Assembly: GCF_001422665.1 (NCBI RefSeq)
Contig: NZ_LMLU01000007.1
Location: 122,892 to 186,891, forward strand
DNA: 64,000 bases
Reading direction: 5' to 3'
Source of the DNA: Arthrobacter sp. Leaf234
GTDB lineage: Bacteria > Actinomycetota > Actinomycetes > Actinomycetales > Micrococcaceae
Every line of letters begins with the position of its first letter. Positions within the stretch are counted from its first letter, which is position 1. Both the position numbers and the translations under genes were made by a program. Of the stretch, positions 1 to 64,000 are shown piece after piece. Under the pieces are notes generated by a model, which had not been told where the DNA came from, did not search any database, and worked only from the letters and a program-made list of their open reading frames with translations.

Positions 1-62
1 AGAGCGCGGTACGTGGCGTTGCACTGTACGCAAGCCGGCTTCGTGTAAACCGTGACCGTCAT
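1..62 (-). CDS. nrdH: NrdH-type glutaredoxin-like protein (partial, N-terminus)
   Basis: Reading leftward from an ATG at 60-62, the 20 visible codons give MTVTVYTKPACVQCNATYRA. The strand-turn-CxxC pattern (Cys-Val-Gln-Cys) is that of NrdH redoxins, which supply electrons to class Ib ribonucleotide reductase. An AAAGGGGAC ribosome binding site lies just upstream. The gene runs off the left edge. In actinobacteria nrdH usually heads nrdH-nrdI-nrdE-nrdF, so that operon probably continues outside the window. Other glutaredoxin-like proteins share the CxxC, but this start sequence is most typical of NrdH. Confidence 0.85.
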   Translation of the reverse strand, partial: MTVTVYTKPACVQCNATYRA

Positions 63-464
63 GTCCTAGTCCCCTTTTCGTCTACTGCTGTGGTGCTGTG
101 TCATGGGTGGAGTGCGGCCCCGGACAGGGGAAGAAATCCGGGGATTTCCGCGCTTCCGGGCCCATGCCCGTCCAGCGGTTGTTTCTGTAGTTCGATACTA
201 CATCTAGTGCGCACCGCTCGGGTGGACCCCTAGATGATGTATTACAAGTATGTCATTACCGGTCCGCGTAGTCCACACGATGTCCACAGATCGAGGCTGT
301 CGGAAAGCCCGGAAACGAGCGATTCCGGCACCCTGGCGGGGCCTCGGTCCACACGCTGTGGAGGAGTTCCACACAGGCAGAGAAAACCCCGTGTCGTCAT
401 TCCGCGGCGTGTCGCGGACGTCCCGCCGCACCCGGCGGCGGCCGGCCTCGACCTGCAGACGACG
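63..464. other. Intergenic region between nrdH and the lipid operon
   Basis: No convincing gene is visible in about 400 bases. Open frames here are GC-rich shadows without ribosome binding sites or recognisable protein sequence. The left part (63-250) is AT-richer and should hold the nrdH promoter. The right part leads into a hairpin at the end of the convergent lipid operon. Confidence 0.6.
195..210 (-). promoter_or_regulatory. Possible NrdR box upstream of nrdH
   Basis: Read toward nrdH this is GCACTAGATGTAGTAT. It resembles the near-palindromic NrdR box (consensus around ACTATATATAGT) found ahead of ribonucleotide reductase operons. NrdR boxes normally occur in pairs about 31 bp apart; only a weak second candidate is visible around 226-241. 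Its position in front of nrdH supports the call, but the second box is not convincing. Confidence 0.4.
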
Positions 465-504
465 ACGGCCGGCACCGCTTCCGGGGAGAAGCGGTACCGG
501 CCGT
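465..504 (-). terminator. Hairpin downstream of the lipid operon
   Basis: Two 17-nt arms (465-481 and 488-504) pair with one mismatch around a 6-nt loop, 30 bp beyond the stop of the last lipid gene. There is no T-run, so it may be a terminator of the type common in high-GC actinobacteria or a 3' stabilising stem. Confidence 0.55.
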
Positions 505-534
505 GGGACCGCCGTGAGGGCGGCCGGGGCAGAC

Positions 535-1821
535 CTACCGGAGCGGGCGCTCCGCGAGGATCTGGTCCACGCCCATGCGGCCGTCCCGGAACGTCATGGA
601 CGCGCCGACCATGTAGAGACGCCAGACCCGGGCGACCTCCTCGCCCATCATCGCGACGGCGCGGTCCCAGTTGGCCTCGAAGCGGTCCTCCCAGGCATCG
701 ATGGTCCGCACGTAGTGTTCGCGGAGCGCCTGCACTCCGCGGATCTCGAAGCCGGCGCCCTCGATCAGGTTGACGGTGTCCCCCACGGGCCGCATGTGCA
801 TGTCCGGGGCGATGAAGGACTCGATGAAGGGCCCTCCACCCGGGTGCTTGCCGTGCCGCGACATCTGCTGGATGAGGACCTTCCCGCCGGGGGCGACGTT
901 CCGGAACAGGGTGGACGTATAGGTCCCGTAGTTCTCCTCGCCCACGTGCTCCCCCATCTCGAGGGAGGCGACGGCGTCGTAGGGTCCGTCACGCACGTCG
1001 CGGTAGTCCTGGAGCCGGATCTCGACGCGGTCGCCGAGTCCCCGCTCCGCGATGCGCTGGTCGATGAACGCCTTCTGCTCCTTCGAGATGGTGACGCCGG
1101 TGACCCTGGCGCCGAAGTGCTCGGCGGCGTACAGGCTCAGGGACCCCCAGCCGCACCCTACGTCGAGGAACCGCAGCCCCGGCTTCCGGTCGAGGCCCAC
1201 CTTGCGGCAGACGAGGTCCAGCTTGTCGCGCTGGGCGTCCTCGAGGGAGTAGTCAGTATCGTCGGAGAGCCAGTAGCCGCAGGAGTAGGCCATGTGGTCG
1301 TCGAGGATGAGGCCGTAGAAGTCGTTGGAGAGGTCGTAGTGGTGGCTGATGGCCGCGCGGTCACGCAGCAGGCTGTGCAGGCGGCCCTTGATCTTCGCCT
1401 GGGATGCCGGCGCCGGCAGGGGCGGACCGAAGGCCCCGACCTCGCGAGCCACCTTCGTCAGCTGCAGGACGAGCTGCGGGGTCAGCCGCGGCATCGAGAG
1501 TCCGCGCTGCCCGATCACGGTCCACAGGTGGGTGAGCGCCTGCCCGAGGGATCCGGGGACGTCGAGCTCGCCGGTGACGTAGGCCTGGGACACGCCGAGC
1601 TCACCCGGACTCCAGAGGATGCGGCGCAACGCGTTAACGCTGTTCAGGCGGACCTCGGGCTGGTCCTCGCCGCCCGCAGCGCTGCCGTCCCAGGCGACGA
1701 GCCGGACGGGGAGCTCCCCACCGACGATCGGTGCGAGGATCCCGGCGAGCTTCTGCGCGATCCCCTCCGTCCCGCTGCCCGATCGGCCGGTGGACATGGT
1801 GCCCTGCTCGAGGTCAGTCAC
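535..1821 (-). CDS. Cyclopropane-fatty-acid synthase family SAM methyltransferase (last gene of operon)
   Basis: A 428-residue protein of the cyclopropane fatty acid synthase family, which transfers a methylene or methyl group from S-adenosylmethionine to the double bond of membrane phospholipid acyl chains. The SAM-binding motif VGCGWG is at residues 221-226. YSCGYW around Cys181 matches the position of the E. coli Cfa active-site region, and SLEMGEHVG follows at about 286-294. A GTG start was chosen because AAGGAG lies 6 nt before it; an internal ATG eight codons later is less well placed. It lies 107 bp after the preceding methyltransferase gene. The Cys and EHVG motifs make it the more canonical of the two synthase-like genes here. 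Confidence 0.85.
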   Translation of the reverse strand: MTDLEQGTMSTGRSGSGTEGIAQKLAGILAPIVGGELPVRLVAWDGSAAGGEDQPEVRLNSVNALRRILWSPGELGVSQAYVTGELDVPGSLGQALTHLWTVIGQRGLSMPRLTPQLVLQLTKVAREVGAFGPPLPAPASQAKIKGRLHSLLRDRAAISHHYDLSNDFYGLILDDHMAYSCGYWLSDDTDYSLEDAQRDKLDLVCRKVGLDRKPGLRFLDVGCGWGSLSLYAAEHFGARVTGVTISKEQKAFIDQRIAERGLGDRVEIRLQDYRDVRDGPYDAVASLEMGEHVGEENYGTYTSTLFRNVAPGGKVLIQQMSRHGKHPGGGPFIESFIAPDMHMRPVGDTVNLIEGAGFEIRGVQALREHYVRTIDAWEDRFEANWDRAVAMMGEEVARVWRLYMVGASMTFRDGRMGVDQILAERPLR

Positions 1822-1928
1822 GCGATACTCCTTGGTGGGACGGATGGGGACGGTATGGGCCAATTCGGGCCGCAGGGAACAACGAGAAGAGCGGGAAGCT
1901 CGGGAAGCTCGGGACGAGCGGGGGCCCG

Positions 1929-3209
1929 TCAGGGCCGCCGGTCGAAGATGAGCTGCTGGACGTCCAGGTAGCCGGCCTGGAAACCCGCCCGCGAGTAGCA
2001 GAGGTAGAACTGCCACATGCGCTCGAACGTCTCGTCGAAGCCGAGGGCCGCCACGTCGTCGTGCCGCGCGAGGAAACGTTCCTCCCACAGGCGGAGCGTC
2101 TGCGCATAGTGGTCGCCCATGGAGAGGCGCTCGCGCACCCGCAGGCTGGTGTAGCGGTCGGTGACGTCCTCGATGGCGCGGACCGAGGGGATGAATCCCC
2201 CGGGGAAGATGTACTTGTGGATCCAGGTGTAGGACCGCCGCGTCGCCATCATCCGCTCGTGCGGGAGCGTGATGGCCTGGATGGCCACGCGGCCGCCCGG
2301 GGCGAGGACGCGGTCGATCGTCTGGAAGTACACGGCCCAGAACTCGTAGCCCACGGCCTCGATCATCTCGACCGACACCACGGCGTCGTACTGGCCCTCG
2401 ACCAGCCGGTAGTCCTTCAGCTGCACCTCGACGCGGTCCGCGAAGCCGGCGGCGCTGATGCGCTGCTCCGCGAGCTCCTTCTGCTCGCTGGACAGCGTCA
2501 CCGACACCACGGTGGCTCCGCGGGCGGCGGCCCGGAGCGAGAGCTCCCCCCAGCCGGTACCGATCTCGAGGACCCGCGTGCCCTGGCCCACGTTCGCCTG
2601 GTCGAGCAGGCGGTCGATCTTGCGCTGCTGCGCGGCGGCGAGTTCGTCCCACTCCACGTGCAGGAGATCCTTGCCGGTGGCATCGAAGAGGGCACTCGAG
2701 TAGGACATGGTCGGGTCGAGGAACAGGGCGAAGAGTTCGTTGGAGAGATCGTAATGCCGCGAAATATTCGAGCGCGTGTTGGCCGTGCTGTTCCGCTCGC
2801 GCCGGGGGGGCTTAGGCAGGGAGAGCCCGCGGAGCTTCTGCAGCGGCACGGGCACCAGGTGCGCGGCACGCGCCGCGAAGACCTGGATCACCTCGGTGAG
2901 GTCCGACGCCGTCCAGTCCCTGGCCATGTAGGACTCACCGAGACCGATCAGGCCACTGTCGCCGAGCCGGGCGTAGAAGTCGGCGGGCCGGTGGATGCGC
3001 ATCTCCGGCCGTGGGCCGCCGCCGGGCGCGCCCAGGATGGTGCCGTCGTCGTGGATGACCCGGAGTTCGAGGGTGTTGACGGCCGCCGAGAAGATCTTCT
3101 CGGCGATGGTGGCCCGGACCTTGCCCCGCCTCCCGCCGGGGACGCCGGCGATGCCCGGCCAGGCGGCCGGATCGACGTCCGCCTTCGAGGGAACAACTGT
3201 GGTGCTCAT
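1929..3209 (-). CDS. Cyclopropane-fatty-acid synthase-like methyltransferase (UfaA1/BfaB-like branch)
   Basis: A 426-residue SAM-dependent methyltransferase with RHYDLSN at 151-157 and EIGTGWG at 215-221. Where E. coli Cfa has a Cys it has Ser (MSYSSALF, Ser171-Ser172), and where canonical enzymes have EHVG it has EMIEAVG (281-287). As I recall, these replacements occur in the UfaA1/BfaB/UfaM-type enzymes that make methyl-branched acyl chains such as 10-methylstearate; that is inference, not shown here. It starts with an ATGA overlap with the DUF1365 gene and has AGGAGG 7 nt upstream. The two methyltransferases probably act on the same membrane lipids with different products. Confidence 0.85.
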   Translation of the reverse strand: MSTTVVPSKADVDPAAWPGIAGVPGGRRGKVRATIAEKIFSAAVNTLELRVIHDDGTILGAPGGGPRPEMRIHRPADFYARLGDSGLIGLGESYMARDWTASDLTEVIQVFAARAAHLVPVPLQKLRGLSLPKPPRRERNSTANTRSNISRHYDLSNELFALFLDPTMSYSSALFDATGKDLLHVEWDELAAAQQRKIDRLLDQANVGQGTRVLEIGTGWGELSLRAAARGATVVSVTLSSEQKELAEQRISAAGFADRVEVQLKDYRLVEGQYDAVVSVEMIEAVGYEFWAVYFQTIDRVLAPGGRVAIQAITLPHERMMATRRSYTWIHKYIFPGGFIPSVRAIEDVTDRYTSLRVRERLSMGDHYAQTLRLWEERFLARHDDVAALGFDETFERMWQFYLCYSRAGFQAGYLDVQQLIFDRRP

Positions 3210-3931
3210 CGAACTGCCTCCTGGTGTTCATGGAGCGGCCTGGGACTGATGGGCAGCCGCCGCAGCCAGAGTCTAATCCCCTGCCAGCGGATCTGGACGA
3301 CGACGCGGAGGGGTGCCAGGGGGACCGCGAGCGCCATCCGGACCACGTTCGCGGGGGTCGCGGGCAGGCGGTGTCCGGTCATGGTGGCGGTGAAGGGTGC
3401 CTGCTCCTCGCGATGCAGCACGATCGCGACGCCGAGTCTCTCGGCGGGCTCGGGCACGCGCATCTCGTAGTACCCCTCCACGGGGTTGAACGGCGACACG
3501 TAGAACGCCTTCGGGGTGTGGGCCGTGCCGTGCGCATCGACGTCGAGCAGATAGCAGTGGCGCTCCCCGTAGGTGTTGTGCACCTCGGCGACGACGGCGG
3601 TGAGGGCGCCGGAGCGGTCATGGCACCAGAACAGCGACAGCGGATTGAAGACGTGCCCGAGCACCCGGCCGCTCGAGAGCATCGTGACGCGTCCGCCGTC
3701 GTCGTTCCTGCCCTGCGAGCGCAGGAAGGCTGCTACGTTCTCGCGGATGCTGCGCCCGCGCGAGCCGAGATGATCCTCGGGGAGGAACCGGGCGAACGGG
3801 GCGAGCCAGCGGGGCAGGACGGGGAGGTCGTCGAGGTCCACGAGCCAGCTGTAGCTGCGGTAGGTGAAGTCGTTGCGCAGCGGCGTCCGCCGGACGTGGC
3901 GGATCGTCGTCGGGTAGAGGAAGGCGCTCAT
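3206..3931 (-). CDS. DUF1365 family protein
   Basis: A 241-residue protein beginning MSAFLYPTTIRHVRRTPLRN. The FTYRSYSWLVDLDDLP segment and the GRVLGHVFNPLSLFWCHD block are typical of DUF1365. The family has no settled biochemistry but is regularly encoded between an FAD-dependent amine-oxidase-like protein and cyclopropane synthases, as here, so a role in the same acyl-lipid modification is likely. The start overlaps the stop of the upstream oxidoreductase by 4 nt, and its own stop overlaps the next start by 4 nt, so the genes are translationally coupled. Confidence 0.85.
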   Translation of the reverse strand: MSAFLYPTTIRHVRRTPLRNDFTYRSYSWLVDLDDLPVLPRWLAPFARFLPEDHLGSRGRSIRENVAAFLRSQGRNDDGGRVTMLSSGRVLGHVFNPLSLFWCHDRSGALTAVVAEVHNTYGERHCYLLDVDAHGTAHTPKAFYVSPFNPVEGYYEMRVPEPAERLGVAIVLHREEQAPFTATMTGHRLPATPANVVRMALAVPLAPLRVVVQIRWQGIRLWLRRLPISPRPLHEHQEAVR

Positions 3932-5304
3932 GCCCGTACGTCGGCGAGTTCCGTGGCGGGGTTCCCGTCCCACGACCCGCCGATGCTCTCCGCGGCGCGG
4001 CGGCCGGATAGGGCTCCGTCCTCGTGGAATCCCCAGCCGTGGTACGCGCCGGCGAAGGCGATCCGGTCGTCACCGAGCTCCGCCAGCCGCGCCTGGGACG
4101 CGAGGGACTGCGGCGTGTACTGGGGGTGCTCGTAGACCATCGTCTTCAGCACGGTCGACGGATCGATCAGCTCACCCTCCCCCAGGCTGACGATGAAGCG
4201 GTGGTTGGTGCGCCCCTCGAGGCGCTGGAGCCTCGTCATGTCGTAGGACACGAGGACGCGGTCCGGCGTGGCATCGCACGAGGGCAGGCGGTAGTTCCAG
4301 GAGGCGCGGGCGCCGTGCACGCGGGGCAGCACCGACTCGTCGGTGTGGAACTGCGTGGTGTTCACGGAGTAGGGCATGGTGCCGAGGACCTCGGCGGCGT
4401 CGCCGCTCGGCTCCTCGAGCATCGCCAGGGCCTGGTTCGGATGCGTGGCGATGACGACGGCGTCGAACAGCTCGCTCGCACCGGCGGTCGTGACGAGGAC
4501 GCCGTCGTCGGTCTTCCTCACGGCGGTCACAGGACTGGACAGCCGCACGTCGTCGAGGACGTCGACGATGCGCCGCACGTACTCGTTGGAGCCTCCTGTG
4601 ACGGTGCGCCACTGGGGAGAGCCCTTGATGGTCAGCATGCCGTGGTGGTCCATGAAGGAGAACAGGTACCGGGCCGGGTAGGCCAGGGCCGTGGTCGGAT
4701 CGCAGGACCAGACGGCCGATACCACGGGCGTCATGAAGTGGGAGGTGAAATAGGCGCTGAAGCGGCCCCGGTCGAGGAAGTCGCCGAGCGTGGGCTCCCC
4801 CTCGCCGGCGGTGCCCGCCGAGGCGTCGTCACTGTGGCGCAGGAGCGCCCGTGCCGACCGCTGGAACCGCAGGATCTCGGCGAGCATGCGGAGATACCGG
4901 CCGCGGAGCAGCACACCGGGCTGGGCGAACACCCCGCGCCGGCCCTTGGCCCCCGCGTACTCCAGGCCGCAGCCGTCACAGCGGATGGACATGCTCATGT
5001 CCGAGTCCTGGGTAGGCACGCCGAGTTCCTCGAAGAGCCGGACCAGGGTGGGGTAGGTTCGGTCGTTGTGGACGATGAACCCGGTATCGACGCCCGTCGT
5101 CGTGCCGTCCGCGAGATCGACCTCGTGGGTGTGCGCGTGACCGCCCGGGCGGTCGTCGGCCTCGAAGAGGGTGACCGCGTTGCCGTTCCGGAGGATCCAG
5201 GCGGCCGTGAGGCCCGAGACACCGCTGCCGATCACGGCGACCCGGCGGCCGGCCGGCTGCCCGCCGCGGGTAAGCTCGACGGAACCCGTCTCGTCGTCGG
5301 ACAT
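3928..5304 (-). CDS. FAD-dependent amine-oxidase-like oxidoreductase
   Basis: A 458-residue NAD(P)/FAD-binding protein. The N-terminal Rossmann motif is VAVIGSGVSGL (GSGVSG at 26-31), followed by FEADDRPGGHAHT, the usual ribose-binding acidic end and Gly-Gly of amine-oxidase-family flavoproteins. The C-terminal IAFAGAYHGWGFHEDG block is the conserved FAD-contact region. The ATG was chosen because AGGAGA lies 7 nt upstream. It is the first gene of the four-gene lipid operon. Homologues in cyclopropane-synthase clusters are thought to be fatty-acyl oxidoreductases or desaturases, but the substrate is not evident from sequence. Confidence 0.85.
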   Translation of the reverse strand: MSDDETGSVELTRGGQPAGRRVAVIGSGVSGLTAAWILRNGNAVTLFEADDRPGGHAHTHEVDLADGTTTGVDTGFIVHNDRTYPTLVRLFEELGVPTQDSDMSMSIRCDGCGLEYAGAKGRRGVFAQPGVLLRGRYLRMLAEILRFQRSARALLRHSDDASAGTAGEGEPTLGDFLDRGRFSAYFTSHFMTPVVSAVWSCDPTTALAYPARYLFSFMDHHGMLTIKGSPQWRTVTGGSNEYVRRIVDVLDDVRLSSPVTAVRKTDDGVLVTTAGASELFDAVVIATHPNQALAMLEEPSGDAAEVLGTMPYSVNTTQFHTDESVLPRVHGARASWNYRLPSCDATPDRVLVSYDMTRLQRLEGRTNHRFIVSLGEGELIDPSTVLKTMVYEHPQYTPQSLASQARLAELGDDRIAFAGAYHGWGFHEDGALSGRRAAESIGGSWDGNPATELADVRA

Positions 5305-5524
5305 GTCTTCTCCTGCCGGTCGTGTGGCTGTACGGCGGAGCATCCGCAGGTTCCCACGGACTCGCCGCAAGCCGCCACACCCCGCCGGGACACCGGTGGA
5401 TCGGACTCCAGAGACCTGTCGCACAGTTGATTCGGGAGAAGTTCGGAGCAACACAGATTCGGGATTGGTGCAACCACTTCTTCCGGTCGGGGGAATCATG
5501 GACCAGCCAGGGAGGACGTGCTAA
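5305..5524. promoter_or_regulatory. Divergent promoter region, lipid operon / LysR regulator
   Basis: This 220-bp region separates the leftward lipid operon from the rightward LysR gene. It must hold both promoters, and a LysR autoregulator would be expected to bind here. A short dyad TGGT-n3-ACCA near 5467-5477 is a candidate half-operator, but no clear T-n11-A box stands out. Confidence 0.45.
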
Positions 5525-6478
5525 ATGGTCAATCCGATCCACCTGCGCACACTGCTCGAGGTGATCCGCCACGGGTCCTTCAGCGGCGCGGCCACCAGCC
5601 TGGGGTACACGGCGTCGGCCGTCTCCCAGCAGATGTCCGCCCTGGAGCGCGATACCGGGGCCACCCTCTTCACCCGCACAGCCCGCAGTGCCATCCCGAC
5701 CGACGCGGCCCTCGCCGTGTCCCGCCACGCCGCGAAGGTGCTCACCGACATCGACGCCCTCCTCGCCTCCACGGCGCGCGCCGGAGCCGGTCCCGCCCAC
5801 GAGCTGCGGCTGGGGATCTTCCCGAGCCTTGCGACGTTCGCGCTGCCCCGACTCCTCGGTATGCCGGAGTGGCAGCGGCTCGGCGTATCCCTCCGCGTCT
5901 TCGTCGGCGAGCCCGCCCACACCATCCAGGGCCTGCGCACCGGCGGCGATCTCGACCTGGCCCTCGTCTACCAGGTGGGGCAGGCCGGGCTCGCCTGGCC
6001 GTCGACGCTCAGCCGTCAGTGGATCGGCGACGACGACTTCCGCGTCATCCTGCCCGCGACCTGGGGGATCCGCAGCGGCGCCCGCATCACCGCGGACCAG
6101 CTGGCCGACATGCCGTGGATCATGCACCACCCGGGCACCGCCGACGCGACCGTCATCGAGCGTCTCTTCGCGAGCTGCAACCTCCACCCTCGAATCGCCG
6201 CCTACTGCGACGACTTCAACGCGACCCTCGAACTCACGGCCGCGGGCCTCGGCGCCGCCCTGGTCCCCGACCTCGCGATGGTGAGCCGACCCGAGGGGAT
6301 CGTGACCCTCGACGTCCCGGAGATCCGGCTGGCGCGGAGCATCTTCGCCCTCCGGACGGGAGACGCGGACGACGCCCGCGTCCGCCTGTTCATGGATCAC
6401 CTCGCCGAGATCCTGCACACCCGGAGCATCGGCCCCAAGCACACCCCGCACGTGCTCGCATCCCCCACCGCCCACTGA
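5525..6478 (+). CDS. LysR family transcriptional regulator
   Basis: A 317-residue LysR-type protein. The N-terminal winged helix-turn-helix (IHLRTLLEVIRHGSFSGAAT, then SAVSQQMSALERDTGATLF) lies within residues 5-50, and a periplasmic-binding-protein-like effector domain follows from about 90 (HELRLGIFPSL) to 290. The start has GGGAGG upstream. It is divergent from the lipid operon across 220 bp, so it may regulate that operon; alternatively it controls the decayed dehydrogenase downstream. The effector is unknown. Confidence 0.88.
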   Translation: MVNPIHLRTLLEVIRHGSFSGAATSLGYTASAVSQQMSALERDTGATLFTRTARSAIPTDAALAVSRHAAKVLTDIDALLASTARAGAGPAHELRLGIFPSLATFALPRLLGMPEWQRLGVSLRVFVGEPAHTIQGLRTGGDLDLALVYQVGQAGLAWPSTLSRQWIGDDDFRVILPATWGIRSGARITADQLADMPWIMHHPGTADATVIERLFASCNLHPRIAAYCDDFNATLELTAAGLGAALVPDLAMVSRPEGIVTLDVPEIRLARSIFALRTGDADDARVRLFMDHLAEILHTRSIGPKHTPHVLASPTAH

Positions 6479-6560
6479 TTCCCCGTTGCGGGTCCCTCGG
6501 AGCCGTCCGTAGGTTCGAGAGACCCGCGGGAGGAACCCCCAGGGCATCGGAGGAGCGAGC

Positions 6561-7315
6561 ATGCGCATCAGGAACCGTGTCGTGGTCATCACGGGAGCTG
6601 CGAGCGGGATCGGACGCGCGACGAACTGCGCTTCGCCCGCAGGCACGTGGACCTCGTCCTCGCGAGCAGGCGCGTCGAGGCGCTCTAATCCCTCGTCACC
6701 GAATGCACCGCCCTCGGCTCACGGGCCGTCGCCGTCCCGACGGACACCTCCGAGTACGACGCCGTGCAGGAGTTGGCCGGCCGCGCCGTGGAGGAGTTCG
6801 GCCGCATCGACGTCTGGGTCAACAATGCGGCGGTATCCTTCTTCTCCCCCTTCCTCGACGTCCCGATGCGGGACTTCCAGCGGGTGATCGACGTCAACCT
6901 GATGGGGTACGTCCACGGAGCGCGCGCCGCACTCGAGCGCATGCAGGATCAGGGGGCAGGGGTGCTCGTGAACGTCGCCTCGATCATCGGCGAGGTCCCC
7001 CAGCCGTACACCTCCGCCTACTCCGTCTCCAAGGCCGCCGTCCGCGCCCTCGGGGTCAGCCTCCGCTCCGAACTGACCCTCGACCGGAAGAAGCGGATCC
7101 ACGTGTGCACGGTGCTGCCACCGACCGTCGACACCCCCTTCTTCGACCACGCGGCGAACTACACGGGGCGGCGAGCGGTCGCCATGCCACCCGTGTACAC
7201 GGCCGACCGTGCAGCGAACCGTCGCGGGCAGTGCGCTCCTCGGCGCAGCACTCGGCGCCCTCGTCCTCGCCGAACCGCTGAAGACCGGGGTCCCCGTCGT
7301 GGCGGGCAGGGCTGA
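6561..7315 (+). pseudogene. Short-chain dehydrogenase/reductase remnant
   Basis: Starts as a normal SDR: TGAASGIG cofactor motif in the first frame (6561 onward), then VNNAA and the catalytic AYSVSK (Tyr-x3-Lys) in another frame after about 6620. Three defects are visible: a frameshift near 6615-6625, an in-frame TAA at 6686-6688, and loss of the normal C-terminus after about 7205. There a third frame (ending TGA at 7347-7349) reads an Ala/Gly/Leu-rich tail ending in VVAGRAETLVRDLLGAD that may be a remnant of this gene or of another one. It cannot make a full-length enzyme as read. Confidence 0.85.
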
Positions 7316-7503
7316 GACCCTGGTGCGGGATCTGCTGGGCGCCGACTGACGGGAGAGCCGTCCGGCGTCCTGCACGCCGTGCCCCTTCCCTGGACAGGAG
7401 GACGGCCCGTACGCCGGGCGGATGCTCGAGCGCCGGAACGCCAGGAGCTTCACGCCGCCCGAGGGCGCGACGGCAGCCGCACCTGCCCGTGCGAGGATCG
7501 AGC

Positions 7504-8127
7504 GTGACCTCCCGATCCCTGAGCTGTCCCGGCCTTCCCTTCCCTCTCGAGCCGCACGGCGGCGCCGCTCCCCGCGATCCGGACGTGACCGGCACGGTGG
7601 TGCGCCTGACCGCGGGGGCGGGCGCCGATCTGTTCCTGGACCCGCGGGGCGTCGAGGGCCCCCGCCCCGATGCGGAGCGATGGACGGCTCCCGTGGACGG
7701 CGACTTCCAGCTGCAGGCCCATGTGGCCGCGGGTTTCGTCGCCGACTTCGACTCCGGCGTGCTGCTGGGCTGGTTCGACGACGACACGTGGTTCAAGGTG
7801 TGCGCCGAGCGTGATCCCGCCGGGATCACCAGGGTGGTCTCGGTCGTGACGCGCGACGGAGCCTCCGACGATTGCGACAGTTGGCCGATTGACGGGTCGG
7901 GCACCCACCTCCGCATCAGCCGGATGGGCGGCGCCTTCGCCCTCCATGCGTCCCACGACGGCGACCGCTGGTCGCTGGTCCGCTACTTCTCCGTCGGACG
8001 GAGCGCCGCCGAGACGCTCCAGGTCGGGTTCGTGGCGCAGTCCCCCGCAGGGTCGGGCACCTGGGCGACCTTCACCGACATCCGGTTCAGCCGGACCACG
8101 CTCCTCGAGGTCAGGGACGGCTCCTAG
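7504..8127 (+). CDS. DUF1349-like (concanavalin-fold) protein
   Basis: About 207 residues with DFQLQAHVAAGFVADFDSG, then LLGWFDDDTWFKVCAE and GDRWSLVRYFSV. This pattern belongs to DUF1349, a family of small concanavalin-like beta-sandwich cytosolic proteins of uncertain function. GTG at 7504 was chosen because AGGA lies 6 nt upstream; GTG at 7489 in the same frame is possible. The stop codon overlaps the metE stop on the opposite strand (shared CTAG at 8124-8127), so the two transcripts must overlap at their 3' ends. Confidence 0.7.
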   Translation: MTSRSLSCPGLPFPLEPHGGAAPRDPDVTGTVVRLTAGAGADLFLDPRGVEGPRPDAERWTAPVDGDFQLQAHVAAGFVADFDSGVLLGWFDDDTWFKVCAERDPAGITRVVSVVTRDGASDDCDSWPIDGSGTHLRISRMGGAFALHASHDGDRWSLVRYFSVGRSAAETLQVGFVAQSPAGSGTWATFTDIRFSRTTLLEVRDGS

Positions 8128-10445
8128 CCGCGCACCTCCACGGCGGCACGGACGGCCCCCGCGGCAGCGACCAGGTTCCGGAGCGACTGCTCGGTCTCCC
8201 GGTAGCCCCGGGTCTTCAGCCCGCAGTCGGGATTCACCCACAGCTGTGCCGCGGGGACGTGGCGCACTGCCCGCTCCAGGAGCAGCCGGATCTCCTCCGC
8301 CGGCGGGACACGCGGGGAATGGATGTCGTAGACCCCGGGGCCCACACCGCGCGGGAAGCCGTGCTCCTCGAGATCGCGCACCACCTCCATGCGGGAGCGG
8401 GCTGCCTCGATCGAGGTGACGTCCGCGTCCAGGCCGTCGATCGCGGTGATGACCGCACCGAACTCCGAGTAGCACAGGTGCGTGTGGATCTGCGTGGCGG
8501 GAGCCGCCGCCGCCGTCGCGAGATTGAAGGCCCGCACCGACCAGTCGAGGTAGGCGGGCTGGTCGGCACGGCGGAGCGGGAGCAGCTCGCGCAGGGCCGG
8601 TTCGTCGACCTGGATGATGCGCGTCCCCGCCCGCTCGAGGTCCAGCACCTCGTCGCGGAGCGCGAGTGCCACCTGGAAGGCGGTGTCGGCCAGCGGTTGA
8701 TCGTTGCGGACGAAGGACCAGGCCAGGATGGTCACCGGACCGGTCAGCATGCCCTTGACCGGCTTGCCCGTCAGCGACTGAGCGAAAGACGTCCACGGCA
8801 CCGTGATGGGTGCGGGCCGGCTGACATCGCCCCAGAGCAGCGACGGGCGCGTGCACCGCGACCCGTAGGACTGCACCCAGCCGTGCTGCGTCACGTCGAA
8901 CCCGTCGAGGTTCTCGGCGAAGTACTGCACCATGTCGTTGCGCTCGGGTTCACCGTGCACCAGGACGTCGAACCCGAGCTCCTCCTGCAGGGCGATGACG
9001 CGGCGGATCTCGTCCTGCAGCGCAGCCTCGTAGCCCGCTGCGGAGAGGTCGCCGCGGGCAGCCCGCGCACGTGCGGATCTCACCTCCGTGGTCTGCGGAA
9101 AGGAACCGATCGTCGTCGTGGGGAGGAGCGGCAGGTCCAGGGCCGCCTGCTGGGCGGACCGCCGCTCCTCGAAACCACCGCGGTCGAAGTCCGACGGCGA
9201 GAGCCCCGCCGCACGCTCGCGGACCGCGGGAACCTCGACGCCGGGAGCCGAACGCCGACCCGCGAGGACCTTCGCCGCAGCAGCGATCGCGCGATCCGCC
9301 GAGCCCGGATGCGCGACATGCCCTGCGAGGATCACCACCTCCTCGACCTTCTGGTCCGCGAAGGACAACCACGAACGGCGCTCGTCGGGGAGCGACTGCT
9401 CGACCCCGGTGTCATGCGGCACATGCTGCAGGGACGTGGACGTCGCGACGGACAGGGACACCCCGTCCGCCCTCAGGCGGTCGAGCACGGCCACGGCCCC
9501 GCCGAGGTCCGCCTTCCAGACGTTGTGTCCGTCGATGATCCCGGCCACCAGGGTCTTCCCCCTCAACAGCGCCAGCTCCGCGGGAGCGGGGACGGCTCCC
9601 CTGACCAGGTCGAGGTGGACCGCCTCGACACCCGTCGCGGCGATGGCCCGGAGACGCTCCCCCACGCCCCCGTAGGGCGTCGTCAGGAAGATCGCAGGCC
9701 GCCCGGCCACCCCCGACAGGTACCCGTAGGCACGTCGGACGGCGTCGTCCACCACGGCGTCGGGCAGTGGCGTGTCCGTCACGAGCGCAGGCTCGTCGAA
9801 CTGGATCCACCGCACACCGCGCTCCTCGAGCCGACCCAGGAGATCCGCGTACAGCGGCAGGACGTCGTCGAGCCGGTCCAGCGGATCGAAGCCGCCACCC
9901 GCTCCGTCGGCCGCCTTGCTCAGCAGGAGGAACGTGACGGGTCCGATCAGCGTGGGCCGGACGCGGTACCCGGAGTCGGCTGCCTCTGCGACCTGGCGCA
10001 GCAGGGTATCAGGGTCCAGCGCGAACGGCGTCCGCGGCCCGATCTCGGGGACGAGATAGTGGTAGTTGGTGTCGAACCACTTCGTCATCTCGAGCGGCGA
10101 CCTCTGCTCGTCACCGCGTGCGAGCGTGAAGTAGTCGTCGATCCCGAGGGGGCCGCGGTCCGCGGCGAGGTCGGGGAACCGTTCGGGTATCGCACCCAGG
10201 AGCACTGCGGTGTCCAGCACCTGGTCGTACATCGAGAAGGACGCGGGGATGGAGGCGTCGTGCGGGTTCAGCCCGAGGCCGGTGAGGCGCGCGTAGGTGG
10301 TCTCGCGCAGCCTCCTGGCCTCCCGTTCGAGGGTCGGGGCGTCGCTGCGACCGGCCCAGTACGCCTCCAGGGCCTTCTTGAGTTCCCGGCGCGGGCCGAT
10401 CCGGGGGTATCCGATGATGGTGCTGTGCGGGAAGAGTGCGGGCAT
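8124..10445 (-). CDS. metE: Cobalamin-independent methionine synthase
   Basis: A 773-residue MetE, normal length for the family. It moves a methyl group from 5-methyltetrahydropteroyltri-glutamate to homocysteine, the last step of methionine synthesis. The N-terminal domain begins IIGYPRIGPRRELKKALE; the C-terminal catalytic barrel has TTIGSFPQT and the zinc-ligand regions HTHLCYSEF (His, Cys) and WVNPDCGLKTR (Cys). An AGGAGA site precedes the ATG. It lies 85 bp downstream of metF on the same strand, so the methyl-donor-producing and methyl-accepting enzymes are probably cotranscribed. Confidence 0.97.
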   Translation of the reverse strand: MPALFPHSTIIGYPRIGPRRELKKALEAYWAGRSDAPTLEREARRLRETTYARLTGLGLNPHDASIPASFSMYDQVLDTAVLLGAIPERFPDLAADRGPLGIDDYFTLARGDEQRSPLEMTKWFDTNYHYLVPEIGPRTPFALDPDTLLRQVAEAADSGYRVRPTLIGPVTFLLLSKAADGAGGGFDPLDRLDDVLPLYADLLGRLEERGVRWIQFDEPALVTDTPLPDAVVDDAVRRAYGYLSGVAGRPAIFLTTPYGGVGERLRAIAATGVEAVHLDLVRGAVPAPAELALLRGKTLVAGIIDGHNVWKADLGGAVAVLDRLRADGVSLSVATSTSLQHVPHDTGVEQSLPDERRSWLSFADQKVEEVVILAGHVAHPGSADRAIAAAAKVLAGRRSAPGVEVPAVRERAAGLSPSDFDRGGFEERRSAQQAALDLPLLPTTTIGSFPQTTEVRSARARAARGDLSAAGYEAALQDEIRRVIALQEELGFDVLVHGEPERNDMVQYFAENLDGFDVTQHGWVQSYGSRCTRPSLLWGDVSRPAPITVPWTSFAQSLTGKPVKGMLTGPVTILAWSFVRNDQPLADTAFQVALALRDEVLDLERAGTRIIQVDEPALRELLPLRRADQPAYLDWSVRAFNLATAAAAPATQIHTHLCYSEFGAVITAIDGLDADVTSIEAARSRMEVVRDLEEHGFPRGVGPGVYDIHSPRVPPAEEIRLLLERAVRHVPAAQLWVNPDCGLKTRGYRETEQSLRNLVAAAGAVRAAVEVRG

Positions 10446-10530
10446 GTCGATCTCCTGACGGCTGTCGTGGATGGTAGGGCTGTCATGCGTCAGGGCGCGG
10501 CCATCGATCGAGCCGGACCGGTCGGAGGTG

Positions 10531-11433
10531 TCACAGCGAGGCGGCGAGGCCTGCTTCGGGCGGGCGTTCGAGGTCGAGCGCGTCCAGGACATCCAGCGCG
10601 GCGGCATGCTCGTTGAACGTGTACAGATGGATGCCCGGGGCGCCGTCGTCCAGCGCAGCCCTCGCGAGGCCCACCGTCGCGGTGACCCCGACCCGCCGTC
10701 GCTCCTCATCGGTGCGTGCGCCGTCGAGCTTCGCCCACAGGGTCTCGTCGACGTCCACTCCCGCGAGCCCGGCGAGCTTCTTCAGACGCCGTGTACTGGT
10801 GAGGGGCATGACACCCGGGATGATCGGGATGGTGACGCCCGCCCGCCGTGCCCGTGTCACGAGCCGGGTGTAGTCCGACGGCGTGAAGAAGACCTGCGTG
10901 ATGGCGAAGTCGGCACCGGCCTCCTCCTTGGCGAGGAGGACCTCGATGTCCTGCTCCACGCTGGGCGAGTCGGGGTGGCGGGTGGCATAGGCGGCGACCC
11001 CGACCGAGACCCTGCCGGCGGCCAGCTGAGCGGTGCGCCTGCCCTCCACCTCGCGGATCAGGCGGACGAGGTCGTCCGCGTGCTCGACGTCGCCCGCAGC
11101 CGGCTCGAAACCCTCGGGGGCATCGCCCCGCAGGGCGAGGATCCCCCGCACCCCGCCACCGATCAGGCGCTCGATGATCTGCGTCAGCTCGGTCCGGCTC
11201 GTGCCCACGCAGGTGAGGTGCGCCAGGGGTCTCAGCGTCGTCTCGGTGAGCAGGCGCCGCAGCAGGTGGATGGCCGTCTCGCGGTTGCTGCCGGCTGCGC
11301 CGTACGTGACGGACACGAAGTCCGGGCGCGTGTCCTCCAGCCGGCGGATGGACGTCCACAGGGATTCCTCGGCGGCGGGATTCCTGGGTGGATACAGCTC
11401 GTAGGACAGGGCGGGATAGGTAGGTGGCGGCAT
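10531..11433 (-). CDS. metF: Methylenetetrahydrofolate reductase
   Basis: A 300-residue flavoprotein of the MetF family, reducing 5,10-methylene-tetrahydrofolate to 5-methyl-tetrahydrofolate, the donor used by MetE. Visible family signatures are SYELYPPRNPAAEE near the N-terminus, PDFVSVTYGAAGS, HLTCVG, ILALRGDAP, and ADFAITQVFF in the C-terminal half. ATG at 11433 is preceded by AGAGGAC. It is the promoter-proximal gene of a metF-metE unit and has a structured leader upstream. Confidence 0.95.
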   Translation of the reverse strand: MPPPTYPALSYELYPPRNPAAEESLWTSIRRLEDTRPDFVSVTYGAAGSNRETAIHLLRRLLTETTLRPLAHLTCVGTSRTELTQIIERLIGGGVRGILALRGDAPEGFEPAAGDVEHADDLVRLIREVEGRRTAQLAAGRVSVGVAAYATRHPDSPSVEQDIEVLLAKEEAGADFAITQVFFTPSDYTRLVTRARRAGVTIPIIPGVMPLTSTRRLKKLAGLAGVDVDETLWAKLDGARTDEERRRVGVTATVGLARAALDDGAPGIHLYTFNEHAAALDVLDALDLERPPEAGLAASL

Positions 11434-11558
11434 GGGTCCTCTTCGTACGTGCCCGCAGCTGCGCCGTGCGCGCCGGGAACGATGGTGTGCAGGGGAACGA
11501 CCGGCGCGGACACCGGCGGTACTGCGTACGAATGTCAGGCCCACATGGAGGCACCCAC

Positions 11559-11634
11559 ACTTCCTCGCGGAAGTCGCTGACCCGCTACCTCAGTAGCTGG
11601 ACCACACGCTACGACACACGATCGGGACCATCAA
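11559..11634 (-). promoter_or_regulatory. metF promoter with two tight hairpins at the transcript 5' end
   Basis: Read leftward, TTGATG (11629-11634) and TAGCGT (11606-11611) are separated by 17 bp. The predicted transcript then folds almost at once into GCTACTGAGGTAGC (11584-11597) and ACTTCCGCGAGGAAGT (11559-11574), two perfect tetraloop hairpins, about 125 nt before the metF start. No SAM, SAH or cobalamin riboswitch consensus was recognised. The structures could be a regulatory leader or 5' stabilisers. Confidence 0.5.
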
Positions 11635-11671
11635 GTGTGCGGCTGTTCATGACGCGGCCACACCGAGGGCG

Positions 11672-12856
11672 TCAGTCGGTGGTCTCGGGGACGTCGGTCT
11701 CCTCCGGGACGTCAGCGGACCGGACCTCGCTGCGGATGATGCCGAGTTCCTCGAGGCGGGCCGACATGCCCGCGCCGTCCGCAGCGTAGATCCAGGTGAT
11801 GCCCGGGGTGTCCCGCATGCCCGACTTCGAGCGGCCACCGGCCAGGACCGCCTCTCCGGCGGAGAGCTGCCGGATCGCGATGGCGCGCACGTTCTCCGGA
11901 TGGCGCCGGGCGAACTCCGAGTAGATGGCCTCGTCGTGCTGGCCGTCGTCGCCCACCAGCAGCCATTTGACGCCCGGGAACTCCTCGGCGAGCCGCTCGA
12001 GGGAGGTGCGCTTGTGGTCCTGGCCGCTCCGGAACCAGCGGTCGCGGGTGGGTCCCCAGTCGGTGAGCAGCTTCGGTCCCGCCGGGTAGAGGTTGCGGGA
12101 GAGGAAGCGGGACAGCGTGGGCGCGACGTTCCATGCACCGGTCGAGAGGTACAGGACGGGGGCGGAGGGGATGGTCCGGACGATCCTCTCGTACAGGACG
12201 GCCATTCCGGGAGTAGGGGTGCGCGCGTGCTCGTCGAGCACGAAGGTGTTCCACGCGGCGAGGAACGGGCGCGGCAGGGCAGTGACCATGACCGTGTCGT
12301 CGATGTCGGACACGACCCCGAACTGCGTACCGTCCGCGACGATGCGGACGGGCGCCTCGACGGTGCGCGACTGCCCGGACTGCACGGTGATGGTGTGCCA
12401 TCCGGCGTCCAGGGACACCGGTATGCGGGCATCGACCACACCACCGCGGTCGGCCACGACGTCGTGCACCGCGTCACCGACGGTCACGTGCACGACGGCG
12501 TGGGCGACGGGTGCGCTGGTGAAGTTGCGCCAGCCGCGCATCCCCTCCTGCAGTGGCTTCAGCGGGCTGGACTCCGAGCCGCCGCCGGTGTCCCGCGGAT
12601 CAGCGAGGACCACGCGGGCGAGAACCCGGACCCACGCCGTCGAGCCGTAGCCGGTGTAGGGGATCACCGTGTGCACCCGGCCGCGTCGGACAGCGAGACG
12701 GGTCTGGAAGCGCAGCCAGGCATCGTCGAGGCGCAACGCCAGGTGACGGTCCGTCGCCGGTTCCGGCGGCACGGCGTCCCGGTCGGCGCCGGGTGACAGT
12801 GCGGGAGCCGCCGACGCGTTGGCGGGATCCTGGGGACGGTCTGAAGGAGGACACAT
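11672..12856 (-). CDS. App1-type phosphatase-domain protein (DUF2183)
   Basis: About 394 residues. The DxDxT/V-type motif VSDIDDTVM (Asp184, Asp186), followed by LYLSTGAWN and KWLLVGDDGQHDE, marks the haloacid-dehalogenase-like phosphatase domain of the App1 (phosphatidate phosphatase) family. The N-terminal half has the usual TVIPYTGYGS block. Its bacterial substrate is unknown; a lipid phosphatase role is plausible by homology to yeast App1. No good ribosome binding site supports the ATG at 12856; an upstream GTG at 12913 or a downstream GTG could be the true start. Confidence 0.75.
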   Translation of the reverse strand: MCPPSDRPQDPANASAAPALSPGADRDAVPPEPATDRHLALRLDDAWLRFQTRLAVRRGRVHTVIPYTGYGSTAWVRVLARVVLADPRDTGGGSESSPLKPLQEGMRGWRNFTSAPVAHAVVHVTVGDAVHDVVADRGGVVDARIPVSLDAGWHTITVQSGQSRTVEAPVRIVADGTQFGVVSDIDDTVMVTALPRPFLAAWNTFVLDEHARTPTPGMAVLYERIVRTIPSAPVLYLSTGAWNVAPTLSRFLSRNLYPAGPKLLTDWGPTRDRWFRSGQDHKRTSLERLAEEFPGVKWLLVGDDGQHDEAIYSEFARRHPENVRAIAIRQLSAGEAVLAGGRSKSGMRDTPGITWIYAADGAGMSARLEELGIIRSEVRSADVPEETDVPETTD

Positions 12857-13015
12857 GCCTCCCAGTCTGGCACGGCCCGCACCGGCCGACGAGGGGGCAC
12901 TCGCCGAGGTCACGACCGGCTAACGACTTCACCCGGGAGGAGCACGCGGGTTGTAGCGGAGGGGCGCGGCTGCGACGCTGGGACCTCGGCTCGGCACACG
13001 ATCATCGGGGGATGC

Positions 13016-13369
13016 ATGGCACGGGAATGGGAATCGACCGGTCTCCGCGTCGAGGAGGAGCCTCTCCTGCGGGGCTGGGACACGGCCGCCCGCGACGACT
13101 TCGCGGGCTCCGCGGCGGACCTGGCGCATGCCATCGCGTTCGGCGCCGCGCAGGAGGCCCTCGAAGCGGTAGCGGCCGGCGGCGGCACCCTGACCACCCA
13201 GGACGCGCGCGCTCTGCACTTCGCCAATGAGATGGCCGAACTGCGTCACTACGGACCGCTGGTCGCCGTCGAGCAGGACAGCCCTGTGCTGGCTCCCGGC
13301 GTCCGGACACTGATCGACGGCATGGACGAACTGGGGCTGTGGCGGGATCGGCGGCCCTGGGCCCTCTGA
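13016..13369 (+). CDS. Hypothetical protein
   Basis: A 117-residue acidic protein beginning MAREWESTGLRVEEEP and rich in Ala and Glu. No recognised domain. GGGGGATGC precedes the ATG. Codon use is typical of the host, which supports expression. It is divergent from the App1-type gene and has no evident operon partner. Confidence 0.55.
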   Translation: MAREWESTGLRVEEEPLLRGWDTAARDDFAGSAADLAHAIAFGAAQEALEAVAAGGGTLTTQDARALHFANEMAELRHYGPLVAVEQDSPVLAPGVRTLIDGMDELGLWRDRRPWAL

Positions 13370-13531
13370 TGAAGGCCTGACCCTCGCGCCGTCCGACCCA
13401 TCCGTTCCCGTGACGGCTTCGAATGCGTGCTGGTCGGCGCCCTCTGCGCGGCCCGCCGCGCAGACGCGGCTCAGTATCTGCCCGGGCATCTGTGGATGCC
13501 GTCGCAGGCCCGTATGAGGCGGTCTCTTTCG

Positions 13532-13894
13532 ATGGATTCACAGGTCATGACCCAGCGCACGTCCCGGGTGTCGGTCTCGGCCCTACCCCTCCTGCTGCAC
13601 GTCCGCTGCGCACCCCGGATGGTCGTGCACCTCGCCGACGTCGCGCAGGCGGGTCGGGCGATCGTTTCCTCGGGGCGCTCCACCCTGCCGTTGCTCGTCG
13701 AGGTCTCGGCACTCAGGGAAGTGACCTGGGATGCCCGTGAGGCCATCCTCTCCTACCACCACCCCGCACGCGTCGCCATCCTCGGTTCCGACGCCGTCGA
13801 CCTCGTCCTCACGGCCTTCACCGTCCGCTCGCCGATGACCATCAGGTTCTTCACCGAACGAGACGACGCCGTCCGATGGCTGCTGCAGCGTTGA
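13532..13894 (+). CDS. STAS/SpoIIAA-like small protein (DUF7793-type)
   Basis: About 120 residues from the ATG at 13532. The C-terminal half, with ARVAILGSDAVDLVL then TIRFFTERDDAVRWL, resembles the small actinobacterial SpoIIAA/STAS-like family annotated as DUF7793, often found in several copies in Arthrobacter. Members are suspected regulatory partner-binding proteins, but no function is established. The frame is open further upstream to 13427; the shorter start keeps only the conserved part. Confidence 0.6.
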   Translation: MDSQVMTQRTSRVSVSALPLLLHVRCAPRMVVHLADVAQAGRAIVSSGRSTLPLLVEVSALREVTWDAREAILSYHHPARVAILGSDAVDLVLTAFTVRSPMTIRFFTERDDAVRWLLQR

Positions 13895-13909
13895 ATCTTG
13901 CGTTCCCGC

Positions 13910-13934
13910 CTGCGCACTCCCGAGGAGCGCGCAG
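13910..13934 (+). terminator. Hairpin after the STAS-like gene
   Basis: CTGCGCACTCC and GGAGCGCGCAG pair over 11 bp with one mismatch around a CGA loop, 16 bp after the stop. There is no strong T-run, so it is a possible terminator only. Confidence 0.45.
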
Positions 13935-13967
13935 TGTTCCTGCAAGTTTGGCGCAGGTAGAAAGGGC

Positions 13968-14012
13968 TTGACAGCACGACTGCGATGATCTGAGCGTGCC
14001 CGCTGGGGGCAC
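13968..14012 (+). promoter_or_regulatory. Promoter region of the secreted protein gene
   Basis: A perfect -35 hexamer TTGACA (13968-13973) lies 17 bp before a weak -10 candidate (13991-13996). The inverted repeat GTGCCC-n5-GGGCAC (13996-14012) immediately follows and could be an operator or the first hairpin of the leader. The gene starts at 14034. Confidence 0.45.
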
Positions 14013-14033
14013 ACCTGTTAATCGAGGTTCCAC

Positions 14034-15881
14034 ATGCCCTTTCTCCGAGGCCCCTTCCTCCGGGCCCTCTCTCCCGTTCCTTCGGCTGTTCAGGGCACGG
14101 CGCCGCGTCGCCGGGTGGCCCTCGCGCTGCTCCTGACGGCCGTCGCCCCGCTGGCTGCGCTGCAGGGTATCTCGCCCGCAGCGGCAGCGACCACGCCCTG
14201 CACGCCCATGAGACAGTCGGTCTACCAGAGCATCAACCCGACGACGACGGCCTCCCTCCTCACGACGTCCGCCACCGAGGCCGTCGACTCACGGTCCTCG
14301 GGCTTCACCGAGCTCAAGGGTCTGGTCTTCCGGGCCTCCAGCACCGCCGCGGCAGGACTTGTGCCGATCCACCGGCTGTTCCTCAACGGCGACTACTTGC
14401 TCCTTCCCGATGTCGCGGGAATCGACGAGTACGACACCGTGCAGTCGCGGTTGGGGTACAAGCACCAGAAGGTGGCGTTCTACGCTTCGCTCACGCCCGT
14501 TACGTGCGGTGTGGAAGTTCGCCGCTACCACCGCGCAGGCAAACACCGTTTCAGTGTCTCCGCGGCAGACGGCCGGACGCTGCGGAGCGCCGGTTGGGCG
14601 GACGAGGGCGCCCGATTCTGGGTAGCCCCGGTCACGACAACAGCCCCGGCTCCTGCTCCGGCTCCCACCACCGCCCCCAGCCCGGCTCCCACCACCGACC
14701 CCAGCCCGGCTCCCACCACCGCCCCGACAGTTGCTCCCAGGCCGGCTCCCACCACCGCCCCGACAGTTGCTCCGACAGTTGCTCCGACTCCGGCGCCGAC
14801 CGCTGTGTCGCCGCCGCCGGCTCCTGCTCCGTCTCCTGTTCCCGTTCCGACGGTGCCGTCCGTCACCGTGCCTGCCGACTGGGTGCTGTGGAGCAGCATC
14901 GCGCGACCAGGAGACGACATCAACAGCGTCCTGGCCAAACCGGAACTCTCGGGGAAGATCCTCAAGCTGCCTGCCGGTGTCTTCGAGGTCAGCAACTTCC
15001 GGGACGCCTCGGTTGCCATCCGCGTGCCGAAGCAGGTCAAGGGAGTCATCGGGGAGGGCCGGGACACCATCCTGCGCATCAAACCCAACACCTCGACCTT
15101 CGGCGGCACTGTTCCTGCGCAGGGCACCGGTCAGACGAATCAGCTCTACGTGCTCCGCATGAACGAGGGACTCGTCCCGCAGGTCCTGTCCAACTTCTGG
15201 CTTCAGGGGACGCCACAGGGTCATCTGTTCAACGGCATCATGGTCGGCATGTCGAAGCCGGGCACGACCGTCGAGAACCTCCTGATTACCGGCATCGACG
15301 GTAACGCGGGGTCGCCTCCGGGCGAGACGTTCGGCCTCAACTGGTGGCGGGGAAGCGACTCCATCACCCGGGACATCGAGGTCGACGCCTACCAGTGGAG
15401 CGGCGACCGGTTCGCATCGAGGGTCCGGGGCGCGCAGGTCGGCGCGTCACCGATCGGGTACAACAGCCACGATCGGGGCAAGCTGTGGAATGCCTTCACG
15501 CACGACTCCCGCTTCGGCATGCCGACCTTCTGGCAGTCGAACAACTCGGAGACCTGGAATCTGCAGTCCATCCGCAACGTCATCGGCATCAATCACGAGG
15601 AGAGTTTCGGTACCGTTCACCACGAACCGGTCATGCACAGCTCCAAGACACGTCGTCACGTGAATTTCATGTCCTCCCGTGGGGACGGCGCGCTGACCAT
15701 CATCGGCGCCACCAACGACGAGTGGATCAACCCGACGACGTCGGGACCGATCGGCAAAGGCAAGAAGATGCTCGTTCTCACGCCGACGAACTACACGGGC
15801 CCGAACACCAACCGCATCGTCACGCCCCCGCGCATCCAGCACGGCAACGGCACGGCCGCTCCCTGGCTCTGGGCGCACTGA
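14034..15881 (+). CDS. Secreted multidomain protein: DUF5648-like region, Pro/Thr/Ala linker, beta-helix domain
   Basis: 615 residues. A basic N-terminus and hydrophobic stretch (VALALLLTAVAPLAAL) ending in an AAA-type cleavage region form a signal peptide. Residues about 55-205 resemble DUF5648 repeats (LGYKHQKVAFYAS; AGWADEGARFWVA). A 70-residue Ala/Pro/Thr-rich linker follows. The remaining 330 residues look like a parallel beta-helix domain with PPGETFGLNWWR (428-439), GMPTFWQ and GINHEE. The last domain is clearly related to a prophage protein encoded at 34418-35749. It is probably an extracellular or cell-surface protein acting on a polysaccharide, but no catalytic residues can be assigned. 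Confidence 0.75.
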   Translation: MPFLRGPFLRALSPVPSAVQGTAPRRRVALALLLTAVAPLAALQGISPAAAATTPCTPMRQSVYQSINPTTTASLLTTSATEAVDSRSSGFTELKGLVFRASSTAAAGLVPIHRLFLNGDYLLLPDVAGIDEYDTVQSRLGYKHQKVAFYASLTPVTCGVEVRRYHRAGKHRFSVSAADGRTLRSAGWADEGARFWVAPVTTTAPAPAPAPTTAPSPAPTTDPSPAPTTAPTVAPRPAPTTAPTVAPTVAPTPAPTAVSPPPAPAPSPVPVPTVPSVTVPADWVLWSSIARPGDDINSVLAKPELSGKILKLPAGVFEVSNFRDASVAIRVPKQVKGVIGEGRDTILRIKPNTSTFGGTVPAQGTGQTNQLYVLRMNEGLVPQVLSNFWLQGTPQGHLFNGIMVGMSKPGTTVENLLITGIDGNAGSPPGETFGLNWWRGSDSITRDIEVDAYQWSGDRFASRVRGAQVGASPIGYNSHDRGKLWNAFTHDSRFGMPTFWQSNNSETWNLQSIRNVIGINHEESFGTVHHEPVMHSSKTRRHVNFMSSRGDGALTIIGATNDEWINPTTSGPIGKGKKMLVLTPTNYTGPNTNRIVTPPRIQHGNGTAAPWLWAH

Positions 15882-15901
15882 GCAGTAGACGAAACCCCTG
15901 A

Positions 15902-15939
15902 GCGACAGGAGAGGCCGAGCATTCGGCTTCTCCTGTCGC
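15902..15939 (+). terminator. Strong hairpin between the secreted-protein and HNH genes
   Basis: Seventeen-nucleotide arms (15902-15918 and 15923-15939) pair with a single G-T wobble around a GCAT loop, 20 bp after the stop codon. There is no T-tract, but the stability and position suggest the terminator of the secreted-protein gene. Confidence 0.7.
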
Positions 15940-15973
15940 CGTCTACCTCGCCGATCGTGGCAGACTCGGCACC

Positions 15974-16828
15974 ATGGTGGCCTTGATCATTGCGTGGAGC
16001 ACGACGGGTCCGCAGTGGCCGGGGATCTACGCCGCTGATGCGGAGACGGTCCGGCGCACGGGCATCATCCGGCGGCACTGGCCGCTGCCAGGGCCTCCGG
16101 TCGCTCCCGTCGGGGCGGACGTCTGGCTGCTGATCGCGCACGGAGGACCCGCTATGCAGGGCATCGCGGGTCACGGCGTCGTCGCAGGCGTTTCTCCGGG
16201 GACGTCCGATGGACAGGGTATCGACGTCGACTTCGATCTCCTGGTGCAACACGGCGACCAGATTCCTTCGTCACTCCTCGAGAACACGGTGCAGGGCTTT
16301 CTCACATCGGCGGCCGCGTCCGGACTGTTGGACGACCGGCAGGCTGCAGGCCTGAGGAGCCTGTGGGCTGCGTCGGTCGTCCCGGCCCAGGGGGCAGTGC
16401 ATCCGCCGCCGGGTGTCCTGCCGCTGCACCTCACCCGCCGCCTGATCGTGGATCGTTCCGAGTACGACGACGACCTGCGGCGCACTGCCCTCGCCCATCG
16501 GGGCTCGGCCTGTCATGCCTGTGGGCTCGACATGGAGTCGACGTACGGGGAGCACGGGCGGGACCTCGTCGCACTCCACCACACCACTCCCCTGGCGCAT
16601 CTGACGGACCGGTATGACGTGGACCCGACAGCGGACCTGGTGCCCCTGTGCCCGAACTGCCACGTTGTCGCCCACAGCCGATGGCCGGTGTCCTATGGCG
16701 TGGAGGAACTCCGGACGATGCTTCGCAGCGGAGGCCACCTGCGCGGCGAGATCGTGACCGATGAGCAGCTCGCCGCAGAGGCCGCCGCTGAACGACTGCT
16801 GCGGGCGGACGGGACCCCTGGGACGTAG
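15974..16828 (+). CDS. HNH endonuclease with N-terminal PUA/EVE-like region
   Basis: A 284-residue protein. The C-terminal McrA-type HNH module has CHAC (180-183), DLVALHHTTPL with the catalytic His pair (202-203), and CPNCH (226-230). The N-terminal part contains ADVWLLIAHGG and GIAGHGVVAG, which recalls PUA/EVE modified-base-reader domains; this second point is inference. Such two-part proteins are often modification-dependent (type IV) restriction enzymes. It is the last host gene before the prophage attachment site, and its start lacks a clear ribosome binding site. Confidence 0.75.
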   Translation: MVALIIAWSTTGPQWPGIYAADAETVRRTGIIRRHWPLPGPPVAPVGADVWLLIAHGGPAMQGIAGHGVVAGVSPGTSDGQGIDVDFDLLVQHGDQIPSSLLENTVQGFLTSAAASGLLDDRQAAGLRSLWAASVVPAQGAVHPPPGVLPLHLTRRLIVDRSEYDDDLRRTALAHRGSACHACGLDMESTYGEHGRDLVALHHTTPLAHLTDRYDVDPTADLVPLCPNCHVVAHSRWPVSYGVEELRTMLRSGGHLRGEIVTDEQLAAEAAAERLLRADGTPGT

Positions 16829-17010
16829 CTCAGGCGGTGGCCCCTCAGCCGGGACCACGCCCTTGCTGGCGGCCCTGCGGACACACCGCCAGCGGGCACC
16901 GCTCATTCGGCATCAGGCGTCGATCGCCGATTCGTGGCGGCTGCGCCGGCAGCGATCATCTGATCGAGGGGGTCGCCGTCGGGCGCGCGGCGACATTCGT
17001 CGCGGGCAAC

Positions 17011-17055
17011 AAAAAACCGCCGGACTCAAGGGATTACCCTCGAGTTCCAGCGGTT
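17011..17055 (-). terminator. Original host terminator of the tRNA gene
   Basis: Read leftward, a stem with arms 17037-17055 and 17015-17032 closes on a TAAT loop and runs into six Ts (A-run at 17011-17016). This is a classic rho-independent terminator pointing left, 5 bp beyond the truncated copy of the tRNA 3' end. It fits the pre-integration terminator of the tRNA gene now located 47 kb to the right. Confidence 0.85.
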
Positions 17056-17059
17056 CGTC

Positions 17060-17085
17060 GTGGAGCTAAGGGGATTCGAACCCCT
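17060..17085. repeat. Left attachment site (tRNA 3'-end duplicate)
   Basis: A 26-bp sequence beginning GTGGAGCTAAGGGG and identical to 63970-63995. It holds only the T-arm and 3' acceptor strand of the tRNA; the sequence to its right diverges into phage DNA, so this copy cannot encode a tRNA. Joined with the right site it defines attB in the host and attP in the phage. Confidence 0.95.
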
Positions 17086-17173
17086 TTCTGAGCGGTGCGT
17101 TTGGGCGTGTCCCCCGCCATTCCGCGGCAGGAAGGGGGCCGACGAGAAGCTATGAGGTGCCATAGACCCTCAT

Positions 17174-17194
17174 CCTGCTCACATTGTGAGCAGG
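17174..17194. promoter_or_regulatory. Palindrome, candidate integrase arm-binding site
   Basis: Perfect 9-bp inverted repeat CCTGCTCAC-ATT-GTGAGCAGG, 88 bp inside the left end. The half-site TTGTGAGCAGG also occurs inside the right end (63903-63913), where a second TTTGTGAGC follows. Presence on both sides of the core suggests arm-type sites for the integrase; alternatively it is a 3' hairpin of the leftward lysogeny operon. Confidence 0.5.
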
Positions 17195-17198
17195 CCTG

Positions 17199-17603
17199 TC
17201 AGCACGCTTCTTCCTTGCGGATGAGGTTGCGGATGAACAGGATCTCGTTCGGTGTCAGAGTCGAGATGTACGTGTCGACGTCGGACGGCATGACACCGAG
17301 GATCTGGGCGATGCCTGTCTGGTGCTCGGACACCCGGAGGGCGTCGATAAACGCCGATGGCCTGATGAGCCGGCGGACCGCCCACACGGACGCTTGTCTC
17401 TCCTGCCGTGGTGTTGTGCCGCGGTGCATGTGCCAGGCGTGGCCGAGCTCGTGGGCTAGCGTCGAGTCGTACTGGACCACGCCGAGCCTCGGCCGCAAGA
17501 TAATGCGGTGATCGCGCCAGTCGTACGCGCCCCACCAGCCTCGCGGCAAGTCCCCCGTGACCACCTTGACCCCAGTCTCAGCGATGATCTTCTCGAATTC
17601 CAT
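17199..17603 (-). CDS. ImmA/IrrE family metallopeptidase
   Basis: A 134-residue zinc peptidase with the signature STLAHELGHAWHMHRG (HExxH-like HELGH). In ICEBs1 and many prophages, ImmA proteins cleave or antagonise the repressor encoded next to them when host DNA is damaged. It is the last gene of the leftward lysogeny operon, 39 bp after an HTH protein, which is its likely target. The GIAQILGVMPSDVDTYI segment near the C-terminus resembles a partner-binding helix region. Confidence 0.88.
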   Translation of the reverse strand: MEFEKIIAETGVKVVTGDLPRGWWGAYDWRDHRIILRPRLGVVQYDSTLAHELGHAWHMHRGTTPRQERQASVWAVRRLIRPSAFIDALRVSEHQTGIAQILGVMPSDVDTYISTLTPNEILFIRNLIRKEEAC

Positions 17604-17642
17604 AGGCTCTGAACCGTATGGCGAGTCGGTGACACTATCGGG

Positions 17643-18074
17643 TCAGGGCTGGTTTTCCTCGGGATCGACACCGTGATCCCCGACACGGGCGGCCAGCTCG
17701 ACGTCGTCTCGCGTCTCACCCCACGGGGTCGCGTACGCCTGCTGCAACTGCCTGGACATGCTGACGAGGAGTTCCCTCGACTCGGCCGGGAGGCTGCCGG
17801 CGCCCTGCAGGACGAGCTCGGTCGGATCCGAGTCGTTCACGGAGAGTTCCAGCGACCGGGCCGCGGCGAGCACGATGCGGGTCACGGACACGTTCAGGCC
17901 TCGGGAGATTCCCTTGATGGTGTCCGCGTCCGGGAAAGCGCGGACCGCGCCGGTTGCCAGCGCTTGAAGCCTGTTCGTGGACGGGTTGCCGCCGCAGTCC
18001 CGCGACAGCCTTGCATACGACTTCTCCCCCTTGGCGTCGAGGATGAGACGCTGCAGGGTCTCGCCTCCGCTCAC
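17643..18074 (-). CDS. Helix-turn-helix protein (probable immunity regulator)
   Basis: A 143-residue protein with an N-terminal HTH-like region (LQRLILDAKGEKSYARLSRD ... NRLQALATGAVRAFPDADTI) and a long hydrophilic tail. The layout NRLQxLAT...FPDxDTIxGxxRGLNVSVTxxVLAAARSL is one I recognise from actinophage repressor-like proteins. GTG start overlaps the stop of the lipoprotein gene (GTGA). Next to the ImmA-like protease it forms a likely repressor-protease pair; whether this or the promoter-proximal HTH protein is the master repressor is unclear. Confidence 0.75.
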   Translation of the reverse strand: MSGGETLQRLILDAKGEKSYARLSRDCGGNPSTNRLQALATGAVRAFPDADTIKGISRGLNVSVTRIVLAAARSLELSVNDSDPTELVLQGAGSLPAESRELLVSMSRQLQQAYATPWGETRDDVELAARVGDHGVDPEENQP

Positions 18075-18451
18075 AGGACCGTCAACTCCCCACCCATGGA
18101 CTCCCGCAGGTCAGCGAGCTCGTCGGTCGTCCCCTGGATGATCCAGTTCGGGCCAGTGAGGAAGGCACCAGCGCCGCTCAATCCAATCGCCATGCCGAGC
18201 TTCCCTGTCGTCAGTTCCTCCTCGTTCGGGAACCACCGGACCGCGGTGTCTTCGTCGCAGACAATGAGGACCTCGCCGTCTTCGTTTTCACCCTCAGCCG
18301 TTTCACCGGGGCAGTCACCGTCGGAAGCTAGGACAGCTTCGCGGAGGGCATGCACATCCTCGTAACTGGCGTCCTTCCCCACTCCCCCGCAAGCCGTGAG
18401 GGTGAGTAGTGCCGCAAACGCGCCGGCGGCAATCAGTGGTCGGTTCTTCAT
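18071..18451 (-). CDS. Prophage lipoprotein
   Basis: 126 residues. Charged N-terminus MKNRP, hydrophobic segment, and lipobox LTAC-GG (Cys21) mark a signal-peptidase-II lipoprotein exported and anchored to the membrane. The mature part is acidic with two further Cys that could form a disulfide (DGDCPGET and LIVCDEDT). It lies inside the repressor operon, 4 bp after the repressor stop, so it should be made in the lysogen. Lipoproteins in this position can block superinfecting phage DNA entry; this role is inferred from context only. Confidence 0.8.
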   Translation of the reverse strand: MKNRPLIAAGAFAALLTLTACGGVGKDASYEDVHALREAVLASDGDCPGETAEGENEDGEVLIVCDEDTAVRWFPNEEELTTGKLGMAIGLSGAGAFLTGPNWIIQGTTDELADLRESMGGELTVL

Positions 18452-18455
18452 GGTT

Positions 18456-18908
18456 CTACGTTTCCCGTTCTAGATCGTCGTGCCCGACGTCAGGATCTTT
18501 GTCCTTCGCAGCCAGGTGCAGTGGTTCGTCAGGTACAGCTTCCAGCCTCCGGATGGGGCTTGGCGCTGCTGCAGATTGGGTGAAGCTCCTGATGAGCTCG
18601 GTGATCGCTTTTCGTTGCCTGGCCGATAGGAGGTTTGCCTCCGGCGGCGGGACGTAGGGTGCGCTCATCGGCCTGTGGATGCCTGCCCATTCTGAGACGA
18701 TTTGCACGTCGACGCCGAGCGCTTTAGCTACGCGTTCCACCACGTGGGGCTCAGTCTCCCTGTCCTGGAAGATCAGGCTGGTCACGGTGCTGGTGTGTAA
18801 GCCGGCTGCTTTCGCTAGCTGGCTCATGGATGGACGTTGGTTCCGAGGGTCTACTCGGCCTGCGTCAACCATGGCTTGCGCCCACGGTTCGGGGGCATCT
18901 CGTCTCAT
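18456..18908 (-). CDS. HTH repressor, first gene of the lysogeny operon
   Basis: 150 residues from the ATG at 18908. An XRE-like HTH occupies about residues 25-75 (SMSQLAKAAGLHTSTVTSLI ... ERVAKALGVDVQIVSEWAG). A linker with three prolines (YVPPPE) and a C-terminal region follow. The operator half-site GTAGAC overlaps its start codon region and further sites lie upstream, consistent with autoregulation. A -10-like TAGAAA (18919-18924) and -35-like TTGCGG (18941-18946), 16 bp apart, would start the RNA within a few nt of the ATG. Confidence 0.8.
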   Translation of the reverse strand: MRRDAPEPWAQAMVDAGRVDPRNQRPSMSQLAKAAGLHTSTVTSLIFQDRETEPHVVERVAKALGVDVQIVSEWAGIHRPMSAPYVPPPEANLLSARQRKAITELIRSFTQSAAAPSPIRRLEAVPDEPLHLAAKDKDPDVGHDDLERET

Positions 18909-19134
18909 GTCTACTGACTTTCTAGTGCGTCTAACGGGGTCCGCAACTTTGAGTGTAGACAGCGTGTCTACAAATCTCATGGCTGTAACTACCCGCGCCG
19001 CGAGACGATGCCTAACTCCCCTCCACGACTTGTAGACAAGCGCGTCTCAGTCTGTCTACACTCTTGTTAGACAAACAACGAACGTCTACACTGGAAGGAC
19101 ATTGAAAGTGATCGTCACAGTCAGGAGGTTGGAC
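18909..19134. promoter_or_regulatory. Immunity operator array and divergent early/lysogeny promoters
   Basis: At least seven GTCTA/TAGAC half-sites lie between 18908 and 19092. The best is the 19-bp palindrome TGTAGACAGCGTGTCTACA (18954-18972). Others are TGTAGACA (19031-19038) facing TGTCTACA (19053-19060), TTAGACA (19067-19073) and GTCTAC (19084-19089). A rightward promoter TTGTTA (19064-19069), 17 bp, TACACT (19087-19092) overlaps two half-sites and should drive the early operon. The layout is that of a CI/Cro-type switch. Confidence 0.85.
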
Positions 19135-19419
19135 ATGAAACTGAAGGACGCACAGTTCCTCCAGGTACTCATGACACACCGCGGATACACCGTCCGCAGC
19201 CTTGCCGACGCCGTCGAACGGCAGCTCCGCAAGAAGGACCGCAAGGCCACCGTCTCCCACTCCACCATCGGGCACCTCCGCTCCGGCGAACGCCGAACCG
19301 CGAAACCAGAGGTCGCCCGCGCAATCGAGGACGTCCTCAACGAGCCCCGCGGGTCCCTATTTTCGGCAGAAGTGTCTATCATCCAGCGCGAGACCAGCAG
19401 GAAGAAGGTTCCAGCATGA
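19135..19419 (+). CDS. HTH protein, first early gene (Cro-like position)
   Basis: 94 residues from an ATG with AGGAGG 6 nt upstream. MKLKDAQFLQVLMTHRGYTV then RSLADAVERQL and STIGHLRSGER look like an XRE-type helix-turn-helix. It is the first gene of the rightward early operon, opposite the repressor, the usual place for a Cro-type protein. Related actinophage proteins are also annotated as excisionase-like, so the exact role is open. Confidence 0.7.
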   Translation: MKLKDAQFLQVLMTHRGYTVRSLADAVERQLRKKDRKATVSHSTIGHLRSGERRTAKPEVARAIEDVLNEPRGSLFSAEVSIIQRETSRKKVPA

Positions 19420-19682
19420 GTCAGGCAGCAGTTCTCGAGTCCAAGCCGTGGAAGCAGCGCGGCATGGAGCTCATCTCCGAGATCGCCGGCGAGGGCCAGC
19501 CCTTCGACGCGTACACGCTCACCCAGCGGGGCCTCGAGAAACCTGAGCACCCGAACGCGTGGGGCGCCCTGTTCCGGGCAGCTCGCGGCAAGGGACTCAT
19601 CGAGGTGTGCGATATCCACCCCAGTGCACGACCGGAACGCTCCGGCGGACTGTGCAGGGTGTGGCGGAAGGCCCAGCCGTGA
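19416..19682 (+). CDS. Hypothetical early protein
   Basis: 88 residues, ATGA overlap with the previous gene. KPWKQRGMELISEIAGEGQPFDAYTLTQRG and NAWGALFRAARGKGLIE look like a small wing-helix fold, with a C-terminal SGGLCRVWRKA. Similar short proteins occur in actinophage early operons; function unknown. Confidence 0.6.
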   Translation: MSQAAVLESKPWKQRGMELISEIAGEGQPFDAYTLTQRGLEKPEHPNAWGALFRAARGKGLIEVCDIHPSARPERSGGLCRVWRKAQP

Positions 19683-19915
19683 TCGCCGACCACCACACAC
19701 CGGCCCAGCTGGCCGAGAAGCTCCACGTATCGGTGTCGATGGTGAAGGCCAAGGGCCACTCCGGCGAGTGGCCGTGCCTGAAGCTCGGGCCCCGCACCAT
19801 CCGCTTCACCGAGGACCACTACCAGCAGATCGTGACCCTCACCGAGCACAAGCAGAAGCCGACCGGATCGTCACGGGACCGCAACAAGCGGCTCCGCCGA
19901 GCACTCGCCAGCTAG
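19679..19915 (+). CDS. Small HTH (MerR/excisionase-like) protein
   Basis: 78 residues from a GTG overlapping the previous stop (GTGA). HTPAQLAEKLHVSVSMVKAK followed by LGPRTIRFTEDHYQQI matches the pattern of small winged HTH proteins of the MerR/Xis type. It could be a recombination directionality factor or an early regulator; a second such gene lies next to the integrase. Confidence 0.65.
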   Translation: MIADHHTPAQLAEKLHVSVSMVKAKGHSGEWPCLKLGPRTIRFTEDHYQQIVTLTEHKQKPTGSSRDRNKRLRRALAS

Positions 19916-19924
19916 GAGAAAGCC

Positions 19925-20140
19925 GTGGATCTGAACAACGTATGGGCGGCCCTCGCGGATTGGGCCAGCCGACTCAAGGACGACCTCGTCAGCGACGCCG
20001 ACACCGGCCGCCGCCTCGACGACGTCGACCGCGACATCACCCTCCGGAACAACAACGTCACTGAGTTCACCAAAGTCAGGAATCGGCAGACCGTACTCGC
20101 AGCAGAACGGCTCGCCGCACAGACAGGAGTAGCAGCATGA
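19925..20140 (+). CDS. Hypothetical early protein
   Basis: 71 residues, GTG start preceded by TAGGAGA. Predicted helical (ADWASRLKDDLVSDADTGRR; VRNRQTVLAAERLAAQ). No domain recognised. It overlaps the next start by 4 nt. Confidence 0.5.
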   Translation: MDLNNVWAALADWASRLKDDLVSDADTGRRLDDVDRDITLRNNNVTEFTKVRNRQTVLAAERLAAQTGVAA

Positions 20141-20529
20141 CCATCACAACGATAGAGAGCCGCACCGGCCAGGGTGCGACTCTCAACGAAACGTCCACCG
20201 CGCAGGTGATTCAGTTCCTCTCCCAGACTAGCAACGTCGACGTCTCCGACACCCTCGTCGCACTGTGGGCCGAGTCAACGCCGGTGGACGCCGACAACGG
20301 GTACGCACAGCAGGCCCGGATCCTCGCCGCGATCCTCGACCGGCACGTGAACGCCTTCACGGTGAGCGATGCCATGGAAGCGGTCGGCAAGATCTGGGCG
20401 CTCGAGCACGGAGCCTGCGTCACCGAGCTGTACGGGCACCCGAACACTGACCACGCGCGCGACCGCTGGCTCCGCGTCGAGCAGGAGAACCTCACCATCG
20501 CCGCACTCGCCCTCGGCGGCACCAGGTGA
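20137..20529 (+). CDS. Hypothetical early protein
   Basis: 130 residues, ATGA overlap with the previous gene. Largely helical, with no motif recognised. Codon use fits the surrounding early genes. Confidence 0.55.
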   Translation: MTITTIESRTGQGATLNETSTAQVIQFLSQTSNVDVSDTLVALWAESTPVDADNGYAQQARILAAILDRHVNAFTVSDAMEAVGKIWALEHGACVTELYGHPNTDHARDRWLRVEQENLTIAALALGGTR

Positions 20530-20633
20530 TCCGTCGGTGGCTCGCCAGCGACACCGGCGAAGCGGTCCTCAGCCTCCTCTGCCTGATGGCTATGGCCGCC
20601 TGCGCGTTCGTCGTCGCGGACTGCTTCCGATGA
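20526..20633 (+). CDS. Small membrane protein
   Basis: 35 residues from a GTG that overlaps the previous stop (GTGA); its own stop overlaps the next ATG. The sequence has one hydrophobic segment (AVLSLLCLMAMAACAFVVA), so a single-pass membrane peptide is expected. The coupling at both ends supports it as a real gene despite its size. Confidence 0.5.
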   Translation: MIRRWLASDTGEAVLSLLCLMAMAACAFVVADCFR

Positions 20634-20764
20634 GCGCCGACTGCCCAGACTGCGGTCTCGACGCCGACGGCATCGACTGCGGCCGCGACGACACCCTCCC
20701 CTGCTTCCAAGACCCGACCCCACAGCAGCAGTGGGAAGTCACCACACCGAAGGGCATGCCATGA
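20630..20764 (+). CDS. Small Cys-rich (zinc-knuckle-like) protein
   Basis: 44 residues beginning MSADCPDCGLDADGIDCGRD, with a CPDC pair and two later Cys (CGRD, LPCF) that could bind zinc. ATGA overlaps link it to the genes on both sides. Function unknown. Confidence 0.5.
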   Translation: MSADCPDCGLDADGIDCGRDDTLPCFQDPTPQQQWEVTTPKGMP

Positions 20765-21573
20765 CCGCGACGATCGCCGAGACGGGCCTGATCGACGGCC
20801 TGCCGAACCACGAGTACCACTCGCACGACAGCCTCTCAGCGACCGGGCTAAAGATCCTCGCCACCCAGACGCCGGCGCACTACCGGCACCGCATGGACAA
20901 CCCCGAGCACAAGGGCATCTTCGACGTCGGCACGGCCACCCACTCCCTCGTCCTCGAGGACGACCACTCGAAGATCCGGGCTCTCGACTTCGCCGACTGG
21001 CGGACGAAGGCAGCCCGGGAGGAACGCGACGCCGCATACGCGGAAGGCATGGTCCCGCTGCTCGAGAAGGACTACCTGGTGGTGAAGGCCATGCGGGACA
21101 GCGTCGCCGCTCACCCAGTCGCACGGCTCGCCCTCACCGGTGGGAAAGCCGAGCAGTCCTTGTTCTGGCAGCACGACACCGGCGCCGCGCTCAGGTGCCG
21201 GCCGGACAAGCTCGACCTCGAGTCCCCCATCGGGCCGATCGTCGCCGACCTCAAGACAGCGGCATCCGCGGACCCACGGAAGTTCGGGAAGACCGCGTTC
21301 GACCTCGGCTACCACCAGCAGGACCCCCACTACCGGGACGGCATCCACGCCGTCACCGGTGCCCGACCCGACTTCCTGTTCATCCTCGTCGAGAAGCAGC
21401 CCCCCTACCTCGTCTCCGTCGTCGAGCTCGATGCCGAAGCGCTCGACCTCGGACGGGCCGCCAACACCCGATCCATCCACACCTACAACCACTGCAGCGC
21501 CACCAACGAGTGGCCCGGCTACCCACAATCCGACCCCATCAGCCTGCCCGCCTGGGCAACCCGAGAAGCATAG
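20761..21573 (+). CDS. PD-(D/E)XK exonuclease (RecE/DUF3799-like)
   Basis: 270 residues. The order His61 (TATHS), Glu131, Asp149 (RPDKLD), Asp163-x-Lys165 (VADLKTA) and QQDPHYRDG is the RecE/YqaJ/lambda-exonuclease nuclease core. NHEYHSHDSLSATGLKIL at the N-terminus is typical of phage DUF3799 exonucleases. It should resect double-stranded ends for the annealing protein encoded 11 bp downstream, giving a two-component phage recombination system. Start overlaps the previous stop (ATGA). Confidence 0.88.
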   Translation: MTATIAETGLIDGLPNHEYHSHDSLSATGLKILATQTPAHYRHRMDNPEHKGIFDVGTATHSLVLEDDHSKIRALDFADWRTKAAREERDAAYAEGMVPLLEKDYLVVKAMRDSVAAHPVARLALTGGKAEQSLFWQHDTGAALRCRPDKLDLESPIGPIVADLKTAASADPRKFGKTAFDLGYHQQDPHYRDGIHAVTGARPDFLFILVEKQPPYLVSVVELDAEALDLGRAANTRSIHTYNHCSATNEWPGYPQSDPISLPAWATREA

Positions 21574-21584
21574 GAACCCCCGTC

Positions 21585-22598
21585 ATGACCGAACTCACCA
21601 CGGCCAGCAACCCCGCGGCGCTGGCCCTCCCCGTCCCCGCTGCGCTCCCGCAGACCGACGCCGTCGTGCAGCTCCACGAGTGGGCCGCCGAACTGGCCGC
21701 CGCCCGCCAGCTCGCGCAGGTCCTCGCCTCATCCAGCTTCCTACCCCTCGCACTGCGCGAGAAGCGGAAGGGTGTGCCGAAAGACATGGACGAGCTGACC
21801 TTCGACGCGGCCGCCGTCATCCTCGCCGGGAAGTCCGTCGGGCTCGACCCCATGCAGGCGGTGCAGAACATCTTCCCCGTGCACGGCATGCCCAGCATGT
21901 ATGCCCGCACCATGGTCGCCCTCGTCATCGGGCAGGGACACGGCGTGAAGCGCTCGGCCGCGACCGACGACTCCGTCACCTACTCCGTTCGCCGCAAAGG
22001 CGAGGAGCAGTGGCAGGACTTCACCTGGACAATCGCACGCGCCAAGAAGGCCGGCTACACGACCAACGCGAAGTACCAGTCCGACCCGATCGCGATGCTC
22101 GGCGCAAAGGCCGCAGCCGAAGCGTGCCGCACCGTGTTCCCCGACATCCTTCTCGGTATGGCGTACAGCGCCGAAGAGATCGAGCTCGAGGACATGGGTG
22201 AGCGCGTCCCGGCTACCCAGTCGCAGGCGCCCGGGCAGTCCGCGACCGCCCGCCTCGCCGCAGCAGCGCAGACACCTCAGCCCGAAGCCGCCCCGGCAGT
22301 CGAGGCGACGGAGCCGCTGTGCTCTCGCGCCCAGCAGACCGCACTCGGCAACGCGCTCAAGGCCCTCGGCCACACGACGAAGGACGAGATGCTCGCCGTC
22401 GTCACCGCATGGGTCGGCCGCGACCTGACCGGCTCGAAGGACCTCACCGTGGGCGAAGCGAAGCAGCTGACCGACGAGCTCGAGGCGGAAGCCGCCGAGC
22501 GCAACCAGGCGGCCGAGGACGTCGTCGACGCCGACGGGGTCATACCCACGGTCGTCGATGCGGATGCCGACGCTGCATGGCTGGCAGGGACCAACTGA
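21585..22598 (+). CDS. recT: RecT-like single-strand annealing protein
   Basis: 337 residues. [20 protein letters not shown], then [26 protein letters not shown] and [12 protein letters not shown], is the pattern of RecT/Redbeta-family annealing proteins of actinophages. [22 protein letters not shown] sequence ([20 protein letters not shown]) follows in the core. The C-terminal 130 residues are Ala/Glu-rich and flexible. It is paired with the exonuclease upstream and SSB downstream, so recombination-dependent replication or end repair is likely. Confidence 0.85.
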
Positions 22599-23089
22599 TG
22601 GCCGGCGAGACAGTCATCACCGTCATAGGGAACCTGACTAACGACCCCGAGCTGCGCTTCACACCGAGCGGGGCGGCGGTCGCGAACTTCACGATCGCCA
22701 GCACGCCGCGCACCTTCGACCGGCAGTCGAACGATTGGAAGGACGGCGAGACCCTGTTCCTCCGGGCGTCCGCGTGGAAGGACATGGCCGAGAACGTCGC
22801 CGAGTCCTTGACCAAGGGCACCCGCGTCGTTGCCCAGGGGCGCCTCAAGTCGCGGTCGTACGACACGAAGGAAGGCGAGAAGCGCACCGTCATGGAGCTC
22901 GAGGTCGACGAGATCGGGCCCAGCCTGAAGAACGCGTCCGCGAAGGTCATTCGAACGCAAGGCCCCGGGACTCGTGGCGGCGTTCAGCCACCGTCATCCG
23001 GCGGCGGAGGGTGGGGTCAGCAGCCCGCATCCGACCCGTGGGCAACGCCCGCGGGCGGCCAGCAGCACGACTCGGAACCACCCTTCTAG
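22598..23089 (+). CDS. ssb: Single-stranded DNA-binding protein
   Basis: 163 residues. OB-fold with [33 protein letters not shown] and [20 protein letters not shown], a Gly-rich linker, and the acidic tail ending DSEPPF, nearly the DDxPF tip of bacterial SSBs used to recruit partner proteins. It starts one base inside the recT stop (TGATG), so the two are coupled. Confidence 0.95.
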
Positions 23090-23163
23090 TCCGAACTTCC
23101 CTCAGCGCTGCCCTCCGCCCCCACCGGTGGAGGGCGGCGTTACCCATCAGCAAAGGAACGACC

Positions 23164-23253
23164 ATGAATACCGCCACTATCACCAAGCCCGAAATCTGCA
23201 CCTCCTGCGGGTCCCCTATCCGCATCACCGGCGAGTGCAGGTGCAGCGATTGA
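23164..23253 (+). CDS. Mini zinc-ribbon protein
   Basis: 29 residues with CTSCGSP and CRCSD, four Cys in a short ribbon, after AAAGGAACGACC and an ATG. Below normal gene-calling size, but it has a ribosome binding site, coding-like composition and a stop adjoining the next gene. Confidence 0.5.
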   Translation: MNTATITKPEICTSCGSPIRITGECRCSD

Positions 23254-23261
23254 GCGGCGCC

Positions 23262-23756
23262 ATGGGATCCCACCAGTCAGCCGCCATGAAGTCCGATGTG
23301 TGGCTCACCCCGCCATGGATCATTAAAGCCCTCGGACCATTCGACCTCGACCCTTGCTCACCGTTAGACCGTCCCTGGGATACCGCAGCGAAGCACTACA
23401 CGATTGACGACGACGGGCTCTCCCGCGAATGGGAAGGCAACGTCTGGATGAACCCGCCCTACGGGCTGCAAGCAGCCACTTGGCTTGGGCGCCTTGCCAA
23501 GCACGGCGACGGCATTGCCCTCGTTTTCGCCCGTACCGAGACCCGCATGTTCTTCGACTGGGTGTGGCCCTATGCCACCGCACTCCTCTTCATCGAGGGC
23601 CGGCTGCACTTTCATCACCCCGACGGTAGCCGAGCCAAAGCCAACAGCGGCGCACCCTCCGTCCTCATCGCCTACGGAGACCGGGCGGCACGCAAGCTCA
23701 TCAACTCCGGTGTACCCGGCGCCCGCGTCGACTTGCGGAAGGCGGTAGCAGCATGA
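23262..23756 (+). CDS. Dam-like phage DNA N6-adenine methyltransferase
   Basis: 164 residues. DVWLTPPWI, FDLDPCSP (DPCS at 30-33) and VWMNPPYG (catalytic NPPY at 64-67) place it in the phage Dam family (PF05869), which has no separate target-recognition domain. It probably methylates adenine in phage DNA and may protect it from restriction. A TTG at 23250 overlapping the preceding stop is an alternative start. Directly downstream begins the oppositely oriented accessory cassette. Confidence 0.85.
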   Translation: MGSHQSAAMKSDVWLTPPWIIKALGPFDLDPCSPLDRPWDTAAKHYTIDDDGLSREWEGNVWMNPPYGLQAATWLGRLAKHGDGIALVFARTETRMFFDWVWPYATALLFIEGRLHFHHPDGSRAKANSGAPSVLIAYGDRAARKLINSGVPGARVDLRKAVAA

Positions 23757-23769
23757 CCTTCCTTGCCCT

Positions 23770-24486
23770 CTATGCGCCGCCTAGTCCCGACGGCTCACTC
23801 TCGCTCAAAAATACTGCGAATACGGTGTCGACTTCCTCCGCTGTGTTGCACTGTTGCACTTCGCTCAGTAGTCGGACCAACTTCCTTCGTTCCTCACCAC
23901 CCTGCGGGGCCACCAACCATCGCACAAGCACGTCGGGCAACACACTCATCAGTCTGATTCTTGCGTCCATTGGTCGGCGCAAGGCCTGCGAAAGGACGGC
24001 TCGCACTCCTGTCAGGATCTCTTGGTCCTCCAGGTCACCATCAATTTTCGCTGCACCCACCAGCACTATGAGCGACGAGAGAAAGGGCCGATCAGGCTCA
24101 GTGCCTGCTTCGACGGTTCCCTCGACCAGACGCTTTCTCCACCGCTTCTCGATTCGTCGGTGGGCTACCTGTTGCTCCAGATGGTGGGAGAGCGAGACAA
24201 GAACCTCGCGCACTGACCTCTCAAACCGCAATTGGCGCTCGTACTCAATGCGATCTCTCTCAGCCTGCACGCGAGCACGTTCAGTCTTCTGCGCCTGCTC
24301 TTTTGCTTGCTGGGCAGTCACGACAGAGAAGTACAAGACGCCAATGGAAGCCAAGGCAGCGAGTAAAGGAATCACCCCGATCGCAAGTACTTCGAATGCA
24401 GACGGTCCCTCCTGGAGGGACCGTGCCACTTCAAGGATGGCGCACGTCACGGAGCCGCCCTCATCACACTGGAGTATCTGCACCAT
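23770..24486 (-). CDS. Membrane-anchored coiled-coil protein (accessory cassette)
   Basis: 238 residues. One transmembrane segment (VLAIGVIPLLAALASIGVLY, about 32-55) is followed by a coiled coil rich in Gln, Glu and Arg (AKEQAQKTERARVQAERDRI) and a helical C-terminal domain. No family recognised. It runs opposite to the early operon and its base composition is lower in GC than its neighbours, suggesting separate acquisition. TAAGGT lies 6 nt before the ATG, a possible -10 for leaderless expression. A role with the restriction-like gene next to it is possible. Confidence 0.7.
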   Translation of the reverse strand: MVQILQCDEGGSVTCAILEVARSLQEGPSAFEVLAIGVIPLLAALASIGVLYFSVVTAQQAKEQAQKTERARVQAERDRIEYERQLRFERSVREVLVSLSHHLEQQVAHRRIEKRWRKRLVEGTVEAGTEPDRPFLSSLIVLVGAAKIDGDLEDQEILTGVRAVLSQALRRPMDARIRLMSVLPDVLVRWLVAPQGGEERRKLVRLLSEVQQCNTAEEVDTVFAVFLSESEPSGLGGA

Positions 24487-24550
24487 GGAATTACCTTATG
24501 TTGGAAGCATCGGTGCACTGCGTGCGAGTACCAGCATCAGCGGTACCAGA

Positions 24551-25507
24551 TCACAAGTGCTGCTTATGGCCTGTCTGATAGATCATGAAAGTAGCTGTCT
24601 CACCAACGCGCCACACCGCGGCAATGCCATGTTCCGCGAGGAGCTCGAGCAGGTCATCGTTCGGCGCAGCCGGGAGCAGCAGCCGGCATGGTCGACCGTC
24701 GACATATCGTCGGTAGTCGAGCAGCTGCCCGAGGCCGGCACGGACGCTGTTACGCGTGGCATCAGCCTTCGCTTCGTAGAGAACGCCCTCCGTGGCGTCG
24801 TGGATGTCCGTGAAAAGCGGCATCGTGCTGCCCCTGGGGTACACCTTGAAACGGTCGAGCTCACGTCCACGGCCCTGCAGAACCTGCTGGAAGACCTCGA
24901 CGAGGTCCTGCTCCCGCTTCCTACTCGTACCTGCCTCTACAGCGGTGCGCTCGAACTCGCCGACAGTGTGAGCCTCGAGCGGCACCCGTACCGCGGAGCC
25001 CGCATCCATGGGCGCGATGGCTTTCGAGCTCACGTCTTCGTCGCGGCGCAGCACCTCGCCGACCGGGCGAAGGTGGAACACGAAAACGGTGCGCATGACT
25101 CCGTCCGCGCCCGGAGCGTCCTCGGTCGAATGGGGAAACTCGTCATCGAGTGCGAACTCGCCAAGGTAGATGCGGGTCAGCCCGTTCCCGGTCGCGGCCT
25201 TACCGCTCACACCGAATACGCGGACCGCCCGACCATTCAGCTTGTGGTCACGCAGGGCCAGGTTGCCCCGGTGCATCTTCTGCGGACCCTCCCGGTCCAT
25301 GCCGGTATAGGAGAAAACCTCGCCGTCGGTCGACCACCCGTCGAACTCGTACCCGTTCTCGCGACCCACCTTCGGGTCAGAGAACAGCAGGACATTCGGC
25401 GACGAGCTCGGCGTCTCCATTCCCTGAAACCTCGTACCGCCGTACATCGCGGCGATATCCTCACGCGTGCCCGTCCAGCCGACGGGAGTCCCCCACTCAA
25501 TAGCCAT
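24551..25507 (-). CDS. Predicted modification-dependent (type IV) restriction endonuclease, SRA-like plus PD-(D/E)XK
   Basis: 318 residues. The N-terminal half (LLFSDPKVGRENGYEFDGWS, FSYTGMDREGPQKMHRGNLA) resembles the ScoMcrA-like SRA domain that reads modified bases. The C-terminal part has LFTDIHDATEGVLYEAKA, giving Asp234, Glu245-x-Lys247, then QLLDYRR (261-267), a good PD-(D/E)XK nuclease core with a Q-x3-Y motif. This pairing suggests an enzyme that cuts modified DNA of competing phages. TAGCCT lies 6 nt before the ATG and there is no ribosome binding site, predicting a leaderless message. Confidence 0.75.
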   Translation of the reverse strand: MAIEWGTPVGWTGTREDIAAMYGGTRFQGMETPSSSPNVLLFSDPKVGRENGYEFDGWSTDGEVFSYTGMDREGPQKMHRGNLALRDHKLNGRAVRVFGVSGKAATGNGLTRIYLGEFALDDEFPHSTEDAPGADGVMRTVFVFHLRPVGEVLRRDEDVSSKAIAPMDAGSAVRVPLEAHTVGEFERTAVEAGTSRKREQDLVEVFQQVLQGRGRELDRFKVYPRGSTMPLFTDIHDATEGVLYEAKADATRNSVRAGLGQLLDYRRYVDGRPCRLLLPAAPNDDLLELLAEHGIAAVWRVGETATFMIYQTGHKQHL

Positions 25508-25605
25508 GGTGTGAGGCTAGCTCAGGTTTCGCCCTTCTACTCGAGGTCCTTCCCGCATAGCCGCGAGGCCATCGACGACGGCGCTCGAGCGCGCTATCCG
25601 GTGGA

Positions 25606-26268
25606 CTATCTACCGCCGCGTTGGAGCTTCTTGAACCAGATAGTTCGGCGCCTGTTCAGCTCCTTACGTTGCCTTCTGTTGAGCGGTTCCACCCCTTCAG
25701 GGAGGGACGGTGCAACTGACACCCCGCCCACGTCGAGGAACGTCGACTTCGCAGACCGAACGCATCCCTCGAGAAGCACGAGACTCATCTGCCGCATCTT
25801 CGGTGTGTCGGTAGGCCACTCGATGAGGGTTTGCACGAGTACCGCGACCGAATGTGTAAGCACCTCCCGGATCTCCCCTTGTTTCACCGCAGGTGTTTTC
25901 GGGTCATTGAACTTGATTGCCAACTTAGGTAATAGGGCCGACAAAGGATCGATTATGTCCGCGAGCTCAACCGTCTCAGTACCTGATAAGCGGAGCTTTA
26001 TGAATGCAGTCTCCAGGCTTATGAATTCGCGCCTTGGGTTGAACTCCCCTTCAGCATCGAAGGTAAGAATGAACGCGTTGAGAGCCGCACTGAGTTCCGC
26101 GATGGCTTGCACGCGCCGCTCATTTTCCGCGTTGCGACGCGCTTGCTGGTTGGTCGACCGAACTACTGCGAGCGCTACGAGCCCGCCTATAACCGCTGCT
26201 ACGAGTGAGCCAATGGAACCACTAAAAAGCTCCGCTGCCCAGGATGGTTCAGATGCGGTCGAAATCAC
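25606..26268 (-). CDS. Membrane protein, third gene of the accessory cassette
   Basis: About 220 residues from a GTG. An N-terminal transmembrane segment (GSLVAAVIGGLVALAVVRS, about 17-35) is followed by a polar helix (TNQQARRNAENERRVQAI) and an uncharacterised helical domain ending in a very basic tail (RRQRKELNRRR). Architecture parallels the protein at 23770-24486, but I see no clear sequence identity. TATGGT lies 6 nt before the GTG, fitting leaderless transcription. GC content is lower than in adjoining phage genes. Confidence 0.65.
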   Translation of the reverse strand: MISTASEPSWAAELFSGSIGSLVAAVIGGLVALAVVRSTNQQARRNAENERRVQAIAELSAALNAFILTFDAEGEFNPRREFISLETAFIKLRLSGTETVELADIIDPLSALLPKLAIKFNDPKTPAVKQGEIREVLTHSVAVLVQTLIEWPTDTPKMRQMSLVLLEGCVRSAKSTFLDVGGVSVAPSLPEGVEPLNRRQRKELNRRRTIWFKKLQRGGR

Positions 26269-26292
26269 TCCTCGACCATATCGGAGGTCCTG

Positions 26293-26634
26293 ATGGCTTG
26301 GTTCAACGCTGATGACAAGATGCACTCCCATCCAAAGCCGCGACAGGCGGGCCTCGAGGCGATGGGTCTGTGGCTCATGGCCGGCACGTACTGCTCCGAC
26401 TACCTGACCGAGGGGCTTGTGCCCGGCTGGTACGTGGACTCGTGGCCTCGCGGCCGCCGGTTGGCCCAGCAGCTCGTGACCGCACGGTTCTGGGAGGCCT
26501 CCGGATCCGACTGGCAGTTCCTGTCCTGGACCGAGTACCAGCGCACGAAGGAACAGGTTGAGGAGGACCGTGCGAAGGCCCGCGCACGACAGAAGGCGTG
26601 GCGTGACAAAAGGCGTGACAAGCCAGACGAGTAA
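26293..26634 (+). CDS. Replisome-organiser-like phage protein (N-terminal domain)
   Basis: 113 residues. AWFNADDKMHSHPKPRQAGL then EAMGLWLMAGTYCSDYLTEG and WQFLSWTEYQRTKEQVEED match the N-terminal domain of actinophage replication proteins in which a DnaD/replisome-organiser-like region is followed by a basic coiled tail. Relatives are usually longer; here a TAA ends the frame just before a hexanucleotide repeat. It probably helps initiate phage DNA replication. Confidence 0.65.
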   Translation: MAWFNADDKMHSHPKPRQAGLEAMGLWLMAGTYCSDYLTEGLVPGWYVDSWPRGRRLAQQLVTARFWEASGSDWQFLSWTEYQRTKEQVEEDRAKARARQKAWRDKRRDKPDE

Positions 26635-26677
26635 CGCGTGACGTGACGCGTGACAGACACCGTTACTAACGCTTCTC

Positions 26678-26711
26678 CAAGACCAAGACCAAGACCAAGA
26701 CCAAGACCAAG
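26678..26711. repeat. CAAGAC hexanucleotide tandem repeat
   Basis: About 5.7 perfect copies of CAAGAC lie between the replisome-organiser-like gene and the next gene. In the frame of the upstream gene they read Arg-Pro repeats after two stop codons; in the frame of the downstream gene they read Asp-Gln repeats. Such a tract is prone to slippage. Confidence 0.9.
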
Positions 26712-26806
26712 TACTTAAGCCACCTCCCAGCATGGATGGGTTTTCAAGAAGTGGTCCAAGACAAGCAAGCAATCGTCACTTAAGTGACGCGAAGGAGGCG
26801 GAACAC

Positions 26807-27199
26807 TTGCCTGCTGAAACTCCTCATCCGGTGACCCGCAACCAAGCGACGATCCTCGCGGCCCTGCTTCACGAGATCCGGCCCCGCTGGTCCACCGAAG
26901 CGATCGTCTCGCTGATCGGGAAGAACCTCGCAACCATCCCCAGCTACCCCGCCCTCTGCGAAGCCGCCATCCGGGTAGCGAACGACCCCACCAAGAACAC
27001 CCCGGCGATCATCTTCCTCGACGGCAAGCACTGGGAACGCCCCGACCAACCCAGGGAAGCACCACCATCCGGACCCAAATGCGAAGACCACGCCACTGAA
27101 CCCGCGCACACCTGCCACTGCTGCAAAGCCGACATCCTCGTCGGCGACAGACCACCCACCCACCAAGGCAAACACTGGACCCCAGGAGGCACACCATGA
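26807..27199 (+). CDS. Hypothetical replication-region protein with Cys motif
   Basis: 130 residues from a TTG chosen because AAGGAGG lies 8 nt upstream; an ATG at 26732 is in frame but has no site. VTRNQATILAALLHEIRPRW and SYPALCEAAIRVANDPTKNT form a helical region, followed by a Pro-rich linker and HTCHCCKADI. It may be the second half of a replication protein that is one chain in other phages. Confidence 0.6.
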   Translation: MPAETPHPVTRNQATILAALLHEIRPRWSTEAIVSLIGKNLATIPSYPALCEAAIRVANDPTKNTPAIIFLDGKHWERPDQPREAPPSGPKCEDHATEPAHTCHCCKADILVGDRPPTHQGKHWTPGGTP

Positions 27200-27381
27200 C
27201 CGAGCAAACCGGCATCAGCATCTGCTACTCGAAGTGCTGGCCCTGCCAATTCGGAGAGTGCGAGACCAGCTGGCACACCTGGGCAGACGCCGACGACATC
27301 GAGCACGCCAAGCGGACTGGGCAGCCCGACCCAAGCGCCCAGCGCTGCGGCTGCTACTGCCAAAAGGAGGCCACCCGATGA
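27196..27381 (+). CDS. Small Cys-rich protein
   Basis: 61 residues with eight Cys (CYSKCWPCQFGEC; CGCYC), suggesting one or two zinc sites. ATGA overlap with the previous gene and AAGGAGG inside its end serve the next gene. Function unknown. Confidence 0.55.
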   Translation: MTEQTGISICYSKCWPCQFGECETSWHTWADADDIEHAKRTGQPDPSAQRCGCYCQKEATR

Positions 27382-27800
27382 GCGCGAACAGGACCCCCCA
27401 CGTAGTGGCGACCGACTCCCCCGATCAGCGACCTTCGCGGGTTGGGGTGGCGCAGTCCAGGTTCGCGGAGGCGAAGGCCATCACGGACGCCCTGGTGGTG
27501 CGGTTGTCGCGGGAGCGTTCGGAGCTGAGCGGGACTCGGGATGGGGAGCGGGTGCGGGTGTTGCGGCGGGTGGAGGTGACGCGGATTGCGTTGGTAGATG
27601 CGCGTGCGTATGAGGCTCGGGTGTTCGCTGAGTGGGAGCATGAGCGTTCGTTGTTGGCTGGGCGGCCCGTGTTGGGGGTCAGGGGCGACGTAACGGCCCG
27701 TCGGGTCCACCAGTCCGTCTCGACCGGTTCTGGGGCTTCTGAGCGCCTTCTACGCCCTGCGGTGCGGGGTTCTTTGACCGGTGACAGGAGGGGCGCGTGA
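27378..27800 (+). CDS. Hypothetical protein with unusual codon use
   Basis: 140 residues, start well supported by AAGGAGG and ATGA overlap. Predicted helical and Arg-rich (RERSELSGTRDGERVRVLRR). No family recognised. From about 27440 the codons switch to G- and T-ending forms (GCG, CGG, TTG, GTT), unlike the C-ending codons of every neighbour, which suggests recent replacement of this segment. Confidence 0.55.
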   Translation: MSANRTPHVVATDSPDQRPSRVGVAQSRFAEAKAITDALVVRLSRERSELSGTRDGERVRVLRRVEVTRIALVDARAYEARVFAEWEHERSLLAGRPVLGVRGDVTARRVHQSVSTGSGASERLLRPAVRGSLTGDRRGA

Positions 27801-28168
27801 GCGGCGGTCCGTGGGAGCTGGTCGTTCCGGCGCCGGCGGACTGGATCAACCTGAATCAGCGGCTGCACTGGGCAACCAGGGCGAAGCTCACCAGGGCATG
27901 GCGGTCAGCCACCCACATCCGGGCCCGGCAAGCCTGCCTCGTCATGGGCCTCGACCGGGTGAGCATCACCATCACCGTCACGAAGCCCACCAACCGGGCG
28001 TACGACGTCCACAACCTCATGCCCACCGCGAAAGCCGTCGTCGACGGGCTCATCGACTACGGGCTGTGCGCCGACGACTCCAACCAGTACGTGACCGGCC
28101 CTGACCTCCGACCATCGGAGCACAAAGCCCCGGCGCAACTCCTCATCACCATCACCGAAACACCCTGA
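27797..28168 (+). CDS. RusA-like Holliday junction resolvase
   Basis: 123 residues. DWINLNQRLHWATRAKLTRA then RAYDVHNLMPTAKAVVDGLI and YGLCADDSNQYV carry the spaced Asp residues (YDVHNL, VVDGL, ADDS) and the Asn-Lys region of RusA-family crossover resolvases. It should cleave four-way junctions produced by the recombination system upstream. GTG start overlaps the previous stop (GTGA). Confidence 0.8.
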   Translation: MSGGPWELVVPAPADWINLNQRLHWATRAKLTRAWRSATHIRARQACLVMGLDRVSITITVTKPTNRAYDVHNLMPTAKAVVDGLIDYGLCADDSNQYVTGPDLRPSEHKAPAQLLITITETP

Positions 28169-28281
28169 GACGTAGGGTGGAACGCCCTCCTTCTCGGGTA
28201 GAATGAGATAACCGCATCACCCCACGAAGAAGCCCCGCGAGCTGCGAACTCCGGGGCCATGACCTGAAGGCTAGTTCCGAT
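28168..28281 (+). promoter_or_regulatory. Internal promoter region and hairpin
   Basis: Holds GACGTAGGGTG (28168-28178), repeated exactly at 33810-33820, and CTCGGGTAGAATGA (28192-28205), repeated exactly at 32464-32477. TAGAAT inside the second motif is a good -10 hexamer. A stem (28231-28240 with 28248-28256, one bulge) lies in the predicted leader. This marks a second early transcription unit. Confidence 0.6.
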
Positions 28282-28752
28282 ATGGACCACGATAGCAACA
28301 CCCCCCGCGAGCAGATGAAAGCCATCATCAACGGGATGTGCGCCGGCAACGCCAGCATGGCGACAGACGCGATCCTCGCCGAGTTCGTCATCATCCCCCG
28401 CAACGAAGTACCCGAGGTCAGCATCAGTGATCACGTTGACATCGGCCTCGTCACAGCTTTGGCGCAGCAGCGCTACCAGCCCAGCCTCACCCTCGCGGAG
28501 GAAGACGGCGACAAGACCGACGGCACCTGGAACCGCAGTATCGCCTCGGCCAACCTCGCCATAGCCGAAGCGGTCGAACGGCAGAGCAGTGCCACTGAGG
28601 CGAAGCGCAACGCCCGCCGCGACGAACTCGCTGGAATCTACTTCCCTGAGGTTTGCTACGGAGAGCTGAAAGCGACCGGCTACGCCACTCTCAAGCCGGG
28701 CATCAAAGCAGCCGTCGACCGGATCATCGAGCTCGAAGAAGCCGCAGCATGA
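28282..28752 (+). CDS. Hypothetical protein
   Basis: 156 residues beginning MDHDSNTPREQMKAIINGM. Helical, Ala- and Glu-rich; no domain recognised. First gene after the internal promoter, with no clear ribosome binding site. Confidence 0.55.
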   Translation: MDHDSNTPREQMKAIINGMCAGNASMATDAILAEFVIIPRNEVPEVSISDHVDIGLVTALAQQRYQPSLTLAEEDGDKTDGTWNRSIASANLAIAEAVERQSSATEAKRNARRDELAGIYFPEVCYGELKATGYATLKPGIKAAVDRIIELEEAAA

Positions 28753-29015
28753 GCGCCGAGGTGGAGAAGCTCCTGGCCGAACTCGGCATCGACGGGACAC
28801 AGACCATCGCGGAAGCCGTCGCAGCTGTGCAGGCGCTCAACCAGAAGCGGGAGCAAGGCGACGGCCTCGAACACCTTTGGCTGTCGGACCTGCGCCGGCA
28901 CCCGAACGGCGAGGTCAGGCTCTACTCGTCCGACGGGAAGCTGATCAGCGGAACCTACACCTACCAGGTCACCGCATCCGTCGACGCCATGGTCCGAGCG
29001 GCGGCCAGGCGATGA
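28749..29015 (+). CDS. Hypothetical protein
   Basis: 88 residues, ATGA overlap with the previous gene. KLLAELGIDGTQTIAEAVAA followed by a small beta region (GEVRLYSSDGKLISGTYTY). No family recognised. Confidence 0.5.
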   Translation: MSAEVEKLLAELGIDGTQTIAEAVAAVQALNQKREQGDGLEHLWLSDLRRHPNGEVRLYSSDGKLISGTYTYQVTASVDAMVRAAARR

Positions 29016-29194
29016 CCATCCCGTCGTTCGTGGAGGCCTTCGACGCGTACGCTCACGCCATCGCGTGCGGCGCCCCGTCCACCGTCCAGGCGGACCGGTT
29101 CGCTGACCTGACCGCCGCCCACCGGACACAGAGCGCACCAGATGAAGTGCACTTCCTCGGGCGCAAACACTCGTTTCGAGCTGCACAGCGGTGA
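29012..29194 (+). CDS. Hypothetical protein
   Basis: 60 residues, ATGA overlap with the previous gene. No motif recognised. It ends where the next, differently composed accessory gene begins. Confidence 0.45.
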   Translation: MTIPSFVEAFDAYAHAIACGAPSTVQADRFADLTAAHRTQSAPDEVHFLGRKHSFRAAQR

Positions 29195-29286
29195 GAGATA
29201 ATCCGCGAACGCTCTCGTGCTCGCCGCACGACGCGAATACGGCGCCGCTCCCAGACTTGTCGTTTCGCTTCGATAGTCTTCTCACC

Positions 29287-30321
29287 ATGCCAAATACTTC
29301 TCCCGGCGGTGCCGTGACCTTCGTCAAGCAGAACCAGCCTATTGACGAGCGAGGACGAGCTCTCTACGCGGTCGCCCGCTCCGTACTCCGAGCGCACCTT
29401 GACCAACTTACGCACTCTGACCTGGAGGACCTGAACATTGATCGGCAGGAGGTGACATTCCGCCAACTGTCGAAGTTTGCGCGGCTGCATAGGGACAAGG
29501 GAATGCGCGGTGATGGATTCGAGTGGGCGGTACATGAGGCCATAGTCGGCGAAGAACCACGCGTTCTCGAACCGGTCCAAGCTGCCATGACCAGAGCCTC
29601 CCGGAAATCCTTTGTCTCTCTGACCAAGCCAACGTCGTTGATGTTCGGCTATGAGCGGGCTAAGTACCTTGGCTTCCTCGACGCCGTTGTCGACTCTGCG
29701 GCGCAAGACGCACTGTTGCTTCCGGAGGGGTCCGGACGACCCTTCCAGTTCGGACCATGGGTCTCGGTGGCGGCGCGGGGTAAGGCTGCTGAACCTATGC
29801 TTAATACTCGAATTAAGAGCATCTGGAAAACCGATCTGTTCCTCGGCGATGAAGACCGCCGTCGACACCTAGCTACGACGATCAAGAGTAATTGGCACCA
29901 GTTGGAAGGAGGGGCCGGACTTCGCCTCGGTATCGTTCCTGAAGCCGCCGACTTGCGCCACGGAACCCGTTACCACAAGGGACTCTGGCTCGCAGTCCTT
30001 CCTGACCCGGACGGATTCATGGGTCTGTTCAATGATGCATACGAGTCAGTCGCGGAGGCAATCATCACAGTCGGCAAGCATGATCGCGCTCATTATTTCT
30101 ACAAACCGACACCAATGGGGCAGCGACTCCAGGCTCAGCTTGAAAGCTACGCGACGGTCAAGGTGATGGAAATTGAGAACGCTCTTAATGAAGCGTCCCA
30201 GCAAGACCTCGTCAACACGGAGCATAAGTTGGTATCGGTGGACGCACCTCACTGGCTACACCTGAATCAGACGCGCATGCCAGTGATTGCTCCTAAACCC
30301 TCATTCGCGAAGCTCGACTGA
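29287..30321 (+). CDS. Accessory protein with PD-(D/E)XK-like pattern
   Basis: 344 residues from ATG 29287. GDGFEWAVHEAIV (Glu79), KTDLFLGD (Asp183) and TTIKSN (Lys200), then QLEGGAGLRLGIVPE, follow the order Glu helix, Asp strand, x-x-Lys of PD-(D/E)XK nucleases, although the usual second acidic residue next to Lys is Thr. This assignment is inference. The gene is lower in GC than the phage core, and TAGTCT lies 7 nt before the ATG with no ribosome binding site, so it probably has its own leaderless promoter. A defence role is plausible. The frame is open upstream to 29191. Confidence 0.65.
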   Translation: MPNTSPGGAVTFVKQNQPIDERGRALYAVARSVLRAHLDQLTHSDLEDLNIDRQEVTFRQLSKFARLHRDKGMRGDGFEWAVHEAIVGEEPRVLEPVQAAMTRASRKSFVSLTKPTSLMFGYERAKYLGFLDAVVDSAAQDALLLPEGSGRPFQFGPWVSVAARGKAAEPMLNTRIKSIWKTDLFLGDEDRRRHLATTIKSNWHQLEGGAGLRLGIVPEAADLRHGTRYHKGLWLAVLPDPDGFMGLFNDAYESVAEAIITVGKHDRAHYFYKPTPMGQRLQAQLESYATVKVMEIENALNEASQQDLVNTEHKLVSVDAPHWLHLNQTRMPVIAPKPSFAKLD

Positions 30322-30508
30322 TGATGCGTCGTTAGGTCTACGATGGGTGACCGATGTCTGCTTAGACCTTCACTAGGTGGTCGTGCATCCTGATTATGAA
30401 CCCCGCGTGAAGTGTGTCACGTCGACACGCTGTGAAAGTTTGTCACCGTCACTCGGTAGCTTTGGTTGTGACGCGGAACACGCCGCGCCAGATGAAGTGG
30501 AGGGAATA
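30322..30508. promoter_or_regulatory. Intergenic region with repressor-like half-sites
   Basis: Contains AGGTCTA and TAGACCT as an inverted repeat about 20 nt apart (around 30334-30370), with the same GTCTA/TAGAC core as the immunity operators, plus a small dyad GTGTC-n5-GACAC near 30415-30430. It could let the repressor influence the next gene. No gene is visible inside it. Confidence 0.4.
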
Positions 30509-30955
30509 ATGACCGACGCCGAACCCATATCTCAACAGGGCGCAGACGAGACCGCCCGACCGGCCCTCGATATTCACTTAGAGATCCTGCTCGGGGTAGT
30601 TCTGGGATCGAATGATGAATCGCACGATTCAAGAATGGGCATCTCTCTGGTGACCGCAGCAGGAGTGATTTCTGGAACGGTAGTGACACGCAAGACCTGG
30701 CATCTCCGCCAGGCGGATCGGCTCGAAGAAGCGGGCGCCACCAATATCGCCGAGGGATTCCGCATGAGCGAAGACATGCTCGACGAACGCTTCAAGAAGG
30801 ACGAGGGGGAGCCCCCGAAATTCCACAGGATGTATATCAACCTGATTGACGCGGTAATCATCAACGGGGAATCGACGCGGACTTTCGATTCGCTTCGTAT
30901 CGATATGCGGAAGATCATCGGCTGGGATCTAGCTCAAATGAGAGCGGAAGGATAG
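30509..30955 (+). CDS. Hypothetical accessory protein
   Basis: 148 residues from ATG with GGAGGG 4 nt upstream. A hydrophobic strand region (IHLEILLGVVLGSNDES; ISLVTAAGVISGTVVT) is followed by charged helices. No family recognised. Codon use is less GC-rich than the neighbours, and it directly abuts the terminase-small-subunit-like gene. Confidence 0.55.
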   Translation: MTDAEPISQQGADETARPALDIHLEILLGVVLGSNDESHDSRMGISLVTAAGVISGTVVTRKTWHLRQADRLEEAGATNIAEGFRMSEDMLDERFKKDEGEPPKFHRMYINLIDAVIINGESTRTFDSLRIDMRKIIGWDLAQMRAEG

Positions 30956-31567
30956 GTGAGCATGGCGGAGTGCGGCGCGAAAAAGCGTGACGGCGGTTCG
31001 TGCGGCGCTCCGCCTATGCGGGGCCAGCGGCGGTGTGCCCGCCACGGGGGCAAGTCCCCCCAAGCGCAGCGAGCCGCCGCTCAACGGGTCGCCGAACAGG
31101 AAGCACGGGACATCATGAAGAAAGCGATCGTCACCCTCGGCCTACCTCAGGACATCGACCCGGCGAAGGCCCTTCTCGACGAGATCTCACGGACGTACGG
31201 CACGGTCCTGTGGTTGCAGGCCAAGGTCCGGGAGCTCGAGCCCGACCAGCTCGTGTGGGGCCTTGTCGAGAAGCAGGACGGCATCGGACCCCAAGGGCCG
31301 GTCGACGTCACCACGGAGCGTGCCGAGTTCAACGCCTGGTACCAGCTGTACCTCGGGGAACGGAAACACCTCGTCGCCGTCACCACCGCTGCACTCAAGG
31401 CCGGCATCGAAGAGCGCCGCGTCCGTCTCGCTGAGCAGCAGGGCGACCTCGTGGCCGCCGCCATCAGGTCCATCCTCGACGCCCTCAACCTGTCCCCATC
31501 TCAGTGGGAGCTCGTGCCCACCGTGGTGCCCCAGGCACTCCGCGCACTCGGCGAACTCACGCCCTAA
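30956..31567 (+). CDS. Terminase small subunit-like protein
   Basis: 203 residues. The N-terminus has CGAKKRDGGSCGAPPMRGQR then CARHGGKSPQAQRAAAQR, the Cys-rich HGGxSPQ block found in small terminase subunits of actinophages. The rest is helical with a possible oligomerisation region. It should recognise the packaging site. Unusually, the large subunit lies about 6 kb downstream. GTG 30956 and ATG 30962 are both usable starts. Confidence 0.65.
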   Translation: MSMAECGAKKRDGGSCGAPPMRGQRRCARHGGKSPQAQRAAAQRVAEQEARDIMKKAIVTLGLPQDIDPAKALLDEISRTYGTVLWLQAKVRELEPDQLVWGLVEKQDGIGPQGPVDVTTERAEFNAWYQLYLGERKHLVAVTTAALKAGIEERRVRLAEQQGDLVAAAIRSILDALNLSPSQWELVPTVVPQALRALGELTP

Positions 31568-31612
31568 TGAAGTAACCTCCAAGGTGGAAACCGCCGCACA
31601 GAGGAGATGACC

Positions 31613-32422
31613 GTGGTCGAATGGGTGCCCCCCGCCATGAAAGCAGATGACTTCGCCAAGTTGACGGCAATCGAACCCGGCATCCCCGAGTACATGCGGC
31701 CTCAACTCGTCAACTGGGTGCTGGATGTGCTCGATGGCCCTTACGAAGACTTCTCTGTGGGAGTCAACTTTCTGAGCCTGCAGGTGAAGGAGAACCTACC
31801 CCCGAACCGGACTTATTTCCGACACTGGCTTGATAAGGCGAGTTCAGAGGCGCTGGTCAACCTCATCGACTGCATGCTGTTCTACGACGTGGCCGGCGTT
31901 AAGGAAGAGGCGACGAGTCTCGGATATGTGTTGGAAGCTGGGCGTTCTGAGTGGCAAGTCTCGACTGTTGATGGCGAACCTCGTCTGTCCCACCGCATAC
32001 CAACCGGAGTCCTTCAATCCTACGAGGAAGTCGCCTCCAAAACGGGAATGGCTGGAGAGCTCCTGGCCGAAGCGTTCAACGCTGCCTACGGAGTAAACCC
32101 AAATCCGAATCACGCGTATGACTTGAGCGTGAAGGCGGTCGAAACGCTAGCTTGCCCCCGGTACTTGCCGAAGAACACAAAGGCGACCCTCGGCTCGGTG
32201 ATCACGCACCTAAGCAGTAAGAGTGTGACACTGCCTTTGCGGGAAAAGAATGCCAATCACCAGGAGCTTGTAAAGCAGATGATGCAGAACTTGTGGGAGG
32301 GCGGCGAGCGACACGGGAGTGAGCACTACTCGGGGATCAGCGAGGAGGGCGCGAAGACAGCACAAGCGCTAGCGTTCGCACTGGTAGCTCTCCTACATGA
32401 GCAGGTCATCGCAGTAAGCTAG
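31613..32422 (+). CDS. Abi_C-like (abortive infection) protein
   Basis: About 269 residues. The C-terminal segment LVKQMMQNLWEGGERHGSEH ... ISEEGAKTAQALAFALVALL resembles the Abi_C domain (AbiJ/HEPN-like; R-x-x-HG followed by an Ala-rich helix). These proteins stop phage growth in other bacteria by killing or arresting the infected cell. GAGGAG is 6 nt before GTG 31613, which is why that start is preferred over ATG 31607. Lower GC than the flanking phage genes and its place between terminase-type and regulatory genes mark it as an insertion. Confidence 0.6.
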   Translation: MVEWVPPAMKADDFAKLTAIEPGIPEYMRPQLVNWVLDVLDGPYEDFSVGVNFLSLQVKENLPPNRTYFRHWLDKASSEALVNLIDCMLFYDVAGVKEEATSLGYVLEAGRSEWQVSTVDGEPRLSHRIPTGVLQSYEEVASKTGMAGELLAEAFNAAYGVNPNPNHAYDLSVKAVETLACPRYLPKNTKATLGSVITHLSSKSVTLPLREKNANHQELVKQMMQNLWEGGERHGSEHYSGISEEGAKTAQALAFALVALLHEQVIAVS

Positions 32423-32463
32423 CTTTTCCCGACCCCTGCGACACGGGGTGTTCTACCCTGCTA

Positions 32464-32477
32464 CTCGGGTAGAATGA
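32464..32477 (+). promoter_or_regulatory. Repeated promoter motif CTCGGGTAGAATGA
   Basis: Exact copy of 28192-28205. TAGAAT (32470-32475) lies 7 nt before the ATG of the next gene, so the transcript is predicted to be leaderless. No good -35 hexamer is visible in either copy, which suggests an activator or a CTCGGG-extended -10. Confidence 0.6.
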
Positions 32478-32482
32478 AGAGC

Positions 32483-32788
32483 ATGACGAGCGCTCATCCC
32501 ATACCGGCACTCACCCAATGTCTTGAGGGCGATGCTGCCACAACCGACCGCACTAACTTACCCAGCCCCAACCAGTCGGTGGGTGAGGCGACGTTCGAGG
32601 AACTCTGCCGGCGGGCATGGGAAGCACTCCCCGGTTCCACCCCGTGGGCCGACGTGCCCGAGAAGGTTGGCCGCACCGAGTACCGGGCCGAAGTGCGCGG
32701 CATCCTCACCGCCGCCGCAGACCTCATGCCGATCGAAACCCTCCACGGCGCAGACGGCGCATCCGTCTGGCTCAGGGGCGATCAGTGA
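32483..32788 (+). CDS. Hypothetical protein
   Basis: 101 residues. The segment FEELCRRAWEALPGSTPWAD then EYRAEVRGILTAAADLMP suggests a small helical protein of a kind common in actinophages. An ATG three codons earlier would overlap the -10 hexamer, so 32483 is preferred. Confidence 0.55.
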   Translation: MTSAHPIPALTQCLEGDAATTDRTNLPSPNQSVGEATFEELCRRAWEALPGSTPWADVPEKVGRTEYRAEVRGILTAAADLMPIETLHGADGASVWLRGDQ

Positions 32789-33012
32789 GCGGGGACTACC
32801 CACCCCTCAGGGCAAACACCAGGCTCTCCGGTCATACCCTGATCGCCGAGGGCCGACCCTTCACAGCAGAGGGACAGCTATACGGGGCGCAGTGGAGAAA
32901 CGGGCACGCGAAGTGCAGCTGCGGCGCCCTATCCGAAGCGCTCCCGAGCCAGGGGAAGAGGCAGAAGTGGCACCGAGAACACAAGGAGTCGATCCGGGCG
33001 GAGCAAGCATGA
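32785..33012 (+). CDS. Hypothetical protein with CxC motif
   Basis: 75 residues, GTGA overlap with the previous gene. Contains AKCSCGALSEALPS and a His/Lys-rich end (WHREHKES). Possible zinc site; function unknown. Confidence 0.5.
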   Translation: MSGDYPPLRANTRLSGHTLIAEGRPFTAEGQLYGAQWRNGHAKCSCGALSEALPSQGKRQKWHREHKESIRAEQA

Positions 33013-33821
33013 CCGAGACGCTCACCCCCATCGAGCAGGCGACACTGTGCGGTGACGGCCGGTGCGACGTGCCCTTGTACGACGGGTTCACCCTCTGCCC
33101 CACTCACACCGGCCACCTGTCCAAGGATCTTGCCGCGGTCGGGGACGTGTGGGCGAACCTCCGGGTCACGATCCGTCGGCAGGACGCCACGTCCTCGGCG
33201 ATCGGCGGTGGCGCAACCGGCTCGCGGCCGTGCATGAACCTCGACGCGCACGACAAGGGCGAGACCCTCGCGTCTGTCCTCAACGGGTGGGCTGGTGCCT
33301 TGGCTGGCGGCTACCGAGTCCGGTCAGCGGCAGAGGCCGCAGCGTTCCTCGCCCAGCACATGCGCATGGTGGTGAAGGAGGACTGGGCGGGCGACCTCGC
33401 ACAAGAACTCGCCGCCTCCCTCGCCGAGTGCCGGCGGGCAACCGACAGGGCCCTCGACGTCATCAGCCTCGGCGTCTGCGGCTTCGGGGACTGCGACGGC
33501 CTCGTCACCGCCGTCGTCGGATCCCCCACCGGGAAGTGCCGGAGCTGCCACGCCGTGTGGGACGTCGCCGAACGGCAACAGTGGATGATCGGCCAGGCCT
33601 GGCACGCAACCGCCAGCCTCCGACTCCTCGTCCGCGCACTCCGCGACTCCAAGCACATCACCATCAGCTACGACACCGCGAAGAAATGGGCGCAACGCTC
33701 CAAGCTCTACGGCCGTTGCGACCTCGCCACCCGCGAACACCAGTACACCGCAGCCGACATCTACCACTCATGCCACAACCAACCCGCAACACGGGCCAAG
33801 ACACCACTTGACGTAGGGTGA
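33009..33821 (+). CDS. Zinc/HTH protein before the late operon
   Basis: 270 residues, ATGA overlap with the previous gene. Cys pairs occur at CGDGRCDVPLYDGFTLC and at CGFGDCDG ... CRSCHAVW, and the C-terminus has ISYDTAKKWAQRSKLYGRCD, which looks like a helix-turn-helix. Related actinophage proteins are annotated as HTH DNA-binding proteins of unknown role. It is encoded immediately upstream of the late promoter-terminator structure, so a late regulator is a reasonable guess. Confidence 0.65.
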   Translation: MTETLTPIEQATLCGDGRCDVPLYDGFTLCPTHTGHLSKDLAAVGDVWANLRVTIRRQDATSSAIGGGATGSRPCMNLDAHDKGETLASVLNGWAGALAGGYRVRSAAEAAAFLAQHMRMVVKEDWAGDLAQELAASLAECRRATDRALDVISLGVCGFGDCDGLVTAVVGSPTGKCRSCHAVWDVAERQQWMIGQAWHATASLRLLVRALRDSKHITISYDTAKKWAQRSKLYGRCDLATREHQYTAADIYHSCHNQPATRAKTPLDVG

Positions 33822-33836
33822 CTGTCCCCATACTCT
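33808..33836 (+). promoter_or_regulatory. Late promoter
   Basis: TTGACG (33808-33813) and TACTCT (33831-33836) are 17 bp apart, the best sigma-70-type promoter in the prophage apart from the early one. The -35 overlaps the end of the upstream gene and includes the GACGTAGGGTG motif also seen at 28168. The structural genes lie downstream. Confidence 0.65.
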
Positions 33837-33851
33837 TCTCATAGTGCGATC

Positions 33852-33879
33852 AGTGGCTCCAGAAGCGGGGCCACTTTTT
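33852..33879 (+). terminator. Rho-independent terminator just after the late promoter
   Basis: A 9-bp stem (33852-33860 with 33867-33875, one G-T pair), 6-nt loop and five Ts. It ends only about 35 nt after the predicted start of the late transcript, so it works either as the end of the upstream operon or as an attenuator in front of the late genes. Confidence 0.8.
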
Positions 33880-34061
33880 CGTAGCTGTAGCCTTCCCGCG
33901 GTTGGCCAGCTGCACGAGATGACGGCTGGGAGTAACCGGGTCGGAACACGCCGAACATCGTGTAGAGCCACCGACGCCCATGAAGCAAAGGCTTGGGGCT
34001 GGCCGCTGGTCCTGCGCTCGACACCAGCACACTTCAAAACCCCGCCCGAGATGGAGCAGCC
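33880..34061 (+). other. Leader between the terminator and the first late gene
   Basis: About 180 bp with no supported gene. It is the untranslated leader of the late operon. A leftward open frame here has non-coding third-position composition and was rejected. Confidence 0.5.
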
Positions 34062-34418
34062 ATGGCACTCGTAGCAGCTGGCCTGAACGTCGAGAAGAAC
34101 GCCCTCGCCGCAGCCGCCACCCACATCGCACTCCACTCCGCCGACCCCGGGGCCACGGGCGCGAACCAGACCAGTGCTGGTCGGGTCGCCGCTGGCTGGC
34201 CTGCCTCCGCGAACGGGCTGATCGTCGTCGCGGGGAAGAACTTCACCGGCGGCGCCGGTAACGGGCCCGTCACCCACGTCGGACTCTGGGGCGGCGCGAC
34301 CGGTGGCACGTTCTACGGGTCCTTCCCCATCCCCACCGGCAACGGCTCCACGAACGACGTCCAGTTCAACGCCGCCGGCGAGTACACGCTCACCAGCTTC
34401 GCCCTGCAGGGCGCCTGA
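34062..34418 (+). CDS. Phage tail/structural protein
   Basis: 118 residues from ATG with GGAG upstream. THIALHSADPGATGANQTSA and VTHVGLWGGATGGTFYGSFP are a recognisable pattern of small actinophage tail-fibre-like proteins. First gene of the late operon. It ends in a TGATGA overlap with the beta-helix protein gene. Confidence 0.65.
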   Translation: MALVAAGLNVEKNALAAAATHIALHSADPGATGANQTSAGRVAAGWPASANGLIVVAGKNFTGGAGNGPVTHVGLWGGATGGTFYGSFPIPTGNGSTNDVQFNAAGEYTLTSFALQGA

Positions 34419-35749
34419 TGAACCACACCGAAGGCCTCCTCGCCGCGATCACCGCAGCCACGGACGCGTACCTCGAAGAGTCTCTTCAGGCGGCCCTCGC
34501 ACCACTGCAGGCGGACATCACCCGCCTCAAGCAGCAGGTCCGCGACGAACAGGCCAACACCACCACCGTCACCGGGCAGCGCGACGACGCCGCACAGCAG
34601 CTCGTCGCCGCCCGCGCCGAACTAGACCAGGCGAAAGCCCGCATCCTCGAACTCACCAAGCCCACCCCGCCCCCGGCAGCCCCGGCCGCGCCCGTCCAGC
34701 CCACCGGGGTCCACTCGTCCGGGGTGCCGATCGTCCGCCTCCAGGACCTCGGCGTCACCCTCGACGGGGCAGGCCTCCGAGCCGCCCTCGCGAAAGACCA
34801 GGGTGGCCGGATCATCAGCGCCCCACCCGGGCTCGTCGCCGAAGCACGCGACTTCCCCTACGGCAACGGCGTTTTCTGGGTCCACAACGGTGTCGGTGGG
34901 CTCATCGGAACCCCTGGCGCCCCACTGGAACTCGGCATCGTCCCCGGTTCCTCCACGAAAGCCGCGCAAGTAGCAGCGCTCCCCGCGAACAGCACCAACC
35001 CGTTCTACATCCTCGTCGCCAATGACAGCGCCCGCGGTGACTTCGTGTTCAGCGACATCCACTGGCGCGAATCGAAAGCTGGGCACCTCCATGGTGGCGC
35101 CCAGATTCGCACCAACAAGGGACGGGCCGAGTCCGACCGGATCACCGGTGCCGGGTTCGCGCCCGGCGACAAGTGGTTCCCGCCCGGTGAAACGTTCGGT
35201 CTGAACTACTGGCGGTGCGCGTCCGTCGAAGCCACGGACATCGACCTCGCTGGCAACGGTGTCTGCTCGAGCCTGATCGGGTTCAACAACGTGGCGAGCA
35301 CCCGCCTTATCCGCGCCACCCTCCGCGACTCCCCCTACGGGATGCCGACGTGGTGGCAGTGCGGCGACGTGTACACCGAGGACCTCGTGTCCATCGGTGG
35401 TCACGCGGGCATCAACCACGAACGGGTCGGCGGGAAGGTGCACCACGTGCGCCCCACGGTCCGCCCCGACCGGGCGAAGTACCGCAACGCCATGCACTTC
35501 ACGTTCAACTCCGACCAGGACGCCTACAAGGGAACCCTGCTCATCGAGGACCCCATCCACAACGACGGGATCGACGCGGGCCGCATCATGGTCCACATCG
35601 ACGACGTCTACAACGGGGTGCCGAACAAGATCACGCCAGCGTCGGTGACGATCCGCAAGGGCGGCCGGACACTCGTCGGGGTCGACACGTCGATCGGCGG
35701 GACGAAGCCGGCACCTGACCGGGACGGGAACTACCTCATCTACCGCTAG
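34418..35749 (+). CDS. Beta-helix tail-associated protein, related to a host secreted protein
   Basis: 443 residues. The N-terminal 85 residues form a coiled coil (LQADITRLKQQVRDEQ), then an Ala/Pro linker, then a parallel beta-helix-like domain of about 330 residues. Blocks GGLIGTP, PPGETFGLNYWR (255-266), GMPTWWQ and GINHER align in order with the host protein at 14034-15881. A receptor-binding or polysaccharide-binding tail protein is likely. No catalytic residues can be named. Confidence 0.75.
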   Translation: MNHTEGLLAAITAATDAYLEESLQAALAPLQADITRLKQQVRDEQANTTTVTGQRDDAAQQLVAARAELDQAKARILELTKPTPPPAAPAAPVQPTGVHSSGVPIVRLQDLGVTLDGAGLRAALAKDQGGRIISAPPGLVAEARDFPYGNGVFWVHNGVGGLIGTPGAPLELGIVPGSSTKAAQVAALPANSTNPFYILVANDSARGDFVFSDIHWRESKAGHLHGGAQIRTNKGRAESDRITGAGFAPGDKWFPPGETFGLNYWRCASVEATDIDLAGNGVCSSLIGFNNVASTRLIRATLRDSPYGMPTWWQCGDVYTEDLVSIGGHAGINHERVGGKVHHVRPTVRPDRAKYRNAMHFTFNSDQDAYKGTLLIEDPIHNDGIDAGRIMVHIDDVYNGVPNKITPASVTIRKGGRTLVGVDTSIGGTKPAPDRDGNYLIYR

Positions 35750-35760
35750 GGGCCGAGCCG

Positions 35761-37122
35761 ATGGTGCGGATCGCCAACAGCTTCGAGGGCGGCGCCGCCG
35801 GCACGAACGTCACCACCGGCAACAGTGGCGGCGTCGCAGGTACTGCGTGCAGCATCGTGAACACCGGGTCCGGGAACTCGTTCGCGTACACGGGCACGAA
35901 CCCCATCCACGGGGCCCGGTCCGCACTCGCCACCTACGGGACGACCGCCGGCGGGCAGTTGATCTGGAACCTCGCAGGCACGGTCGGGACCCGCCTGACC
36001 AGCCGGCACTACGCCCGGCTCGCGACAATGCCGACCGTGCAGGAACACTTCGGGTCGTTCTACAACACGGCGAACCAGTCAGTCGGAATCCCGATCATCA
36101 CGGCTTCCGGGTTCTTCGGGGTGCAGAACGCGGTGGGCGCGAACATCGCCACATCGTCGACGACTGGACAGCAGGCCACCGCCGGCACTGTCTACCGCAT
36201 CGAGCACGCGGCGACCGCGGGGACAACGACCAGCAACGGCCGTATCGAGGTCGCGTTCTTCGAGGGCGAGTCGACGACCCCGCTCTGGTCCTACGACTCC
36301 GGGCCGACGGTCAACGCAGGGACAACGGCGTTCGCGACGTACCGGCTCGGCCGGAACACCAACCTCGCCCAGACCCGGGCGATCACCCTCGACAGCTACG
36401 AAGGCACCGACGAGCTCACATCCGGGTTCATCGGCCCCGTGACCAGCACAACCCGGTCAGGATCGCTCACCGGTGCGACGCTCACGACGGGCACCATCCT
36501 GGGGCGGGCATCCCGCAAGGGACTAGCGACCGGCACCACGGCCACTGCAGGCCCTGCCGCCGGGGCCAGCGCAACCTCCGGCGCGGTGACCACTTCGACC
36601 CTGACGACAGGGACCGTCGCGGGTAAGGCAGCCCGATCCGCGGCCATGTCGACCAGCACGGCGTTAACCTCCGACACTAGGGGCAAGACCACGCGGGTCG
36701 GCTCAGTACCCGTCACGACACTGACCACGAGCACCGTGGAAGGCTCCGCGCCAACCCTCGACTCACGGTCGGGATCGGTCGAGGGCAGCACTACAACGAC
36801 CTCCACGCTGTCAGGGGTACGCCGAACACGCGGGGCCACGCTCTCCACCACGACCATCGTGGGGTCCGCGCAGGGCAAACGCGGTACTGCCGCATCCATG
36901 GTCTTCAGCACCAGCTGTTCGGGCGCGATCGCCGGCCACTACGTGTCTCAGGGCAGCGCCACCCACGAAACCCTCACCCTGTTCACGGTCCGAGGCACCT
37001 CGAGCGCCCAACGCGACCTCGACATCACCATCACCGCAGGACCGCGCAGATACCAGGTCGAGCCCGGCGGCCGAGGCTATACGGTCCAGCCAGGACGACA
37101 ACGATGGAAGGTGACAGCGTGA
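35761..37122 (+). CDS. Structural protein with Ser/Thr/Gly-rich repeats
   Basis: 453 residues. The N-terminal 220 residues look like a LamG/concanavalin-type sandwich (NSFEGGAAGTNVTTGNSGG; ITLDSYEGTDELTSGF). Residues about 230-390 consist of roughly seven degenerate 20-22-residue repeats of the form SLTGATLTTGTILGRASRKG. The C-terminus is a small beta domain. Probably a fibrous virion protein; weak similarity only. Confidence 0.65.
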   Translation: MVRIANSFEGGAAGTNVTTGNSGGVAGTACSIVNTGSGNSFAYTGTNPIHGARSALATYGTTAGGQLIWNLAGTVGTRLTSRHYARLATMPTVQEHFGSFYNTANQSVGIPIITASGFFGVQNAVGANIATSSTTGQQATAGTVYRIEHAATAGTTTSNGRIEVAFFEGESTTPLWSYDSGPTVNAGTTAFATYRLGRNTNLAQTRAITLDSYEGTDELTSGFIGPVTSTTRSGSLTGATLTTGTILGRASRKGLATGTTATAGPAAGASATSGAVTTSTLTTGTVAGKAARSAAMSTSTALTSDTRGKTTRVGSVPVTTLTTSTVEGSAPTLDSRSGSVEGSTTTTSTLSGVRRTRGATLSTTTIVGSAQGKRGTAASMVFSTSCSGAIAGHYVSQGSATHETLTLFTVRGTSSAQRDLDITITAGPRRYQVEPGGRGYTVQPGRQRWKVTA

Positions 37123-37379
37123 CCGCCATCCACCGCGAAGCCACCGAGTTCCGGCCCATCAGAATCACCTCCCCCAACGGACTCGACGGCGTCACCGTAG
37201 AGACCGCACTCGTCCCCTACCCCGAACGAGCCACCAACTGGCAGGCAGCCCTCGTCCTCGACGGCGAACACGGGCACCTCATCACCGGCATGCCACCCGG
37301 GAAGTACACGCTCTGGGCGCGGATCACCGACAACCCGGAGGTCATCGTCGAGGACGTCGAAACCATCACCATCACCTGA
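37119..37379 (+). CDS. Small structural protein
   Basis: 86 residues from a GTG overlapping the previous stop (GTGA). Beta-rich, with MPPGKYTLWARITDNPE near the end, like an Ig-like or head-tail decoration fold. Lies between the fibrous protein and the large terminase. Confidence 0.55.
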   Translation: MTAIHREATEFRPIRITSPNGLDGVTVETALVPYPERATNWQAALVLDGEHGHLITGMPPGKYTLWARITDNPEVIVEDVETITIT

Positions 37380-37396
37380 GCAGGAGGGCGGCGGCC

Positions 37397-38881
37397 GTGA
37401 CGGCTCCATGGCTGGAACGCGCCGCAGCACACTTCGAACCGAGGAAACCGAAGTGGGCGTCACCCGGCGCCATGGCGTTGGCGACGAACCCGAAAACGGT
37501 ACAGACTCCGGCACTCGACCTCATCGACGCAGCGCTGGTCGAAGCGTTCAACACTCCCGACTCGCGGCTAATCGTCAGCATGGCTCCGCAGGAGGGCAAA
37601 AGCGTCCGGGTCGCCAACGACTTCCCTATTTGGGCGCTCACCCAGAACCCCGACCTCCGCATCGTCACCGCGTCCTACGCGCAGAACCTCGCCAACAGGA
37701 ACGGGCGGGTCATCCGCAACCGGATCACCACCACCGACGACATCGACCTGCGCATCGCCTCCGACAACGGGGCCGTGCACGAGTGGACGCTTGACGGACA
37801 CGAAGGCGGCGTCCTCAGCGTCGGCATCGGGGCCGGTGTTACCGGTCGTCCCGCGGACATGATGATCATCGACGACCCCATCAAGGACCGCAAAGAAGCC
37901 GACTCGAAGACCTACCGGGACAACGTGTGGGACTGGTGGACGGACGCCGCCTCGGCGCGTCTCGCGCCCGGCGCCCCCGTCATCGTCATCCTCACCCGCT
38001 GGCACCAAGACGACCTCGCAGGCCGCCTCCTCGAGCACGACAAAGAGGCAGGCTGGAAAGTCCTCAACATCCCCGCCCAGGCCGACCACAGGCCGGAGAA
38101 GGGCGAGACGGACCCGCTCGGCAGGAAGCCCGGCGAGTTCATGGTTAGCGCCCGCGGGAGGACGCTCAAGCAGTGGCTGCAGCGCAAAGCCACCGCCGGC
38201 GCCCGCACCTGGGCCAGCCTCTACCAGGGCAGACCCTCCCCCGACACGGGCGGCGTCTTCCCACAGGAATGGGCACGCTACTCCGAGAAGCTGTGGATCG
38301 AGCACCCTGACGGGCGCCGCACAGTCCCCGGTATCGGCCGCGACGATCACGAACTCATCCAGTCGTGGGACCTCGCGTTCAAGGACACCAAGAGCAGCGA
38401 CTACGTGGTCGGTCAGGTGTGGCTGAGGGTCGGCATGGACGCTTACCTGCTGGACATGGTGCGGGAGCGCCTGAACTTCACCGCCACCTGCCAGGCCATC
38501 GAAGCCATGAGCGCGAAGTGGCCGCAGGCGGTCGCGAAGTTCGTCGAGGACAAAGCCAACGGGCCCGCTGTGATGAACGCCCTTGGGAAGACGGTGATGG
38601 GGCTCATCCCCATCGAGCCTGAAGGGTCGAAGTACGCTCGCGCCTCGGCGATCAGCCCGCTCACCGAGTCCGGCAACGTGCTCCTGCCAGTCTCCGAGAT
38701 CCTCCCCAACGTGGACGAGCTCATCGAAGAGGCCCGGAACTTCCCGAACAGCGCCCACGACGACACGATCGACGCCCTGTCGCAGGCCATCAACCGGCTG
38801 CTCCTCATGCCCCTCGAAGCGGGCATGTTCGAACCTATCGAACCGTACGTCGAGGAATGGTCGGGCATCAGCCCGTACTGA
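37397..38881 (+). CDS. Terminase large subunit
   Basis: 494 residues. ATPase domain with Walker A-like SMAPQEGKS (61-69) and Walker B MMIIDD (155-160); C-terminal RNase H-like nuclease with SWDLAFK (Asp325), VEDKANG (Glu384-Asp385) and HDDTIDA (454-460). It powers DNA packaging through the portal and cuts the concatemer. GTG start is supported by AGGAGG. Normal length for the family. Confidence 0.95.
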   Translation: MTAPWLERAAAHFEPRKPKWASPGAMALATNPKTVQTPALDLIDAALVEAFNTPDSRLIVSMAPQEGKSVRVANDFPIWALTQNPDLRIVTASYAQNLANRNGRVIRNRITTTDDIDLRIASDNGAVHEWTLDGHEGGVLSVGIGAGVTGRPADMMIIDDPIKDRKEADSKTYRDNVWDWWTDAASARLAPGAPVIVILTRWHQDDLAGRLLEHDKEAGWKVLNIPAQADHRPEKGETDPLGRKPGEFMVSARGRTLKQWLQRKATAGARTWASLYQGRPSPDTGGVFPQEWARYSEKLWIEHPDGRRTVPGIGRDDHELIQSWDLAFKDTKSSDYVVGQVWLRVGMDAYLLDMVRERLNFTATCQAIEAMSAKWPQAVAKFVEDKANGPAVMNALGKTVMGLIPIEPEGSKYARASAISPLTESGNVLLPVSEILPNVDELIEEARNFPNSAHDDTIDALSQAINRLLLMPLEAGMFEPIEPYVEEWSGISPY

Positions 38882-38923
38882 TCCCATACCCACCACCCGC
38901 ACGCTCAAACGAATGGAGGCACC

Positions 38924-40468
38924 GTGGGTAAGTTCCTGCAGCGCATCGGCCTCCAAGAGGCAGCCCCCGCGACTGACGTCGTCCAGATCTCCGTCGGTCA
39001 GCTGCAGACACTGGAGTACCGGCTTGAGGAGTCCATGGCGCAGCTGCAGCTCGCGGCCGAGGACTCGGGCTGGTCGAAACTCAACGCTGACCTCGTCAAC
39101 GAGTTCTCCCGAGACGGGCTCAAGCGCATCGCGACGAACGGCCGCCTCATGGCGATCGCGAACCCGCTGATCAAGCGGGCCCTCGGAATCCGGCACGCGT
39201 ACGTGTGGGGCCAAGGCGTGCAAATCAGTGCCCGCGACGAGGCCGTCAACGAGGTTGTGCAGGCCTTCCTGGACCGTGAGGACACGAAGGCCACGTTCAC
39301 CGGCGCCCAAGCACGCGAACGGCGCACGAAGGCGCAGGGCACGGACGGGAACGTCTTCCGCGCCCACTTCACCAATCCCCTCGACGGCACCGTCCGGGTC
39401 CGCACCCTGCCGTTCGACGAGATCACCGACATCGTCACCGCGCCCGGCGACAAGACCGAGCCTTGGTACTACCTGCGCGTCTGGCAGGAGACGACCCCGA
39501 CGGAGACGTTCGGCGGGAGCGGCCTGACCCGTGAGCGGAAGGCCTACTACCCGGCCCTCACCTACCAGCCCCTCACGAAGCCGAGGAACCTCGGCGGCGT
39601 CGAGGTTCGGTGGGACGCACCCGTCCTCCACGAGAAGGTCAACGACCTCGAGGGCTGGCTGTGGGGCATCGGCGACACCTACGCCGCTCTCCCCTACGCC
39701 CGTGCTTACAAGGAGTTCATCGAGGACTGGGTCCTGCTGGTGAAGTCCCTGTCGAAGATCGCCTATCAGGCGGTCCCGAAGAAGGGCCTCGAGTCACAGA
39801 AGGTCCGGGCCGCCGTGCAATCGGGGCAGAACGCGCCAGCCGGCTCATGGGCGATGGGCTCCGAGGGCACGAAGCTCGAGGCCGTCCCGAAGACCGGGGC
39901 GACCATCGACTCCGACTCCGGACGCCCTGTTGCGGCGCTCGTCGCAGCGGCCATGGGCGTCAGCGTGATCGACCTCCTCGCCGACCCCGGGCAGGCCGGG
40001 AACCGGGCGACCGCGGTCACCATGGATCTCGTCAAGCGCCTCGAGATGCGCGGCCGGCAGGAACTGTGCGAGCAGACCGACCGCGCCACACTCGACTATG
40101 TGATCGAGCAGGCCATCATCGCGCCCCGCGGACCCCTCAAGGGCACAGTGGTGCGCGACGGCGACCGGCTCTACGCGACGCCAGCTGGGGACGACGAGAA
40201 CACCATCGAGTTCGTGTGGCCGAAGCTCGACGAGGTCCCACTGGACATCATCATGAAGGCCATCGAGATTGCCGACGGAACCGGCACTGTCCCAAAGGTC
40301 GAGATCCTCAAGCTCATCCTCCACGCACTCGACGTGGACGACGCCGACGAGATCATCGAACGGGTCGCCGACGACGACGGAAACCTCATCGACCCGCTGG
40401 TCACCGCCGGCGACGACGCAACCCGCCGCTTCCGCGCAGGCCAAGACCCCAGCGAGGCGCTGCGGTGA
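38924..40468 (+). CDS. Portal protein
   Basis: 514 residues with NPLIKRALGIRHAYVWGQGV, the AMGVSVIDLLADPGQAGNRA block and a C-terminal helical region, as in SPP1/HK97-like portals of actinophages. It forms the ring at the capsid vertex through which DNA passes. GTG start with GGAGG upstream. Directly follows the large terminase, as usual. Confidence 0.88.
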   Translation: MGKFLQRIGLQEAAPATDVVQISVGQLQTLEYRLEESMAQLQLAAEDSGWSKLNADLVNEFSRDGLKRIATNGRLMAIANPLIKRALGIRHAYVWGQGVQISARDEAVNEVVQAFLDREDTKATFTGAQARERRTKAQGTDGNVFRAHFTNPLDGTVRVRTLPFDEITDIVTAPGDKTEPWYYLRVWQETTPTETFGGSGLTRERKAYYPALTYQPLTKPRNLGGVEVRWDAPVLHEKVNDLEGWLWGIGDTYAALPYARAYKEFIEDWVLLVKSLSKIAYQAVPKKGLESQKVRAAVQSGQNAPAGSWAMGSEGTKLEAVPKTGATIDSDSGRPVAALVAAAMGVSVIDLLADPGQAGNRATAVTMDLVKRLEMRGRQELCEQTDRATLDYVIEQAIIAPRGPLKGTVVRDGDRLYATPAGDDENTIEFVWPKLDEVPLDIIMKAIEIADGTGTVPKVEILKLILHALDVDDADEIIERVADDDGNLIDPLVTAGDDATRRFRAGQDPSEALR

Positions 40469-40662
40469 GGGTGGTGCAGTTCGGGAAGCTCGGCCGTCTG
40501 GTCGAGGACGAGTACGACGTGTTGGAGGGTGACGATGAGTATCAACGCCCGCACACTCGCACTCCTCGGGGACCGGCGCGACGACCTCGTGACAACGCTG
40601 GACGCGCAGACGCTGGCGCTGACGAAGGCGTGGGTGGAAGCGTGGGACGTCCTCGCCCCTGA
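40465..40662 (+). CDS. Possible small overlapping gene
   Basis: A 65-codon frame from a GTG overlapping the portal stop (GTGA). The first 25 codons (VRVVQFGKLGRLVEDEYDVL) have phage-like codon use and fill the only gap between portal and MuF; the remainder lies out of frame under the MuF gene and looks non-coding. Its status is uncertain. Confidence 0.3.
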   Translation: MRVVQFGKLGRLVEDEYDVLEGDDEYQRPHTRTPRGPARRPRDNAGRADAGADEGVGGSVGRPRP

Positions 40663-41596
40663 GTTTGATGCAGCCCTCACGGAGCTGCTGGCGGCGGCGA
40701 AGGACGGCAGGCTGACGGGCTCGCAGGTGGCGCGGAACATCCGACTCCGAAAGGCCCTGACCCTGGCGGCGGAACGGCTCGACGAACTCGCGCAGACCAC
40801 CATGGTCACGGTGCAGGCCGACGTCGCACTGACCGCCCTAGCGGCGGCGCAGTCGCAGATCGAAGTGCTCCAGTCGCAGCTGCCGCCCGCGGGCCAGGTG
40901 GCAACCCTGCCGACGTTCACGCAGGTCTCCACCGCGGCCATGGACGCCATCGTGCTGCGCATCACTGGGCAGATCGAGTCAGCGGCCGACCCCCTTTCAG
41001 TCGACGCGCAGCTCGCCATGCGCCGCAACCTCGTCCGCGGCATCGCCGTAGGCGAGAACCCCCGCGTCACCGCACGCAGGATGATCCGCGAAACGGAAGG
41101 GCACTTCAACGGTGGGCTCACCCGGGCACTCACCATAGCGAGGACCGAAACACTCGACGCCCACCGATCCGGGGGCCGCGCCTCCGACATCGCGAACGCC
41201 GACGTCATGCGCGGCTGGGCATGGGGCGCCAACCTCGACGCGAAAACCTGCATCGCCTGCCTGTCCAAGCACGGCACCGAGTACCCACTCGAAGAAGAAG
41301 GCCCGAAGGGTCATCAGAACTGCCGGTGCGACCGGATCCCGGTTACCAAGTCGTGGAGGGACCTCGGCTTCGAAGGCATCGACGAACCACCGTCGCTCAT
41401 GCAGAGCAGCGAGGAGTGGTTCGGGAACCTCACCGAACGGACGCAGCTGAGCATCATGGGCCCGTCCCGCCTCGAGCTGTACCGCTCAGGCGACGCGCAA
41501 TGGGCGGACTTCGCCACCGTGAAGCAGAACGCGGGATGGCGGGACAGCGTCGCCGTCACCCCGGTGCGTGACCTGCGGGCGTCAGTCCTGGCGTGA
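40535..41596 (+). CDS. MuF-like minor capsid protein
   Basis: 353 residues. The C-terminal half has ALTIARTETLDAHRSGGRAS, then KTCIACLSKHGTEYPLEEEG and HQNCRCDRIP, the Cys/His-bearing end of the phage Mu protein F domain. Such proteins sit at the portal and may be ejected with the DNA. ATG 40535 is preferred because GGAGG lies 7 nt upstream; GTG 40529 is also in frame. Confidence 0.88.
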   Translation: MSINARTLALLGDRRDDLVTTLDAQTLALTKAWVEAWDVLAPEFDAALTELLAAAKDGRLTGSQVARNIRLRKALTLAAERLDELAQTTMVTVQADVALTALAAAQSQIEVLQSQLPPAGQVATLPTFTQVSTAAMDAIVLRITGQIESAADPLSVDAQLAMRRNLVRGIAVGENPRVTARRMIRETEGHFNGGLTRALTIARTETLDAHRSGGRASDIANADVMRGWAWGANLDAKTCIACLSKHGTEYPLEEEGPKGHQNCRCDRIPVTKSWRDLGFEGIDEPPSLMQSSEEWFGNLTERTQLSIMGPSRLELYRSGDAQWADFATVKQNAGWRDSVAVTPVRDLRASVLA

Positions 41597-41737
41597 CGGC
41601 GTGTAACTGACCGCTCCGCAGTACCTGCACTGCTGCGTCATGCTCGCGCCCCGCGCCCTGAGCTGGATGCCGGAGAGCACGAACTCGTGGCCGGGGCATT
41701 CGCCCGGCCCACCCGTATTCGCATCATCCAGCCCCAC
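41582..41737 (-). CDS. Candidate antisense mini zinc-ribbon protein
   Basis: A leftward 51-codon frame between MuF and the protease gene, where the plus strand has no gene. Its product contains ECPGHEFVLSGIQLRARGAS then TQQCRYCGAV, closely resembling small actinobacterial/actinophage zinc-ribbon proteins of the form CPGH...L.G..L...G.....C..CG. No clear ribosome binding site was found, and it overlaps the MuF stop by 15 nt. Confidence 0.5.
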   Translation of the reverse strand: MGLDDANTGGPGECPGHEFVLSGIQLRARGASMTQQCRYCGAVSYTPSRQD

Positions 41738-41761
41738 CCGCACATCGTATAGGAGGCCCTC

Positions 41762-42949
41762 GTGGCTGTACTGATCACAGAGTCGGTCGACACCCTGACC
41801 GGCACGCTCGAGAAGACGGGCGCGAAGCGGTTCCGCATCAAGATCATCGACGAGGGCGTCGGATCGTCCGGCACCTACCCGGGCAAGACGCTGGAGCAGG
41901 CAGCGAAGGACAAGATCTTCGCCAAAGGCACCCACATGTACCTCGACCACCCCACCGCCCTCGAAACCATGGACCGGCCCGAGCGCACGGTCAAGGACCT
42001 TGCCGCCGTCCTCGACAACGACGCGGTCTACGAATCCGGCGCCCTCTACGCGGACATCCGCGCATACTCCGCGCACGCCGGCGTCATCGAGGAGATGAAG
42101 GACGACATCGGGGTCAGCATCCGGGCGTCCGCCGAGGTCGAGGAAGCATCCGGCACGCGCATCATCACCCGCCTGGTCGAGGCTCAATCCGTCGACTTCG
42201 TCACCCGCGCAGGCCGCGGCGGGAAGGTCATGGACGTCCTCGAATCGGCTCGAGTCACTCACTCCGCCATCTCCCACGGTGTCGCCGAGGCGACCGCGAA
42301 CCAGACACGAGAGATGCTGTCCCGCGCCGTGAAGGACGCCCATGGCGGCGCCAACAGGTACACGTACGTCCGCGACTTCGACGAGACCAACGTCTGGTTC
42401 AACGCTTCCTCCGACTACGACGAGGGCTCGAAGATCTGGCAGCGCACCTACACGGTCAACGCGACCGCTGCGACGCTCACCGGCGACCCGGTCGAGGTCC
42501 GATCCGAGACCAGCTACGTGCCCGTCACCACTCCCACCGTGGAGTCCAAGAATTCCCCACCGATCCCGGCTGGGGTAACCGAAAGGAAGGAGCCCATCGT
42601 GGCTACAACCCAGATTGAGGAAGCCGAACTGGCGACCCTCAAGCAGGACGCCGGCCGGGTCACCGCGCTCGAGTCCGACAACGCCGACCTCCGCAAGTCG
42701 GTAGCAGAGGCCGTGATCGCCGAAGCGTTCGCAGGCCTCGAAGCACCCCGCACGAAGGCTCGCATCCTCGAGTCCTTCACCGCCACCGGCTCGACCATGA
42801 CCACGGACGCCCTGCGCGCCGAGGCCACCGAGTCCGCCGCGGAGATCAAGGTCCTCCAGGGCGCCGGCAAGGTCGACGGCGTCGGCGACACCACCGCCGT
42901 CGACGAATCGAAGACCATCACCGACGACGACATCGTCAACGCGCTCTAA
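41762..42949 (+). CDS. Capsid maturation protease fused to scaffold
   Basis: 395 residues; AGGAGG precedes the GTG. The N-terminal domain (GTHMYLDHPTALE, DIRAYSAHAGVIEEMKDDIG, VSIRASAEVEE, SVDFVTRAGRGG) resembles the S78-like prohead proteases of siphoviruses. After residue 280 comes a helical Ala/Glu-rich scaffold region. It should assemble the procapsid and then digest the scaffold. Confidence 0.82.
   Translation: MAVLITESVDTLTGTLEKTGAKRFRIKIIDEGVGSSGTYPGKTLEQAAKDKIFAKGTHMYLDHPTALETMDRPERTVKDLAAVLDNDAVYESGALYADIRAYSAHAGVIEEMKDDIGVSIRASAEVEEASGTRIITRLVEAQSVDFVTRAGRGGKVMDVLESARVTHSAISHGVAEATANQTREMLSRAVKDAHGGANRYTYVRDFDETNVWFNASSDYDEGSKIWQRTYTVNATAATLTGDPVEVRSETSYVPVTTPTVESKNSPPIPAGVTERKEPIVATTQIEEAELATLKQDAGRVTALESDNADLRKSVAEAVIAEAFAGLEAPRTKARILESFTATGSTMTTDALRAEATESAAEIKVLQGAGKVDGVGDTTAVDESKTITDDDIVNAL
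42599..42949 (+). CDS. Nested scaffold protein (internal start)
   Basis: In the same frame as the protease, AAGGAG lies 6 nt before a GTG at 42599. It would give a separate 116-residue protein made of the scaffold helices (EEAELATLKQDAGRVTALES). This is the arrangement of lambda C/Nu3. The internal start is inferred from the ribosome binding site. Confidence 0.55.
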   Translation: MATTQIEEAELATLKQDAGRVTALESDNADLRKSVAEAVIAEAFAGLEAPRTKARILESFTATGSTMTTDALRAEATESAAEIKVLQGAGKVDGVGDTTAVDESKTITDDDIVNAL

Positions 42950-42960
42950 GGAGGCACACC

Positions 42961-43311
42961 ATGGCAAAGAACCAGCGGTACACCAACGCCCTGCACATCA
43001 GCGTCCCCGTCCCCGCCGGGGTGAAGTCCGGCGAGCCCGTCAAGGTCGGCCAGATCTGCGGCGTCGCCCAGATCGACCGCGAGACCGACGGCAAGGCCAC
43101 CCTGTGGCTCGACGGCTCCTACGACATCCCGGTCACCGGCGCGGTGGCCAACGTCGGCGACCCGGTCTACATCAAGACCGATCGCACCCTCACCGCCACG
43201 GCCACCGGCAACTACGTCTTCGGTGTCGCCCTCGGCACCAAGGGGACGGGCACCGGCCCACTCGAAGTAGCCCCGATCGGCTACACCACCCAGACCGCCG
43301 CTGGCGCGTAA
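42961..43311 (+). CDS. Capsid decoration protein (DUF2190-like)
   Basis: 116 residues; GGAGGCACACC precedes the ATG. SVPVPAGVKSGEPVKVGQIC, then GDPVYIKTDRTLTATATGNY and FGVALGTK, is the DUF2190/gpD-like beta fold that often decorates siphovirus heads. It lies immediately before the major capsid gene. Confidence 0.8.
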   Translation: MAKNQRYTNALHISVPVPAGVKSGEPVKVGQICGVAQIDRETDGKATLWLDGSYDIPVTGAVANVGDPVYIKTDRTLTATATGNYVFGVALGTKGTGTGPLEVAPIGYTTQTAAGA

Positions 43312-43321
43312 GGAGACCACC

Positions 43322-44389
43322 ATGGACACACTCGTCAACGAAGGGTTCCGCAAGGCACCCACCCACCAGGAGCGCGTCTTCGAAGCCGCCCGCCTGTTCA
43401 AGGCCGGCCGTTCCGGCTCCGACTACTTCCGGCAGGCCACCCTGCTCGAAGCGCTCTCCACCAGCGACTTCCCCGTCCTGCTCGGCCAGGCGTTCTCGAA
43501 GCAGGCCGTCACCTTCCAGAAGGACGCGGAGAAGGAGTTCGAGCCGCTCCTCGTCGACATCACCGTCGACGACTTCAACCGCCACAAGCTCGTCGACCTG
43601 TGGTCGGGCGACGCGTTCGAGACGGTGAAGCAGGGCGAGGAGTACAAGGGCGGCACCCTCGCCGAGACCGAGCTGGACCACGGCGCCGGGAAGCACGGCA
43701 AGTCGTACGGGCTGACCTGGGAGCTTCGGCGCAGCCGCGAGTTCTCCGCCCTCGCGAACTTCCCCCGCTTCCTCGGAAACGGCTCCGTCAAGGGCCAGAA
43801 CAACGCCGTCGCGGACCTCCTCATCAAGAACAACGGCTGGAACACGGCCCTGTTCGGGGACGTGAAGACGGTCAAGTTCTCCCCCGAGGCCCTCGACGCC
43901 GCGATCAAGGAACTCGCCGTCCGCGAGAACCACCGCGGCGAGCTCGTCGACGTCTCCGACCTCGTCCTCGTGCACGGCCCCGCGCTGCGCACCGAGGTCA
44001 ACCGGGTCCTTCTCGCCGCCGAGATCGAACTCGCGGTCACCGAAGGCAACAAGGTCACCAAGACGCGCCAGACGAACCCGTTCCGGAACGTCGTCACGCC
44101 CCTCGAGTCCCGCACCGTCGGTCAGCGCCTCGGCTCCGGCCAGAACACGGCGTGGGCCATCGTGCAGGGCAAGTCCTCGGACCTGCCCTCGATCATCCGC
44201 ACACTCCTCTCGGGTGAGGAGACGGTCGACATCCGGGTCAAGCGCGACCAGGGTGCGTCAGTCGGCGGCGGCGACCTGCCCGTCGAGGCGGGTTCGTTCA
44301 ACGACGACACCATCTGGTTCCGCGGGCGCGACGTCTACGGCATCGACAAGGGCTTCACCCCCGGCGTCTGGGCGTCCGCCGGCGCCTAG
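43322..44389 (+). CDS. Major capsid protein
   Basis: 355 residues. FPVLLGQAFSKQAVTFQKDA, a long E-loop-like region and TRQTNPFRNVVTPLESRTVG match Mu gpT/HK97-like major capsid proteins of actinophages. Position between decoration protein and connectors agrees. Highly biased toward C-ending codons, as expected for an abundant protein. Confidence 0.85.
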   Translation: MDTLVNEGFRKAPTHQERVFEAARLFKAGRSGSDYFRQATLLEALSTSDFPVLLGQAFSKQAVTFQKDAEKEFEPLLVDITVDDFNRHKLVDLWSGDAFETVKQGEEYKGGTLAETELDHGAGKHGKSYGLTWELRRSREFSALANFPRFLGNGSVKGQNNAVADLLIKNNGWNTALFGDVKTVKFSPEALDAAIKELAVRENHRGELVDVSDLVLVHGPALRTEVNRVLLAAEIELAVTEGNKVTKTRQTNPFRNVVTPLESRTVGQRLGSGQNTAWAIVQGKSSDLPSIIRTLLSGEETVDIRVKRDQGASVGGGDLPVEAGSFNDDTIWFRGRDVYGIDKGFTPGVWASAGA

Positions 44390-44398
44390 CACCACCCG

Positions 44399-44459
44399 CC
44401 CCCGGTGGGATGACCGCGACTGACTCGTGGCATCAATCCCAGTACGCGCCCACCGGGGG
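44399..44459 (+). other. Long-range hairpin after the major capsid gene
   Basis: CCCCCGGTGGG (44399-44409) and CCCACCGGGGG (44449-44459) are perfect 11-bp arms enclosing 39 nt, in the only gap between capsid and connector genes. There is no T-run. It may stabilise the capsid message or reduce read-through into the connectors. Confidence 0.65.
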
Positions 44460-44485
44460 TACCCCAACACTTCCTAGGAGGCACC

Positions 44486-44854
44486 ATGGCGATCTACTAC
44501 GACCAGCCGATCGGCAAGGTACGCCTCCTCATCGCGGACCTCGACGAGTCCGCGCCCATCCTCACCGACGAGCACATCACCGGGTACCTCGACCTCAACG
44601 ACAGCAGCGTGCACCGGGCCGCAGCGGACGCCCTCGACGCGATCGCGACGACCGAGTCGCTCCTGTCGAAAGCGATCCGCACCCAGGACCTCGCGACGGA
44701 CGGCCCGAAGGTCGCCACGGACCTGCGGAAGCGTGCCGCGCAGCTGCGGGCGAAGGCCGACGCGGACGACGCTGCCGCGAAGGATGAGCCGTTCTTCGAA
44801 ATCGTGCCGTTCGCCTCGTCCTTCCGGCCTGAGGGTGCGGAGTACCGCTGGTGA
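44486..44854 (+). CDS. Head-tail adaptor
   Basis: 122 residues; AGGAGGCACC precedes the ATG. MAIYYDQPIGKVRLLIADLD and ITGYLDLNDSSVHRAAADAL are like HK97 gp6/SPP1 gp15-type adaptors that bind the portal. Gene order (after capsid, before the head-closure protein) supports this. Confidence 0.72.
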   Translation: MAIYYDQPIGKVRLLIADLDESAPILTDEHITGYLDLNDSSVHRAAADALDAIATTESLLSKAIRTQDLATDGPKVATDLRKRAAQLRAKADADDAAAKDEPFFEIVPFASSFRPEGAEYRW

Positions 44855-45279
44855 GCCCGCTCCCCGGCTACCAGGTGATGCCGCCCGGGTGGGCGGCACG
44901 GCACCGGCCCGTAGCGGCGGCGACCATGCAGTCCCCCGCCGTGTTCCGGAGGATCAGCGGCGGACCCGCCCCATACCCCGCCCCCAAGGGCTGGGACGGC
45001 AGCGAGGACATCTGGGGCACCGAAAAGACCCCGGTCCTCGTCAGGGTCCAGCAGCTCAACCGCGAAGGCACCACCAGCGCGGGCGAGCAGCCGACCAGCA
45101 TCCACCAGTACCTCGTCACAGCGCCCGTCGACGGGCCGCCCATCCGCTCTGGTGAGCAAGGCGACGTCATCGACGTCGAAGGCCGATGCCTCAGCATCAT
45201 CAACGAAGCGTTCGGCACCTACCTGTGGGAACGCGACTTCACCTGCGTCGACAACCTCACCCAGCAGAACCCCGACTAG
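44851..45279 (+). CDS. Head closure protein (DUF6093-like)
   Basis: 142 residues from a GTG overlapping the adaptor stop (GTGA). Contains PVLVRVQQLNREGTTSAGEQ and a beta-rich end with RSGEQGDVIDVEG, like DUF6093 proteins in the head-closure position of actinophages. It should join the adaptor ring to the tail. Confidence 0.65.
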   Translation: MSPLPGYQVMPPGWAARHRPVAAATMQSPAVFRRISGGPAPYPAPKGWDGSEDIWGTEKTPVLVRVQQLNREGTTSAGEQPTSIHQYLVTAPVDGPPIRSGEQGDVIDVEGRCLSIINEAFGTYLWERDFTCVDNLTQQNPD

Positions 45280-45294
45280 AAGGACGGTGAGCGC

Positions 45295-45636
45295 GTGGAC
45301 GGTAGCGAGATCTGGAAGCTGTCCGCCGACATCGCACGGGCCGCAGCGCAAGCCGCGCCCAGGGCCCGACTCGTCGTCGCGAAAACCGCCCGCGACATCG
45401 AAGCCGACGCGAAGCAACTCGCGCCAGTCGACACCGGGAACCTGCAAGGATCCATCGGCTCCGACATCAACGGACTCGAAGCGACCATCGGGCCCACCGC
45501 GTCCTACGGCATCTACCTCGAACTCGGCACTACCCGCATGGCCGCGCAGCCCTTCATGGGCCCCGCGGCGGACCGACGGCAAGGCCCCTTCGGGGACGCC
45601 ATGGCGCGACTAGGCGAAGGGCTCCTCGGTGGCTGA
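45295..45636 (+). CDS. HK97 gp10-like neck/tail completion protein
   Basis: 113 residues, GTG start. AKQLAPVDTGNLQGSIGSDI and YGIYLELGTTRMAAQPFMGP are the defining blocks of the HK97 gp10 family. Overlaps the next gene by 8 nt. Confidence 0.85.
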   Translation: MDGSEIWKLSADIARAAAQAAPRARLVVAKTARDIEADAKQLAPVDTGNLQGSIGSDINGLEATIGPTASYGIYLELGTTRMAAQPFMGPAADRRQGPFGDAMARLGEGLLGG

Positions 45637-46054
45637 CCCGATCCTCCTGAAAGACGCAATCCTCGCAGCGCTCCGTGGCATCGCCGGGATCAGCGGACGC
45701 GTGTACGACGGCGGCGTCACCGGGCCCATCCCCACCGACAAAGCCGGCTTCGTCCTCCCCTACGTCGTCCTCTTCGCAGGCATCGGCGACAACCCACGCG
45801 AGACCACCGCCGAAGGTAAGACCCCCACCGGCGCACTGGTCTTCGACTTCCAGACCACCTGCGTAGGACCCGGCACCGCCCAGACCGCCGGGGTCGCAGG
45901 TGACGTACGGAAGATCCTCCTGAACCTCACCGTCGCCAAGGGCACCGTCAGGAAGAACCCCGACGGCTTCGACCAGCCCACCCCCATCCGCGGCGAAGAA
46001 CTCACCCCAGTCCGGTACATGCTGCCCCTCCAATGGCGGCTCATCACCAACTAG
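45629..46054 (+). CDS. Tail terminator protein
   Basis: 141 residues. Order and fold-like features (LLKDAILAALRGIAGISGRV, LPYVVLFAGIGDNP, LVFDFQTTCVG) agree with the tail terminator that caps the tail tube. Overlapping start with the gp10-like gene. Confidence 0.7.
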   Translation: MADPILLKDAILAALRGIAGISGRVYDGGVTGPIPTDKAGFVLPYVVLFAGIGDNPRETTAEGKTPTGALVFDFQTTCVGPGTAQTAGVAGDVRKILLNLTVAKGTVRKNPDGFDQPTPIRGEELTPVRYMLPLQWRLITN

Positions 46055-46063
46055 GAGCAACCC

Positions 46064-46255
46064 ATGGCAGAAGACGGCTTCGTCACCGCGAGACCCCCAG
46101 GCGGCGGCAAGAAACGCCGCGTCCCCCTCCACTACCTGGAGGAACCGTTCAACTACAAACTTCCCCCGAAAACACGGGGAAGGGCCACTCCGGCCAGCAC
46201 CACAACCACCGTCACCGAACCGGCCCGGCCGGAGAACACAGAGGAGGTTAGCTGA
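46064..46255 (+). CDS. Small basic late protein
   Basis: 63 residues, Pro- and Lys/Arg-rich (ARPPGGGKKRRVPLHYLEEP), AGGAGCAACCC before the ATG, stop overlapping the tail-tube start by one base. Probably disordered; function unknown. Confidence 0.5.
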   Translation: MAEDGFVTARPPGGGKKRRVPLHYLEEPFNYKLPPKTRGRATPASTTTTVTEPARPENTEEVS

Positions 46256-46761
46256 TGAAGGTAGCAGCTGACGGACGCAAGAAATTCACCCTACTGACCG
46301 AAGCCCCCGCGGCCCGGATCCCCACCGCCGCCGAGCTCAACGCCGGACAGGACATTTCCTGCTCCGTCCTCGACTCCGACGCGAACTTCACGAACACGGC
46401 CTCCGACCGGTTCAACGAGAAGGCCGCCTGCCAGATGGGCAACAGTCAGGCACTCGGCGCCGCGAACTACGACACGGCGCTCACGTTCCTCCGCGAGTAC
46501 CTCGAGGCCGGCGGCGCGGATAAGACCGGGGACGACCTCGGCTACCAGGCCGTCCGCACCCGCGGCACGACCGTGTGGATCTACCTCCGCGAGTCCGACA
46601 AGGCCTCCACCGAGGACTGGGCCAGCGGCGACGAGATCCACCTCGGCGGCGAGCTCGTGTCCGACGCCCCGATGCGGGTGAACAACGACGGCAACATCAA
46701 GCGCCGCATCGAGTTCCTCGCGCAGAACATGGTCACCGAAGTCCCCGTCGCCGGGGTCTGA
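46255..46761 (+). CDS. Major tail (tube) protein
   Basis: 168 residues beginning MKVAADGRKKFTLLTEAPAA, with IPTAAELNAGQDISCSVLDS and VNNDGNIKRRIEFLAQNMVT, as in major tail proteins of actinophage siphoviruses. It precedes the tail chaperone and tape measure genes. A strong hairpin follows it, as after the major capsid gene. Confidence 0.82.
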   Translation: MKVAADGRKKFTLLTEAPAARIPTAAELNAGQDISCSVLDSDANFTNTASDRFNEKAACQMGNSQALGAANYDTALTFLREYLEAGGADKTGDDLGYQAVRTRGTTVWIYLRESDKASTEDWASGDEIHLGGELVSDAPMRVNNDGNIKRRIEFLAQNMVTEVPVAGV

Positions 46762-46773
46762 CCAGCACGACCG

Positions 46774-46807
46774 GCGGGCGCGTGTGTCTCAGCCTCCACG
46801 CGCCCGC
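46774..46807 (+). other. Strong hairpin after the tail-tube gene
   Basis: Perfect 11-bp arms GCGGGCGCGTG (46774-46784) and CACGCGCCCGC (46797-46807) with a 12-nt loop, 12 bp after the tail-tube stop. No T-run. Probably a partial terminator or message-stabilising stem. Confidence 0.7.
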
Positions 46808-46851
46808 TGCACCACCCCTGAGGCTGCCCCGACCTATGGAGGCTGAACCCC

Positions 46852-47421
46852 ATGACCAAGACCACCCCCGAAGAGTTCGACTTCGCTGACTGGTTCGCCG
46901 ACGCGAACCTCCCCGAGCAGTCCGCCGACATCTTCACGAACGCGGCGCTTCTCGGCGAGATGGCCGACCTGCAGCGCCGCATCGACGTAGAGGTCCGCGT
47001 CCAGGACGCCGAGAAGACCGCCGCGTCGCCCACGAAGGACAGCCTCGAGGACCAGTGGGTGAACCTCGCGAAGCAGTTCGAAGCATCGAAGATCACCGTG
47101 TACGTGCGTGCCCTCAGCGGAACGGAGCGGAAGTACATCCGAGAAGCCCACGACCAGGCGATGAACGATGGCACCGAAGAGAACAGCGGGTTCATTTTCC
47201 GCGTCCTCGCCATGTCCATCGTCGGCATGAAAAAGTCCGGCGGCGAACGGAAAACCGTGGATTTATCCGTCGAGCAGGTCGAGCAGCTGTACAAGAAGAT
47301 CGGCGACGCTCAGCTCGGCGCAATCCACGACGCGCAGCTCACCGCCACCAACGGGATCCCCACCCTGGACGCCGATTTTTTGCGCAAGCTCTCTGGACCC
47401 GCCGCTGGCCCGGAGTCGTAG
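46852..47421 (+). CDS. Tail assembly chaperone (G-type)
   Basis: 189 residues. Acidic N-terminus (TTPEEFDFADWFADANLPEQ) and a central helical domain, typical of lambda G-like chaperones that coat the tape measure during assembly. Near its end is a T-TTT-TTG slippery site that allows a longer G-T product. GGAGGCTGAACCCC precedes the ATG. Confidence 0.82.
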   Translation: MTKTTPEEFDFADWFADANLPEQSADIFTNAALLGEMADLQRRIDVEVRVQDAEKTAASPTKDSLEDQWVNLAKQFEASKITVYVRALSGTERKYIREAHDQAMNDGTEENSGFIFRVLAMSIVGMKKSGGERKTVDLSVEQVEQLYKKIGDAQLGAIHDAQLTATNGIPTLDADFLRKLSGPAAGPES

Positions 47422-47744
47422 CCGCGCTCAAGACCGCGGCTCGCTACACGCGGGCCCCGTCCGAGTACCTCGGGTACCGCGACGAGACGAAGGACCGGCT
47501 CCTCGAGTACGCGTACACCCTCTACGAGGACGGCCTCTGCGACTGCGGGTGGCCCCGCCACATCTGTCAGAACCCCGACAACGACGGCTGGTTCGACGCG
47601 AAGCGGAGGACCTGCCAGAGCAAAGCGGCCGTCGACCGGATCACCGGGGTCAAGGGCTACGAGCCGTCCCCCGGCGAGCTCCTCTACACGGAGTACACCC
47701 GCCCCGACGACAAGCCACTCAAGCCGATGCCCGTCGACGCGTGA
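47376..47744 (+). CDS. Tail assembly chaperone -1 frameshift extension (T-type)
   Basis: The heptamer T-TTT-TTG at 47376-47382 (zero frame GAT TTT TTG) is an ideal -1 slippery sequence. Slipping joins the G-type chaperone to a second frame that runs to 47744 without its own start, adding about 120 residues with RYTRAPSEYLGYRDETKDRL and CDCGWPRHICQ. The G/G-T arrangement directly before the tape measure gene is a hallmark of long-tailed phages. Confidence 0.85.
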   Translation, partial: FFAQALWTRRWPGVVAALKTAARYTRAPSEYLGYRDETKDRLLEYAYTLYEDGLCDCGWPRHICQNPDNDGWFDAKRRTCQSKAAVDRITGVKGYEPSPGELLYTEYTRPDDKPLKPMPVDA

Positions 47745-47771
47745 CCTGACAACTACATACCTGGAGGCACC

Positions 47772-50700
47772 ATGGCCGAGCGTTCCGTCGTCGTCCGGCT
47801 GGCCGCCAGTGTCGGGGCATACGTGTCCGCGATGGGCCAGGCGAAGAAGGCCACGGACGACGTGGCCTCGTCTACGGAGAAAACCGGACAGAAGTCGAAG
47901 CAGGCCTCAAAGGAAGCCGCCGCTGCGGCAGCAGCAACAGCGGCGGCGCTCGGCAAAGAAGCGCAGGCAGCGCAGGACGCCGCCAAAGCCCACGACTTGC
48001 ACTACAACTCAGCGGGCAAACTGGTCGACTCGAACAACAAGTTCGTCTCGTCGTCCCGGGCCGCCGAGACCGGGCTGTCAACCTACTCGAAGGCAGTAAA
48101 GGACGCAGCAGTAGCATCGGACGCTGCTGCAGCCGTAGCTGCTCGAGCAGGCGGGCCCATCAAGCAACTCGGCCGCACTCTCGACGAGGTCGCGAAGTCC
48201 GCGAAGGACAACCGGGCCGCATGGGATCAGGCCGGTGGCTCCCTCACCGCGTTTGGTGCTGTAGCAGTCGGGGCCCTGGGCTTCGCCGCCAAGGCCGCCA
48301 TGGACTGGGAATCCTCCTGGGCTGGTGTCACCAAGACCATCGATGGCACGCCCGAGCAGATGGCAGAACTCGAAACCGGGATCCGCGGTCTCGCGAAGTC
48401 GCTCCCCCTCGCGCACATGGAGATCGCCGCCGTCGCTGAGGCAGCCGGGCAGCTTGGCGTCGCCCGTGAGGACGTCCTCGGATTCACGAAGACCATGATC
48501 GACCTCGGCGAGTCCACAAACCTCACCGCTGACGAAGCCGCAACGCAGATCGCCCAAATCTCGAACGTCATGGGCACCATGGGCCGCGAAGGGGCCGAAG
48601 GTGTGTCCCGTTTCGGCGCGACCCTCGTCGAACTCGGCAACAACGGCGCCTCCACGGAAGCAGACATCCTGTCCATGGCCCAGCGGATCGCCGGTGCAAT
48701 GGCGACCGTAGGCGGGTCCGAAGTCGAAGTCCTCGCCCTGTCCAATGCCCTCGCGTCCATGGGCATTCGGGCCGAGCTGGGCGGTGGCGTCGCGACCCGC
48801 GTCCTCCTGGGCATGTACTCCTCCATCAAGGAGGGCGGCCCGAAGCTCGAGGCGTTCGCGAAGACCGCCGGCACCAGTGCGGCGGAGTTCGCGGCAGCGT
48901 TCGAACGGTCCCCGGTGCAGGCGCTGTCCATGGTCGCGCAGGGCCTCGGACGAGTGAAGGACGAAGGCGGCAACGTCGTCGCTTCGCTCGCCGACATGGG
49001 CATCAAGGGCACCGAGAGCACGCAGGTCATGCTCGCCCTCGCAAACTCGGGCACCCTCCTCGCCGACGGCCTCGCTCAGGGCAACCAGGCATGGTCGGAG
49101 AACACGGCACTCCTAGAGGAAGCGAACAAGCGGTACGCGACCACCGAGTCGCAGGTCCGGATCGCCTGGAACGGGATCAAGGACGCCGCGATCGACGCCG
49201 GCGCCGTGGTCCTCCCTGTCATCCAGGAGGTCTCCGAGTCGGTCGCGGACATGGCGGAGATGTGGGGGAACCTGCCCGCGCCGGTGCAGGGCGCCATCTC
49301 AGGGCTTGCTGGCGTCGTCGGCGTCGCCGCCCTCGCCGCTGGCGGGCTCCTGCTTGTCGTGCCGCGGGCGCTGGACACAGTGGACGCCTTCAAGAAGCTC
49401 TCCTCCAGCGCGCCCGGTGCTGCCACCGGCCTGTCGAAGGTTGGCAGGGCCGCTGGCGCGGCAGGCGCCCTCGCGGGCGTGACGGTCGTCCTCGCGAAGA
49501 TCGCCGAAGCGAACTACATGAGCAAGATCGACACCGGTATGGGCCGGGTCGCGCTCGCCCTCACGAAGGTCGCCAACGAGAGCCCGGGTGCCTCCGCGGC
49601 CCTTGACGACCTGTTCAAGAACCGCGACGGCGACGCTCTCACCGAGAACATCACAAACCTCGAATCCGCCATCGAGCGGACCTTCAACCCGAACGCCGAG
49701 CAGCGCTTCAACGACTGGGCCCAGCCCATTGTGACCGCGGTGACAGGGGTGGAAGGGTCCGTGGCGATCCTCGAGGACTCGTGGAAGCGCGTCGACGCCG
49801 GACTGTCCGACCTCGTCAGTTCGGGCGACATCGACGGTGCAGCTGCGACGTTCAAGCGCCTCGAGGAGCAGATGCTCGCTCAGGGTGCGACGACGGAGGA
49901 AGTCTCCGCACTGTTCCCGCAGTACGCCGACGCCCTCGCAGGCGTCGCTGTCGAACAGGAGAACGCAGCTGGCGGCGCCCAGGGCACAGCTGATGCCCTC
50001 GGGCTCGCTGGTGCCGCTGCAGAGCAGGCAGCTGCGGCTTCAGACGAAATGATCGAAGCACTCGCCGAGATCGGGTTGTCCGCTGAGGGCGCGATCATCG
50101 ACCTGCAGAAGTTCACGGACATGCTGTTCTCGATGGGCCTCGCAACGATGTCCAGCCGAGACGCAGCGTTCGGCTGGCAGGAGACCCTCCGCGGGATGGG
50201 TCAGGCAGTCGCCGACGTCGTGAACTCGCAGGGCGAACTCGGGTCGATCCTGAACGCGACGGGCACGGACTTCAACACCATGTCCGAGGCTGGGAAGAAC
50301 GCCAACGGTGTCCTGCAAGGGATCGTGTCCGACGGACTCAAGGTCGCGGAGACGTTCTCCGGCGACCTCTCCAAGTCGACTGCGGACGTCAACCAGCAGC
50401 TCATCGCGACCTATGACGCCGGCGTGCAAAGCGCCATGGGTCTCGGCCTCGGCAAGGACCAGGCGATCGCGTTGACCCGCGAGCTGATGGGCATCCCCCC
50501 GGGCGTGGCTATCGAAACGTGGATGTCGGAAGCCGCTGAGATGCGGGCCGACACCACGGGCGAGGCCATCGGGGAGATCCCCAACAGCGTGTACGTCGAA
50601 TCGGCTATGAACACGGCCGCGTTCGAAACCGCGGGCATGACGAAGAAGGCCGCCGACGACATCCCGAACAGGGAGACCATCGACTCGTGGATGTCCGATG

Positions 50701-51425
50701 CGGCGTTCCAGGAGGCTCTGCGCACGCGTGCGGCGTCCCTCGGGATCCCAGAGTCCGAAGCGATCGATAGTTTCATGTCGTCGGCCGCCCGCAACGAGGC
50801 CGACAACACGACGTCTCAGATCCTCAAGATCCCAGCCGGCGCGTCAGTCACGTCGTTCATGGACTCCTACGCCCGCGACATGGCGAACCAGACCAGCGCG
50901 GCGATCGCGGCGATCCCCTCCTACAAAGAGTCGAAGATCGTCGTTGTCACCGAGCGGAACGAGCGCGTCGGTGTCGGGCAAGTCGGCAGGAACGCGGACG
51001 GCGGGCGAATCCCCCGCCACGCCATCGGCGGACGCCTTCCCACCACGGGGCCGGGTACGGACATCACCGATGGGATCCTCGGCATCAACTCGAAGACCGG
51101 GGCGCCCATGTCCTGGCTCGACGGCGGTGAGCAGATCACCAGTGCACGGATGACCGAGAAGCACAGCGACTTGCTGTGGGCCATCCACCGCGACGACCCG
51201 CGCCTATCCTCCCTCCCCGCGTTCGCGTCAGGCGGGCGCGCAGGCGGCCGTGAGTACGCGACCACCGGCTACGGGGCAGCAGCCGCGTCCACACCGTCCG
51301 TGCAGCACGTCTGGCAGATCAGCGCGGAGCCCGGCCTCGCACACGAGTACGCCAGCAGCATCGCCCGGCAGGGCGAACAACAATCCCGCGACATGGCGGC
51401 GGCCTACGGAAACAGGAGGAACTGA
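47772..51425 (+). CDS. Tape measure protein
   Basis: 1217 residues, the longest phage gene. Coiled-coil N-terminus (ASSTEKTGQKSKQASKEAAA), a conserved core (MDWESSWAGVTKTIDGTPEQ, SNVMGTMGREGAEGVSRFGA, LSNALASMGIRAELGGGVAT) and hydrophobic membrane-like stretches (QGAISGLAGVVGVAALAAGG). Residues about 910-1050 hold imperfect repeats with DSWMSDAAF and IPxxxxIDSFMSSAA. At roughly 0.15 nm per residue it predicts a tail near 180 nm. No lytic domain is visible. Confidence 0.93.
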   Translation: MAERSVVVRLAASVGAYVSAMGQAKKATDDVASSTEKTGQKSKQASKEAAAAAAATAAALGKEAQAAQDAAKAHDLHYNSAGKLVDSNNKFVSSSRAAETGLSTYSKAVKDAAVASDAAAAVAARAGGPIKQLGRTLDEVAKSAKDNRAAWDQAGGSLTAFGAVAVGALGFAAKAAMDWESSWAGVTKTIDGTPEQMAELETGIRGLAKSLPLAHMEIAAVAEAAGQLGVAREDVLGFTKTMIDLGESTNLTADEAATQIAQISNVMGTMGREGAEGVSRFGATLVELGNNGASTEADILSMAQRIAGAMATVGGSEVEVLALSNALASMGIRAELGGGVATRVLLGMYSSIKEGGPKLEAFAKTAGTSAAEFAAAFERSPVQALSMVAQGLGRVKDEGGNVVASLADMGIKGTESTQVMLALANSGTLLADGLAQGNQAWSENTALLEEANKRYATTESQVRIAWNGIKDAAIDAGAVVLPVIQEVSESVADMAEMWGNLPAPVQGAISGLAGVVGVAALAAGGLLLVVPRALDTVDAFKKLSSSAPGAATGLSKVGRAAGAAGALAGVTVVLAKIAEANYMSKIDTGMGRVALALTKVANESPGASAALDDLFKNRDGDALTENITNLESAIERTFNPNAEQRFNDWAQPIVTAVTGVEGSVAILEDSWKRVDAGLSDLVSSGDIDGAAATFKRLEEQMLAQGATTEEVSALFPQYADALAGVAVEQENAAGGAQGTADALGLAGAAAEQAAAASDEMIEALAEIGLSAEGAIIDLQKFTDMLFSMGLATMSSRDAAFGWQETLRGMGQAVADVVNSQGELGSILNATGTDFNTMSEAGKNANGVLQGIVSDGLKVAETFSGDLSKSTADVNQQLIATYDAGVQSAMGLGLGKDQAIALTRELMGIPPGVAIETWMSEAAEMRADTTGEAIGEIPNSVYVESAMNTAAFETAGMTKKAADDIPNRETIDSWMSDAAFQEALRTRAASLGIPESEAIDSFMSSAARNEADNTTSQILKIPAGASVTSFMDSYARDMANQTSAAIAAIPSYKESKIVVVTERNERVGVGQVGRNADGGRIPRHAIGGRLPTTGPGTDITDGILGINSKTGAPMSWLDGGEQITSARMTEKHSDLLWAIHRDDPRLSSLPAFASGGRAGGREYATTGYGAAAASTPSVQHVWQISAEPGLAHEYASSIARQGEQQSRDMAAAYGNRRN

Positions 51426-52450
51426 TGCCCAATCTCCTGCTCGGCATGTCCGCACCCAGCCCCAGCACTCCCGCCGACAGCGCAGACCTCAACGGGATGC
51501 GGATGCGGTGGGAGGGCTGGGACGGGTCAATCTGGGACGTGTGCGACCGCCGGTCCGGCGTGTTCCTCCTCTCCGGGCTGCGCGGCCTCGGACAGCCCAC
51601 AGGGGTCAGGTTCCGCAACAGCCCGCCCGGCTTCCACGGATCACAGCACAGGGGCACCCGCTGGAACGAGCGGGAAGTGTTCTGGCCGGTGAAGACCTGG
51701 CACGAGGGCAAGGGCACCCAATTCATCGAACGGGACCGGGCGTTCTTCGACACGATGGATCCAGAGCGAGTCGGGCGCTGGGTTGTCGTCCAGCCGGACG
51801 GCGGCGAGGAACGCCACCTCGAGCTCCGCTACGACCCGGAGAAGTCCGTCGACGACGGCGTGGAGACCATCCCCTCGCTACAGGGCTGGGCACGGTACGC
51901 CCTGTACCTGATGGCGGACCAGCCGTTCTGGGTGGGCAAACCGTCGGTCAAGTCGTTCGACCCGCCCCGCCCGGAGGACCCGTTCTTCGATCCGAACGGG
52001 CCCGGCCTGTTCAACATCGGGCAGGGCTTCACGACGGCGAACGCGTCGATCGACAACCTCGGCGACGTCGAGTCCTACGGCCGCTGGTACGTCGACGGTG
52101 AGACCGCCGCCGGCGCGTGGGTCGGTGTGGGGTCGAGGACCATTGCAATTCCCTTCGCCGTTCCGGCCGGCCACTGCCTGGTCATCGAGTCGGACCCGAC
52201 GAAGATCGGAGCCGTCCTCTACCAGCTCAGCCCAGCCCAGGCAGCCCTCAGCCCGGCGGACCGGATGAAACCCTCGGAGCGCGTGTTCGGCGTCGACCTC
52301 ATCAACCCGGTCAACAGGTCCAAGCAGCTGGGTGCTTCCCCAGACTTCGCGCCGGTCGCAGTCGGGCGCCGCGTGAAGCTCGCCGTGAACTTCGAAGGGA
52401 ACGGCGTGGTCGAACTGAACTTGCCGTCCCTCTACAAGCGAGCGTGGTGA
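51425..52450 (+). CDS. Distal tail protein (Dit-like)
   Basis: 341 residues starting one base inside the tape measure stop (TGATG). WEGWDGSIWDVCDRRSGVFL, HRGTRWNEREVFWPVKTWHE and a C-terminal beta sandwich agree with Dit-type minor tail proteins that form the ring below the tube. Confidence 0.8.
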   Translation: MPNLLLGMSAPSPSTPADSADLNGMRMRWEGWDGSIWDVCDRRSGVFLLSGLRGLGQPTGVRFRNSPPGFHGSQHRGTRWNEREVFWPVKTWHEGKGTQFIERDRAFFDTMDPERVGRWVVVQPDGGEERHLELRYDPEKSVDDGVETIPSLQGWARYALYLMADQPFWVGKPSVKSFDPPRPEDPFFDPNGPGLFNIGQGFTTANASIDNLGDVESYGRWYVDGETAAGAWVGVGSRTIAIPFAVPAGHCLVIESDPTKIGAVLYQLSPAQAALSPADRMKPSERVFGVDLINPVNRSKQLGASPDFAPVAVGRRVKLAVNFEGNGVVELNLPSLYKRAW

Positions 52451-52454
52451 ACCC

Positions 52455-53639
52455 TTGAAGATCACCGTCTACGACAAGGATCGCCAGTTCGCCGCACAGG
52501 TCGGCGCACCGGTGGAACTGGTCATCACCCCGCGGGTCTTCCCCCTCATCGGGACGGCCCGCATGGTGGTGCCGCTGCAGGTGACCGGCACGGACGCGGA
52601 CCGCATGGTGCACGCCGACGTCGTCGCCGCGCTCCGGGCGCCGTCCGCCCGCGTTGTCTTCGACGACGGCGACCCCGCCTCGTTGTTCACGGGTGTCGTG
52701 GACGAGGCGACGGAGACCAGCGACGGCGACACCCTCGAGGTCCTCGTCCTGTCCGACGACAGCCTCATCGGGGCGATCCTCGGCTGGCAGGTTCCGACGT
52801 CCGGGGCCACCGGGTACACGGTCGATCAGTCCGCCGCCGAGTACCGGTCGTACACGGGCAAAGCCGAAACCGTGATCAAGAACGCCGTCCGCGAGAACGG
52901 CGTCACCCGCCTCCAGATCCCCGGGCTGGTCGTCGCGCCGGACCAGCAGCGCGGCGCGACCATCCCCGGAGGAGCCACCCTGCGGATGCACCCCCTCCCG
53001 GACCGGATTTTCCCGAGCGTCACGAACGCCGGAATCGGGATCCGGATCCGGCAGATCGGGGTGCAACTCGTGTTCGACGTGTACGTGCCTCGCGTGTACC
53101 CGTACGAGCTCTCCGTAAAGGCTGGGACGCTCAAGGCCTACAAGCACACGAGGCGGCGCCCCACCATCACCCGCGTCGTCGTCGGCGGCCCAGGAGAGGG
53201 CAAGGCACGCCGGTACCGGCGCCTCGTCGACACCGGCGCCGAGACTATCTGGGGGTTCTGCGGCGAAGGCTTCGTCGACGCCCGCGACGCAAAGGACGAC
53301 ACCGAACCCGAGGACGTCGCAAAGACGATCGCCACAATGGACGCACGCGGCCAGGAAGCCCTCGTCGAAGCCGGGAAGGTCGACTTCCTGTCCATCACCC
53401 TCGCCGAGACCACAGCATTCCGGTACGGGACCGACGGGGTCCTCGTCGGCGACATCGTCCCAATCCGGACACCCGCCGGCGTCATCAACCAGCCCGTCAC
53501 CGAAGCCGTCCGGACCGTCGTCGCACCCAACGTCATCGTGTCCGAACCAGTCATCGGCGAACGCGTCGACTCGGCAGCCGAAACCCAGAAGAACCTCGCC
53601 GCCGTCAAGGCATCCCAACGCAAGGAAGAGAGAGCCTGA
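52455..53639 (+). CDS. Tail tip protein (Tal/gp29-gp37-like)
   Basis: 394 residues from a TTG start. ITPRVFPLIGTARMVVPLQV, RPTITRVVVGGPGEGKARRY and GDIVPIRTPAG belong to the ReqiPepy6 gp37-like/Tal tail proteins that follow Dit. It caps the tail tip. No peptidase motif was seen. Confidence 0.75.
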   Translation: MKITVYDKDRQFAAQVGAPVELVITPRVFPLIGTARMVVPLQVTGTDADRMVHADVVAALRAPSARVVFDDGDPASLFTGVVDEATETSDGDTLEVLVLSDDSLIGAILGWQVPTSGATGYTVDQSAAEYRSYTGKAETVIKNAVRENGVTRLQIPGLVVAPDQQRGATIPGGATLRMHPLPDRIFPSVTNAGIGIRIRQIGVQLVFDVYVPRVYPYELSVKAGTLKAYKHTRRRPTITRVVVGGPGEGKARRYRRLVDTGAETIWGFCGEGFVDARDAKDDTEPEDVAKTIATMDARGQEALVEAGKVDFLSITLAETTAFRYGTDGVLVGDIVPIRTPAGVINQPVTEAVRTVVAPNVIVSEPVIGERVDSAAETQKNLAAVKASQRKEERA

Positions 53640-54655
53640 TGGGCATCGAATCGCACTTCTACGACACCATCCCCGGGCAGGGCATCAACGAGATCGAGTG
53701 GTCCGAGTCGGCCCGATCCCGGGGCCCCATCTACGGGGTGTCGAACCCTTCGGAGCTGCTGTGCACGGCTCACCCTTCGACCCCGTACGCGGTGAACATC
53801 AGCCCCGCCCCCTCAGGGTTCTGGGGACACGGGGTGTGGGACACATCGGACAGCACCGTCACGGTGGTGTGCACACCGCCCGCGTTGAACGCCCGTCGCT
53901 TCGACCTCATCACACCTCGCCGAGACTGGACGCCCACCGGTGGCGGGCCGACCACCATCACGAAGGTGCAGGGCACGTCATCGCGATCGATCCCCACCGG
54001 CCGCGAGACGAGCCCGGGCGAGGTCGACGACCAGCCACTGTGGCTCGTCGAGTGGCTCGGAGGTGAAACCCAGCCCCAGTCCATCACCGACCTGCGCGTA
54101 TTCGGCGGCGGCGGAGGTGGACAGATCGCCATGAACAAGATGGCCCTCGAGTACCTCAAAGCACCGGGGGCGAGAGTCACGATCGACGGCACGCTCTACC
54201 AGTACGAGCCGATCGGTAATGGCGTCTGGGACTGGGTCATCCGCGACGGCATCCAGCACATGGAGTTCTGGACCGGGAGCAACGGGTTTGGCTGGGCCGG
54301 CGGCGGCCGAGCATGGGACGTCGGGCCTCTCTCCCACGACGCGAACTACGCAGTCAACGCGGGCTTCGCGGAGCAGGGCCCCCTGTCGGGGTCCATCAGA
54401 ATCCTTCGGCGCGGCTACTACGAGGGCGGTTCCATCACCACCCCCCGCACCACGAACGTCGGCAACGCCGGAGTGATCCTCAGGAACGGGCGCGGCGACG
54501 TCATCACGACCGGCAACACCTCCGGATACCTCTGGGAGATCTCGACGACGTTCCCCCGCACCCTCTTCCAGGCTGGCGAGGTCATCCGCTTCGGAGCAGT
54601 ATCGATCGGGTCCGGAACCGTCGACACCCGCGTCCGCATCGACAAAGTCGGATAG
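53639..54655 (+). CDS. Minor tail protein
   Basis: 338 residues, start overlapping the previous stop by one base. MGIESHFYDTIPGQGINEIE and a beta-rich body ending in TTFPRTLFQAGEVIRFGAVS. The first segment is typical of tail-tip accessory proteins in actinophages; the second half may form part of the baseplate or a fibre base. Confidence 0.65.
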   Translation: MGIESHFYDTIPGQGINEIEWSESARSRGPIYGVSNPSELLCTAHPSTPYAVNISPAPSGFWGHGVWDTSDSTVTVVCTPPALNARRFDLITPRRDWTPTGGGPTTITKVQGTSSRSIPTGRETSPGEVDDQPLWLVEWLGGETQPQSITDLRVFGGGGGGQIAMNKMALEYLKAPGARVTIDGTLYQYEPIGNGVWDWVIRDGIQHMEFWTGSNGFGWAGGGRAWDVGPLSHDANYAVNAGFAEQGPLSGSIRILRRGYYEGGSITTPRTTNVGNAGVILRNGRGDVITTGNTSGYLWEISTTFPRTLFQAGEVIRFGAVSIGSGTVDTRVRIDKVG

Positions 54656-54663
54656 AGGCACCC

Positions 54664-55143
54664 ATGTCGCGGTCCGATCTCATCAGCGAGCAGTACATGT
54701 CCCGACGCGCAAGGTTCTACCTGCTCGTCGCCGCTGGCCGCCACCTCATCATCGGCCTGCTCTGCGTCCTCGACCCAGGGTCCTTCACCTCCGGCTCCTA
54801 CCAAGGCATCATCGACGCCGTAGCCGGCATCTCACTCGGAGCCGGGATCGTCTTCTGGGGCTACCTGTTCCTCATCACCGGAGCAGCATGCCTCATCGCC
54901 GCGGTAGTCGGGAGGGAAGCCGCAGCACGCGCCGGACTCCTGTTCTCCGTCGTCACCACAGCATGCTGGGCCGGAGGATTCTTCGCCTCCATCTACGGCG
55001 GAACCTCCGCAGGTTACACGGGCGCCGTCATCTGGACAGCGGTCTTCCTCAAAGACGCGACCATGCTCCGCCAGCCACTGCGCAACCCATTCGAACCACT
55101 GATCCAGAAGGTGACGGCCGATCTGACACGGCGCGACAAGTAG
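54664..55143 (+). CDS. Four-helix membrane protein (possible holin-like)
   Basis: 159 residues with about four hydrophobic segments (HLIIGLLCVLDPG; ISLGAGIVFWGYLFLITGAA; LLFSVVTTACWAGGFFASIY; TGAVIWTAVFL). It lies between tail and lysis genes, so a lysis-related membrane role is likely. Confidence 0.6.
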   Translation: MSRSDLISEQYMSRRARFYLLVAAGRHLIIGLLCVLDPGSFTSGSYQGIIDAVAGISLGAGIVFWGYLFLITGAACLIAAVVGREAAARAGLLFSVVTTACWAGGFFASIYGGTSAGYTGAVIWTAVFLKDATMLRQPLRNPFEPLIQKVTADLTRRDK

Positions 55144-55152
55144 GGGACACAC

Positions 55153-55512
55153 ATGCAGATCGACATCGCCGCCCTCATCGTGTCCCTGACGGGTCTCGCC
55201 GCACTGGTCTGGAGCATCATCCAGGCCAGGCGCGGACGTAAGGACACCATCGCGCAGCAGAAAGCCGCCAACGAACTCGCCACCCGCGAGCAGTCATGGG
55301 AGGAGCTGACTGAAGGCAAACGGATCGCCGAGGAGGACCTTCGCACCGAGCGCACCACGACCCGGGACCTCCGCCGCGAGAACGACGGGCTCTACCGCGA
55401 CATCCGTACCCGCGATGAACTCATCGCGAAGCACCGCGTCTGGGACATCGACGCACGGCACCGGTTGAAAGACACCGACATCGGCGAGCCTCCTCGCCTC
55501 TACCCACACTGA
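55153..55512 (+). CDS. Membrane-anchored coiled-coil protein near the lysis genes
   Basis: 119 residues. One N-terminal transmembrane segment (AALIVSLTGLAALVWSIIQA) is followed by a long charged coiled coil. Similar single-span proteins are common beside actinophage endolysins; it may modulate the holin or act as a spanin-like factor. Confidence 0.55.
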   Translation: MQIDIAALIVSLTGLAALVWSIIQARRGRKDTIAQQKAANELATREQSWEELTEGKRIAEEDLRTERTTTRDLRRENDGLYRDIRTRDELIAKHRVWDIDARHRLKDTDIGEPPRLYPH

Positions 55513-55561
55513 GCCCCGCCAATCGGACAGGGCTTTTCCGCACCCTGCGAAAGGGACCCGA

Positions 55562-56359
55562 ATGAACGTATTCAGTAGACACCCGGTGGATAACCCGGTC
55601 ATCACCCAACCGTGGGGAGCGAACAAGACGGGCGGCGTCGGGGCGGACCCGAACGGCACTGCCGTCCAGCAGCTCGTATTCAACTACGGCAACTACCAGC
55701 CGATGGGCCACGACGGCATCGACTACGGATGCCCGATCGGAACCCCCGTCTATGCGCCAGGGGACGCCGTCGTCGACTACGCCGGGTGGGGCGAGAACAT
55801 GCCCGAATGGGTGGCCCTGAAATACGGGTTCATTTACGGGCCGGGCGGGTGGCCCTCGGGAATCGTCACGTGCCTCGACCACGGACCGATCGGGTCGTAC
55901 ATGGCCCACAAGCAGGAGTCCTACATGGACGCCCGGGTGGGCCAGCGCATTACAGCAGGCACGCTCGTCGGCCTATCGGGGAACACCGGCCGGTCAGGTG
56001 GACCCCACGTCCACTTCTCCGCCATCCGCTTCCCCGTGAACTACTCCGACCCGCTCTACTCGCGGGTCAACCCACTCGACCACTTCTCCGTGGTTACGAA
56101 CACACCCATTAGGCCCGGCAGCACGGGCGCAGCAGCAACGGAAGAGGACGACATGGCTCTCACGAACGAAGACATCGACAAGATCGCCGACCGGGTCCTG
56201 ACTAAGGTCGTCGTCGACAACAAGGGGAAGGGCCAGAACAGTCTTGCGTGGGTGCTGACATCGCAGCGGGCCTCCCGCGACGAGGACCGCCGACTGCTGG
56301 CGGACTCCATCAAAGGCGCCGTGGCAACCATCGTCGCCGCGATCAAGGGGGCCAAGTGA
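55562..56359 (+). CDS. M23-type endolysin
   Basis: 265 residues. Zinc-peptidase motifs GHDGIDYG (His50, Asp54), YMAHKQE (His116) and GPHVHFS (His149-x-His151) define a LytM/M23 endopeptidase that cuts peptidoglycan cross-bridges. A linker leads to a C-terminal helical segment starting MALTNEDIDKIADRVL (residue 198). AGAGGACGAC just before that internal ATG at 56153 could allow a separate 68-residue product. No signal peptide; release depends on the holin. Confidence 0.88.
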   Translation: MNVFSRHPVDNPVITQPWGANKTGGVGADPNGTAVQQLVFNYGNYQPMGHDGIDYGCPIGTPVYAPGDAVVDYAGWGENMPEWVALKYGFIYGPGGWPSGIVTCLDHGPIGSYMAHKQESYMDARVGQRITAGTLVGLSGNTGRSGGPHVHFSAIRFPVNYSDPLYSRVNPLDHFSVVTNTPIRPGSTGAAATEEDDMALTNEDIDKIADRVLTKVVVDNKGKGQNSLAWVLTSQRASRDEDRRLLADSIKGAVATIVAAIKGAK

Positions 56360-56541
56360 ACGACTTCGCACCCTACGCCAAGTTCATCGTCGCGATCCTC
56401 GGATCCGGTACGACCGCGGCCCTCGGCCTGATCGGCCCAGGAACGGACCTGTTCGTCGTCCTCACCGTGCTGTCCGCGATGCTCACCGCCGCCGGCGTCT
56501 ACGTCATCCCCAACGGCACAGGGAAACGTCGAGCCGAATAG
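56356..56541 (+). CDS. Holin (DUF7439-like)
   Basis: 61 residues from a GTG overlapping the endolysin stop. Two transmembrane segments (FIVAILGSGTTAALGLI; LFVVLTVLSAMLTAAGVYVI) with a short turn and a basic end (TGKRRAE). Size, topology and place next to the endolysin fit a class II holin. Confidence 0.78.
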   Translation: MNDFAPYAKFIVAILGSGTTAALGLIGPGTDLFVVLTVLSAMLTAAGVYVIPNGTGKRRAE

Positions 56542-56561
56542 CACCACTCCTGCACCACCCC

Positions 56562-56607
56562 GGACCTCCTAGTGGGGTCCTTTTCTATGCCCAACCCCAC
56601 TAGGAGG
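56562..56607 (+). promoter_or_regulatory. Overlapping terminator and Shine-Dalgarno-hiding hairpin
   Basis: GGACC (56562-56566) can pair with GGTCC (56576-56580) followed by TTTT, a weak terminator. Alternatively CCTCCTAGTGGGG (56565-56577) pairs perfectly with CCCCACTAGGAGG (56595-56607), which contains the AGGAGG of the next gene (GTG 56613). The two folds exclude each other, so this is a candidate control point for the receptor-binding genes. Confidence 0.65.
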
Positions 56608-56612
56608 CCGCC

Positions 56613-57158
56613 GTGCCGGACATCTACTACCCGGGCATCGCAGCTGGCGACGCCGCTTCGGTCGGCCCGGACGGCGTCGTCAGCGCCATCGTCACTTCGA
56701 ACACCACGTACCAGGTGTTCGAGGAGAACGACACGACGTTCAGCAACCCACTGACGATCAAAACGCCGTCCGGACTCACCCGCCTGGATGTTCCGGTCGG
56801 GGCGCTGCCGATCTTCCCCGACGTGTACGTCGTCTCCGAGAACTTCCACCACATCTGGAAGTCCGGGAACCTGAGCTTCCGCCGCGACTCCAACGACGCG
56901 AAGGACGCCGCGGTCATCGCCGCCCGAGACGACGCCGAGCTGGCCCGCATCGCAGCTGAGATTTCCGCTGACGCAGCCGAAGAGGCGAAGCAATTCGCGC
57001 AGGGCCCAACGGACGAGCAGGTAGACGAGGCCTTCAAGCGTGCGTCACGCCCGTCGAACCTCGCACTCGCCCCAGACGGGGTCCCCTACATACTCCTCGG
57101 CGCCAACGACATCACCGTCTACCAGGGCACCGACGGCAACTACTACTTCACCGGATAG
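56613..57158 (+). CDS. Tail-fibre base protein
   Basis: 181 residues. N-terminal MPDIYYPGIAAGDAASVGPD and YQVFEENDTTFSNPL region, then an Ala/Glu coiled coil (ARDDAELARIAAEISADAAE) and a C-terminal segment ending in VYQGTDGNYYFTG. Probably a trimeric connector for the receptor-binding proteins that follow. Confidence 0.6.
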   Translation: MPDIYYPGIAAGDAASVGPDGVVSAIVTSNTTYQVFEENDTTFSNPLTIKTPSGLTRLDVPVGALPIFPDVYVVSENFHHIWKSGNLSFRRDSNDAKDAAVIAARDDAELARIAAEISADAAEEAKQFAQGPTDEQVDEAFKRASRPSNLALAPDGVPYILLGANDITVYQGTDGNYYFTG

Positions 57159-57165
57159 GAGCCAC

Positions 57166-58548
57166 ATGGCCCTCCCCCAGGACGACCCGGTCATCCGACT
57201 CCTCACCGAGCAGAACGCGGCCGACATCTACGCACCCCTCGACGCGGTGGAAGGGATGGTCGTCGATGCAATCGCCTCAGACGCCGCACCTGTGCAAGCA
57301 GCAACGAACGCCGTAAACACAGTTCTTGCCGGGGTCGACGTCGTGAAGGGCTCTGACGCACGGGCGCTTCGAGATGTGCGCAGCACTCAGTACGCCTTGC
57401 CGTTCACCGACGAGGCAGGCTATATCGCCGGCGGCGTCAAGCCGGATGGCGCTTTCAACTTCGAGAAGCCGCCGACTGTTCTCGGGGTGGCGGGAACAGT
57501 CGCCCAGCCTGTCAGCGCCCCTGGCTGGGCTGAGGTTCACGTTGATCAGGACGGATACATTTCTCACGGGGTCAGGTCCGATGGGACGTTCGTGGCCTAT
57601 AAGACCGCCGCGGCGTCGAGCCTTGACGCCGCAAACGACATGCTCGGTTACACGCGCTCGGCCAAGACCCGTATCGCGACCTTGGGCGACTCCTTGACCG
57701 CTGGCTATGACGGGGTCTCCGGTAACTGGTCCACGGGCCAGTCGTGGCCAGCCCAACTCCAAACTCTCGTGCCCGCGGGCGTCGAGGTTTTCAACCGGGC
57801 CGTCGCTGGCTGGACTGCCGATGAGATAGCCATCAATCTGGGGGGTCTCCCCTTTGAGGTTGCAGTCGTGGGCGGGACAATCCCTGCGTCGGGTCCGGTG
57901 AATCTGACGACTAGCCAGATAATTGGCTGGACCGGTGCGAACAACATCCGATCCTTCCACGGTTCCCTCGCTGGTATCTCCGGGGTGATCCGAAAGAATG
58001 AGGGCAACGCGCTCATCTTCACCAGGAACAGTGCGGGGGCGGCGACACCCGTCGACGGGCCGCTCCGCTTCGCCGCGAACTGGGACCTGCACCGGACCGA
58101 CACCCTCATCATCTTCATCGGGCGCAATGACGTCTCTAATAACGTCATCGGCGCCGACTCGAGCGTCGTCACTCACGTCGTCGCCTCCACACAGAGGCTC
58201 GTGAACTACCTGACGGTCGATCTCAAACAAGTCATCTTGGTCGGGACAATCACAACGACAACCGAAACTCGCGGGACCGCCGGGCACGCGACCGTGACGA
58301 GTATCAACGCCGCCCTCGCGGCGAAGTACGGCCCACGCTTCGTGGACGTCCGCCGGTACCTCATCGACAGGTGCATCTACGACCAGGGCATCACTCCTAC
58401 ATCGGACGATCTTGCAGCCATGGCGGCGGACACTTTGCCGCCGTCCATCATGGCCGACGGGACGCACTACACCAAAGCCTCAGCCGCACTTCTGGCGTCA
58501 AAGGTCTTCTACCCATACCTGCAATCGAGAGGCTGGATCCCGCAGTGA
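57166..58548 (+). CDS. SGNH/GDSL-hydrolase tail protein
   Basis: 460 residues. An N-terminal fibre-like part carries two copies of a small repeat (EAGYIAGGVKPDGAF and QDGYISHGVRSDGTF). The catalytic domain has ATLGDSLTAG (Ser176), IFIGRNDV (Asn) and MADGTHYT (Asp-x-x-His), the SGNH hydrolase set. It probably deacetylates or de-esterifies a surface polysaccharide during adsorption. Confidence 0.8.
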   Translation: MALPQDDPVIRLLTEQNAADIYAPLDAVEGMVVDAIASDAAPVQAATNAVNTVLAGVDVVKGSDARALRDVRSTQYALPFTDEAGYIAGGVKPDGAFNFEKPPTVLGVAGTVAQPVSAPGWAEVHVDQDGYISHGVRSDGTFVAYKTAAASSLDAANDMLGYTRSAKTRIATLGDSLTAGYDGVSGNWSTGQSWPAQLQTLVPAGVEVFNRAVAGWTADEIAINLGGLPFEVAVVGGTIPASGPVNLTTSQIIGWTGANNIRSFHGSLAGISGVIRKNEGNALIFTRNSAGAATPVDGPLRFAANWDLHRTDTLIIFIGRNDVSNNVIGADSSVVTHVVASTQRLVNYLTVDLKQVILVGTITTTTETRGTAGHATVTSINAALAAKYGPRFVDVRRYLIDRCIYDQGITPTSDDLAAMAADTLPPSIMADGTHYTKASAALLASKVFYPYLQSRGWIPQ

Positions 58549-59225
58549 CCGCTCGCGCCATCATCGCCCCGGTGTCCTTCGGCGACACCACCCTCCCGAA
58601 GATCGAACTTGCGTACGTACGGCCTGTCGCTGGTGCAGTGAACGACTGGGCTGCGGACATCCTGCCGGTCGGTTTGCTCGCGTCCTGGCCCGATCTTGTC
58701 AGCGGTTTGGTACTTCCGTCTCGCTCCGCCGCTGGCAACATGCCATCTGTCGTGACTGATGGCGGCCGGCGGATCGTCCGGTTCGACGGTGTCGCGAACT
58801 GGATGCAACTCGCCTACGCGAAACCTCAACCAATGACAACGGTCATCGTCGCGAGGATGAACGAACTGAAGGCTGGCAACACCGTCCTCGCCGGAGGCGT
58901 GCACGTCCGCACCGACGGCACCAACACGAAAATGGAAGTCACGGCCGGGACAGCACTCGGCACCTCGGCGGCCGCAGTCAACACCAACTGGCGGATCTAC
59001 ATCGTCGTCAACAACGGTGCAAATTCCAGCATCAGCGTCGACGGAGTCGAAGTAGCCGGCAATGCGGGCACCAGCTCGAGGACGTTCATCAACCTCGGGA
59101 TCAACAGCGCCGCCAGCGTCTTCAACAGGACGGACTACACGCGCCTCGCGTTCCTGCCCTACGCCGCCACCACCGCCGAACGTGCTTCGATCCTCGCCCA
59201 GATGAAAGCCCAGTACGGCCTCTGA
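58545..59225 (+). CDS. LamG/concanavalin-like tail protein
   Basis: 226 residues from a GTG overlapping the SGNH gene stop (GTGA). RRIVRFDGVANWMQLAYAKP, TTVIVARMNELKAGNTVLAG and YIVVNNGANSSISVDGVEV fit a LamG-like sugar-binding sandwich. Coupled to the esterase, it may be its carbohydrate-binding partner. Confidence 0.68.
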   Translation: MTARAIIAPVSFGDTTLPKIELAYVRPVAGAVNDWAADILPVGLLASWPDLVSGLVLPSRSAAGNMPSVVTDGGRRIVRFDGVANWMQLAYAKPQPMTTVIVARMNELKAGNTVLAGGVHVRTDGTNTKMEVTAGTALGTSAAAVNTNWRIYIVVNNGANSSISVDGVEVAGNAGTSSRTFINLGINSAASVFNRTDYTRLAFLPYAATTAERASILAQMKAQYGL

Positions 59226-59237
59226 CCCAGCCACGCG

Positions 59238-59270
59238 AAGGGGAGTCACCAGCGACGGTGGCTCCCCTTT
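59238..59270 (+). terminator. Terminator between tail genes
   Basis: Thirteen-bp stem (59238-59250 with 59257-59269, one G-T pair), 6-nt loop, ending in TTT. It separates the SGNH/LamG pair from the tailspike gene, so the latter may be read through or have its own promoter. Confidence 0.75.
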
Positions 59271-59292
59271 CCCATGCCCGTAGGAGGGTGCA

Positions 59293-60849
59293 ATGCCGGA
59301 AACCCCAGCTACACGGGTACTCACGGAGGCGAACGCCGTCGAACTGTTCAAGGACCTGTTCAACGACATCACGGGCGCCCCGTTCAACGTGGTCTTCGAT
59401 GCCCTCATCTGGACGCCCGAGATCATCGAGCAAAACACGATCGGGCTCCGCCTGGCCGGGCAGACCCCCGGCTTCCACCAAGCCCCAGCAGGGTTCTGCA
59501 GGTACAAAGGTGAGGTAGAGATCCATACGAAGACGTTCCTCGAGGGCCGGGGGCGGGAAGCCACGCAGTTCCACCACGCGGCCGGCCTCGGGTGGGACGC
59601 CCGCGGATTCGTCTTCCCCCCTGGCACCCACGACGCAGGGCTTCGCCATCTAACCGTCGACGGCCGCTACTTCGAGCGAGACACCACCATCGGCACCGCC
59701 CCCGGCACGCAGCCCGCCGGCGGGATCTACGGCACCAACGTGTCCGTCGTGAACTCCCGGCACATCTACCTCGAGCACGTGCGCTCCATCAACGCCGTCC
59801 AGCACTGCTTCGACTTCACCACCCCGTACTACGGGAACGCCGGCGACGGCGCGATCATCCCGGACCCCTCCGAATTCATCTACGCCACCGACTGCTACGC
59901 CGATAAGTACGGCGACGACGGCTTCACCTCCCACGGATCCGGACACATCTGGTACACCCGCTGCCACGCCAACGGAACCCGCTACGCGCTGGAACGCTCC
60001 TACGTGAACTCCAACGGCTTCGAAGCCGACGACTACTCCTACGACGTCAACCACACCGACTGCTACTCCACAGGCAACGCTCACGGCTTCGAAGCGAAGG
60101 CCCACGGCACCATGAGCGCCGCACGAGACGTCACCTACATCGGATGCCATGCCGAGCGGAACGAATGCAACTGGTCGCAGCGACACATCGGCCATCACGT
60201 GAACTACCCCGGCAACCCTGCCGTACGATCGCTGACCGCTGAGAACATCCAGATGATCGGTTGTAAGTCCACGCACCCTCGCCGGGTGTTCTTCGGCGGT
60301 GTCGAGAACCCCGACCAGGACGTCCCAGACGACCAGACGCCACCCGGGAGCCAGTACCACCACTGGGTTGTCGGCGCATATCACGGGGTCACAAACACCA
60401 ACTTCACGATGCGCAGCGACCCGAACTACAACTACGCCGGCAGCTCCGCGGTACTCATCCACTTCCTCGCCGGAGAAGTCGTCCTCGACGGCTACCGCAT
60501 CCAAGGCCACACCACCGGCACCTGGGACATCCACTGCACCGGGGGGGATCAGCCCGCCGAGAACGTCACCATCCTCGGCGGCACCCATAAGGACTCAGCA
60601 CCCGGCGGCATCTCCTGCGGAGGATCCTCCAACGCATCCATCCAGCACATCCGGCTCTCACGCAACGTGCCGGGTTCGCCGAACAAGACAGCGTGCCGCG
60701 CCTTCGGAAACAAGACCATCCGCGACGTGAAGATCGACCCCGCCACCCCGTACCAGTACAACTTCGACATCAGCCAGACGTTCTACAGCCAGTACGAGAG
60801 CCCCCTGGTGACAAACGTGGCCTACAACCCGCAGCCCGTCTTCGCCTAG
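59293..60849 (+). CDS. Beta-helix tailspike-like protein
   Basis: 518 residues. A short N-terminal anchoring region (VLTEANAVELFKDLFNDITG) and a long parallel beta-helix with repeated coils rich in His, Asn, Gly and aromatic residues (GAIIPDPSEFIYATDCYADK; YTRCHANGTRYALERSYVNS). Such proteins bind or depolymerise host polysaccharides. AGGAGGGTGCA precedes the ATG. It is the last late gene. Confidence 0.75.
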   Translation: MPETPATRVLTEANAVELFKDLFNDITGAPFNVVFDALIWTPEIIEQNTIGLRLAGQTPGFHQAPAGFCRYKGEVEIHTKTFLEGRGREATQFHHAAGLGWDARGFVFPPGTHDAGLRHLTVDGRYFERDTTIGTAPGTQPAGGIYGTNVSVVNSRHIYLEHVRSINAVQHCFDFTTPYYGNAGDGAIIPDPSEFIYATDCYADKYGDDGFTSHGSGHIWYTRCHANGTRYALERSYVNSNGFEADDYSYDVNHTDCYSTGNAHGFEAKAHGTMSAARDVTYIGCHAERNECNWSQRHIGHHVNYPGNPAVRSLTAENIQMIGCKSTHPRRVFFGGVENPDQDVPDDQTPPGSQYHHWVVGAYHGVTNTNFTMRSDPNYNYAGSSAVLIHFLAGEVVLDGYRIQGHTTGTWDIHCTGGDQPAENVTILGGTHKDSAPGGISCGGSSNASIQHIRLSRNVPGSPNKTACRAFGNKTIRDVKIDPATPYQYNFDISQTFYSQYESPLVTNVAYNPQPVFA

Positions 60850-60856
60850 TCACAGA

Positions 60857-60890
60857 AAAGCCCCGCACTCCAACCGGAGTGCGGGGCTTT
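60857..60890. terminator. Bidirectional terminator at the end of the late operon
   Basis: Perfect 15-bp stem (60857-60871 with 60876-60890), AACC loop, with A-run on the left and T-run on the right. It can stop both the late operon and the convergent O-acetyltransferase transcript. Confidence 0.9.
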
Positions 60891-60903
60891 CTACGTTCAG
60901 CAT

Positions 60904-61731
60904 TCAATTACTGACGGTCACCGTGTGTTTTGGTTCGTCGAATTCGTGCCCTGCTGCGGCCGCAACGATGTCTCCCTCATCGCGGGCGTGCGCCTGAAAG
61001 CTGCAGGAGTCGCAGGTGAGAAGCTTCGAGCCTCGTGGCACGGGTGCCGGCTCTTCGGGGCTGAGCATGGGCTCGATCTCCTCGGTCAGGTCAAAGCTGT
61101 TCTGGGTGTGCTTCCGTACCCAGTGGACGTTACTGCGTCGCACAGTGGCCGGCGACCCGGCGGCCAGTGAATGGGGAGGTATCGGGCCTCCTCGCATCAC
61201 CATGCTCCGAGCACCGATGATGCTGCCAGTGCCGATGTGCGACCCGGGCATGATGAACGTCTCCTGCCCGATCCACACATGATCCTCGATGACCACGGGG
61301 CGGGAAGGGTTGATGCGCTGCCCTGTGACGCCGTCGTAGATCGGGTGGGAGTCGTCGCCCTTGATGCGAACGTGGTTGGCGATGAGGATGTCGTCACCGA
61401 TGGTGATGCTCTGGCCCTCAGCGGTATTCACCTGCAGGTCGATACCGCAGTAGATGTTGTATCCGAATGAGACGCTGCAGCCGAGGCCTAAAGACGTGCG
61501 GCCCCGGTAGAAACCCTTGTCAGCCAGGGATGCAATCGAGTCGTCACGTTGGAAAGCGATCTGCCCATACATGCGCACGTTCTCCCCGAAGACGAGCTTG
61601 CAGTTCGAGCCCCTGAACTCCACGATGCTGTAGCCGTTCGTTCTCGGGGTTCCCTCGATGACGTTCCCGTTGTCGTCCGAATAGGGCTTGATATCTGCTC
61701 CGCGCAGCAGGACAGGCGTGATTTCGTTCAT
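60904..61731 (-). CDS. Left-handed beta-helix O-acetyltransferase (probable lysogenic conversion)
   Basis: 275 residues. Hexapeptide repeats (ITIGDDILIANHVRIKGDDS; VVIEDHVWIGQETFIMPGSH; IGTGSIIGARSMVM) and AAGSPATVRR are typical of WbbJ/MaaA/NodL-type acetyltransferases. The 60-residue C-terminal extension contains LLTCDSCSF. Being leftward and outside the late operon it is probably expressed in the lysogen and may acetylate a surface sugar, altering phage adsorption. ATG 61731 has AAGGAA upstream. Confidence 0.82.
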   Translation of the reverse strand: MNEITPVLLRGADIKPYSDDNGNVIEGTPRTNGYSIVEFRGSNCKLVFGENVRMYGQIAFQRDDSIASLADKGFYRGRTSLGLGCSVSFGYNIYCGIDLQVNTAEGQSITIGDDILIANHVRIKGDDSHPIYDGVTGQRINPSRPVVIEDHVWIGQETFIMPGSHIGTGSIIGARSMVMRGGPIPPHSLAAGSPATVRRSNVHWVRKHTQNSFDLTEEIEPMLSPEEPAPVPRGSKLLTCDSCSFQAHARDEGDIVAAAAGHEFDEPKHTVTVSN

Positions 61732-61825
61732 GAGTGTGCGTTCCTTCGTCGAGACCTTCGCCAATGGTGTCATAGCAGGGTGCGAGGACGTTGGACCGTC
61801 ACCGCGGGCGCTTAGGGTCACACCC

Positions 61826-62134
61826 ATGGAACGCGCACCCCGCCCAGGCTGGCACGGCATCCCACCCTCGAGGGACAGGTACGTGCCACCGATCAGCTTG
61901 CCGGGACCCACATCCGGAATCACCGAGACTACTGACAAAGCACCGCCGATCTGGATTGACCTCGTGTACGCGGACGGGCAGAAGCAGACAGTGAGAGGCT
62001 TCGCGATGGCGTGGACCAACAGCATGGTCCGCGTGCAGTGGGTCGAATACAGCGTGGCACGTGAAGTGTGGGTTGACGCCGGCGTGGTGAAGCGCCGCCA
62101 GCTCGAGGAGCGGAAGCGGAACCGCGACGGCTGA
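61826..62134 (+). CDS. Small conserved phage protein, copy 1 of a paralogous pair
   Basis: 102 residues. The core GFAMAWTNSMVRVQWVEYSV then REVWVDAGVVKRR is shared with the protein encoded convergently at 62135-62443. Promoter TTGGAC (61791-61796), 16 bp, TAGGGT (61813-61818), then 7 nt to the ATG predicts a leaderless message. Function unknown. Confidence 0.65.
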   Translation: MERAPRPGWHGIPPSRDRYVPPISLPGPTSGITETTDKAPPIWIDLVYADGQKQTVRGFAMAWTNSMVRVQWVEYSVAREVWVDAGVVKRRQLEERKRNRDG

Positions 62135-62443
62135 TCAGGCTGGGGTGACCGCGTTCCTCCACACCCAACCCTCTCGCCACGCGTCGACGTGCTGCTCGTA
62201 GAAGCGAATCTTCACGGCGGTTCTGGTCCACGCTGTTGCCATGGCTTGCATCCGCACGGCCTGCGTTGGGTAGCGCACCCACGCATACACGCGGCGCGGC
62301 TGGTCAAAGTTCTTCGGAGGGTTCTGTCGAAGCTGCAGCTCGGCTGCGGTGAGGAGCATGGGTTCCTCGCGCATCACCCATTCCCCGATCCGCTCGTCCA
62401 TCAAGCGGCCGTAGTGCTCGGCGTACCGCTTGTTCTGGCCCAT
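62135..62443 (-). CDS. Small conserved phage protein, copy 2 of a paralogous pair
   Basis: 102 residues from ATG 62443. AMATAWTRTAVKIRFYEQHV then REGWVWRNAV aligns with the core of the protein at 61826-62134. Its stop codon abuts that of the other copy, forming TGATCA. TACCCT lies 7 nt before the ATG, again a leaderless arrangement. Confidence 0.62.
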   Translation of the reverse strand: MGQNKRYAEHYGRLMDERIGEWVMREEPMLLTAAELQLRQNPPKNFDQPRRVYAWVRYPTQAVRMQAMATAWTRTAVKIRFYEQHVDAWREGWVWRNAVTPA

Positions 62444-62485
62444 TTGATGCAGGGTAGGAGCCGCCGGTGACCTTATGATCGGCTC

Positions 62486-62719
62486 ATGACTGCTCAGCCC
62501 CGTTTCATGACCCTCACCGATGCTGCGGAGGAGTTGGCGGTGAGTCAGTCTCAGATGTACGCGCTCGTGAAGTCTGGCGACCTGCAAGCGATTCAGGTTG
62601 GCGGCCGCGGGCAATGGCGGGTAGAGCGGGTGAAGCTCGAGGAGTACATTGCCCGCATGTACGAGCAGGCGGAAAAGCAGCGTGGGAAGCTCAAGCTGGA
62701 AGACCTCCCCGCCGAATAG
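62486..62719 (+). CDS. Excisionase-family HTH protein
   Basis: 77 residues. FMTLTDAAEELAVSQSQMYA then LVKSGDLQAIQVGGRGQWRV and KLEEYIARMY form a MerR/excisionase-type winged HTH (helix-turn-helix domain 17). Convergent with the integrase and 12 bp from its stop, it is the best candidate for the recombination directionality factor. TATGAT lies 6 nt before the ATG, so it may be leaderless. Confidence 0.8.
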   Translation: MTAQPRFMTLTDAAEELAVSQSQMYALVKSGDLQAIQVGGRGQWRVERVKLEEYIARMYEQAEKQRGKLKLEDLPAE

Positions 62720-62731
62720 CCTTTGGCCCGG

Positions 62732-63859
62732 CTAGGCGCCGGCGATGGCTCGTTGAGCGCTCACTGCTGTGGACTCAAGCGCCTCGGGTAGCAGGTGGCT
62801 GTAGAGGTCGGTCGTTGTGGTCGTGGACTCGTGTCCCAGCCGCCGGGACAGCTTGAAGATGTCGGTGCCGGCGTTCAGCATCCACGACGCATGGGTGTGG
62901 CGGAGATCGTGCAGGCGTGGCTTCTTCTCCAGCCCGTGCGCCTGCGCGGCGACGATCGCCGGGTACCAGGCTCGCCGATAGACGGTCCCGTTGCGCATGA
63001 CCTTCCCCGTCGGCGACGTGAACACCTCGCCCTTGGTGAGCTTCGCCCGCTTCACGAGCGACGACACCACGGCGACAGTGTCCGGCGCCAGGGCGACCGT
63101 CCTCCGGGACCTGCGGGTCTTCGGCGGGCCCACGTAGTACCCGCCCGCCCCGTCCTGCTTCCACGCCTTCGAGATACGCACGGACGGCGTCGCGCCGTCG
63201 AGGTCGAAGTCCGACGCAACGAGTGCCGTCGCCTCCCCCATGCGTAGCCCTGTTGCCACGAGGAACCGGAACAGGGGCACATAGTGGGGGTGTGCGAAGC
63301 GCATGAGAAGCCGGAACTCCTCGTGCGTGAGGAACGTGACCGGCTCGACGATGTGGTCGCCCTTCGGCAGGTTGACCCCCTTACACGGGTTGTCGGGTCG
63401 CAGCTTCAACCGCACCGCGGTGGACAGACCGGCGGACAGGAGCCCGTGCACATTCGCGATGGTCTTCGCGGACTTCCCCTGCGCCTGCATCCACTTGATC
63501 CAGGCGACGACGTCGTCGTACTCGATCGCGTCTACTGGGCGGCCACCGAGTGGCCCGTTGAGGTAGAGGCGAAGGTACGTTCGGTACTTGCTCTCCGTGC
63601 CGAGGCTGATGTTCGTGAGCGACCCGACGTGCTTCTCGATCGTCGAGGTGACAGTCGGGGCGAGGGACTTCTGCTCGAGGATGAGCCTTTGGGCGATGTC
63701 GAAGGACTGCCCGTTGGCGTCGAGGAGTCTCTTGAGAGTGAGCGCGTGGTCGCGGTCCTCTGTGGCGATGGAGTCCTGCTTGCGTGTGAGCGGGTCCCGC
63801 CATCGGACGGTGTAGCTGATGTCCCCATTCCGCAGGGGCCGCTCGACGATGTGTGCCAT
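62732..63859 (-). CDS. int: Tyrosine-family integrase
   Basis: 375 residues. Arm-binding and core-binding domains occupy the first 170 residues. The catalytic domain has all expected residues: Arg206 (TGLRMGE), Lys247 (PPKTRRSRR), His317 and Arg320 (HDLRH), His343 (LGHES) and the nucleophile Tyr353 (TTTTTDLYSHL). It recombines attP with the tRNA 3' end about 110 bp away. TAGAGT (63867-63872) sits 7 nt before the ATG with no ribosome binding site, so a leaderless transcript is predicted. A GTG at 63877 would overlap that hexamer. Confidence 0.96.
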   Translation of the reverse strand: MAHIVERPLRNGDISYTVRWRDPLTRKQDSIATEDRDHALTLKRLLDANGQSFDIAQRLILEQKSLAPTVTSTIEKHVGSLTNISLGTESKYRTYLRLYLNGPLGGRPVDAIEYDDVVAWIKWMQAQGKSAKTIANVHGLLSAGLSTAVRLKLRPDNPCKGVNLPKGDHIVEPVTFLTHEEFRLLMRFAHPHYVPLFRFLVATGLRMGEATALVASDFDLDGATPSVRISKAWKQDGAGGYYVGPPKTRRSRRTVALAPDTVAVVSSLVKRAKLTKGEVFTSPTGKVMRNGTVYRRAWYPAIVAAQAHGLEKKPRLHDLRHTHASWMLNAGTDIFKLSRRLGHESTTTTTDLYSHLLPEALESTAVSAQRAIAGA

Positions 63860-63901
63860 GCCCTGAACTCTAGGCACCGGCGCTGACTTTCAGACCCCCC
63901 G

Positions 63902-63931
63902 TTTGTGAGCAGGTGAGCCAGTTTTGTGAGC
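63902..63931. promoter_or_regulatory. Direct repeats, candidate integrase arm sites
   Basis: TTTGTGAGC occurs at 63902-63910 and 63923-63931, 21 bp apart (two helical turns), between the integrase start and the core. The same half-site forms the palindrome at 17174-17194. Likely P-arm and P'-arm integrase sites. Confidence 0.5.
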
Positions 63932-63943
63932 GGGAAACAGAAA

Positions 63944-63963
63944 AGGCCCGGTTTCCCGGGCCT
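63944..63963 (-). terminator. Phage-borne terminator for the tRNA gene
   Basis: Read leftward: AGGCCCGG, loop GAAA, CCGGGCCT, then TTTTC. It lies 7 bp beyond the tRNA 3' end and belongs to the phage side of the junction, replacing the host terminator now stranded at 17011-17055. Confidence 0.88.
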
Positions 63964-63969
63964 CGAACT

Positions 63970-63995
63970 GTGGAGCTAAGGGGATTCGAACCCCT
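63970..63995. repeat. Right attachment site (restored tRNA 3' end)
   Basis: Identical to 17060-17085 over 26 bp. Here the sequence continues into the rest of the tRNA (GGGTC reading left into the repeat), so the phage core completes a functional tRNA gene. Confidence 0.95.
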
Positions 63996-64000
63996 GACCC
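63971..64000 (-). tRNA. tRNA, 3' part only (probably tRNA-Ala)
   Basis: The last 30 nt of a leftward tRNA: T-arm AGGGGTTCGAATCCCCT and acceptor strand TAGCTCC with discriminator A. The T at acceptor position 70 would give G3:U70 if the 5' strand is GGGGCTA, as in E. coli tRNA-Ala(GGC), whose 3' end is the same. CCA is not encoded. The anticodon lies outside the window. Confidence 0.8.

Follow-up and report, generated by a model that had tools for sequence, protein, structure and literature searches.

Three leftward genes, which we call A, B, and C, lie between a Dam-type N6-adenine methylase gene and a gene that we use as the anchor of the locus, and their orientation runs against the early operon of the surrounding prophage (Table 1). 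The window, by which we mean the whole 64,000-nucleotide stretch that was analyzed, sits on contig C7 of a 3.52 Mb source genome. A 47,886-base IMG/VR contig, which would correspond by position to approximately 15,974-63,859 of the window if the two are colinear, contains the three genes together with the anchor (26293), all at 100% identity. Since this viral contig includes both the cassette and its anchor, the cassette lies within a prophage, as originally predicted, and the prophage terminase shares 78% identity with its counterpart in Arthrobacter phages Kukla and TripleJ. The predicted coordinates of the three genes were correct, and so was their lower GC content, which is 0.600 for the cassette versus 0.652 for the prophage (42 of 907 windows of the same size fall below the cassette), with B alone at 0.641. 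Relatives of A, B, and C were found in 4 (own genome included), 10, and 10 of 395 family genomes, respectively, so all three can be taken as real genes. The anchor gene returned no match in a Pfam search.

Table 1. Positions of the cassette genes, their borders, their promoter boxes, and further genes discussed in the text; positions refer to the window unless a locus is named
Feature	Position	Strand	Description
Dam-type N6-adenine methylase	23286..23756	+	Left border of slot; PF05869, E 5.8e-12
Gene A	23770..24486	-	Predicted one-pass membrane protein, 238 aa; C-x7-C before membrane helix, charged cytoplasmic helix, unknown domain
A box	24493..24498	-	TAAGGT; leaderless-type -10
Gene B	24551..25507	-	Predicted SRA domain ~1-157 and PD-(D/E)XK nuclease ~190-318; 318 aa
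B box	25514..25519	-	TAGCCT; leaderless-type -10
Gene C	25606..26268	-	Predicted one-pass membrane protein, ~220 aa from GTG start at 26268; long helix 16-70, then helical bundle
C box	26275..26280	-	TATGGT; leaderless-type -10; first T 12 nt upstream of GTG
Anchor gene	26293..26634	+	Right border of slot; phage relatives partly annotated as replication initiation protein
Genes of a possible second site	L032 14084-14698, 14963-16234, 17085-17615; L033 15233-16579	-, +, -; +	Membrane genes with -12 box; second C without box
Excisionase-like HTH gene	62486-62719	+	Named by eye; adjoins integrase; TAnnnT at -12

Predicted products of the cassette

A single N-terminal membrane segment had been predicted for both A and C, and hydropathy places it at residues 33-51 in A and 18-36 in C. 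Lysine and arginine are more common in the 30 residues after the segment than before it in 17 of 17 A- and C-type proteins, the stretch before it being mostly shorter, and this charge balance suggests an N-out, C-in topology. Pairs of cysteines with C-x6/7-C spacing precede the membrane helix in all 3 A-type and in 6 of 14 C-type proteins and could form a disulfide loop on the outside. The structure model of C (pLDDT 81, built with seven sequences) shows the long helix and helical bundle, and matches from a fold search with it were uninformative. Relatives of A occur at the corresponding position of another prophage (L033) and near an integrase gene (L041). Neither A nor C matched any known exclusion protein, and we consider them candidate exclusion or abortive proteins on the basis of their predicted architecture.

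The prediction for B was an SRA-like reader joined to a nuclease, and both parts of this assignment are borne out by a structure model containing an SRA fold and a PD-(D/E)XK fold, by a profile match to ScoMcrA (E 3.7e-8), and by a complete nuclease active site, Asp234, Glu245-x-Lys247, and Gln261-x3-Tyr265. These catalytic residues had been placed correctly: D234, E245, K247, and Y265 are invariant in 46 of 46 homologs, and Q261 is present in 45. Candidate residues for the aromatic walls and the carboxylate of a putative flipped-base pocket recur in most homologs (Y53 in 43/46, D56 or E in 44/46, Y67 in 44/46), and their Y-x2-D spacing equals that of Tyr55/Asp58 in TagI (PMC6212794), to which they may correspond. 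By fold and by inference, B looks like a type IV-like enzyme. ScoMcrA (SBD-SRA-HNH) and TagI (SRA-HNH) are HNH cutters, whereas B is a PD-(D/E)XK protein without a sulfur-binding domain. The NTP-independent MspJI family, with SRA followed by PD-(D/E)XK, shares both fold and domain order with the model of B, but a family profile search returned no MspJI chain at E values up to 10, and B differs from that family in its invariant E-x-K and its length of 318 residues. The excerpted account of HHPV4I (SRA-wH-HNH) describes a modification-dependent nuclease that, like B, is carried by a virus, although one that is unlike B in coming from an archaeal virus, in having an HNH domain, in depending on m6A, and in tolerating loss of its SRA domain (PMC10101028).

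A variable slot in related phages

Searching viral sequences with the anchor gene recovered 20 loci from 19 distinct phages, L062 being a repeat of L061 and L052 being the phage of the window itself. The same search of genomes gave 31 places, 22 of which were examined (17, together with loci already seen and the window) and nine weak ones left out. If the slot is counted as occupied whenever a leftward membrane-protein gene lies at that spot, then it is occupied in 6 of the 19 viral phages (window, L053, L054, L060, L061, L068) and in 6 of the 22 genome places (window, L032, L033, L044, L228, L236), where the window is counted in both sets and a few phages are shared between them. Four more occupied slots (L003, L035, L043, L045) came from searches with B or C and are a biased sample. 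This amounts to 15 distinct phages with leftward membrane genes at one common position within the replication region. L070/L233 have possible small leftward ORFs without a membrane gene, and L065, L229/L230, L237, and L243 are ambiguous and uncounted; in Arthrobacter phages Sarge and Jinkies, the slot contains no leftward gene.

At the right border of the slot, 12 of the 15 have a relative of the anchor gene, separated from the cargo by a rightward ORF in L053, L054, L061, and L068. In L035, L043, and L045, a different gene replaces the anchor, and the slot was recognized through the next gene, a relative of 26732-27199. The cargo itself varies. B is present in 5 of the 15 (window, L003, L032, L033, L035), a C-type gene occurs without B in seven (L043, L044, L045, L053, L054, L060, L061), and small three-segment membrane proteins occupy L068, L228, and L236 and are also found in L045, next to C. 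Related phages thus exchange genes of these kinds at one slot. The location of this slot and the apparent separate switches of its genes are new here; titles and the beginnings of abstracts covered by a literature search mentioned neither the slot nor any enzyme named as a relative of B. In the prophages of genomes G116 and G031, the region 3-7 kb rightward of the slot contains a second C-type gene along with more membrane genes (Table 1) and could be a second cargo site.

Putative promoter boxes of the cargo genes

Promoter-like hexamers had been proposed for each of the three genes. As sigma-70 pairs these do not hold up, because the cassette contains one such pair, located within C, versus 0.7 expected by chance. 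What does stand is a TAnnnT box at -12 of each start. According to the part of Zheng et al. consulted (PMC3160421), TAnnnT boxes approximately 12 bp upstream of the start are read as marking leaderless genes, which make up an average of 19% of genes in Actinobacteria. We first spotted the regularity by eye in upstream sequences and tested it afterwards. A TAnnnT exactly 12 nt upstream of an in-frame start within 12 codons is found for 18 of 23 slot genes versus 1 of 183 lytic-strand ORFs, and extending the range of starts to about 100 codons leaves 18 of 23 slot genes (18/180 starts) versus 1 of 245 lytic-strand ORFs (1/1069 starts; Fisher 1.4e-22), where the control ORFs are the output of a simple custom caller and some are perhaps not genes. 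The sole control match (L033 15233-16579) is itself a membrane-protein gene. With starts fixed before the motif was seen, 13 of 23 have the box at -12, and no other offset between -6 and -40 accounts for more than 2; the start in L068, which is outside these 13, was shifted after the motif was seen. The -12 box is missing in five slot genes, namely B of L032 and of L035 (box at -13), B and the 135-residue membrane protein of L003, and the gene in L236, as well as in the partial B of L073.

A scan of both strands of the window from 15.9 to 64 kb, allowing any ATG or GTG and ORFs of at least 50 aa, gave five matches, so that from 48 kb the box selected the three cassette genes and only two other ORFs, a 51-aa ORF that probably matches by chance and the excisionase-like gene listed in Table 1. 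The same scan of related phages also picks up non-cargo ORFs, for example 14963-16234 and 18298-18618 on the lytic strand of L032. None of the 13 ORFs called in the flanking host stretch has a -12 TAnnnT, so this stretch supplied no positive control. The -12 TAnnnT is the leaderless signature of high-GC Actinobacteria (PMC3160421), to which A, B, and C all conform, and boxes of this type fit expression of the cassette in the lysogen. If this is correct, then sequence alone might suffice to flag, by this box, the genes of actinophage prophages that are expressed in the lysogen.

Possible functions of the cargo

Taken together, sequence and structure models lead us to give a probability of roughly 0.6 to the reading that A, B, and C are anti-phage cargo, expressed in the lysogen and carried in the variable slot of a family of temperate phages. 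Each gene would be transcribed from the prophage as its own leaderless mRNA, against a silent early operon. B would take up a flipped, modified cytosine in its SRA pocket, 5-methylcytosine or one of its derivatives being most likely, and then cut incoming phage DNA close by, in the manner of MspJI- and TagI-type enzymes. A and C, seated in the membrane and facing mostly the cytoplasm, would stop superinfection at some step, either by blocking DNA entry or through abortive infection triggered at the membrane, and the three proteins would act as independent layers without an obligate complex. A more specific version, to which we would assign somewhat less than even odds, is a two-layer, mix-and-match prophage immunity slot that combines membrane proteins of N-out/C-in topology, able to replace one another, with a 5-methylcytosine-dependent SRA-PD-(D/E)XK nuclease. 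The membrane proteins would form a new family of exclusion or abortive proteins, some with an extracytoplasmic C-x7-C loop, and nearly every gene would be an autonomous leaderless unit that can be swapped singly and remains active in the lysogen when the phage itself is silent.

The proposed target of B comes from the distribution of C5-cytosine methylases (PF00145), which are found in 0 of 5 slot phages with B (window, L003, and the prophages of G116, G031, and G377) versus 12 of 21 without B (one-sided p 0.030), a count in which some viral records are fragmentary, a match below the cut-off in L071 is scored as an absence, and the fragment L073, where no such gene was seen, is excluded. In whole genomes, taking the 370 scanned as G000-G369, a C5-methylase occurs in 1 of 10 with B versus 158 of 362 others (one-sided p 0.030), or in 1 of 8 (p 0.076) if two broken copies of B are dropped. 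G031 has both B and a C5-methylase, approximately 150 kb apart, and genomes with C but without B have a C5-methylase in 4 of 7 cases, three being scored absent as unlisted. These statistics treat related phages as independent, and the contrast, which is weak, is a hint that B may target 5-methylcytosine. The neighboring Dam-type methylase would argue against m6A at that enzyme's own sites as the target.

The original prediction treated the membrane proteins as partners of the nuclease, a view that is borne out only in part. In an obligate module, A and C would tether or control B at the membrane, and phage DNA would be cut as it is injected. This arrangement gains from the position of B directly behind a membrane gene in all five fully read slot copies (gaps of 98, -4, 55, 60, and 118 bp), and also in a sixth, partial copy at a contig edge (L073), which follows a membrane-protein fragment near an ssb-type gene. 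A C-type gene is ahead of B in four prophages; C and B thus co-occur in three prophages other than that of the window, one of which has A as well, so that the co-occurrence elsewhere demanded by the original prediction is observed. However, C occurs without B in the seven slots above, and in L003 an unrelated membrane protein takes the place of C beside B. Outside the slot, profiles of A and C (E 0.01) matched nothing in 92 nuclease loci (88 distinct places, as four were fetched twice, several of them cut by contig ends), and relatives of the anchor or its next gene were likewise absent from these loci. Of the 85 rows outside the slot, 8 have a membrane gene immediately upstream in the same orientation (13 of 90 if the five slot rows are included), and 251 of 1207 called neighbors have a hydrophobic segment, so the pairing of B with a membrane gene is a property of the slot. 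Because C occurs in phages that lack B, and B in loci that lack both A and C, the three genes are best described from their distribution as separable cargo rather than an obligate three-part machine, and the separate box of each gene argues in the same direction. We regard the obligate machine as improbable.

Also improbable is a role for B in the phage itself, degrading methylated host or rival DNA during lytic growth or co-infection rather than protecting the lysogen. B is phage-borne, and the viral HHPV4I is proposed to exclude other viruses in the excerpted account (PMC10101028), but B is oriented opposite to the early operon and has a leaderless-type box of its own, both of which suggest that it is expressed outside the lytic program. 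It is also conceivable, although unlikely, that the slot is merely tolerant of insertions and that its membrane genes have no effect or contribute to host physiology. In favor of this, 13 of 19 viral phages and 16 of 22 genome places have no clear leftward membrane gene (a few ambiguous cases included), and neither do Sarge and Jinkies. Against this stand the repeated occupation by a small set of protein types, most of them encoded behind a box of their own, and the resemblance of B to restriction enzymes.

If the cargo does act against phages, then it would supply candidate superinfection-blocking membrane proteins in Micrococcaceae, and prophages could stack defenses as single self-promoted genes. 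To our knowledge, the known actinophage prophage defenses all come from Mycobacterium or Gordonia. Those described from these 2 genera in the consulted part of PMC7542560 include a membrane protein (Sbash gp30/31, CarolAnn gp43/44, Butters gp30/31), and the defense genes of Sbash and Butters lie in the central genome region. In Sbash and CarolAnn, the same source describes a membrane protein (four-pass in Sbash) and a cytoplasmic protein that are both required, with no nuclease, unlike the cassette, where A and C are one-pass by hydropathy and C stands alone in several slots. PdpSau of Staphylococcus prophages is also similar by description, as an accessory prophage gene whose product has an N-terminal membrane helix and a cytoplasmic C terminus, but it is linked to lysis genes and A and C to the replication region, according to the excerpt of PMC10127798 consulted.

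Homologs of B also occur in other settings. That of Pseudarthrobacter siccitolerans (L034 7943-14841) lies between PDC-M32A/B and AriA/AriB-like genes, in what sequence matches identify as a defense-gene cluster, the AriB match being weak (7e-5). Gordonia phage Sidious encodes a homolog as gp63 (L001 5995-8394), followed by two methyltransferase genes in an order resembling restriction-modification systems. Some homologs (L039 9301-10413 and one in L184) begin with roughly 60 additional residues which, by eye only, resemble a small DNA-binding domain.
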